Shown one piece after another: positions 1-32,539 of a stretch of DNA of 32,539 nucleotides. Location of the stretch: positions 1-32,539 of the forward strand of contig JAJZQS010000023.1 in assembly GCA_021806745.1 (NCBI GenBank), in the 5' to 3' direction. Made by a program: the position numbers and the translations under genes. The first letter of the stretch is position 1. Each line of letters begins with the position of its first letter. Under the pieces are notes generated by a model. It was given only the letters and a program-made list of their open reading frames with translations. It had not been told where the DNA came from and ran no database searches. The DNA comes from a bacterium. Lineage in GTDB: Bacteria > Elusimicrobiota > Elusimicrobia > UBA1565 > UBA9628.

Positions 1-2064
1 AACCCGGGACGACGCGCGCCGATAGCCGCGCGCGAGCTTGACGGCCGCGGAGCCCTCGAAAGGCCGCGCGCCGGTGACGGCCTCGTAGAGCACCGCGCCC
101 AGAGAAAACAGATCGCTTTCCTTGCGCACGACGCCATACTCCTGCTCCGGAGCCATGTAGTGGGGCGTGCCGAGCACGCTTTGAGTGACCGGAGCCTTGG
201 CCGAGGCGGCGGCGCGCCGCGAGATGCCGAAATCCAGCACCTTGACCCCGCCGTCGAGCAGGAGCATCACGTTCGAGGGCTTGAGGTCGCGGTGGACGAC
301 GCCGTGCCCGTGCGCGTACTCAAGAGCGGCGCAGACCGGGCGCAGCACGCGCTTGGTCTCGGCGATGGTCAAGCGCCCGCGCTCGGCGATGGCCTCGTCG
401 AGAGGGCGGCCTTCGAGAAGCTCGAAGACCAGGGCGACGCCGCGCTCGTCTTCCACGATCGCGTAGATCTCGACGATGGCCGGATGATGGAGTTCGGCGA
501 CCGTGCGCGCCTCCTCCAGGAACGCGGCCTTGGCCGCCTCGTCGAGCCTGAATTCGTCGCGCAAGGTCTTGATCGCCACCGGCCGCCGCAGGCGGCGGTC
601 GAAGCCGCGATAGACCACGCCCATGCCGCCTTGACCCAAAGGCGGACCGAGCTCGTAGGCCGACTCCAGCGGCGGCGCGGGGGGGGACTTCGCGCGCGAC
701 TCGCGCGCGGCCGAGCCCACGTGCAGAAGCCCCAACGCGATCAGCAGGCCTCCGGCCAGCGACGACAGCAAGACCGCGCCGAACTCGCGGCGGCGGCCGG
801 GCGTGGGCGGCGGCGGGGAATCGGCGGCGTCCAGTCCGTGACGGCGGGCGGCCGCCAGGTAGTCGTCGCGAAAGCGCGGGTCCAGCCGCGCGGCCGCGCG
901 GTAGTCCTCGAGCATCGACGCGTAGTCGCGCTTCTGCTCGTCGGCGAACGCACGGTTGGCCAGCGCGTAGCCGTCGCCGGGGTCGATTTCCAGGGCGCGG
1001 TGCGCGTCGGCGACCGCGTCGTCCAGGCGCCCCAAGCGCCCGAACGCCCAGGAGCGCGCGTCGAGCAGCGGCGCGTCGTCGGGGCGGGCGATCAGTCCCT
1101 TGGTGGCGTCGTCGACGGCCGACGAGTAGTCGCCGAGAAGGTTGTCGGCGGCGGAGCGGTAGTAGAACGCCAGGGCGTCGTTGGGATCTTGGGCCAGAGC
1201 CTTGTCGGCCTCGGCGATCGCTCCGGGGTAATCGCGTACCGCGAGTTTCTCTCCGGACAGGCGGTCGAGCCGGGCCACATCGGGCGCTCGCACGATCCCG
1301 TCCGGGATGTTTCTGCGCCCGGATGCCTGGCTCCACTGCTGGAGTTTGCCCGCGTCCGCGATCGGCGCCGACTCCGGGCCGGGAGAGGAGCCGAAATCGG
1401 GAGCGGTGAGGCGCGAGCGCATTTGGGCGAGCTTGAGCAAGTCGAAGGCGGTGGCGTCCAGAGGGTCGAGCGAAAGCGCGCGCTTGGCGTCGTCACCGGA
1501 TCGCTTGAAGTCGCCGAGTCCATACTCGGCGGCGGAGCGGGCGGCGAAGGCCGCGGCCATCGACGGAGCCGAGCGCGCGGCCGCGGCGGCGTCGGCCAGG
1601 CCGGCGGCGTCGTCGCCGAGGGCGACTTCCGCGCGCGCCCGCACGACTCGCGCCACCGGGTCGTCCGGCGCGGTCGACAGCGCGCGCCCGGCGAAATCGC
1701 GCGAGGATTCCCAGCGTTCGGCGCGGCCGTCGAGCACGGCCGCGGCCCGGTCGGCCGCCAGCGCGAGGTCGGGCGCGGCGGAGCCGTCCAGGCCGCGCAC
1801 GGCCGCCTCCACGCCGTCGAGGTGCGCGTCGATCCAGGTTTGCCGGTCGGCGGGCGGGACCGAGGCGGCGCTCTCCTCCAGGTCCGACAGCGCGCCGAGC
1901 ACGGCGTCGCGCGCGGAACTCTGGGGCAGCGCCAGGATTTGCGCGCGCGCCTCCTTCAGCAGTTCGACGGAGGGCTTGCCGTGCTCCAGCGGCGGGCGTT
2001 GGGCTCGCGCCGCGGGCGGCGCAAGCGACAGGGCCAGGCACAGCATCGAAGCGAGGGGCGTCAT
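1..2064 (-). CDS. Membrane-anchored Ser/Thr protein kinase with N-terminal TPR region (partial, runs off left edge)
   Basis: Manual reverse-strand translation from ATG at 2064: signal-like MTPLASMLCLALSLAPPAARAQ, TPR-like repeats, one TM (FGAVLLSLAGGLLIALGLLHVG), then kinase motifs GQGGMGVVYRG, VAIKTL, HRDLKPSNVMLL, DFGISRR, GTPHYMAPEQ. Not in the ORF track because it is open at the edge. Confidence 0.93.
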   Translation of the reverse strand, partial: MTPLASMLCLALSLAPPAARAQRPPLEHGKPSVELLKEARAQILALPQSSARDAVLGALSDLEESAASVPPADRQTWIDAHLDGVEAAVRGLDGSAAPDLALAADRAAAVLDGRAERWESSRDFAGRALSTAPDDPVARVVRARAEVALGDDAAGLADAAAAARSAPSMAAAFAARSAAEYGLGDFKRSGDDAKRALSLDPLDATAFDLLKLAQMRSRLTAPDFGSSPGPESAPIADAGKLQQWSQASGRRNIPDGIVRAPDVARLDRLSGEKLAVRDYPGAIAEADKALAQDPNDALAFYYRSAADNLLGDYSSAVDDATKGLIARPDDAPLLDARSWAFGRLGRLDDAVADAHRALEIDPGDGYALANRAFADEQKRDYASMLEDYRAAARLDPRFRDDYLAAARRHGLDAADSPPPPTPGRRREFGAVLLSSLAGGLLIALGLLHVGSAARESRAKSPPAPPLESAYELGPPLGQGGMGVVYRGFDRRLRRPVAIKTLRDEFRLDEAAKAAFLEEARTVAELHHPAIVEIYAIVEDERGVALVFELLEGRPLDEAIAERGRLTIAETKRVLRPVCAALEYAHGHGVVHRDLKPSNVMLLLDGGVKVLDFGISRRAAASAKAPVTQSVLGTPHYMAPEQEYGVVRKESDLFSLGAVLYEAVTGARPFEGSAAVKLARGYRRASSRV

Positions 2065-2114
2065 CGGGATATCGCGCGGCGGCGGGGAAGTTTAGGCGGC
2101 GCCGGCCATCCGCG

Positions 2115-2990
2115 TCAAGGGTCGGAGGGCCCGGAGCCGGGCTTGCCGCCCACGAGGACCTGGAAATCGCCGCGTACTCTCAGCGCCTCGAAGTCGTCGT
2201 CGTCGCGCGCGCGCGCGCGCAGCGACGCGTCCAGGCGGATGGCGGCGGCCAGCTCCGCCATTGCCGGGGCGATGCGGCCGGTCAGGGTCATCACCGCGGC
2301 GTTCTCATAGCGCGCGATGGGCAGATCCGGCGCCAGGTCGGCGGCCGTCTGGGCCTCGGCGGAGGCGGCGTCGGTTTGTCCGTCCTCGAACAGCAGGCGG
2401 GCGTCCTCGGCGTGGGCGCGGGCGCGTTCGCGGCGCGCGTCCGGGTCGTAGACGCGCGTCAGCAGAAAGCGCAGGCGCGGGCCCTTCGAGCTCCGGGCGT
2501 AGACGACGACCGCGCAGGTCGACAGCGGGTTGAAGTTCACCGCGGCCAGGCGCCAACCCGGGCCCGGCCAGCCGCGGGTCAGTCGAGAGCGCAGCGACGA
2601 GGTCGAAAGAAGCACCGGCGCGGTCTCCGGCGCGGGATTTTCGGGGACGGTCTCGGCGTAGCCGGGGCGAGACCAGCCGGCCTCGCCCAGGTCTTTTTCC
2701 GTCTGCGCGGCGACTTTGGGGTCCCAACTGAACGCGCCGTCGAGCTGGAGATTCCAGTCGGTCTTGGAATCCTCGCGTCCCGGCGGTATCGTCATCGTGC
2801 CGATGTTTGTCTCCACGGGCTCGGCCTGGAGTCCCTGGCCGAGCTTCGGGAAGTATTCGACTTCAAGCGCCGCAGAGCAGGCGTCGTTCCAGCCCAGCAC
2901 GCGCCATTGCGCGCGCGCGATCGCGGCGTCTTCGACGGCGGACGCGGGCGCGACGCACGGAAAGACGGCGGCCAGCAGCAAGGCGAGCAC
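2115..2990 (-). CDS. Secreted protein of unknown function with C-terminal TPR-like helices
   Basis: In-frame part of ORF 2115..3254; signal-like sequence IVLALLLAAVFPCVAPASA; GTG start at 2990 preceded by TATAAT 6 nt upstream. Confidence 0.75.
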   Translation of the reverse strand: MLALLLAAVFPCVAPASAVEDAAIARAQWRVLGWNDACSAALEVEYFPKLGQGLQAEPVETNIGTMTIPPGREDSKTDWNLQLDGAFSWDPKVAAQTEKDLGEAGWSRPGYAETVPENPAPETAPVLLSTSSLRSRLTRGWPGPGWRLAAVNFNPLSTCAVVVYARSSKGPRLRFLLTRVYDPDARRERARAHAEDARLLFEDGQTDAASAEAQTAADLAPDLPIARYENAAVMTLTGRIAPAMAELAAAIRLDASLRARARDDDDFEALRVRGDFQVLVGGKPGSGPSDP

Positions 2991-3023
2991 GATGCGATTA
3001 TAGGATTCCGGCGGCGCCGAAAC

Positions 3024-3052
3024 TTGACAGAAAAAAAGCCGCGTGATAGGAT
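3024..3052 (+). promoter_or_regulatory. Sigma70-type promoter: TTGACA (3024-3029), 17 bp spacer, TAGGAT (3047-3052)
   Basis: Exact -35 consensus, ideal spacer, near-consensus -10, immediately upstream of the riboswitch aptamer. Confidence 0.85.
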
Positions 3053-3055
3053 TGC

Positions 3056-3198
3056 GCCGACAGCCTAAGCCGCCCGCCCTTCCTGGCGCGCGGCGCGGGG
3101 GACCCGGACTCCCTGGAGACAGGGACGGGGCGAACGAGGGCGGGCGACCGTCCGAGAGGCCACTTCCAAGGCCTAGCCCGTCAGCTAACCTCGTCGGC
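3056..3198 (+). ncRNA. Cyclic-di-AMP riboswitch (ydaO/yuaA family)
   Basis: Family-diagnostic blocks in order: CCTAAG, GCGGGGGACCC, GGGGCGAAC, CCGTCAGCTAACCTCGTCGGC; terminal P1 GCCGAC (3056-3061) pairs with GTCGGC (3193-3198). Confidence 0.9.
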
Positions 3199-3277
3199 AT
3201 TTGGGAGGGTGATGTTCGGCCCGCGCGTCTTGCGCGGCGCAGGAAATCCCCCACTTCGTGCCCCTGGGGGGTGCTGC

Positions 3278-4750
3278 ATGCCTGCGTCTCGCGTCGCCGT
3301 CCTGCTGAGCTTCGTTTTTGCCGCGGCCGTTTGCGCGCGCGCGCAATCGTCTCCGGAATCCTCCGACGCGGCCCTGCGTCGGCAGGTGCAGGACTTGCAA
3401 AAGCGCCTGGAGCAACTGGAAAAGGAAGTCGGCGCGGCGGGCGGCGCGGCAGTGCCGTCGACCGCGACGGTTGCCGCGCCGGCGGTTGCGCAGCCCTTCG
3501 ACTTCGCCGACTTCACCTGGCTCAACGGCAACAGCCGCACGCACGACTCGCCGCTGGACACGAAATACTTCACGCCCGAGATCCGCGTGGACGCCAACTA
3601 CGTCTACGACTTCAACCACCCGAAGGACCACACGCTCGACGGTTCCTGCGAGACCGGCCGCACCAACGAGCTGCAAATTCAGCAGCTCGGACTCGGGGGC
3701 GATTTCCACTACGACAACGTGCGCGCGCGCTTCATGACGCAATTCGGCGAGTACTCGCAGATGACCCCGCGCAACGACGCCAGTCCTTCGCGCGGCCAAT
3801 GGAATCTGAACAACGCTTATCAGTACATCTCCGAGGCCTACGGCGGCTACCACTTCGACGTGCTCAATCAATACGGCGTCAATGTCGACGCGGGCATATT
3901 CATGTCCTACATCGGCCTGTTCAGCTACTACAACGCCGACAACTGGGCCTACCAGCCTTCCTATGTCTCGGCCAACACCCCGTGGTTCTTCAACGGCGTG
4001 CGCATCCAGACCTTCCCGACCGACCGCTGGAAATCCGAGTTCTGGCTGATCAACGGCTGGCAGTCCTACGGCATGTTCAACGAGCAGCCGGGCGTGGGCA
4101 CCGAGCAATTGTGGCGTCCGACCGGTTGGCTGGAGCTCATCTCCAACGACTACATGGGCGCGGACACGCCCGGAAACCCGGCGCGCCAGCGCTACCACAG
4201 CGACAACAGCGCGGAGGTCAAGTACCTCGACCGTCCGAAGAGCTTCATCGACAAGGCCGCCTTCTCGCTCACCTTCGACGCGGGCTGCGAGAACGGCGGC
4301 GGCGTCAAGTGCTTCTCAAGCGCGCCCGGCGCGCCGCAGCAGGACTTCCTCGGTTTCATGTTCTACGACCGGACTTGGTTCGCGCGCGACAAGTACGCGC
4401 TGACGCTCGGCGGCGGCGCGATCACCAATCCCGGCCGCTATCTCGTCTTGCTGCCGCCGGTCAATGGCGCGACGGCGGCCTCCGGCACGCCGTATTTCAC
4501 CGAGAACCCGGGCGACCAGTTCAAGGCGTGGGACATGTCGGCCACTTTCGACATTCTGCAAAACGATTATCTCACCTGGCGCCTGGAGTTCGACCACCGC
4601 GCGGCCGACGTGCCCTATTTCGCCGGACCCGGAGGGATGACGCCGCCGGGCGGAAACAACGGCAACCCCGGCGCCGTCGTGGCAGGCTGGGCTCCGGACT
4701 TGGTCAAGGCGGAAAACCGCATCAATGTCGCGATGCTGATCAAATTGTGA
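3278..4750 (+). CDS. Outer-membrane beta-barrel porin (OmpL-like / putative beta-barrel porin-2 type)
   Basis: ORF 3209..4750; ATG at 3278 gives signal peptide MPASRVAVLLSFVFAAAVCARAQ, a short coiled coil (LRRQVQDLQKRLEQLEKEV) and alternating aromatic barrel strands; G-rich SD at 3266-3271. Confidence 0.85.
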   Translation: MPASRVAVLLSFVFAAAVCARAQSSPESSDAALRRQVQDLQKRLEQLEKEVGAAGGAAVPSTATVAAPAVAQPFDFADFTWLNGNSRTHDSPLDTKYFTPEIRVDANYVYDFNHPKDHTLDGSCETGRTNELQIQQLGLGGDFHYDNVRARFMTQFGEYSQMTPRNDASPSRGQWNLNNAYQYISEAYGGYHFDVLNQYGVNVDAGIFMSYIGLFSYYNADNWAYQPSYVSANTPWFFNGVRIQTFPTDRWKSEFWLINGWQSYGMFNEQPGVGTEQLWRPTGWLELISNDYMGADTPGNPARQRYHSDNSAEVKYLDRPKSFIDKAAFSLTFDAGCENGGGVKCFSSAPGAPQQDFLGFMFYDRTWFARDKYALTLGGGAITNPGRYLVLLPPVNGATAASGTPYFTENPGDQFKAWDMSATFDILQNDYLTWRLEFDHRAADVPYFAGPGGMTPPGGNNGNPGAVVAGWAPDLVKAENRINVAMLIKL

Positions 4751-4797
4751 CGGATCATCGCGCGGTCGGGCCGGTGCGAGGCGGATGCGGGATGGCG

Positions 4798-5955
4798 CTA
4801 GAACGAGTAGCGCAAACTCGCCTTGAGCGTCGTCCAATAATTTAGCGTGGCCATGTCCATGTTTTCCGACGCGGCCAATTTCGGCAAGCCGGCCGCTTCG
4901 ATCAAAAGCTCCCAATTTTTATACGACAGACCCGGGCCAGCCTCCCACGCGAAGCCGGTCCCGGTGACGGAATAGTTCGCCACGCGCAACGCGCCGACGG
5001 GCAGGACTCCCAATTGCTGACAAAGCGATGACGGCGAATTGCAGTAGAGTTGGTCCGTTTCCTGCTGCCAGCCTTGCGCTACGCCCGCTCCCGCATGGAA
5101 ATGGAGCGCGAGGTTCTCCCGAATCTCCCAGTGTGCCTGCCCTTCGAAAAGAAACCGGAGGTACGAAACGCTGCCGCTCGTGTTGTCGCCGAAGCTGGCT
5201 CCGCTCGTTCCGGGAGAAAACGTCTCGGCGTATTGCGGACCGGAAATGTAGCTGAGGCTCCCTCCCCAATCCACGATGTCGGACGCCGGACGAAGATATC
5301 CGGCCGTCAATCCCCAGCCGCCCGTGGCGGAATAACTCGCGGCGGACCCTGCCGGCAGCGAGTTGACGGTCGATTGTGTTCCAGCGCGAATTCCGGTCGC
5401 GGCGTTGCCGATGCTGTAGTAATCCACCGCTAGGAACCATTGCCCTGCGTGCGGCGTCAAACCGGCATCGGTCGCGGGGTAAGCATGATCCTGCCAAGTC
5501 GGCGGCGCGGAAGCCGCCGGTCGAGCGTACACGGTTGCCGATGCTTCGGCGGGCTCGGGGTTGTTTGCGGCGGCTGCAGATGCCGAAAAAGAGAAGGCAT
5601 CGGAGTCGTCTTTCGCGGGCTGCTGCGACGGCGAGGGGGGAGGCGCGTCGGAATATCTCGCGGGAGCGGCCGGAGAATCCTTGGGATTGGCGGGCCAGGG
5701 GCCCGCAACAACCTTGCGTATGTGGCTCCAACGCACGAAAAACAGTCCGCGATCCCGCGCTCGGAAGCGCAGGCCGAGCGCGCCTGAGCTGATGACGGTG
5801 GCTTGGAGCGCCGTGCCTTCCGGTATCGGCGTACCGGAGCCCATGATGACGGTGACGTTTTGACCATTCGTTAGCTGCATGGGTTGAGCCCACGACCGAG
5901 CGCAGTTTAGTGCGAGTGCAAAGAATACCGCCCGGATTAGCCAACGGTTGCTCAT
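4798..5955 (-). CDS. Exported protein: N-terminal small beta-barrel (LSm/SH3-like) domain, Ala/Pro linker, C-terminal outer-membrane beta-barrel
   Basis: 385 aa ORF; signal peptide; QLTNGQNVTVIM...ATVISSGALGLRFRARDRGLFFVRWSHIRKV; C-terminal amphipathic strand ending LRYSF; SD GGGGGGAG upstream. Confidence 0.8.
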   Translation of the reverse strand: MSNRWLIRAVFFALALNCARSWAQPMQLTNGQNVTVIMGSGTPIPEGTALQATVISSGALGLRFRARDRGLFFVRWSHIRKVVAGPWPANPKDSPAAPARYSDAPPPSPSQQPAKDDSDAFSFSASAAAANNPEPAEASATVYARPAASAPPTWQDHAYPATDAGLTPHAGQWFLAVDYYSIGNAATGIRAGTQSTVNSLPAGSAASYSATGGWGLTAGYLRPASDIVDWGGSLSYISGPQYAETFSPGTSGASFGDNTSGSVSYLRFLFEGQAHWEIRENLALHFHAGAGVAQGWQQETDQLYCNSPSSLCQQLGVLPVGALRVANYSVTGTGFAWEAGPGLSYKNWELLIEAAGLPKLAASENMDMATLNYWTTLKASLRYSF

Positions 5956-6066
5956 GTCCGCTCCCCCCTGAAGTCGCGAGACGCCTATGCGCCAATATTA
6001 GAAAATATTATATTTTTTCCTATAGAGTATTTTAGCATCGACGGTCCTTGCCTACAATGATTTGGA

Positions 6067-6405
6067 TTGCTCGACATATACTTGCTCGTCGGCCAAAGAA
6101 TCCGATCGGAGCGCAAGGACAGGAAGCTGACGCTGGAGGAGCTTGCTTCTCTCGCGGGAATGAATACAAGCTTCCTCCATCACATCGAAACCGGCAAGAA
6201 AAAGCTGAGCCTGGCCATGCTTCAAAATGTCGCCCACGCTTTACGGTTGCCGATTTCGCGGTTGCTGGAGCGTTCGGAGTCAAAGCAGCCCGAAGACCTC
6301 TATGTCGACAGGCTCTCCGCGCTGGTTCGACGGGCCGATTCGGAAAAGCGCGAGACGATCATCCGTGTGGTGCGCGAATTGACGCGCGGCCCGCGGTCGC
6401 GCTGA
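6067..6405 (+). CDS. XRE-family HTH transcriptional regulator
   Basis: GQRIRSERKDRKLTLEELASLAGMNTSFLHHIETGKKKLSLAMLQNVAHAL is a canonical HTH_3 domain; TTG start (exact start uncertain). Confidence 0.88.
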   Translation: MLDIYLLVGQRIRSERKDRKLTLEELASLAGMNTSFLHHIETGKKKLSLAMLQNVAHALRLPISRLLERSESKQPEDLYVDRLSALVRRADSEKRETIIRVVRELTRGPRSR

Positions 6406-6493
6406 ATTGCAGCGCAAGGACGTCTCGGCGGGCTGCAGAGATTCGGCGCGTCTTCCCCTTGATGCGACCGTCGCCGACATGCGATAACCAGAC

Positions 6494-8125
6494 ATGAGCA
6501 ACCATCCCGACGCCGGAAGGGCGCCGACGGCCGCGCAGCTTGTCGATGTCCCGAAGCTGATTGCGGACTATTTCGATCTTAGGCCCGATCCGGCCGTCAC
6601 CGCCCAGCGCGTGGCCTTCGGCACCTCCGGGCACCGGGGCTCGGCGTTTTCGCGTTCCTTCAACGAGGCGCACATCCTCGCCGTCGCCGAGGCGATCTGC
6701 CGCTACCGAAAAAAAGAAGGCACGGACGGGCCGTTGTTCTTGGCGCAAGACACCCACGCGCTCTCCCGGCCGGCGCACGACACCGCGCTGGAGGTGTTGG
6801 CCGCGCACGGCGTGGAGGTCCGCGTCGCCGCGGACGGCGGCTATACGCCCACGCCCGCGCTGTCCCACGCGATTTTGGCCTACAACCGCGGGCGCAAGAC
6901 TGGTTTGGCCGACGGCATCGTGGTCACGCCCTCTCACAACCCGCCCGAGGACGGAGGCTTCAAGTACAACCCGGTCAACGGCGGACCTGCCGACGCGGAC
7001 GCGACGAAGTGGATCGAGGCCGAGGCCAACCGCCTGCTTGAAGGCGGCCTTAAGGAGGTGCGGCGCGTTTCCATCGAGAAGGCGCGCCGCGCCGCCAAGC
7101 CGCACGATTACCTGAGCGAATATGTGGATGACCTCGGCGCGGCGATCGATTTCGCGCCGATCGCGTCCTCGGGCCTCGAACTGGCGGTCGATCCTCTGGG
7201 GGGGGCGGGGGTCGCGTATTGGCCGCGCATCGCCGCGCGCTGGAAGCTCCCGTTGAAAGTCCTGAACTCGACGGTGGACCCCACCTTCCGGTTCATGTCA
7301 CTGGACTGGGACGGCAAGATACGCATGGACTGCTCGTCGCGCCACGCGATGGCGGGATTGGTGGCGCTCAAGGACCGCTACGATCTCGTGCTGGCCTGCG
7401 ACACCGACCATGACCGGCACGGGATCGTCGCCCGCGGGGCGGGCCTGCTCAACCCCAACCATTATCTCGCGGTCGCCGTTTCGTATTTGTTCCATCGACG
7501 CAAGGACTGGCCCGCGCGCGCGGGCGTGGGCAAGACGATGGTGTCGAGCTCCATGATCGACCGCGTGGCCGCGGAGCTTGGACGACGGCTCTACCAAGTT
7601 CCCGTCGGCTTCAAGTGGTTCGTGCCGGGACTTCTCGACGGCTCGCTCGGCTTCGGGGGCGAGGAGAGCGCGGGCGCGTCGTTTCTGCGCCGCGACGGCG
7701 GCGTCTGGACCACCGACAAGGACGGCATCCTCCTGGCGCTGCTCGCCGCCGAGATGACCGCGCGCGAGGGGAAAAACCCGGGCGAGCTTTATCGAGATTT
7801 AACCGCGCGCCACGGAGATCCGGTCTATGAACGCGTGGACGCGCCAGCCTCGGCGCAGCTTAAGGCGGCGTTGCTCAAGCTTTCCCCGGATCGGCTTGCG
7901 GCCGATACGCTTGCCGGCGAGCCGATCACGGCCAAGCTCGTGAAAGCGCCCGGCAACGGCGCGGCGCTGGGCGGTCTCAAGGTCGAGACCGCCGGCGGCT
8001 GGTTCGCGGCGCGGCCCTCAGGCACGGAGAGCGTCTACAAGATTTACGCGGAGAGTTTCCGCGGCGAGTCGCACCTGCGCCTCATCCAGGCCGAGGCGCG
8101 CGCGCTCGTGGCGGGCTTGGTCTAA
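6494..8125 (+). CDS. pgm: Phosphoglucomutase, alpha-D-glucose phosphate-specific
   Basis: 543 aa; FGTSGHRG, catalytic serine loop TPSHNPPEDGGFKYNP, metal loop CDTDHDRHG, GFGGEESAG, RPSGTE. Confidence 0.95.
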   Translation: MSNHPDAGRAPTAAQLVDVPKLIADYFDLRPDPAVTAQRVAFGTSGHRGSAFSRSFNEAHILAVAEAICRYRKKEGTDGPLFLAQDTHALSRPAHDTALEVLAAHGVEVRVAADGGYTPTPALSHAILAYNRGRKTGLADGIVVTPSHNPPEDGGFKYNPVNGGPADADATKWIEAEANRLLEGGLKEVRRVSIEKARRAAKPHDYLSEYVDDLGAAIDFAPIASSGLELAVDPLGGAGVAYWPRIAARWKLPLKVLNSTVDPTFRFMSLDWDGKIRMDCSSRHAMAGLVALKDRYDLVLACDTDHDRHGIVARGAGLLNPNHYLAVAVSYLFHRRKDWPARAGVGKTMVSSSMIDRVAAELGRRLYQVPVGFKWFVPGLLDGSLGFGGEESAGASFLRRDGGVWTTDKDGILLALLAAEMTAREGKNPGELYRDLTARHGDPVYERVDAPASAQLKAALLKLSPDRLAADTLAGEPITAKLVKAPGNGAALGGLKVETAGGWFAARPSGTESVYKIYAESFRGESHLRLIQAEARALVAGLV

Positions 8126-8200
8126 CGCTGTCGGCGTTTGAGTTGGTCGCGGCGCCGCTGGCGCCGTGCGCGGCGGCCTGCGCGGGGCTGCTTTTGGCCG

Positions 8201-8740
8201 TCAGCGCGTCTCGTCGACCACGATCGCGTGGTAGCCGAGGAGGAGGCCGCCGCGGGCCGACAGCGCCGCGCGCAGGCCGGAGAGGGCCGGGGCGGCTGTC
8301 GCGGCGTTTCCGCTGACGACGAGTTCGATGCCCTCGACTTCATACATCGCTCCGCAGGCGACCACGCCGACGGGACGGCAGGCGCGCAGGGCGAAGCGGG
8401 CGGCCGTCGCGCGCACGGAGTAGTCGGCGTCCTCGGGGTAGGAGTGGTTCAGGCAGGTCTGCACGAGCAGCGCGGCTTGGGGCGCGTTGGCAGCGACGAC
8501 CGCTCCCGCCGAAAAGGCGGGGCAGGACGCCAGCGCGTCGACGCTCGGCGCGGCGCCGATCCAAGCGGAAGCGGCGGCGGCGCGGCGAGCGGAGCCCAGC
8601 GACGCGGCCAGCGGCGCGGCGTCGGCGCCGGCCTGCGCGGCGAGATCCTGGAGCGCGGATTGGGCGCGGACGGCGGGAGCCGGCAACGCGACGGCGGCGA
8701 CCGCGAGGGCGGCGCAGAGAGCGATGTTCTTTTTGTTCAT
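8201..8740 (-). CDS. Small secreted protein of unknown function
   Basis: 179 aa with signal peptide MNKKNIALCAALAVAAVALPAPAVRAQ; AATACT 6 nt before the ATG. Confidence 0.7.
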   Translation of the reverse strand: MNKKNIALCAALAVAAVALPAPAVRAQSALQDLAAQAGADAAPLAASLGSARRAAAASAWIGAAPSVDALASCPAFSAGAVVAANAPQAALLVQTCLNHSYPEDADYSVRATAARFALRACRPVGVVACGAMYEVEGIELVVSGNAATAAPALSGLRAALSARGGLLLGYHAIVVDETR

Positions 8741-8824
8741 GGGGAGAGTATTCCTGAAAGTCCCGAGGCTGGAGTAGGACTTTCGTCAAGGCGCCGTGTT
8801 GACCGGGGTCAGCGTCGGTCGGTC

Positions 8825-8853
8825 TTGACGGCGGGCGCGGGGGGCGATAAGCT
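8825..8853 (+). promoter_or_regulatory. Promoter TTGACG (8825-8830), 17 bp, TAAGCT (8848-8853), predicted leaderless start at 8860
   Basis: Good -35, ideal spacer; -10 ends 6 nt before the ATG at 8860. Confidence 0.7.
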
Positions 8854-8859
8854 ACGGCC

Positions 8860-10029
8860 ATGCCCCTGCTCGACAAAGCCGCCGACGAATTGAATTGGAT
8901 GTTCCCGACTTTGCCGTGGACCGTGCGCCTGAGCTGGCGAGGCCAGAGCCGCCCGATCGGACGCGGCCCGGAGAGAGTGGAGATGGCCTGCAAGACGGAG
9001 GAATCCCTGCGCGCGCTGGCCGCGGGGGACCTGTCGCGCTTTCTTGATCACTATGTGCTTGGCGACGCGGACCTCAACGGCGACATGTACGCGTTCGTCG
9101 GCGCGCGCAATCACGTGCGCCGCGACGAGCTCTGGCGCATCCGCTGGAAGTACCAACTGCGCTACTTGTGGACCGCGCTGTTTCCCTCCTCGGTGAGGCG
9201 TAAGCTGAGGGCGGTCAGTTCCCACTATGATCTGCCCAACGAATTCATCCTGTCCTACCTGGACACGCGCACGCGGGCGTACTCGTGCGCGATGTGGGAT
9301 TCGCCCGAGACGATCGGCGACCTGAGCGACCAGACGCTGGAGGACGCTCAGCACAACAAGTTCCAAATGGCGCTCGACGAACTGCAGATCCAGCCCGGCG
9401 ACCGCTTCCTCGACATCGGCTGCGGCTACGGCTACGCGGTCCACCTCGCCGAGACCAAATACGGTTGCCGCGACGCGCTGGGCATCACGCTGTCGCAGAA
9501 CCAGATCGACGAGGGCTACTCGAAAAATCTCAAGCTCCTGCACTACAAGCAGCTTCCCGCCGACGGAAGCTTCGACAAGATCTACACCTGCGGCATGATC
9601 AGCCATCTCGATCGCTCCGAGATCGAGCAGTACTACCGCCATGTTTTCGGGCTGCTGAAGTCCGGAGGCAAGGTCTGGTTTCACGCGATCATCCCGCCGG
9701 CCAATTCCGCCGGGCTGACCAACTACACGACGATTTCCGGCACCTTCAGCCAGAAGTATGTTTTCCCGGACCACTTTCAATTCCCCGTCCATGTTCATCT
9801 GAAAATGATCGAGAAGATGGGGTTCCGGGTCAAAAAAATCCATTTCCGATACGGGCATTACGCCAAAACCCTGCGGCACTGGTATAAGCGTTATGTCGAG
9901 AATTTGCCGCGCACGCGGGCGATGATCACTCCGGTCATCGAACGCGCCTGGCATCTGTATTTGACCTACGCGTCCGTCGTCGACGGCCCCAATTCGGTGG
10001 TCAAGCAGATCGTCTGCGAAAAGGCCTGA
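8860..10029 (+). CDS. Cyclopropane-fatty-acyl-phospholipid synthase-like SAM-dependent methyltransferase
   Basis: 389 aa; SSHYDLPNEFILSYLDTRTRAYSCAMW, SAM motif FLDIGCGYGYAVHLAE, GITLSQNQ. Confidence 0.88.
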   Translation: MPLLDKAADELNWMFPTLPWTVRLSWRGQSRPIGRGPERVEMACKTEESLRALAAGDLSRFLDHYVLGDADLNGDMYAFVGARNHVRRDELWRIRWKYQLRYLWTALFPSSVRRKLRAVSSHYDLPNEFILSYLDTRTRAYSCAMWDSPETIGDLSDQTLEDAQHNKFQMALDELQIQPGDRFLDIGCGYGYAVHLAETKYGCRDALGITLSQNQIDEGYSKNLKLLHYKQLPADGSFDKIYTCGMISHLDRSEIEQYYRHVFGLLKSGGKVWFHAIIPPANSAGLTNYTTISGTFSQKYVFPDHFQFPVHVHLKMIEKMGFRVKKIHFRYGHYAKTLRHWYKRYVENLPRTRAMITPVIERAWHLYLTYASVVDGPNSVVKQIVCEKA

Positions 10030-10871
10030 TGCATCCGATCTTGTTTCGCTGGGCCGACGGAACGGGATTTGCGACCTATTCGGCGCTGGTCACGCTCGGC
10101 TACGTCGTCGGCGTGCTGTGGCTGAGGACGCAACTCGAGCATCATCGCGCCGAGCCCGCCGAGTTGTGGGGCATGGTCGCCGCGGTGTTGGCGGGCGGAA
10201 TCCTGGGCGGCAAGATCGGATTTTTCATCGTCGAGTGGACCGACTTCAAGGCCGATCCCTGGGCGATGATCCGGCGCTGGAACACCGGCTGGGTGTATTG
10301 GGGCGGAGTGATCCTGGGCTGCCTGGCGGGCCTCGCCTATCAATGGTGGCACAACCGCCGCTGGCGGCCGCGCGCATACCTGCCGGTGGCCGACTATTGC
10401 GTGGCGGCCGTGGCCATCGGCCATGTGCTGGGCCGGCTCGGCTGTCTGATGGAGGGCTGCTGCTACGGCCGGCCCACGAGCCTGCCTTGGGGCATTTCGT
10501 TCATCAGTCCCGCGTGCAGCGTGGCGCCCGAACTTCGCGGCATCCCGCTGCATCCGACGCAGATCTACGAGGGCCTCGGAGAGGCGTTCGCCGCGTGGTT
10601 TCTGACCGCGAGGCTTCTGCCCGCGATCCGCGCGGGAAAATACCGCTACGGCACCGGCTTTTTCGGCTACATCCTCTACTACTCGACGCTGCGCTTCGTC
10701 GTCGAATGCTTCCGCGGAGACGACCGCGGCGTTTTCCTATCCCCGATTTTGTCCCCGTCCCAGTGGACTTCGCTGTTCGCCTTCGCCGTCGCCGCGGCGA
10801 TACTATGGAAGCGAGGGATCGTCGAGCGCGATCCGGGGGGGCGCTCGTTGTTCTTGGAGGCGCCGCGATGA
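10029..10871 (+). CDS. lgt: Prolipoprotein diacylglyceryl transferase
   Basis: 280 aa multi-TM; GRLGCLMEGCCYGRPTSLPWG, HPTQIYE; start overlaps preceding stop (TGATG). Confidence 0.92.
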   Translation: MHPILFRWADGTGFATYSALVTLGYVVGVLWLRTQLEHHRAEPAELWGMVAAVLAGGILGGKIGFFIVEWTDFKADPWAMIRRWNTGWVYWGGVILGCLAGLAYQWWHNRRWRPRAYLPVADYCVAAVAIGHVLGRLGCLMEGCCYGRPTSLPWGISFISPACSVAPELRGIPLHPTQIYEGLGEAFAAWFLTARLLPAIRAGKYRYGTGFFGYILYYSTLRFVVECFRGDDRGVFLSPILSPSQWTSLFAFAVAAAILWKRGIVERDPGGRSLFLEAPR

Positions 10872-10889
10872 CGGCAAATCCGGGCGCGC

Positions 10890-12647
10890 CTACGGCAGCG
10901 CCAAGCCGCAGTCGAGGCCGTCCTTGACCACGGCTCGGATTTCGGCGGGCGAGGAGGCCGGCGCGGGATCGGCCAGCCGCAGCATCAGCGAGCGAAGCCC
11001 GGGATCGTCGGCCCGCGCGGAAAGCGCGCGCAGGCGGGCGGCGGTTCGACGCGCGTCTTGGGGGCGTCCGTCGACGCGGTCGAATTCCATCCGGATGCAC
11101 AACGACTTCAGCGAGTCGGGGCGAAGCGCCTCGGCCTGGCGGAGATAGGACCAGGCGGCGGGGCGCTCGTCGCGCACGGCCGCGGCTCCGGCCAGCACCA
11201 GGAGCGTCCAGTCCGGATGATGCTCCGGTCGCGCATGGGCTTGGGCGAAAAGCGCCGCGGCCCGCGCCTGTTCGGGATGGCCGCGTTCCAGCAGCATGCC
11301 GGCGTATGTCGTCCAGAGGACGTCCGTGTATTCCGGCATCAGCGCCGTCAGCCCGTAGATGAGCGGCTTGAGGGCCGCGTCGGGCACGCCGCGACGAAGC
11401 TGAGCGGAAATTCGCCCCAGCGGGTCGTGGAGAATCGGGTAGTAGTCGTGGCCGACGACGCGTTCGGCCCGCTCGAAATACCAAAGAGCCCGGAGCGGCT
11501 CGCCTCCGTATGCGCACACGCGCTCCAGCCCGGCCAGTCCCGCGATGGAGCCGGGCTCGCGCGCGAGCAACTGCGCGAACGCCGTCCGCGCTTGGGGCGC
11601 ATCCGCGGCGGAAAAGGCGCGCTCGCCGCGCCAATAGTCGGCGGCGATGGGCGCCGATGCGGCGGCGGAATCCTGCTCGCGGGCCGAAGCGAGGCGGCGC
11701 AGGCGTTCGGCCTCGGGTAGCAGCAGAACGCTCTCGTCGTCTCGAGAGAGCACCGCGAGGCGCCGCAGCGCGTCGAGGCGCGCCGCGGCGCCCGCGCCGT
11801 CCAACGCCGCTCGAGCGTCCGCGCGCCATAAACTCCGTCGCAGGGCGCGGCATCGCGGCGCTTCGCGAGGAGTCAGCGCCAGCGCGCGCGCGAAAGCGGC
11901 GCGCGCGAGCGCGTTCTGACCCAGGCGCAAGCGCGCGTCGCCGAGAAGAGCGTAGAGATCGGCCGCGACGGCCGAGCCGCGGCCCGCGTTCGCCCAAACT
12001 TCGACTTTGCGGGCGAATTCCGAGAGCGTGCGCGGGTCGGCGCCCTTTTTCAGCAATTCGCGCCCGAGCCCTTCGACGATCTCCCTCGAGAGCGGCGGGC
12101 CGTCCGGGGCCGCGCGCAGGGAAGCCGTCAGGGCTTTCAGTTCCGAGTCGGCTTGAGCCCGGTCGCCGAGAGCCAAGTCGAGCTCGGCGCGCTCAAGGAC
12201 GAGCAGAGGTTCGCCCGGGCAGCGGCGCGCACCCTCATCGAGAGTGCGCCTTGCTTCGTCGAGACGGCGGCGGTCGAGGAGGATGCGCGCAGACAGCGCG
12301 TAGGCGTGCGACAGGTACGGCTCGCGCCAGCAGCCGCCGTCGTCGGTCGGGCTCGCGCGCCCCCGCGCCTTCCGATAGCGTTGAAGCGCGCCGTTCGCGT
12401 CGCCCTCGGACTCGAGCATGAGCCCCAGCCCCAGTTGCGTCATCACGCGGCCCGAGGCCAGGAGTCGTTCGCGTTTTTTTCCTTCCACGCGCTCGCCGCC
12501 GGGGCGGCCGGGCGTGAGCCAATCGAAGGCCAGACGCAGGTCGCGGCTCGCCAGCGCGGCGGCCAGCAGCGCGAGAGCCGCCGCGGTCCAGGCGGCGGCG
12601 CGGCGTCGACGCGGCGCGGCGTCAGTCCGCGGCGGTTGTTCCGGCAT
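10890..12647 (-). CDS. TPR-rich protein with N-terminal membrane anchor
   Basis: ORF 10890..12785; likely ATG at 12647 (MPEQPPRTDAAPRRRRAAAWTAAALALLAAALA); repeated alpha-helical TPR-like units. Confidence 0.75.
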   Translation of the reverse strand: MPEQPPRTDAAPRRRRAAAWTAAALALLAAALASRDLRLAFDWLTPGRPGGERVEGKKRERLLASGRVMTQLGLGLMLESEGDANGALQRYRKARGRASPTDDGGCWREPYLSHAYALSARILLDRRRLDEARRTLDEGARRCPGEPLLVLERAELDLALGDRAQADSELKALTASLRAAPDGPPLSREIVEGLGRELLKKGADPRTLSEFARKVEVWANAGRGSAVAADLYALLGDARLRLGQNALARAAFARALALTPREAPRCRALRRSLWRADARAALDGAGAAARLDALRRLAVLSRDDESVLLLPEAERLRRLASAREQDSAAASAPIAADYWRGERAFSAADAPQARTAFAQLLAREPGSIAGLAGLERVCAYGGEPLRALWYFERAERVVGHDYYPILHDPLGRISAQLRRGVPDAALKPLIYGLTALMPEYTDVLWTTYAGMLLERGHPEQARAAALFAQAHARPEHHPDWTLLVLAGAAAVRDERPAAWSYLRQAEALRPDSLKSLCIRMEFDRVDGRPQDARRTAARLRALSARADDPGLRSLMLRLADPAPASSPAEIRAVVKDGLDCGLALP

Positions 12648-12703
12648 CCCGGTATTGTCGTATAGCGCGTCCGTCCGCGCAAGGCTGACGGCGCTTTCGC
12701 GCC

Positions 12704-14674
12704 CTAGCGCAGCGACATCGCGCACTCGTAGGCTTCGCGCAGCGCGCTGGTGATGTTCGCGTTGTGCCCGGGTTCGTCGCGGCACGCTCCGACGCTCGCG
12801 AAGGCGATGGACAGACGGCGCAGCGTCTCGCGCGGGCCCGGGCGCGGGTCGTGGCCCGCGGCGACGACGACCGTCGCGGCCGGCACGCTCCGGCGCCGGC
12901 CCCCGGCGCGATCGCAGATCTCGACTTCTCCGGGAGACACGCGTACGAGTTCGACGGACTTCAAGGCTTCCACGCCGGCGTCCTTGAGTTCATTCATCAG
13001 GACCCAGCGGGTCGTCCAGCCGACTTTGTGCGCGAGCTTGCGGCTGGACCGCTGGAGGATGGTCACGCGCGCGCCGGGGCCGCCGAGGCGGGTCAGGAAT
13101 TTCGCCGCGTCGCAGGCCACGCCGCCCCCTCCGACGACGACGGCCGGAAACGCGACCGGCCGCGCTCCTTCCAGCACCTCGCGATAGCCGAGCACGTGCG
13201 CGCCGTCCGCTCCGGGTACGCCGTCCAGCCGCCGGGGCGCGCCGCCGACCGCGACGACGGCGAAATCCCACGCCTCCTGCGCCGCGTCGTGGTCCTGGAA
13301 CGCGCAGTTGAGCCGGATCTCGACTCCGGCGCGACGAGCTTCGTGCGAGTAATAGCGGACCGTCTCGGCGAACTCTCCTTTCCCGGGCACGAGCGCGGCG
13401 GCGTTGAGCTGGCCGCCGAGGCGTTCGGAAGCTTCGAACAGCGTTACCCGGGCGCCGCGCCGCGCCAGGAACAGAGCCGCGCCCAGGCCGGCGATCCCGC
13501 CGCCGATCACGGCGACGCGGCGAGGGCCCTCGAAAGGCGGGTAGACCCCCTCGTTCGGCTTCGCGCAGTCGGGGGCGACGCTGCAGCCGACCGGCTCGCC
13601 GCTGGAGAAGATGAAGTCCAGGCAGCTCTGGTTGCAGGCGATGCAGGTGTTGATCTGCTCGAAGGCTCCGCGGCGGGCTTTGTCGGCCAGCGCGGCGTCG
13701 GCCAGGAACGGCCGTCCCATCGCGATCACGTCCGCGGCGCCGTCTTCCAGCAGGCGCTCGGCCAGGCGGGGGTCGTTGATGCGGTTGCTGACGGCGAACT
13801 TGAGCGCCGGGAATCGGGCGCGCAGCCGCGCGGAGACTTCGGCGAACGCGGCGCGCGGCACCGACATCGAGATGGTCGGGACCGAGGATTCGTGGCAGCC
13901 GATGCCGACGTTGATCAGATCAGGACCGAACGGGATCAGGAGCTCGACGAGGGCGTCGGACTCCGCGCTCGTCAGTCCGCCCGCGATCAGGTCGCGACAG
14001 GGCACTCGGAAGATCAGCGGATAGCGCGGTCCCACGCTTGCGCGCACGGCCTCGGCGACCGCCAGCGCGAAGCGCGAGCGGTTTTCGAAAGAACCTCCCC
14101 AGCGGTCCACGCGGCGGTTGAAGACCGGAGCCAGGAATTGATGGACGAGAAATCCCTGCGAAAAACACAGTTCGACGGCGTCGTAGCCGACTTGCGCGGC
14201 GCGCGCGGCGCAGGCGGCGTAGGCGCGCACGGTCGCCGCGATGCCGTCTTCGTCCAGAGCGCGTGGCGTGTAGGGAATTTCGGGAGCGCGTCGCGGCGAA
14301 GACGAAACCAGCCCCGCGTGCGACGCGTGGCGTCCGAGGTGAAGAATCTGCAGGGCGATGCGGCCGCCTTCCGAGTGCACCGCGTCGACGATCCCGCGGT
14401 GGCGCGGAATGTCCTCGTCTTGCGCCAGCGCGAAGCCGCTCGGCGTGGATTTCCCGGCGGCGTCGGGGCTGCAGCCGGCGGTCACGATCAGGCCGACGCC
14501 CAGCCGCGCGCGTCGCGCGTAGAAGCGCGCCAGGCGTTCGTATTGCGCGGGGTCGTCGTCTAGGCCCATGTGCAGCGAGCTCATCAGCAGGCGGTTGGGC
14601 AACTCCAGCGAGTTCAGGCGCAGAGGGGAGAATAATCGCGGCAAAGCCGGGGCGGCGCGCGAGGCTTCGCTCAC
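12704..14674 (-). CDS. Old-yellow-enzyme/2,4-dienoyl-CoA reductase-like NADH:flavin oxidoreductase with [4Fe-4S] and FAD/NAD domains
   Basis: GTG start at 14674 overlaps fabG-like stop; LFSPLRLNSLELPNRLLMSS, RWGGSFENR, cluster motif CIACNQSCLDFIFSSGEPVGC (C-x2-C-x3-C-x11-C), VAVIGGGIAGLGAA. Confidence 0.92.
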   Translation of the reverse strand: MSEASRAAPALPRLFSPLRLNSLELPNRLLMSSLHMGLDDDPAQYERLARFYARRARLGVGLIVTAGCSPDAAGKSTPSGFALAQDEDIPRHRGIVDAVHSEGGRIALQILHLGRHASHAGLVSSSPRRAPEIPYTPRALDEDGIAATVRAYAACAARAAQVGYDAVELCFSQGFLVHQFLAPVFNRRVDRWGGSFENRSRFALAVAEAVRASVGPRYPLIFRVPCRDLIAGGLTSAESDALVELLIPFGPDLINVGIGCHESSVPTISMSVPRAAFAEVSARLRARFPALKFAVSNRINDPRLAERLLEDGAADVIAMGRPFLADAALADKARRGAFEQINTCIACNQSCLDFIFSSGEPVGCSVAPDCAKPNEGVYPPFEGPRRVAVIGGGIAGLGAALFLARRGARVTLFEASERLGGQLNAAALVPGKGEFAETVRYYSHEARRAGVEIRLNCAFQDHDAAQEAWDFAVVAVGGAPRRLDGVPGADGAHVLGYREVLEGARPVAFPAVVVGGGGVACDAAKFLTRLGGPGARVTILQRSSRKLAHKVGWTTRWVLMNELKDAGVEALKSVELVRVSPGEVEICDRAGGRRRSVPAATVVVAAGHDPRPGPRETLRRLSIAFASVGACRDEPGHNANITSALREAYECAMSLR

Positions 14675-15435
14675 GCGGAAAGGCCGCCGTCGACGACGAG
14701 GACTTGGCCCGTCACGTAGCCGGCCGCGGGGGAAGCCAGGAACGCGGCGCATTGCGCGACCTCCTCGGCGCGCCCCAGACGCCCCAGCGCGATCATCCGG
14801 CGCGGATCGGCCGGGGTTTCCTCGGACTTTCCGGCGGCGGAGCCGCGCAGCATGTCGGTATCGATGAATCCCGGCGCGACCGCGTTCACGCGGATCCCGT
14901 GGCGGCCGAGTTCGCGCGCGAGCACGCGAGTCAGCGCGATCAGGCCGCCCTTGGCCGCGGCGTAGTTGGCCTGGCCGGGAAGTCCGCGCAGACCGCTGAG
15001 GGAGGCCACGTTGACGATGCAGCCGCGGCGGCGGGCGATCATCGCCGACGCGGCCTCGCGCGCGCAATGGAACGCTCCGTCCAGGTTCGTACCCAGGACT
15101 TCGCGCCAGTCCTCGGTCGACATCACCGCGAAGGGGCGGTCGCGCAGGACGCCGGCATTGTTGACCAGAGTGCGCACCCAGAAGCCGCGCGCGCGAATCT
15201 CGGCGAACATCGCGCGTACGGCTTCGCGGTCGCCGACGTCGGCGCGCAACGCGTCGGCGCCCGCGCCCTTTTCGCGGACCAGGCGGCAGGTCTCGCCGGC
15301 GGCCTCGGCGTCGGCTTTGTAGTTGACGAAGACCTGCGCGCCGCGGGCGGCCAGGGCCAGAGCGATCGCGCGCCCGATGCCGCGTCCTCCGCCGGTCACG
15401 AGAACGGCGTCTTTAAGCGGCGACGGGATCGTCAT
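14671..15435 (-). CDS. 3-oxoacyl-ACP reductase (FabG-like SDR)
   Basis: 254 aa; VTGGGRGIGRAIA, NNAG, YAAAKGGLIALTRVLARELGRHGIRVNAVAPGFIDTDM. Confidence 0.94.
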   Translation of the reverse strand: MTIPSPLKDAVLVTGGGRGIGRAIALALAARGAQVFVNYKADAEAAGETCRLVREKGAGADALRADVGDREAVRAMFAEIRARGFWVRTLVNNAGVLRDRPFAVMSTEDWREVLGTNLDGAFHCAREAASAMIARRRGCIVNVASLSGLRGLPGQANYAAAKGGLIALTRVLARELGRHGIRVNAVAPGFIDTDMLRGSAAGKSEETPADPRRMIALGRLGRAEEVAQCAAFLASPAAGYVTGQVLVVDGGLSA

Positions 15436-15436
15436 C

Positions 15437-16642
15437 TCAGGCGTCTCCTCGCTCCAGATGAAGGACGCCGTAGCGCCCGTCCGATTCCAGGCCCGAGACC
15501 AGCGCCGCCGCCCCCGAAAGCGCGCCCCCTTGCGCTCGTTCGCGTACGGCTTGGGGCGCGTCGTGAGCGGTGTGGCGCGTGGGGGGGGCGCGTCGCGCGC
15601 GCAGGCACGCGGCGGCCAGCGCCGCCTGTAGGAGGCCGGTCCAGCACTCGCCTTCTCCTGAAAATGAACGCGGCGCGCAAAAGAGCGTGGGCGGATCGGC
15701 GTCCTTTGCCCATAAGCTCAGCGCGTGGGCCTCGGCGAGTTCGTGGGTTCGGGCGCCGCCGCCCGAGCAAGCCGACAGCAGCGCGACTTCGCTGCGCGAG
15801 AGGCCGCCTTCGGCGAGCAGCCGCGTCCAAGCGCCGAGAAGACCCTCGCCCCACGGACCGCCGCCCAAGCGGCCGCAGCGCCAGCCGCGCACGCGCGCGT
15901 ACGCGGCGGCTCCCCGAGCGCGGGCGGCGTCGGCGCGCTCGAGTACGAGCGCGACCCCGCCTTCCGAAGGGATAAGTCTCCCCGGCGTTCGCCCGAAGAA
16001 CGCCGGGGCGGGGCGCGCGCAATCTTCGCCGTGCTCGGCGCGAAAAGAATAGAGCGCGAACTTTGACAAGATCTCGGCGGCCGTCACGACGGCGGTCCGT
16101 GCGCGGCCCAGGCGCAGAAAGTCGTAGGCGCGGCCGACGGCTTCCAGCGCGGCCAGGCTTCCCGAGGCCAGCGTCGTGCTGGGGCCGCGCAGGCCGAAGC
16201 GGATCGCGATCTGGCCGCAGGAGATGTTGCGCGCCATCCATGGGAAGTTGGCGGGGTTAAGAGCGCGCGGCTTCCCATCCAGGATCGGCTGGGTGAAGCG
16301 CAGCATCGAGGTTCTCTCCGCGCGCGAGGTGGCGAAAAACACCGCGGTGCCGTCCCGGTCGATCCCGCCGTCGGCAAGTCCGGCGTTTTCAAGCGCCTGG
16401 CCCGCCGCGCACGTCGACATCGCCATCACGCGGTCGACCTGGCGGAGTTGGCGCTCGGTGAAGAATCGTTCTTTCGGGATGACGCGTGCCGCGCCGATCA
16501 CGGCGCCCGCGCCCGGCGGGTCCTGCTCCGCGGGCCACGGCGCGTACGCGCTCGCGTCCGAGCTCGCGGACTCGAGTACGGCGTCGATGCCCAGGCCATG
16601 CGGGCCGACGACGCCGACGCCGGTGATCCAGACCTCGGACAC
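15437..16642 (-). CDS. Beta-ketoacyl-ACP synthase-like protein lacking the catalytic triad (chain-length-factor-like pseudo-KS)
   Basis: 401 aa thiolase-fold KS homologue (VWITGVGVVGPHG; GPSTTLASGSLAALEAVG; PSEGGVALVLE) with Ser at the Cys position and no matching His residues. Confidence 0.88.
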   Translation of the reverse strand: MSEVWITGVGVVGPHGLGIDAVLESASSDASAYAPWPAEQDPPGAGAVIGAARVIPKERFFTERQLRQVDRVMAMSTCAAGQALENAGLADGGIDRDGTAVFFATSRAERTSMLRFTQPILDGKPRALNPANFPWMARNISCGQIAIRFGLRGPSTTLASGSLAALEAVGRAYDFLRLGRARTAVVTAAEILSKFALYSFRAEHGEDCARPAPAFFGRTPGRLIPSEGGVALVLERADAARARGAAAYARVRGWRCGRLGGGPWGEGLLGAWTRLLAEGGLSRSEVALLSACSGGGARTHELAEAHALSLWAKDADPPTLFCAPRSFSGEGECWTGLLQAALAAACLRARRAPPTRHTAHDAPQAVRERAQGGALSGAAALVSGLESDGRYGVLHLERGDA

Positions 16643-16645
16643 GGC

Positions 16646-17878
16646 TCAGCTCTCCCCGTCCCAGCGCCGCAACGCGACGCACGAGCAGGCGCCGCCGAAG
16701 CCGAACGACTGCGAAATCGCCGTACGGATGGAGGCGCGGCGAGGCTCGCCCTTGACCAGGTCCATGTTCAGGCCTTCGGCGTCGCCGCGCGTGCCGGGCG
16801 TGGGGGGCACGAGGCCGGTTTTGAGCGCCAAGATCGTCGCGACGGCCTCCAAAGCTCCGGAGGCGCCCATGCAGTGGCCGATCGCGGCTTTGTTGGAGTT
16901 GGCGAGGATGCGCGGCGCGCGCGCGCCGAAGACCGCCTCGACGGCGCGGATCTCGGTGGCGTCGTTGTATCGCGTCGCCGTGCCGTGCGTGTTGACGTAG
17001 TCGACGGCCTCCGGAGGGACGCCCGCCTCCTCGAGCGCGCGGCGCATCGCCAGCGCTTCGCCGGCGCCGTCTTCGGAAGTGGCGGTCAGGTGGTGGGCGG
17101 TGTTGCTGAGCCCGTAGCCGAGAACTTCGGCCAGGATTTCGGCGCCGCGCGAGAGCGCGGACTCGAGCGTTTCCAGATAGAGCGCGCCTGCGCCCTCGCC
17201 GATGAAAAATCCGTCGCGTTCGCGGTCGAAAGGTTTGGCCGAGGAGACGGTGATCGCGAACATCGAGTTGAATCCGCCGTGAATGGATTCGGCCAGCACG
17301 TCGCCGCCGCCGGCGAGGGCCGCGTCGCAGGCGCCCAGGCGGATCATGTCGAACGCGTGGCCGATCGCGTCCGTCGAAGAAGCGCAGGCGGTGGAGATCA
17401 GGCCCGAGGGCCCGGTCAAGTTGTGGCGTTCGACGAGAAAGCTCAACTGGTATCCCGGGCGCGCGGCGGTCACGAGTCCGGCGGAGGGGCGCGGGCCGCC
17501 GCCGAGGTAGTCGCGGGCGATGGCCATCTGCTCGGCGGCTCCCGCGCACAGCATGCCCAGCGCGCAACCGACGCGATCTTCGTCGGAGAACTTGGGGCCG
17601 ACTCGGGCCGCGCGCAGGGCCTCGTCGGCGGCCAGCGCCATGAAGAAGGCGGAGTCTTCCGCCGGATCGCCGCAGGCGCGGCGCAGTTCGGCGTCGGCGT
17701 AGAGCGATGGGGGCACCTCGGCGCCGAGGCGGCTTCGGTAGGGCGTGGAGTCGAAGCGTTCGATCGGCCGCGCGGCCGAATCGCCGCGCAAGAGCGCCTT
17801 CCAGTACGCGTCGATGCCGCGTCCGAACGCGGTGACGGCGCCAAGGCCCGTGGCGACGACGCGCCGGGCGCTCATCAC
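16646..17878 (-). CDS. Beta-ketoacyl-ACP synthase (FabF/KSII-like), intact catalytic residues
   Basis: 410 aa; STACASSTDAIG, NTHGTATRYND, NSNKAAIGHCMGASGALEA, QSFGFGG. Confidence 0.95.
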   Translation of the reverse strand: MMSARRVVATGLGAVTAFGRGIDAYWKALLRGDSAARPIERFDSTPYRSRLGAEVPPSLYADAELRRACGDPAEDSAFFMALAADEALRAARVGPKFSDEDRVGCALGMLCAGAAEQMAIARDYLGGGPRPSAGLVTAARPGYQLSFLVERHNLTGPSGLISTACASSTDAIGHAFDMIRLGACDAALAGGGDVLAESIHGGFNSMFAITVSSAKPFDRERDGFFIGEGAGALYLETLESALSRGAEILAEVLGYGLSNTAHHLTATSEDGAGEALAMRRALEEAGVPPEAVDYVNTHGTATRYNDATEIRAVEAVFGARAPRILANSNKAAIGHCMGASGALEAVATILALKTGLVPPTPGTRGDAEGLNMDLVKGEPRRASIRTAISQSFGFGGACSCVALRRWDGES

Positions 17879-18339
17879 GCGCCGGCCCCGCCCAGTCGCG
17901 CGGGATCGATCGAACTGATCGCGAGGTCGACGGTCGCGGCCTTGAGGCCATGCTCGTCGAAGGCGAACCCCGACGCGCGCGCGAGCCCGCCGAACGGCGC
18001 GTGCAGCGCTATTTCGAGGCGCACGGTCGTCTCCGGCCGCGTCGGCCGATGGAGCAGGCAGCGGCGCACGGCGGCGAGCACGCCCACCTCGGCGTTCGCC
18101 GACGGACGCCCCGCCGCGATCGCGACGCCGGCCAGTTGAGCGACGGCCTCGATCAGGAAAATTCCGGGCACCACCGGCAGTCCCGGAAAATGCCCGGCGA
18201 TGTGCGGGTGCTCGCGGCTCCAGCGCGCCTCTCCGACCGCGCGCCCGCCGTCGATTTCGGCCGAAAGCAGGAACAGCGCCGCGCCGCGGTGCGGAAGCAG
18301 GCGCTCGATTTCGGACCGGGAGAGGCGCCGTGCGCTCAC
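17875..18339 (-). CDS. 3-hydroxyacyl-ACP dehydratase (FabZ-like hotdog)
   Basis: 154 aa; LLPHRGAALFLLS, HIAGHFPGLPVVPGIFLIEAVAQLAGV. Confidence 0.92.
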   Translation of the reverse strand: MSARRLSRSEIERLLPHRGAALFLLSAEIDGGRAVGEARWSREHPHIAGHFPGLPVVPGIFLIEAVAQLAGVAIAAGRPSANAEVGVLAAVRRCLLHRPTRPETTVRLEIALHAPFGGLARASGFAFDEHGLKAATVDLAISSIDPARLGGAGA

Positions 18340-18668
18340 ATCTCTTCGGAGCGGCTGAAGTCCATCCCCGAGAGGTCCATCTCCAGAAAACGCTGGGCGG
18401 CCTCGGGGCCGAACTGCCGCTGGATGTAGACCGCCAGAGAGCGCAGCGACTCCAGGGTCTTGAGGTTGAATTGGTCCGGGATCGACACGCCCATCAACTC
18501 GTGCAGCGTGGCCAGGGCGTCGAGGGCCTCGATCGAGTCCAGGCCGATTTGCGCGATCAGGTTCTTCTCGGGATCGATTTTGACGTCGTCGCCGAGCTTG
18601 AGCACCTGGGCGATGAAGGAGGCGAGCTTGCGCTCAAGGGCGTCGCGCACGGCGTCCGCGTCGGTCAT
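18336..18668 (-). CDS. Acyl carrier protein
   Basis: 110 aa; 4'-phosphopantetheine site IGLDSIEALDALATL; SD GAGGAAGG upstream; stop overlaps dehydratase start. Confidence 0.93.
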   Translation of the reverse strand: MTDADAVRDALERKLASFIAQVLKLGDDVKIDPEKNLIAQIGLDSIEALDALATLHELMGVSIPDQFNLKTLESLRSLAVYIQRQFGPEAAQRFLEMDLSGMDFSRSEEM

Positions 18669-18805
18669 GGGCCTTCCTCAGACGGCGGTGCAGTCTAGGA
18701 CATTCGGCTCCGGTTCGTAAAGCCGCGGATAAGGCATGCGTTAGGTCGCCCGCGAACGGCCGCGGGCGCTTCCGTTGCTTAGCTTGATTACATCGGAGGA
18801 GACCA

Positions 18806-19615
18806 ATGAAAAACAAGCTTGCATGGGTATCCGTGACGTTTGTCGTTTTCGCGCTCGCGTCCGCCGTCCGGGCCGACGACGCTCCACCCTCGACCGCCGC
18901 CCAGATTCGAAAAATGGACAAAGGCCCTGATTCGATCGATGTATCGAATTATCCGCCGGAGCAGCAGGAAAACTACAAGGTGTTCGCTTCGAAATGTTCG
19001 CAGTGCCACACGCTGGCGCGGGCCATAAACTCCCCGTACGTTTCCCGGGAGGAGTGGTCCGCCTACGTCGCGAAGATGTCGCAGAAGAAGGGTTCGGGCC
19101 TACGCGGCGACAGCGCGCGAGTGGAGAAACTCCGGAGGGATATCATCAGCTTCTTGGCCTACGATTCCTCGGTCCGCAAGAAAGACATCGCGGGACCGCG
19201 CACGATCGACGTGTCGAATTACCCGCCGGAGCAGCAGGCCAATTATCTCGTGTTCGCCGCCAAATGCTCGAAATGCCACTCCCTGGCCAGGCCGATCAAC
19301 GCGCAGTATGCCCTGCCGGAAGAATGGACGGCCTACGTCGACAAAATGGCCAAGAAAAAGGGCTCGGGGCTCATGGGCGACAGCGCGGAGATGAAGAAAA
19401 CCCGCGAGCAGATACTGAGCTTCCTGATCTACGATTCCTCGGTCCGCAAGAAAGCCCTCATCGAGCGTAAAACCGCGGCGAAGTCCCGTTATTTGGGAGC
19501 GTTCAAGCCGATGCTTTCCAGGAACGCGTCCTCGTTGGGCGCGCGGCCGAGGAAAGCCTTCAGCGAGTCCATCTCGTCGCGCGAGGAGCCGCGTTCCAGG
19601 ATTTCGGCGCGGTAG
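18806..19615 (+). CDS. Exported dihaem cytochrome c-like protein with two tandem domains
   Basis: Signal peptide MKNKLAWVSVTFVVFALASAVRA; CSQCH and CSKCH haem motifs in 90-aa repeats; strong SD GGAGGAG. Confidence 0.88.
   Translation: MKNKLAWVSVTFVVFALASAVRADDAPPSTAAQIRKMDKGPDSIDVSNYPPEQQENYKVFASKCSQCHTLARAINSPYVSREEWSAYVAKMSQKKGSGLRGDSARVEKLRRDIISFLAYDSSVRKKDIAGPRTIDVSNYPPEQQANYLVFAAKCSKCHSLARPINAQYALPEEWTAYVDKMAKKKGSGLMGDSAEMKKTREQILSFLIYDSSVRKKALIERKTAAKSRYLGAFKPMLSRNASSLGARPRKAFSESISSREEPRSRISAR
18935..19450 (+). repeat. Intragenic tandem duplication, 270 bp (90 aa) period
   Basis: IDVSNYPPEQQxNYxVFAxKCSxCHxLARxIN...EEWxAYVxKM...KKGSGLxGDSA...YDSSVRKK occurs twice; matching points 18941 and 19211. 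Confidence 0.9.
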
Positions 19616-21516
19616 CGGCGGCCGACTTCCGGGTTCAGCAGACCCTTGGCCTTGAACACGCTGAACATGTCTTGCGCGTACACTTTCGACCACAGGTAGC
19701 CGTAGTAGCCGGCGTCGTAGCCGCCCATCAGGTGGCCGAAGCTGGCTTCCGGGTGGGTGCCGGGAGTCATCGGAATCAGGCTGACCGCCTCCATCACGCG
19801 CGCGTACTGCTTCGTGGTGTCCGACGGCGGGCGGCGGGAGTGGTAGTCCATGTCGACGATGCCGAACAGCAGTTGGCGCAAGTTGACCAGCGCCACGTCG
19901 GCGTTCTTGGCCGCGATCATCTTGTCGAGCAGGTCCTGGGGCAGCTTCTTGGAATGGTCCTTGTAGTAGCCCGACAGCGACTGCAAGACCACGGGGTCCC
20001 AAACCCAGTTCTCGAGCATCTGAGACGGCGCCTCCACGAAGTCGCGCGCGACGTTGGAGCCCGAAAAGCGGCCGTACTTGGTCTTGCTGAGCGTCTGGTG
20101 CATGATGTGGCCGAACTCGTGGAAAATCGTCTCGACTTCCTCGTGGTCGAGCAGCGACGGGCGGTCGGCCGAGGGCTTGTCGAGGTTGGCCACGATGGCC
20201 GACACGGGCTTGCGCACGGAGCCGTCGGCCAGGCGGCGCTCGGTGATGAGGCTGAAGGCGGCCGCGTGCGAGTACTTGCCCGGGCGCGGGAACAGGTCCA
20301 TGTAGAAGTAGCCGATCGGCGCTCCGCCGGAGGCGTCAGTGATCTCGTAGAGCTTGACGTCGGGATGCCAGACCGAGGCGTGGTCGATCCGGCGGAAATG
20401 CAGACCCAGCATCCTCTGGTAGACGCCCAGCATCTGCTCGACGACGAGGTCGGCCGGGAAGTACTCGCGCACGCGCTCCTCGTCGACCTGGTACTTGGCC
20501 TTGTGCAGGAGGTCGTCGTAGTAGCGCCAGTCCCAGGCGTGGATGACTCCGTCCGAGGCGCGTCCCTCCATCGCGCGCTTGAAGGCGCGCAGCACCTCAA
20601 GCTCTTCTCTGCCCCCGGGCGTGAGGCGACCTCGCAGCCGGGCCAGGAAGGCGTTGACGGTCTCGGGGGTCTTGGCCATGTTCGGTTCGATGGCGAACTG
20701 CGCGTGGGAGCGGTAGCCGAGCAGGCGCGCGGCCTTCAGGCGCAGGGCCAGCGCCTCTTTGAAAATCGGCAGGTTCTTGGCGGCGGCGCGGTCGTCGAAA
20801 GCGGTTTCAAGACGCCGACGCGCGTCGGGGTTGGTCGCGTTCTGCATGAACGGGAAATAGGTGGGATAATCGACGCCCACTTTGTACAGGTCTCCGATCT
20901 TGGGGAGTTTGGCGACGAAGTCATCGGGCAGGCCGGCGAGGTCGGCGCTGGACATCAGCACGAACGATGAATCCTCGGCGATGTTCTTGCCGAAGTCGGC
21001 CTCGAGCTTGGCGATGCGCTCGCGAAGGTCCCGGACCTCTTTGCGCGTGGCGTCGGGCAGGCCGAAGCCGGAACGCTTGAAGTCGAGCAGCGTCTTGTCG
21101 AGCAGGCGCGCATCCTCGCCGGCCAGCGGCTCCTTTTTGGCGGCGTAGGCGACCACGGCCTTGTCGAGATCCTCGCGGCTGTAGACGTCGACGTCGAACT
21201 GGGAAATCTCCACGTCGCAGGCGTTGGCGGCATCGCGCACGGCCGCGGAGGTGGAGACCTGCTCCAGGAACACGTCGGGAGCGGCGTCGTCGGAAAGTTC
21301 GAACATCGCGCGGTCGAGCGCGGCCACGGTGTTGTCGAAAGTCCGCTGCGCGTCGGGGACGGCGGCGATCTTGGCCAACTCGGCCTTGGCGGCGTCCACG
21401 GCGGCGCGGCAATGAGCGGTCAATTGTCGGGGACCGCGATCGAAGACGAGCGCCGGGTCGGGAGTGAAGGCGGCCAAAGACGGAGAGGCCAGAAGGGCGG
21501 CGGCGAAGAAGATCAT
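19489..21516 (-). CDS. M3-family zinc oligopeptidase with signal peptide
   Basis: 675 aa; VETIFHEFGHIMHQ (HExxH), MIFFAAALLASPSLAA leader; TAGGAT 6 nt before ATG. Confidence 0.92.
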   Translation of the reverse strand: MIFFAAALLASPSLAAFTPDPALVFDRGPRQLTAHCRAAVDAAKAELAKIAAVPDAQRTFDNTVAALDRAMFELSDDAAPDVFLEQVSTSAAVRDAANACDVEISQFDVDVYSREDLDKAVVAYAAKKEPLAGEDARLLDKTLLDFKRSGFGLPDATRKEVRDLRERIAKLEADFGKNIAEDSSFVLMSSADLAGLPDDFVAKLPKIGDLYKVGVDYPTYFPFMQNATNPDARRRLETAFDDRAAAKNLPIFKEALALRLKAARLLGYRSHAQFAIEPNMAKTPETVNAFLARLRGRLTPGGREELEVLRAFKRAMEGRASDGVIHAWDWRYYDDLLHKAKYQVDEERVREYFPADLVVEQMLGVYQRMLGLHFRRIDHASVWHPDVKLYEITDASGGAPIGYFYMDLFPRPGKYSHAAAFSLITERRLADGSVRKPVSAIVANLDKPSADRPSLLDHEEVETIFHEFGHIMHQTLSKTKYGRFSGSNVARDFVEAPSQMLENWVWDPVVLQSLSGYYKDHSKKLPQDLLDKMIAAKNADVALVNLRQLLFGIVDMDYHSRRPPSDTTKQYARVMEAVSLIPMTPGTHPEASFGHLMGGYDAGYYGYLWSKVYAQDMFSVFKAKGLLNPEVGRRYRAEILERGSSRDEMDSLKAFLGRAPNEDAFLESIGLNAPK

Positions 21517-21546
21517 GGGCCTATCCTAGCACAGGGCGGCGCGGGC

Positions 21547-22362
21547 CTATTGGGAGATCGTCAGGCGGCCGCCGTTGAGCGTTACGACGATCTGGTTGCC
21601 GCCCAGGTTCACGCTCGCCGGAACTCCTGGGCGCAGCGCGGACTCGGCCAGGGGCCAGGCCTTCGACGACAGGCCGTTTTCCTGCACGAACAGGAAGCCG
21701 CGGGCGGTCGTCAATCCCGCGCCGTTGGAGGCGGCCGTGCGGCCGTAGAACAGCCAGTACTCGGTGCCGTCGTTGGTGTCGAAGACGGAGGCCTTGGCGC
21801 GGACGTCGTCGAGCAGTTGGCCGGTGCTCATGGAATAGCTTTGGCCCGCGGAGCCGTTGATCGGCGACATGTAGAAGGTGCTGCCGCGCACCGGATTGAA
21901 GATGTCGACCGAGACGCTCATGTTGTAGACCGACTGGGCGTCCACTTGCGCGTTCACGCCGTTGCCGGTCAAGTCGCTTGGGCGGCCGATGCGCGCAAGC
22001 CGCGTCACTCCTCCGCGGGTGAAGGAGAAAAAGAAATCCTTGAAGCCGGCGTCGGTGGCCAGGCCCATGTCTTGCGTGGCGACGCCGAACTGCCCCGTGA
22101 GCACGTGGAGATTGCGGTCGAGCAACGGCGCCAAATTCACGCTGGCCAAAACGCTCTCGACGCGCATCGGCGAGACCGGCTGCGGCTCAAGCGCGGGCTG
22201 AAGCATGTTCTGCGCGTCGCGAAGGTCCCGCGCCGCCTGAGCCTGGGCCGCGATCGCGGCTTCGGAGCCGCGCAGGTCTGCGGTGTTTGCCGCGGAGAAG
22301 GTCTGCGCGGCGGCGGAGGAGGCCAAAAGGCAGGCGAGCATGCGGGGGAGGGGAGAGTTCAT
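21547..22362 (-). CDS. Secreted protein of unknown function
   Basis: 271 aa, signal-like MNSPLPRMLACLLASSAAAQT; TATAAT 6 nt before ATG. Confidence 0.7.
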   Translation of the reverse strand: MNSPLPRMLACLLASSAAAQTFSAANTADLRGSEAAIAAQAQAARDLRDAQNMLQPALEPQPVSPMRVESVLASVNLAPLLDRNLHVLTGQFGVATQDMGLATDAGFKDFFFSFTRGGVTRLARIGRPSDLTGNGVNAQVDAQSVYNMSVSVDIFNPVRGSTFYMSPINGSAGQSYSMSTGQLLDDVRAKASVFDTNDGTEYWLFYGRTAASNGAGLTTARGFLFVQENGLSSKAWPLAESALRPGVPASVNLGGNQIVVTLNGGRLTISQ

Positions 22363-22427
22363 GTTGACATTATAATTTCGCGCGCCCCCCTCGGGGAAGC
22401 GGAAAATGGCGCGAGGAGTCGTGAATT

Positions 22428-22856
22428 TTAGGGGGTGTCCGCGGGCGGCGCCGAGCCGTCGGGCTGCTGGAGCAGGCGAGGCGTGTTGCCCGGGATGTCC
22501 ACGGACTTGGGCTTGCCGCCGTCGATGGCGCGCCGTTGCGCCGCCAAGGAGCGCGCCATGTCGCGAGTGCGCCTCAGTCCCTCGTCGTAGGTCAGCGGCT
22601 GGGGTTCGTCCTCGGAGGCCAGGTGAGTGACCGGCATCAAGTGTTTGATGCCCAGCGCGGCGCTTTGCTGGCGAAGGTAGTCGGCCTGCATCTCGTTGGT
22701 GAACCCGGGCGTCCCCTTGTCGGATGGGAGCGTGATCGTCGTGCTGGAGGGCGCCGGCGCGGACAGTCCGGGCGGGGTCGGCGAACCGACGGGCGCGGGC
22801 GCGCGGCGGCAGGCGGCCGCGGCCAGAGCGAGGGCGGCGAGTACGCTAGCCCGCAC
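22428..22856 (-). CDS. Putative lipoprotein
   Basis: 142 aa; lipobox-like ALALAAAAC near N-terminus; start overlaps 3' end of coaD. Confidence 0.68.
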   Translation of the reverse strand: MRASVLAALALAAAACRRAPAPVGSPTPPGLSAPAPSSTTITLPSDKGTPGFTNEMQADYLRQQSAALGIKHLMPVTHLASEDEPQPLTYDEGLRRTRDMARSLAAQRRAIDGGKPKSVDIPGNTPRLLQQPDGSAPPADTP

Positions 22857-23331
22857 GGAATTTGAGCTTAAGCCGGCGCGAGACGAAGGGCGTCACGAAC
22901 GCGTCGGTGTCGGCGCCCAGGCGCGCGACCTCGCGCACCATCGACGAGGCCAAATAGGTGTGCTGGTCGTCGGGCATCAGGAAGACGGTCTCGACGTCCT
23001 TGTTGAGCCTTCTATTGAAGGAGGCGAGTTGGAACTCGTAGTCCATGTCCGAGACCACGCGCAGGCCGCGGATGAGCACGCGCGCCTTCTTGCGCTTTAA
23101 ATAGTCGACGAGCAGGCCGGTGAAGGTGTCGGCGTCCGCGTTCGGAAGGCCGCGGATGGCGTCTTCCACCATCTCGATGCGCTCGGACACGGAAAACGAG
23201 TGCCTCTTGGAGGCGTTGTTGGACACCGCGACGATCACGTGGTCGAAGATGCGCGCCGCGCGCTGGACGATGTCCAGATGTCCGCGCGTCAACGGATCAA
23301 AGCTTCCCGGGTAGACCGCGATTCGGCTCAT
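22846..23331 (-). CDS. coaD: Phosphopantetheine adenylyltransferase
   Basis: 161 aa; YPGSFDPLTRGHLDIV, RGLRVVSDMDYEFQLASFNR, SSMVREVA. Confidence 0.96.
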   Translation of the reverse strand: MSRIAVYPGSFDPLTRGHLDIVQRAARIFDHVIVAVSNNASKRHSFSVSERIEMVEDAIRGLPNADADTFTGLLVDYLKRKKARVLIRGLRVVSDMDYEFQLASFNRRLNKDVETVFLMPDDQHTYLASSMVREVARLGADTDAFVTPFVSRRLKLKFRAG

Positions 23332-23337
23332 CGCCGG

Positions 23338-23366
23338 AGTTTAACAGGCGCCGCCCGCCTTGTCAA
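23338..23366 (-). promoter_or_regulatory. coaD promoter: TTGACA (23366-23361), 17 bp, TAAACT (23343-23338), predicted leaderless
   Basis: Exact -35 consensus, 17 bp spacer, -10 ends 6 nt before ATG at 23331. Confidence 0.78.
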
Positions 23367-23437
23367 ACGCGACAACAAATCCGAAACAGTGGAGCGCCAT
23401 ACTGTCTGCAAGACCGCAGCACGGGAGTGAAACGAGG

Positions 23438-23617
23438 ATGAACATGATGATCGCCGCCGTCGGAGTGGACCTGGCGCCGGGGGGATTGGGCGGCGACGCC
23501 GGGGCGGCGCTTCTGGGCGCGGGGCTGCTGATCGGGGCGGTCCTGCTGTGCGCGGCCGCGCTTTGCTGCGCGCGCGCCGACCGTCAGGACAGCCAGCGAG
23601 CCGCTTCGAGCGCGTAG
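23438..23617 (+). CDS. Small single-pass membrane protein (59 aa)
   Basis: [59 protein letters not shown]; one hydrophobic helix; 3' end overlaps hemB by 34 nt. Confidence 0.45.
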
Positions 23618-24555
23618 TAGGTCAAGATGAAGTCGGCGCCGGCGCGCTTGATGGAGGTCAGCGCCTCCAGCGCGACTTTCCGTTCGTCGATCCAGCCGTT
23701 CTTGGCCGCGGCCTTGATCATCGCGAATTCGCCGGAGACCTGGTAGGCCGAGGTCGGCAGGCCGAAGCGCTCCTTGACCGCCTTCAGCACGTCGAGATAC
23801 GGCAGGGCGGGCTTGACCATGACCATGTCCGCGCCCTCCTCCGCGTCGAGCGCGACCTCGCGCAGCGCCTCGCGGAAATTAGCCGGGTCCATCTGGTAGC
23901 TTGAGCGGTCGCCGAACGACGGCGGGCTTTCCGCCGCCTCTCGAAACGGTCCGTAGAAGCCGGAGGCGTACTTCGCCGCGTAGGCGAGAATCGGCGTGTC
24001 GGAAAAACCCGCGGCGTCCAGCGCCCGGCGCATGACTCCGACCTGGCCGTCCATCATGCCGGAGGGAGCGACCACGTCGAAGCCCGCCCGGGCTTGGCTT
24101 ACCGCGGTCTTGGCCGCAAGCTCTAGCGTCGGGTCGTTGAGCACGCGCCCGTCCTTGACGATCCCGCAGTGGCCATGGTCGGTGTACTCGCAAAAGCACA
24201 GATCGGCGATCAGCAGCAGTCCGGGATGCTTGTTCTTGATCGCCTTGGCCGCGGTCTGCACGATCCCCCCGGGAGCGTAGGCTCCGGAGGCCTTGGCGTC
24301 CTTCTTGTCCGGGATGCCGAATAAAATCAGCGCGGGCACGCCGAGCGCGGCGGCCTCTCCGGCGGCCTTCACCGCCTCGTCGACCGAGTACTGGAAGTGC
24401 CCGGGCATCGAGGCGATCGGCCGCTTCTCGCCCCGGCCCGGCCGCACGAACAGCGGCAGCACGAAGTCGCGCGCCGAAAGCTCGGTCTCGCGCACGAGCG
24501 CGCGCAACGCGGCGCAGGAGCGCAGGCGGCGGGGACGCGTCGTCGGGAAGGTCAT
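23584..24555 (-). CDS. hemB: Delta-aminolevulinic acid dehydratase (porphobilinogen synthase)
   Basis: [51 protein letters not shown] at 24555 gives [12 protein letters not shown]. Confidence 0.96.
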
Positions 24556-24583
24556 CGGGCGGCATTTTACTACAATCGCCTCC

Positions 24584-26020
24584 ATGGAAATGCGAGAAGG
24601 CCTCACCTTTCACGATGTGCTGCTCGTGCCCAAGCGGTCGGCGATCTCGTCGCGGCGGGGAGTGGACACGACCGGGCGCTTTTCGCGCCGCATCTCCCTG
24701 AAAGTCCCCATCGTCTCGGCCAACATGGACACGGTCACCGAGCACCGGATGGCGGCGGCGCTGGCGCGCGCCGGGGGCCTTGGCGTCATCCACCGCTTTC
24801 TGACCGTCGCGGATGAGGCCGCGCAGGTGGCCAAGGTCAAGCGCGCCGAGTCCATCGTCATCGACGCGCCCTACACGATCGCCCCCGACGAGACCGTCGG
24901 CGCCGCCAAAGGCCTGATGCGCGAGCGCGGCGTCGGCGGCCTGCTGGTCGTCGACGCCCGGGGCGGGCTGGCGGGCATCGTCACCGAGCGCGACCTGCAG
25001 TTTCGCGACAAGCCCGGGCAGCCTCTGCGCGAGGTCATGACCACCAAGCTCGTGGTCGCGCCCCCGGACGTGAGTCAGGCCAAGGCGCGCGAGATCCTGC
25101 GCGACCGCAAGATCGAGAAGCTGCCCCTCGTCGACCGCGACGGACGCCTGCGCGGGCTCATCACCGCCAAGGACCTCAAGAACCGCCAGCGCCATCCGGA
25201 CGCATCGCTCGACGCCAGGGGTCGCCTGATGGTCGGCGCGGCCGTGGGCGTGGTCGGCGACTATCTGGAGCGCGCGGCCGCCGTTCTGGAGGCGGGCGCG
25301 GACGCGCTCGTCGTCGACGTGGCCCACGGCCACGCCGAGCACGCGATCCGGGCCGTCGAGAGCCTGCGGCGCAAATTCCCGAAGGCCGAACTCGTGGCGG
25401 GCAACGTCGCGACCTACGAGGGCGCGCGCGACCTCGCCGCGGCCGGCGCTGATGGGATCAAGGTCGGCGTGGGCCCGGGCTCGATTTGCTCGACGCGGAT
25501 CGTCTCCGGCGCGGGCGTGCCGCAGTTGACCGCGATTCTAGACTGCGCTCGCCTCACCCGCGAGAAGGGCGTGCCGATTTGCGCCGACGGCGGCCTGCGC
25601 GAGTCCGGGGATTTGGCGAAGGCGTTCGCCGCCGGGGCGTCGTCGGTCATGCTGGGCTCGCTGCTGGCCGGAGCGGAGGAAAGCCCGGGCTGGACCGTGG
25701 TGCGCGACGGCGCGCGCTGGAAAATCTACCGCGGCATGGCCTCGCTTGGCGCCACGCTCACGCGCAAGACCAAGGAGCGTCGCGACGACGAGGACCTCAA
25801 CCCCATCGAGGTGGCCGAGGTCGTGCCCGAGGGCGTCGAGTCGATGGCGCCCTATAAGGGTCCGGTGGCCGACGCGATCCACCAGCTCATCGGCGGCGTG
25901 CGCTCCGGAATGAGCTACTCGGGCGCCGCGACGCTGGCGGAGTTCTGGAAAAAAGCCGAGTTCATCCGCATCACCGCGGCCTCCTGGGCGGAATCCCGCC
26001 CGCATCACCTCGACCGCTGA
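24584..26020 (+). CDS. guaB: Inosine-5'-monophosphate dehydrogenase with CBS pair
   Basis: [50 protein letters not shown] at 24584 inside ORF 24293..26020. Confidence 0.96.
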
Positions 26021-26044
26021 CGCGGCGCGTCCGCCAAAGGGTTC

Positions 26045-26396
26045 AGGGACGGCCTGTACCCCGGATTCTGTCCCGGCCCTCGCGGGCCATCGGGGACCAT
26101 TTCTCTGATGCGGCCACCGGGCGACCGTCCCGGGCGTCAAGCCCGGGCGCGCGAGCCGCGCGTCTTCGCCCACTGCCTTGCTCCCGACGGGGTTTGGCTG
26201 TGCCGCGTCCCTCGCGGTCCGCGCGGTGGGCTCTTACCCCACCTTTTCACCCTTGCCCTCGCGGGCGGTGATTTTCTGTGCCACTGTCCGTCGACGGGGG
26301 ATTTGGCCCCCGCCTCCCCGCCTTTCGACGGGCGTCGCGCTCGACGGAGTCCGGAAGTTCCTCCCGCCTTTCGGCGAGCGGCCCCCCGGCCGTCCC
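26045..26396 (-). ncRNA. rnpB: RNase P RNA (bacterial class A)
   Basis: Reverse complement shows GGGAGGAACTTCCGGACTCC, GGTGAAAAGGTGGGGTAAGAGCCCACC, CAGAGAAATGG, GGGACAGAATCCGGGGTACAGGCCGTCCC; 5' and 3' ends pair. Ends approximate. Confidence 0.95.
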
Positions 26397-26403
26397 TGAA
26401 ATC

Positions 26404-27138
26404 TTAGGCCGCCGCGGCGGCCGGCTTTTCCGGCTTGTACAAGATGCGCTGGCAGGATTCGCACACCGCCAGGCTCTTGAGCTTGGCCACCTCCAAAGTC
26501 ATGCTTGGCGCCAGGTTGATTTGGCAGCCGCCGCAGTGGCCGTCGACGACCGGAACGATCGCGTCGGCCTTGCCGCGCGAGCGGATGTGGTCGTAGACGC
26601 GCAGGATCTCGGGCGGCACGGGCGTCGCTGCGGCGTCGCGCGCGGCCTGGGCCGCGGCGCGCTCGCCCTCGGCGTGAGAGAGCTCGGCGGCGAGTCTTTC
26701 CAGGTCGCTCTTGGCGAAATCCTCGATTTTCTTGAGCTCCGCGGCCAGGGCCTTTTCCTCGGCGCGGGAGCGGTCGATGTCTTCCATGAGCTGGAGAATC
26801 TCGGTTTCCACGTCCCCGGCGGCGGCCTTTTCCTTGGCGATCTCGGCTTGCAAGGCTCGGTAGGCGTCGTTGCTCTTGACCTCGTTGAGCTGCAGGCCGT
26901 GCTTGCGCGCCGCCTCTTCCTTGGAGGCGACGTCGAGCTCCTTGGACTTCTTGAGCTTCTCGAGCTCCAGCGTCTTGGCCTTGGCCGCGTCCATGCGCTT
27001 CTTCTCATTGGCCAGGTCGGACTTCACCGCCGCGACGCGCGGGGCCACCGCGTCCACGGCCTTGCGTCGGGCGTCAAGGACCTTGTCTTTTTCCTGGAGC
27101 GCGAGCAGCGCCGCGAGCGCTTCTTTGATCGTCGCCAT
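26404..27138 (-). CDS. Coiled-coil protein with C-terminal C4-type zinc ribbon (zf-RING_7-like)
   Basis: 244 aa; long coiled coil then HCGGCQINLAP...VCESCQRILY. Confidence 0.92.
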   Translation of the reverse strand: MATIKEALAALLALQEKDKVLDARRKAVDAVAPRVAAVKSDLANEKKRMDAAKAKTLELEKLKKSKELDVASKEEAARKHGLQLNEVKSNDAYRALQAEIAKEKAAAGDVETEILQLMEDIDRSRAEEKALAAELKKIEDFAKSDLERLAAELSHAEGERAAAQAARDAAATPVPPEILRVYDHIRSRGKADAIVPVVDGHCGGCQINLAPSMTLEVAKLKSLAVCESCQRILYKPEKPAAAAA

Positions 27139-27153
27139 GCCCGGGATTTTAAC

Positions 27154-27879
27154 CTATTTTCCGGGCGCGCGCTCGCGCGGCGCGCCGGCGCGCGCCGCGA
27201 TCCAGCCCGCGACGCGCGCGAGCGTCGCCGGGTCGGAGAACATCTGCACGCCGTGTCCGGAGGGCGCGCAGAAGGTCTCGACGTTCGGGTAGGCGGCGCA
27301 CGCGCGGCGCGCGGCGTCAGCGTAGCCGTCCTCGGGCGAGGCGCCCACGAGCACGCGCGCTTTCGCCGGCAGCACCAGAGGCACGCCGCGATAATCGCCG
27401 CCCGGAGACAGCAAAACGAGGAAGGTCCGGCAGCGGACGCGGGCCGCGGCCTGGGCGGCCAGGTTGGCGCCGATCGAAGCACCCCCGTAGCCCAGGCGCG
27501 AGTCCGGAAGGCCGCGCGCGCCCAGCCAGCGCCGCGCGGCGAGCAGGTCCGCGACGGCGTTCGGCCATTCGCCCGTCGCATCGAAGGTCTCGTAGCCGCG
27601 CTCGCCGCCCGGCCCCTTGCGGCTGTCGGCGTGGCCGCGCAAATCCAGCGACAGCGTCCCGACTCCGCGCGCGGCGAGAGCCTCGACCAGCGGCCGCCAC
27701 TCGGCTTTCGAGGAGCCCACGCCGTGGGCGAGGATCACGACGCTTTCGCCGCGGCGCGGCGGGCGGTAGTCCGCGGCGATGGTCCAGCCGTCGGGAGTCG
27801 AGAAAGTCACGCGGCGAGCGCCGGGCATCGCGGGCGCGGCGAGCGCCGGCAAGGCCAGCAGGGCCGCGATCAGCGGCAT
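27154..27879 (-). CDS. Alpha/beta hydrolase with signal peptide
   Basis: ATG at 27879; MPLIAALLALPALAAP; VVILAHGVGSSKAEW, GYGGASIGANLAA, PSGHGVQ. Confidence 0.88.
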   Translation of the reverse strand: MPLIAALLALPALAAPAMPGARRVTFSTPDGWTIAADYRPPRRGESVVILAHGVGSSKAEWRPLVEALAARGVGTLSLDLRGHADSRKGPGGERGYETFDATGEWPNAVADLLAARRWLGARGLPDSRLGYGGASIGANLAAQAAARVRCRTFLVLLSPGGDYRGVPLVLPAKARVLVGASPEDGYADAARRACAAYPNVETFCAPSGHGVQMFSDPATLARVAGWIAARAGAPRERAPGK

Positions 27880-28526
27880 CGCACGGTCAAGTCGTAGCCG
27901 GCGTTGTAGACGGAAAACACCGAGTCCTGCACGCGCACGACGCTGTACATCAAGTTCTCGGTGCGCGCGAGGAAGAACTTGTCGTTCGCCCAGGCGTTCT
28001 GGTAGACCTGGCCGCGGGCGGCGAGCGTGTCGTAGTAGAGCGTGTTGAGCCCGAGTTGGAGCGCCTGGATTTGGCCGAGGATCAGCAGGCCGGCCTTGTA
28101 CATGTCGGCGTCGGGCAGGGCCTGCGAGGCGGCCATGCGCTCGCGCGCGGTCAGGTAATAGAGGTTCTGGCGAACCTGGTCGGCTCCGGCGGTCAGCGTG
28201 ACGAAGTTGTCGGAGATCGTCGACAGGCTGGGCTGGGGATCGGTCTGCGCGTAGGCGTAGCGCAAGTTGTCGCCCTGGGCCTTCACGTACTGGTCGATCT
28301 GTTTGAGGTTGGCCACCTGCTGGGCGATCTGCAGCGCGACGGCCTTCATCACCGGCACCGTCTCCGGATCGCTTTGCTGCCGTGCCAGCCGGTCGCGCGC
28401 CTGCAGCAGCGCGTCCCAGAAGTAGCTCTCCTGCCACAACTCGGGAGGCTGATCGGGCATGCCGAGCGCGCGCACCGCGCCCGGCGCGACGCAAAGCAGG
28501 GCCGACAGGGCAAGCCGCGCGCGCAT
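27870..28526 (-). CDS. Secreted alpha-helical protein of unknown function
   Basis: In-frame part of ORF 27870..28799; ATG at 28526 with signal MRARLALSALLCVAPGAVRALG; TATACT 6 nt upstream; 3' end overlaps next gene. Confidence 0.75.
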   Translation of the reverse strand: MRARLALSALLCVAPGAVRALGMPDQPPELWQESYFWDALLQARDRLARQQSDPETVPVMKAVALQIAQQVANLKQIDQYVKAQGDNLRYAYAQTDPQPSLSTISDNFVTLTAGADQVRQNLYYLTARERMAASQALPDADMYKAGLLILGQIQALQLGLNTLYYDTLAARGQVYQNAWANDKFFLARTENLMYSVVRVQDSVFSVYNAGYDLTVRCR

Positions 28527-28572
28527 CGCCGCAGTATAGCGGATGCGGGCTGCGCCGGACAGGGTCCTTCGA

Positions 28573-28602
28573 TTGGCGCGCTTCCGGGCCCTTTGGTATG
28601 AT
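28573..28602 (+). promoter_or_regulatory. Promoter TTGGCG (28573-28578), 18 bp, TATGAT (28597-28602), predicted leaderless GTG start
   Basis: -10 ends 6 nt before GTG at 28609. Confidence 0.6.
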
Positions 28603-28608
28603 CGCCGG

Positions 28609-28992
28609 GTGAGAGTCGACGAGGTCTTGTCGCTGACGGGCCGCATGTTCCTGGCGTCGGTGTTTTTGGCGGCGGCTTTCGGCAAGGTCACGAACTTCGA
28701 CGGGACGGTCCAATACATGACCGCGCACGGCATGCCCGCCGCGTCGGCGCTGTGCGCGGCGGCGATCGCCGTGGAGGGGCTGGGGTCGCTGTCTCTCATC
28801 TTGGGCTATCGCTCGCGCTGGGGAGCTTCGGCGTTGGCCGGATTTCTCGTGATCGCGACCTGGATTTTCCACACGGGGCCGGATCAGCGCATCCAACTGC
28901 TGAAAAACCTGGCGATCTTGGGGGGGCTTCTGAACGTGATCGCGCTCGGCCCCGGCCCCATCAGCCTGGAAGGCCCGGGAGGCGGGGCGTGA
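28609..28992 (+). CDS. DoxX-family membrane protein
   Basis: GRMFLASVFLAAAFGKVTNFDGTVQYMTAHGMP...AVEGLGSLSLILGYRSRWGA; stop overlaps dnaX GTG. Confidence 0.87.
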   Translation: MRVDEVLSLTGRMFLASVFLAAAFGKVTNFDGTVQYMTAHGMPAASALCAAAIAVEGLGSLSLILGYRSRWGASALAGFLVIATWIFHTGPDQRIQLLKNLAILGGLLNVIALGPGPISLEGPGGGA

Positions 28993-30656
28993 GCGGACAA
29001 GAATCCGCGCCGCACCAGGCGCTGGCGCGCAAATACCGGCCGCAGGACTTCGAGACGCTCATCGGCCAGCCCGCGGTCGCGCGCACGCTGGCCAACGCGC
29101 TGTCGGCCAAACGCCCGCACCACGCCTATTTGTTCACCGGCCCGCGCGGCTGCGGCAAGACCACGACCGCGCGCATACTGGCCAAGGCGCTCAACTGCGC
29201 CAAGGGCCCCACGCCCCGGCCGTGCGGCGAATGCGCGCCCTGCCGCGAGATCGCCGCCTCCTCGTGCCTGGACGTGCTCGAGATGGACGCGGCCTCCAAC
29301 ACCGGCGTCGATGACGTGCGCCAGGTCATCGTCGAGACCGTCGCGCTGGCGCCGGCGCGCGACCGCTACAAGGTCTTCATCATCGACGAAGCGCACATGC
29401 TGTCGAATTCCGCGTTCAACGCGCTGCTCAAGACCGTCGAAGAGCCTCCGCCGCACGTGATTTTCATCCTGGCCACCACCGAGGCGCACAAGGTTCCCGC
29501 GACCATCGCCTCGCGCTGTCAGCGCTTCCGCTTCCGCCCCGTCTCGCCCGAACCCTTGGCCGAGCATCTGGCGGGCATCGCCAAGAAAGAGAACATCGCC
29601 GTCGACGCCGCCGCGCTGGACTTGCTTGCGCGCGCGGCCGAAGGCTCATTGCGCGACGCGGTGGGCCTGCTCGACCAATGCCGCTCGGCGGGAGAAGGGC
29701 GCGTCACCGTGGAGTCCGTGCGCGAGATGTTCGGCTTCACCGCGGCCGATCTTCTGCTGGCCGCGGCGCGCGCGTTGACGCAACGCGACGCGAAGGCCCT
29801 GGCCGCAGCGCTCAAGACGGTGTACGAGGAGGGCGTGGAGCCCGCGCAGTTCTTGAAGGATTTGCGCGCGGGCTTCGAGGGCGTCTATCTGGAAAAGCTG
29901 GGCGCCGGGAAGGCTGATCCGCAATGGTCGAAGGCCATGCCGGAGGCGACGGCCGAGGCCCTGGGCTTCCTGCTGCGGCGGCTCAACCGCGCGCTGGAGG
30001 AGCTGCGCTTGGGCGATTCTCCGCGGCTGGCGCTGGAGTTGGGCCTGTTCTCCGCGCTGGAGGCCGCGCACGACCTCGGCGCGTGGGTCGCGCGGTTGGA
30101 GGCGCTGGAGCGGCGGCTGTCGGCCGGCGGCGGCGGCCCGGCTCTGGCGGCGGCGCCCTTGCCGGCCCCCGCGGCCCGGGCCGCCGCGCCCGCCGCGGCG
30201 CCGGAATCCGCGTCCGTTCCCGTCGCCGACGGCGACGACGCGGCGTGGGCTCGCGTCATCGACGCGATCTCGGCCAGCAAGATGGCCCTGGGCGCCATTT
30301 TGCGCGGCTGCTCGCGCCGGTCGCTTCCCGACGGCGGCTGGAGCATCCGTTTCTCGCGGCGCTTCGACCTGGACGGGGCCGAACGCGCGCGCGGACTGCT
30401 CGAGGCCGAGGCGGCCGCGGCGGCGGGCCGGCCGATCAAGCTCGAACTGACGCTGGGCGAACCGGCGGCCCCGGCCGCCGTCGACATCGTCGACGCGGCC
30501 ATCCCGGAAACGCCCGGCGGCGCGCCCGACGGCGCGCGCTGGAAAGACGTCACCGAGGGCGCTTCGGGCGCGCCGGAGACCTCGGCGCTTAAAAAAGCCG
30601 AGAGCGTGTTCGGCGGCAAGTCGCGCATCATCAAGAAGCCGAGCGGGGGCGCGTGA
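28989..30656 (+). CDS. dnaX: DNA polymerase III subunit gamma/tau
   Basis: LARKYRPQDFETLIGQ, GPRGCGKTTTARILAKALNC, zinc motif CGECAPC, IIDEAHMLSNSAFNALLKTVEEPP; GTG at 28989. Confidence 0.96.
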   Translation: MSGQESAPHQALARKYRPQDFETLIGQPAVARTLANALSAKRPHHAYLFTGPRGCGKTTTARILAKALNCAKGPTPRPCGECAPCREIAASSCLDVLEMDAASNTGVDDVRQVIVETVALAPARDRYKVFIIDEAHMLSNSAFNALLKTVEEPPPHVIFILATTEAHKVPATIASRCQRFRFRPVSPEPLAEHLAGIAKKENIAVDAAALDLLARAAEGSLRDAVGLLDQCRSAGEGRVTVESVREMFGFTAADLLLAAARALTQRDAKALAAALKTVYEEGVEPAQFLKDLRAGFEGVYLEKLGAGKADPQWSKAMPEATAEALGFLLRRLNRALEELRLGDSPRLALELGLFSALEAAHDLGAWVARLEALERRLSAGGGGPALAAAPLPAPAARAAAPAAAPESASVPVADGDDAAWARVIDAISASKMALGAILRGCSRRSLPDGGWSIRFSRRFDLDGAERARGLLEAEAAAAAGRPIKLELTLGEPAAPAAVDIVDAAIPETPGGAPDGARWKDVTEGASGAPETSALKKAESVFGGKSRIIKKPSGGA

Positions 30657-31246
30657 AGCCCGTCGAACGCTTGACCGCGGCGCTCAAGCGCCTGCCCGGC
30701 GTGGGCCAGAAGCAGGCCGAGCGCCTGACGATCCACCTCCTGCGCGCGCCGCGCGCCGAGGTGGAGGGACTGGCCGAGGCTTTGGTGGAGGCCGCGCGCG
30801 CGGTGCGCCGCTGCGCTCGCTGCGGAGACTTCACCGACCGCGAGCTCTGCCGCCTGTGCGCCGACCCGGGCCGCGACCAGACCCTGATCTGCGTGGTCGA
30901 GGAGCCGCAGGACGTGGCCGCGCTCGACCGCACGCACGCGTTTCGCGGGCTCTACCATGTCCTGCACGGGGCGCTGTCGCCGCTGGACGGCGTCGGCCCG
31001 GACAAGATCCGCGCGCGCGAGCTCGTCGAGCGCGTGCGCGCCTCGGCCGGCGTCGTCAAGGAAGTCGTGCTCGCCACCGATCCCGACGCGGAGGGAGAGA
31101 CCACCGCGCTCTACCTCGCCCAGCAGCTCAAGGTCCTGCCCGTCAAGGTCACGCGCATCGCGCACGGGGTGCCGCTGGGCGGCGACCTCGACTACCTCGA
31201 CGAGCGCACCCTGTCGCACGCCTTGTCGGGGCGTCGGGAGGTCTAG
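30653..31246 (+). CDS. recR: Recombination protein RecR
   Basis: LKRLPGVGQKQAERL, CARCGDFTDRELCRLC, toprim VVEEPQDVAAL, LATDPDAEGE; GTG overlaps dnaX stop. Confidence 0.96.
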   Translation: MKPVERLTAALKRLPGVGQKQAERLTIHLLRAPRAEVEGLAEALVEAARAVRRCARCGDFTDRELCRLCADPGRDQTLICVVEEPQDVAALDRTHAFRGLYHVLHGALSPLDGVGPDKIRARELVERVRASAGVVKEVVLATDPDAEGETTALYLAQQLKVLPVKVTRIAHGVPLGGDLDYLDERTLSHALSGRREV

Positions 31247-31253
31247 GAGAATC

Positions 31254-32539
31254 ATGCGCTACGAAAATGTTTTAGAGGCGATCGGCAGCACCCCCCTGAT
31301 CCGGCTCAATCGCCTGGCGAAGGGCCTCAAGCCCCGCGTCTACGTCAAGGCCGAATTCCTCAATCCCGGAGGCTCGGTCAAGGACCGCATCGGCGTGGCG
31401 ATGATCGACGAGGCCGAGCGCAAGGGCCTGCTCAAGCCCGGCGGCACCATCGTGGAAGGGACTTCCGGCAACACCGGCATCGGCTTGGCGCTGGTGGCCG
31501 CCCTGCGCGGCTACAAGCTGATCTTCACGATCACCGACAAGCAGAGCCGCGAGAAGATCAACCTGCTCAAGGCGCTGGGCGCGGAAGTCATCGTCTGCCC
31601 GACGAACGTGGAGCCGGAAGACCCGCGCTCCTATTATTCCGTGGCCGACAAGCTCACCGCCGAGATTCCCGGCGCCTATCACCCCAATCAATACGAGAAT
31701 CCCGAAAATCCTCTCGCGCACTACCGCACCACCGGCCCCGAGATCTGGCGCGACAGCGAAGGCGAGATCACGCATTTCGTCGCCGGCATGGGAACCGGCG
31801 GCACGATCTCCGGCGTGGCGAAATATCTGAAGGAGCAAAACCCCAAGATCAAGATCATCGGCGCCGACCCGGTGGGCTCGCTCTACTACGAGAAGATCAA
31901 GTTCAACCGGCTGGGCGCGGCCAAGCCCTACGTGGTCGAGGGCATAGGCGAGGACATTTTCCCGGGCACCATGGACCTGAAGTGCGTCGACGACGTCCTG
32001 CAGGTGACCGACCGCGACAGTTTCCTGACCACGCGCAAGCTCGCCCGTCTCGAGGGCCTGCTGGTGGGCGGCTCGTGCGGCGCGGCGGCCTGGGCGGGGT
32101 TGGAGTATGCCAAGAAGCTCGGCGAAAAGGACTTCATGGTGATCCTCCTGCCCGACACCGGCATGCGCTACCTGTCGAAGATCTACAACGACGAGTGGAT
32201 GCGCGAAAATCAGTATGTCGAGACGGCCGTGCCGCTGAAAGCCGCCGACGTGCTGGCGGCCAAGCGCGTGCGCGCCAAGGGCGCGGGGCTGGCCTCGGCC
32301 AAGCCCACGGACTCGCTGCCGCGCGCGATGGACGCGATGAGGCGCCGCGACATCTCGCAGACCCCGGTCTTCGAAAAGGGCGCGCCGGTGGGCACGCTGC
32401 ACGAAGACGCCGTGCTCGACTTGATGCTCAAGGGCCGCGACATCAAGAAGATGATCGTGCGCGAGGCCATGGGCGCGCCGCTGCCGGTCGTCGAGCCGCA
32501 GGCGCGGCTTGAGGCGGTGATGCGCCACATCACGCCGGA
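31254..32539 (+). CDS. Cystathionine beta-synthase-like PLP enzyme with C-terminal CBS domains (partial, runs off right edge)
   Basis: IGSTPLIRLNRL, NPGGSVKDRIG, GTSGNTGIGLAL, GMGTGGTISG, GGSCGAAAW; CBS-domain tail. Confidence 0.92.
   Translation, partial: MRYENVLEAIGSTPLIRLNRLAKGLKPRVYVKAEFLNPGGSVKDRIGVAMIDEAERKGLLKPGGTIVEGTSGNTGIGLALVAALRGYKLIFTITDKQSREKINLLKALGAEVIVCPTNVEPEDPRSYYSVADKLTAEIPGAYHPNQYENPENPLAHYRTTGPEIWRDSEGEITHFVAGMGTGGTISGVAKYLKEQNPKIKIIGADPVGSLYYEKIKFNRLGAAKPYVVEGIGEDIFPGTMDLKCVDDVLQVTDRDSFLTTRKLARLEGLLVGGSCGAAAWAGLEYAKKLGEKDFMVILLPDTGMRYLSKIYNDEWMRENQYVETAVPLKAADVLAAKRVRAKGAGLASAKPTDSLPRAMDAMRRRDISQTPVFEKGAPVGTLHEDAVLDLMLKGRDIKKMIVREAMGAPLPVVEPQARLEAVMRHITP

Follow-up and report, generated by a model that had tools for sequence, protein, structure and literature searches.

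A putative c-di-AMP riboswitch ahead of a potassium-linked outer-membrane porin in Elusimicrobiota

Work on c-di-AMP has been centred on one-membrane bacteria and on its control of inner-membrane K+ channels and pumps, and c-di-AMP riboswitches are known ahead of KimA-type transporters. Two-membrane bacteria must also pass K+ through the outer membrane, a step usually treated as unregulated diffusion. Can this outer step come under c-di-AMP control as well? The question is raised by a stretch of 32,539 nucleotides (hereafter the window) from a metagenome-assembled genome of the phylum Elusimicrobiota, for which a preliminary description, made from the letters alone, had placed a c-di-AMP riboswitch ahead of the gene for an outer-membrane porin and proposed this as a distinct output. 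A c-di-AMP riboswitch before a porin was not found reported in the literature searched, which did not extend to the two founding accounts of ydaO-associated genes (Nelson 2013, Block 2010). Comparing the window species with two sister species of the same genus, G195 and G201, we arrive with a probability of roughly 70% at a c-di-AMP riboswitch that controls the porin of a K+-uptake regulon and turns it OFF at translation, a reading in which we infer the binding of the ligand, the OFF direction, the translational mechanism and K+ as the solute.

The ydaO/yuaA aptamer of the preliminary description, given there as 3056-3198, is borne out by the Rfam covariance model: cmscan matched RF00379 at positions 3052-3214 of the forward strand with 47.9 bits (E 2.5e-8; gathering score 38 bits) over model positions 1-134, which is its full length, and this is the sole match across the 2.78 Mb assembly. 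Counting the 3′ strand of the pseudoknot, 3063-3207 is the better span for the aptamer. It comprises P1 (3063-3065/3196-3198), P2 (3069-3073/3090-3094) and a core helix (3095-3100/3189-3194), with further pairing at 3128-3130/3177-3179 and 3158-3161/3170-3173. A pseudoknot joining a hairpin loop to the 3′ tail is a feature of published structures of this class, and here a 5′ strand CUUCCAA (3163-3169) pairs over 7 bp with UUGGGAG (3201-3207), located directly after P1. In the alignment the core strand GUCAGCUAACCUCG of RF00379 is conserved, and helices P1 and core are present. Among 10 Elusimicrobiota sequences from two families, the named structure including the pseudoknot is paired in 96.4% of cells, compared with 36-57% when the partners are slid; the pseudoknot by itself reaches 94.3%, with changes of the wobble type only. 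Changes on both sides of a pair are seen in 13 cells against 5.7 in shuffles, and are borne by three pairs only. From these pairing statistics it is very likely that the RNA is under selection as a structure, and a chance match to the model is ruled out by the E-value and the conservation. The junction before CCCG reads UAG where the consensus has GAA, and the score passes regardless; most members of the same aptamer subclass carry CAG or UAG at this place. By its score, core strand and pseudoknot, the window RNA is classified as a member of RF00379, with a diverged junction common to its subclass.

A diadenylate cyclase was sought in the window genome, and one is present (L002 1309-2190, reverse strand; DAC domain, E 3.4e-33), with the CdaA_N membrane part of the CdaA type, scoring 165 for TIGR00159, below the cut-off of 189. 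Beside it lies a DHH-DHHA1 gene, whose product could be a c-di-AMP hydrolase. Cyclases were found in all 16 genomes scanned, including 14 of the 16 that carry the riboswitch. Their motif in the window's family is RHA, RHS or RHT, with RHA in the cyclase of the window genome, compared with the usual RHR in other families of the phylum (L002; L172-L178). Genomes with cyclases of the RHA, RHS or RHT type retain c-di-AMP riboswitches. The changed junction and the changed cyclase motif could both be taken to mean that the ligand of the aptamer is some other nucleotide, such as a linear or a mixed dinucleotide, with the porin responding to a different signal. We consider this very unlikely, as the same aptamer subclass lies in front of KimA in three genomes (G192, G230 and G233) and, in family f8, of related APC transporters, fitting a normal c-di-AMP regulon, and as GUCAGCUAACCUCG and the pseudoknot are intact.

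What follows the riboswitch elsewhere points to the same regulon. RF00379 riboswitches occur in 16 of the 342 genomes of the phylum, mostly before K+ transporters or related APC transporters. Besides the three species with the porin, the outputs in the remaining 13 genomes are KimA-type transporters (6), related APC transporters (5), one TrkH and one CitMHS-type permease, some of them identified by a conserved N-terminal motif only. The porin is the only output in the phylum located at the outer membrane. In aptamer subclass, phylum and family it resembles the KimA riboswitches of G192, G230 and G233, but KimA is an inner-membrane K+ importer, whereas the product in the window is an outer-membrane porin. 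As a separate observation, an nhaA-I RNA (RF03057) in G227 immediately precedes the gene of a KimA-type K+ transporter (L159 2960-3011, reverse strand, the same as L150 6302-6353), and a second one, at L160 (3845-3892), points away from kimA.

The downstream gene runs on the forward strand from the ATG at 3278 to the stop at 4750 and encodes a BBP2/OmpL-like porin of 490 aa with 16 predicted strands. Its product matches PF07642 (BBP2) with E 9.9e-43 and 147.1 bits, against a cut-off of 26.2, and by visual inspection it starts with the signal peptide MPASRVAVLLSFVFAAAVCARA-Q. The AlphaFold model shows an N-terminal coiled-coil-like helix and 16 strands at moderate confidence (mean pLDDT 70.8), and Foldseek matched it to solved porins such as OprP, OprO, Omp32 and OmpF; no match to solved structures was found by sequence. 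On this modelling the product is an outer-membrane beta barrel with a signal peptide, which agrees with the beta-barrel porin first described. An earlier start at 3209/3212 (GTG ATG) was rejected: it is in frame in the window species and G195, but G201 has no in-frame start upstream of the porin ATG, and the signal peptide starts at 3278.

This porin keeps company with potassium genes. Four of the six closest Elusimicrobiota homologues outside the window (in G195, G215, G192 and G227) adjoin kdpA, which follows the porin; that of G207 (L147) is flanked by kimA on one side and by a kdpD-type kinase with kdpE on the other, and that of G201 has the riboswitch only, with no kdpA neighbour. A more distant BBP2 gene in G196 is placed as in G207, with Pfam support for the kinase and the regulator. 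Across 80 porin loci of the genome collection, kdpA, kdpB or kdpC lies within the fetched flanks at 30, one of the KdpC matches spanning only 37 residues, and a K+-system gene of any kind (KdpD, KimA and Kup included) at 38. In several phyla the family is syntenic with kdpABC, and in other cases with kimA or kup, or with kimA plus kdpDE. Many homologues in the same 80 loci, mainly from Bacteroidota and there mainly from Mucilaginibacter, have no K+ gene nearby. Such homologues, and a fold that resembles general and anion porins alike, are what could be expected if the porin were a general diffusion pore and its link reflected general osmotic adaptation and not K+ itself; this is possible but rather unlikely, given that every close Elusimicrobiota homologue is tied to K+ genes or to an RF00379 riboswitch. 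Judged from gene neighbourhoods, the BBP2 family is K+-linked in the Elusimicrobiota lineage, not universally. In Gemmatimonadota, Acidobacteriota and Bacteroidota, the porins that neighbour kdpABC share the family and the K+ neighbourhood with the window porin, but many of them have KdpD-type sensors instead of the riboswitch: an Rfam scan of 26 porin loci from outside Elusimicrobiota gave no match to RF00379, and the aptamer core motif is absent from the 80 loci except L030 and L031, which belong to G195 and G201. Pairing of the riboswitch with the porin in other phyla is ruled out to the extent of these 26 and 80 loci, respectively.

Within the genus, the riboswitch lies directly 5′ of the porin in all three species, so that the arrangement noticed in the window holds beyond it, and the promoter named in the preliminary description holds with it. 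This sigma-70-like promoter on the forward strand (3024-3052) consists of TTGACA (3024-3029), a spacer of 17 nucleotides and TAGGAT (3047-3052), with TG before the -10 element; it is the only such site in 2900-5000, where 0.3 are expected, and is nearly invariant in the window species and both sisters. It predicts a transcription start near 3059, about 4 bases 5′ of P1 (3063). From the -35 element to the ATG, the leader is about 94% identical between the window and each sister, and the porins of G195 and G201 share 73-75% of their protein residues and 63-65% of third codon positions with that of the window.

In G195, the riboswitch is followed in order by the porin, a kdpF-like peptide, kdpA, kdpB, kdpC, pgm, kdpD and a degenerate kdpB-like gene. 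Its KdpB carries the phosphorylation motif DKTGT, and its KdpD is a KdpD-USP-EIIA protein without a kinase, best matching the "KdpD-like non-kinase potassium sensor" below the cut-off. In Bacillus thuringiensis, a c-di-AMP riboswitch of this class switches kdpFABC off when c-di-AMP is high, and among the riboswitch-kdp species surveyed KdpD was truncated and non-kinase in 12 of 12, an arrangement that seemed restricted to Bacillales (PMC6488665). The Elusimicrobiota locus resembles this case in having the same RNA class before a K+-uptake unit, which in G195 holds kdpFABC and a non-kinase KdpD. It differs in belonging to a two-membrane phylum, in having the porin as first gene (and alone in the window species), and in that no terminator was seen and a hairpin over the Shine-Dalgarno (SD) region suggests translational control. 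What had been proposed as a distinct output should therefore be divided: the riboswitch before an outer-membrane porin is real, but its separation from the K+/osmolyte regulon is unsupported, since porins of this family occur in synteny with kdpABC, kimA or kup and the G195 riboswitch heads porin-kdpFABC. From this synteny and this operon, the output is best taken to be the passage of K+ through the outer membrane during uptake, and the arrangement as one that would extend the known c-di-AMP/K+ regulon to the outer membrane rather than add a separate regulon.

Two genes of the sister clusters may be recorded in more detail. The G195 KdpD, a KdpD-USP-PTS_EIIA fusion without histidine kinase (L146 17680-19317), adjoins pgm in the riboswitch-porin-kdp cluster. 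The KdpD of Staphylococcus aureus binds c-di-AMP through a SXS-X20-FTAXY motif in its USP domain (PMC4686210); this motif is absent from the G195 KdpD, which was accordingly rejected as a second c-di-AMP sensor of the known binding type. A KdpB-like P-type ATPase without DKTGT occurs in the same cluster of both G201 and G195 (L145 11143-12867; L146 19322 onward; L186) and is, to judge by the missing motif, probably a non-pumping relative.

Is the riboswitch then still at work where kdp is missing? In genome searches (assembly of the window species 93.6% complete), kdpA and kdpD were found in neither the window species nor G201, TrkH and Kup in none of the three species, and canonical KimA in neither the window species nor G195, with only a 32% relative in G201. 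A kdpFABC unit 3′ of the riboswitch, present in G195, was not detected in the window genome, where kdpA was not found. The gene after the porin there lies on the opposite strand, which leaves the porin as the sole evident target of the riboswitch. Further downstream, pgm (6494-8125, forward strand; TIGR01132, 854 bits) is conserved, following the porin in G201 and porin-kdpFABC in G195, and the pre-pgm sequence CATGCGATAAC is conserved as well. The end of the porin and the pre-pgm sequence are common to the window species, G201 and G195, with kdpFABC in between in G195; sequence shared on either side of the kdp genes fits a loss of kdp in the window species and G201, a gain in G195 being the alternative. 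A riboswitch that once controlled a porin-kdpFABC unit could have been left over with little present function, as the missing kdpA and kdpD and the shared flanks would allow. We regard this as very improbable: the leader is far better conserved than the porins behind it, and none of its elements, from the promoter through the aptamer and pseudoknot to the SD hairpin, is broken, which together indicate continuing selection.

A candidate K+ importer of the window organism, by its relatives, is an EIIA-APC transporter. The APC transporter is common to the three species and has about 60% identity to the APC transporters located behind c-di-AMP riboswitches of family f8; in the window species it lies behind a PTS_EIIA_2 gene (L182 4220-6731, reverse strand, contig C34) with no riboswitch of its own, and in G005 (L013) such a PTS_EIIA_2-APC pair is preceded by a c-di-AMP riboswitch. 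That c-di-AMP sets the K+ permeability of the outer membrane by way of an RNA switch acting on a porin dedicated to K+, persisting where no kdp operon is found, is a tentative proposal to which we give slightly less than an even chance.

How would the switch act? An anti-SD arm AUCCCCCA (3246-3253, forward strand) pairs with the SD region UGGGGGGUG (3265-3273), the 3′ arm of the hairpin. The duplex UGGGGGGUG/AUCCCCCA amounts to about -12 kcal/mol in the window species and G195; the hairpin is conserved in all three species, kept via wobble pairing in G201, where another fold scores better. By sequence, UCCCCC of the anti-SD arm also has a complement within the aptamer core, GGGGGA (3097-3102), a candidate switching partner for which duplex energies were computed as well. 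No terminator was found on the forward strand in 2900-5000, the interval from aptamer to gene included, and a mechanism by intrinsic termination was rejected. From the conserved hairpin over the SD and the lack of a terminator in this range, we infer a switch of the OFF type that works at translation. Whole-leader thermodynamic folding of this GC-rich leader is ambiguous and differs among the three species, so that a single minimum-energy switching model was discarded, and it is the conserved complementarity that carries the switching model. That whole-leader energies single out no state, and that in G201 the aptamer strand CCUC offers the SD another partner, would suit a c-di-AMP that turns the porin ON, or a control via transcription (by Rho or an unrecognised terminator). 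Either is unlikely in view of the absence of a terminator-like site in 2900-5000, the conserved anti-SD hairpin and the well-studied kdp case, which is an OFF switch (PMC6488665).

With translational OFF control as the preferred reading, transcription would start near 3059. At low c-di-AMP, that is at low K+, the aptamer would be unlocked and GGGGGA would pair with UCCCCC upstream of the SD, leaving the ribosome site open, and the porin would be made and K+ would cross the outer membrane. At high c-di-AMP, with enough K+, the aptamer and pseudoknot would form, UCCCCC would pair with the SD and porin translation would fall. In G195 the corresponding leader also heads kdpFABC; in the window species, where kdp was not detected, the porin would be the sole target and would probably supply a different importer, the EIIA-APC transporter being one candidate. 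Potassium entry is thus probably adjusted at both membranes of the cell, the outer and the inner. A riboswitch on a kdp-syntenic porin would show K+ entry to be regulated at the outer membrane, the G195 arrangement would place the riboswitch-kdp unit outside Bacillales, and the BBP2 porins, a large and uncharacterised family, gain a suggested function.

Two other features of the window may be added. A 385-aa ORF at 4798-5955 on the reverse strand, without a Pfam match, lies between the porin and pgm and is not at this place in G195 or G201, and a class A RNase P RNA was identified by Rfam at 26041-26397 on the reverse strand with 143.4 bits.

What the first reader, a model, noticed from the sequence alone, without database searches (positions are those of the whole stretch)
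15437..16642. KS paralogue with all three catalytic positions replaced
Hand alignment to the adjacent intact KS: STACASSTDAIG aligns with LASGSLAALEAVG (Cys to Ser, codon at 16157-16159); NTHGTA aligns with SACSGGG (His to Cys); NKAAIGHCMGASG aligns with PRSFSGEGECWTG (His to Glu). Thiolase-fold landmarks are kept, there is no frameshift, and it sits between active KS and KR genes. Established CLFs typically have Gln at the Cys site. Inference: a structural partner that sets chain length or docks the active KS.
Basis: partly seen in the sequence, partly recalled or inferred. Interest (0 to 1): 0.7.

Follow-up and report, generated by a model that had tools for sequence, protein, structure and literature searches.

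The report
Chain-length-factor-like dead ketosynthase, Elusimicrobiota
A bacterium of the poorly known phylum Elusimicrobiota carries, next to a working chain-building enzyme (a ketosynthase), a look-alike without any of the three catalytic residues; it belongs with the known 'chain length factor' partners of such enzymes, here in a small six-gene fatty-acid/polyketide-like cassette for which no description was found.

Summary
It sits in a tightly packed six-gene operon: ACP, FabZ-like DH, active KS, pseudo-KS, KR, FadH/OYE-type flavoenzyme. One orthologue exists (67% identity, same operon, same Ser/Ser/Glu; NG86 dN/dS 0.21), so it is conserved, not decaying. A predicted model has the full thiolase fold (pLDDT 85, pTM 0.90). 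In a tree of 38 KS/CLF sequences it groups with chain length factors (99/99; 96 without catalytic columns). Recent duplication of its neighbour KS is rejected (AU p 0.00045). Conservation peaks at residues 98-180, the KS-partner face and gate in known KS-CLFs. Other CLF-like proteins here also lack Gln at the Cys site, and three others carry Glu at the second His site. Best reading: a CLF, obligate partner of the adjacent KS. The heterodimer itself is not shown: a fused AlphaFold2 run failed. Ordinary in kind. Fresh points are the phylum, the non-Gln site and the pairing with a FadH-type reductase in a cassette absent from most of the genus.

The parts
15437..16642 (-). pseudo-KS / CLF-like protein, 401 aa
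   Evidence: Pfam ketoacyl-synt 8e-21; AF2 pLDDT 85, pTM 0.90; groups with CLFs 99/99
16157..16159 (-). Ser162 codon at the catalytic Cys position
   Evidence: identical in orthologue L009
15764..15766 (-). Ser293 codon at the first catalytic His position
   Evidence: Ser in orthologue
15653..15655 (-). Glu330 codon at the second catalytic His position
   Evidence: Glu also in L009 and in the CLF-like proteins of L054, L061, L063
15668..15670 (-). Arg325 codon at the conserved KS Lys position
16103..16351 (-). residues 98-180, most conserved stretch; covers the gate helix and dimer-interface segment of known KS-CLFs (R110/M113/T117 align with actCLF F109/T112/F116)
   Evidence: 75/83 identical to the orthologue against 191/318 elsewhere, Fisher p 4e-8; not so in the active KS
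16646..17878 (-). active KS, Cys-His-His intact, presumed partner
   Evidence: TIGR03150 9e-102 (below its curated cut-off), Pfam; motifs
17875..18339 (-). FabZ-like hotdog dehydratase
   Evidence: FabA-like domain 1.9e-9; FabZ 1.3e-14
18336..18668 (-). acyl carrier protein (GLDSIEALD)
   Evidence: PP-binding 1.9e-8
14671..15435 (-). ketoreductase, FabG/SDR type
   Evidence: adh_short_C2 3.4e-67; 3oxo_ACP_reduc 1.5e-78
12704..14659 (-). FadH/OYE-type flavoenzyme with a 4-Cys cluster motif; candidate enoyl/dienoyl reductase; start codon uncertain
   Evidence: Oxidored_FMN 5.6e-62, BaiCD-like 2.1e-112
12713..18723 (.). six-gene block shared with L009 (72% DNA identity); similarity stops at its edges

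Best explanation
The gene encodes a chain-length-factor-like (KS-beta) subunit. It folds as a full ketosynthase but cannot catalyse; it pairs with the KS encoded just upstream to make a KS-CLF heterodimer. Only the KS side condenses malonyl-ACP with the growing chain; the CLF side supplies the opposite wall and floor of the tunnel at the dimer interface and so limits how long the chain may grow. After each round, KR and DH of the operon reduce and dehydrate; the FadH-type flavoenzyme may then reduce some double bonds, giving a partly unsaturated acyl chain on the operon's ACP. Shown: intact gene, loss of the triad, operon, conserved orthologue, predicted fold, kinship with CLFs. Inferred: heterodimer, tunnel role, chain-length control, product class.
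For: Triad replaced. Adjacent active KS, 3 nt apart, in an operon with ACP/DH/KR. Orthologue at 67% with the same residues; dN 0.26, dS 1.24, ratio in the range of the other five genes. AF2 pLDDT 85, pTM 0.90 with both thiolase halves; actinorhodin CLF 1tqy_B aligns at Z 48.4 with 25% identity, the highest identity of the 50 entries listed. Tree: 11 CLF-like rows split from 27 KSs at 99/99, and at 96 with catalytic columns removed; pairing with its neighbour KS rejected, AU p 0.00045. Conservation peaks at the partner-facing segment only in the pseudo-KS. Good tblastn scores outside the phylum include CLF halves of fused Streptomyces KS-CLF proteins. KS-CLF as active KS plus KS lacking catalytic residues, with the tunnel at the interface: PMC12664062.
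Against: No physical evidence of pairing; the fused KS-pseudo-KS model failed (pLDDT 35). CLF branches are long, and shared loss of catalytic constraint can draw them together. By fold alone, FabF KSs score as high as or higher than CLFs (Z 49-51 against 48.4). Gln, important in other CLFs (Q166A in Lysobacter abolishes pigment, PMC3691225), is absent. A chain-length role is not tested at all.
Confidence: 0.84

Rival explanations
1. A non-elongating partner: like AmcG of cispentacin synthesis (a 'cyclization factor'), it pairs with the KS but shapes ring formation or another late step, or only stabilises the KS, rather than counting chain length.
For: AmcG pairs with a KS and lacks functional motifs (PMC10698177). 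KS and pseudo-KS both match the AmcF model below its cut-off. The gate residues R110/M113/T117 differ from the aromatic CLFs compared.
Against: The operon has KR and DH, which fit repeated reducing rounds, and none of its six genes looks like AmcC, AmcD or AmcH. The protein is full length; the paper says the cyclization factor lacks some secondary structure.
Confidence: 0.1
2. A decaying duplicate of the neighbouring KS without function.
For: All catalytic residues lost; only 2 of 341 Elusimicrobiota genomes have it.
Against: No stop or frameshift, dN/dS 0.21, whole motifs identical in an orthologue at 67% identity, tight coupling; clade with the neighbour KS rejected.
Confidence: 0.02
3. An active enzyme of another chemistry: a KSQ-like decarboxylase for priming, or a DpsC-like Ser-based acyltransferase.
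For: Ser162 sits at the nucleophile position; DpsC-like priming KSs use Ser-His-Asp (PMC12664062).
Against: No Gln, and neither His is present.
Confidence: 0.03

Closest known systems
Actinorhodin KS-CLF (1tqy) and aromatic type II PKS CLFs
   Same: Full-length KS fold, encoded next to the KS, Cys and both His replaced; Z 48.4; same side of the tree
   Different: Gln at the Cys site there, Ser here; Asp and Arg at the His sites there, Ser and Glu here; operon with DH and flavoenzyme instead of cyclases
Highly reducing KS-CLFs: Iga11-Iga12 (6kxd), ApeO-ApeC
   Same: KS plus inactive partner working with ACP, KR and DH
   Different: ApeC keeps only one thiolase half (PMC8358021) while this is full length; no second KS or second ACP here; a FadH/OYE reductase is added
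AmcF-AmcG (cispentacin), KS plus 'cyclization factor'
   Same: KS with a motif-less partner
   Different: AmcC/D/H-type genes were not seen in this operon; direct comparison with AmcG not made
Fused KS-CLF proteins on Streptomyces plasmids (L061, L063) and Elusimicrobiota KS-CLFs (L050-L052, L054)
   Same: CLF part lacks Cys; Glu at the second His site in L054, L061, L063
   Different: Fused or truncated; His, Ala or Phe at the Cys site

Membership tests
CLF / KS-beta (broad) | KS homologue lacking the catalytic Cys and His residues | tested here: met
   Ser162, Ser293, Glu330
CLF / KS-beta (broad) | Encoded beside a Cys-His-His KS with an ACP in the operon | tested here: met
CLF / KS-beta (broad) | Thiolase/KS fold | tested here: met
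   AF2 pLDDT 85, pTM 0.90; Z 48-51 to KS and CLF structures
CLF / KS-beta (broad) | Groups with CLFs rather than with active KSs | tested here: met
   99/99; 96 without catalytic columns; long branches are a caveat
CLF / KS-beta (broad) | Heterodimer with the KS | tested here: inconclusive
   Fused AF2 model failed, pLDDT 35 with 5 rows
CLF / KS-beta (broad) | Control of chain length | not testable with these tools
   needs enzymology
Gln-type CLF of aromatic and aryl-polyene PKS (and KSQ) | Gln at the catalytic Cys position | tested here: not met
   Ser162; so not filed in this subgroup
ApeC-type truncated CLF | Second thiolase half mostly lost | tested here: not met
   401 aa, both halves modelled
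DpsC-like priming acyltransferase | Ser-His-Asp triad | tested here: not met
   no His at either site
AmcG-type cyclization factor | Sequence kinship with AmcG | not tested
   no AmcG sequence was compared

The most novel reading that the evidence does not exclude
The six genes form a distinct, laterally moving type II synthase: a KS paired with a Ser/Ser/Glu CLF bearing an Arg in the gate, and a FadH-type dienoyl reductase that removes double bonds in the middle of the cycle, so that the product is a chain with set, non-conjugated double bonds unlike aryl polyenes.
Probability: 0.25. Interest if true: 0.5.

Novelty: new member of a known kind. Interest (0 to 1): 0.3.

Why it matters
It extends KS-CLF pairs to Elusimicrobiota, a phylum not named among the 14 in a survey of 6352 KS-CLF pairs (PMC10132072), and adds CLF-like proteins that do without the Gln thought to help priming. 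The operon is short enough to express whole, so its product and the need for Gln can be tested directly.

Tried and rejected
Fused KS-pseudo-KS AlphaFold2 run (in-frame read-through of the KS TGA under code 4, to imitate the heterodimer): failed with 5 rows, pLDDT 35; adding more KS rows made MAFFT put the orthologue's pseudo-KS on the KS half, so no conclusion is drawn. Search of viral contigs with the pseudo-KS alignment: none. One scan of GTDB contigs: only L009. Profile search of 341 Elusimicrobiota genomes: two true members (835 and 849 bits), then a drop to 103 bits and below, mostly FabF-length frames. The first tree had one mis-framed row (C156); it was rebuilt. Papers joining ketosynthase, chain length factor and dienoyl-CoA reductase: none in the library. 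Origin of PDB 9s5h, a KS-like pair of chains, not found in papers. Base composition: operon genes 64-74% GC against 69% for the window, no clear foreign mark.

Full report
Observation. The gene named in the finding lies on the minus strand, 16642 to 15437, starting with GTG and coding 401 residues without a break. It matches the Pfam ketosynthase N-terminal domain at 8e-21; the C-terminal domain is below threshold, 0.004. phmmer aligns it to FabF structures over nearly its whole length. Three alignments agree that the catalytic Cys is Ser162, the first His is Ser293 and the second His is Glu330. The conserved KS lysine is Arg325, and the C-terminal GFGG gating loop is missing.

Surroundings. 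Reading on the minus strand, the operon is ACP (18668-18336), FabZ-like dehydratase (18339-17875), KS with intact Cys/His/His (17878-16646), pseudo-KS, FabG-type ketoreductase (15435-14671) and a FadH/OYE-type flavoenzyme with a four-Cys cluster motif (14659-12704). Neighbouring genes overlap by 4 bases or lie a few bases apart. No malonyltransferase, thioesterase or starter ligase was recognised in the operon, so FabD and a release step would have to come from elsewhere (inference).

Origin and spread. The orthologue's record is an Elusimicrobia bacterium MAG, and its genome is in the same genus as the window's. Of 341 genomes of the phylum only two hold the pseudo-KS. The second genome carries the same six genes in the same order, 72% identical in DNA from 12713 to 18723, and the similarity ends there. 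In the window the operon sits between lgt and a peptidase gene (19489-21516, an M3-type reading of mine by eye); in genus-mate G201 these two genes are 20 bases apart, and they are close together in several others. In the second carrier, lgt and the peptidase gene lie on one contig and the operon on another. So the six genes behave as a cassette gained at different places (inference from these arrangements).

Selection. Between the two carriers the pseudo-KS shows dN 0.26 and dS 1.24 (NG86), ratio 0.21; KS 0.19, flavoenzyme 0.22, ketoreductase 0.31, dehydratase 0.38, ACP 0.12. It is kept like its neighbours. Conservation is not even: residues 98-180 are identical at 75 of 83 sites against 191 of 318 elsewhere (p 4e-8), while the same stretch of the active KS is not better conserved than the rest (53/82 against 245/328). 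The stretch was chosen after looking at the alignment, so the p-value is generous. In known KS-CLFs this stretch holds the gate helix and the strand and loops that face the partner (established knowledge of the fold). The residues aligned with actinorhodin CLF F109, T112 and F116 are R110, M113 and T117; the role of those three actCLF sites is from my own knowledge of the CLF literature.

Structure. AlphaFold2 with 25 rows gives pLDDT 85.4 and pTM 0.90, with both thiolase halves. Structural matches are FabF-type KSs (Z 49-51) and actinorhodin CLF (Z 48.4, 25% identity); fold alone does not separate KS from CLF. A run on KS and pseudo-KS read as one chain failed, so the heterodimer is untested.

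Family. A tree of 38 KS and CLF domains puts all 11 CLF-like rows on one side at 99/99, and at 96 when the catalytic motifs are dropped; forcing the pseudo-KS with its neighbour KS is rejected, AU p 0.00045. The split between KS and this CLF is therefore old, or the branch lengths mislead; long branches are present. At the Cys site these CLF-like proteins carry Gln (aromatic), His, Ala, Pro, Phe or Ser; at the second His site Glu occurs in the pseudo-KS pair and in three others.

Mechanism. The best reading is a KS-CLF pair in which only the KS condenses, the CLF completes the tunnel and limits length, and KR and DH work after each round. In the literature the KS-CLF is an obligate heterodimer of an active KS and an inactive KS lacking catalytic residues, with the chain growing into a channel at the interface (PMC12664062). 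Highly reducing versions with KR and DH exist (PMC8358021). The Gln of the aryl-polyene CLF is needed for pigment in Lysobacter (PMC3691225); its absence here suggests priming without CLF-dependent decarboxylation (inference). The flavoenzyme could reduce 2,4-dienoyl intermediates, which would give non-conjugated double bonds; this rests on family resemblance only.

Verdict. It is a CLF of a non-Gln type in a phylum not listed in a large KS-CLF survey (PMC10132072), in a cassette with an unusual reductase. Interest is modest.

Noticed in passing
L050:6694-8616, L051:6229-8127, L052:1136-3112 (minus): Elusimicrobiota of another genus carry a KS fused to a shortened CLF-like half with Phe at the Cys site, recalling ApeC's single thiolase half but fused.
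   Followed up: partly
L054:4805-7965: KR, short CLF-like protein (Ala at the Cys site, Glu at the second His site) and active KS in a row: a second, separate KS-CLF operon type in the same family.
   Followed up: partly
L055:845-2059: A further inactive KS-like protein (Pro at the Cys site), several kb from a KS with an intact Cys.
   Followed up: no
L078:8787-15635 (own genome, contig C74): Large Pfa/secondary-lipid-synthase-like protein of about 2280 aa with two KS domains in tandem; the second looks like a CLF.
   Followed up: partly
window 10872-19488: About 8.6 kb between lgt and a peptidase gene that are 20 bp apart in genus-mate G201; holds the operon, a TPR protein gene and a cytochrome-like gene.
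   Followed up: yes
window 18806-19615: Cytochrome-c-like protein made of two similar halves, each with a CxxCH motif, divergent from the operon.
   Followed up: no
L061:5947-8310, L063:6617-8983: Streptomyces plasmids encode a fused KS-CLF (about 787 aa) in a cluster with two more KSs, a KS III-like protein and a protein annotated 'thermostable hemolysin'.
   Followed up: no
window 8860-10029: Cyclopropane-fatty-acid-synthase-like methyltransferase gene overlapping the start of lgt.
   Followed up: no
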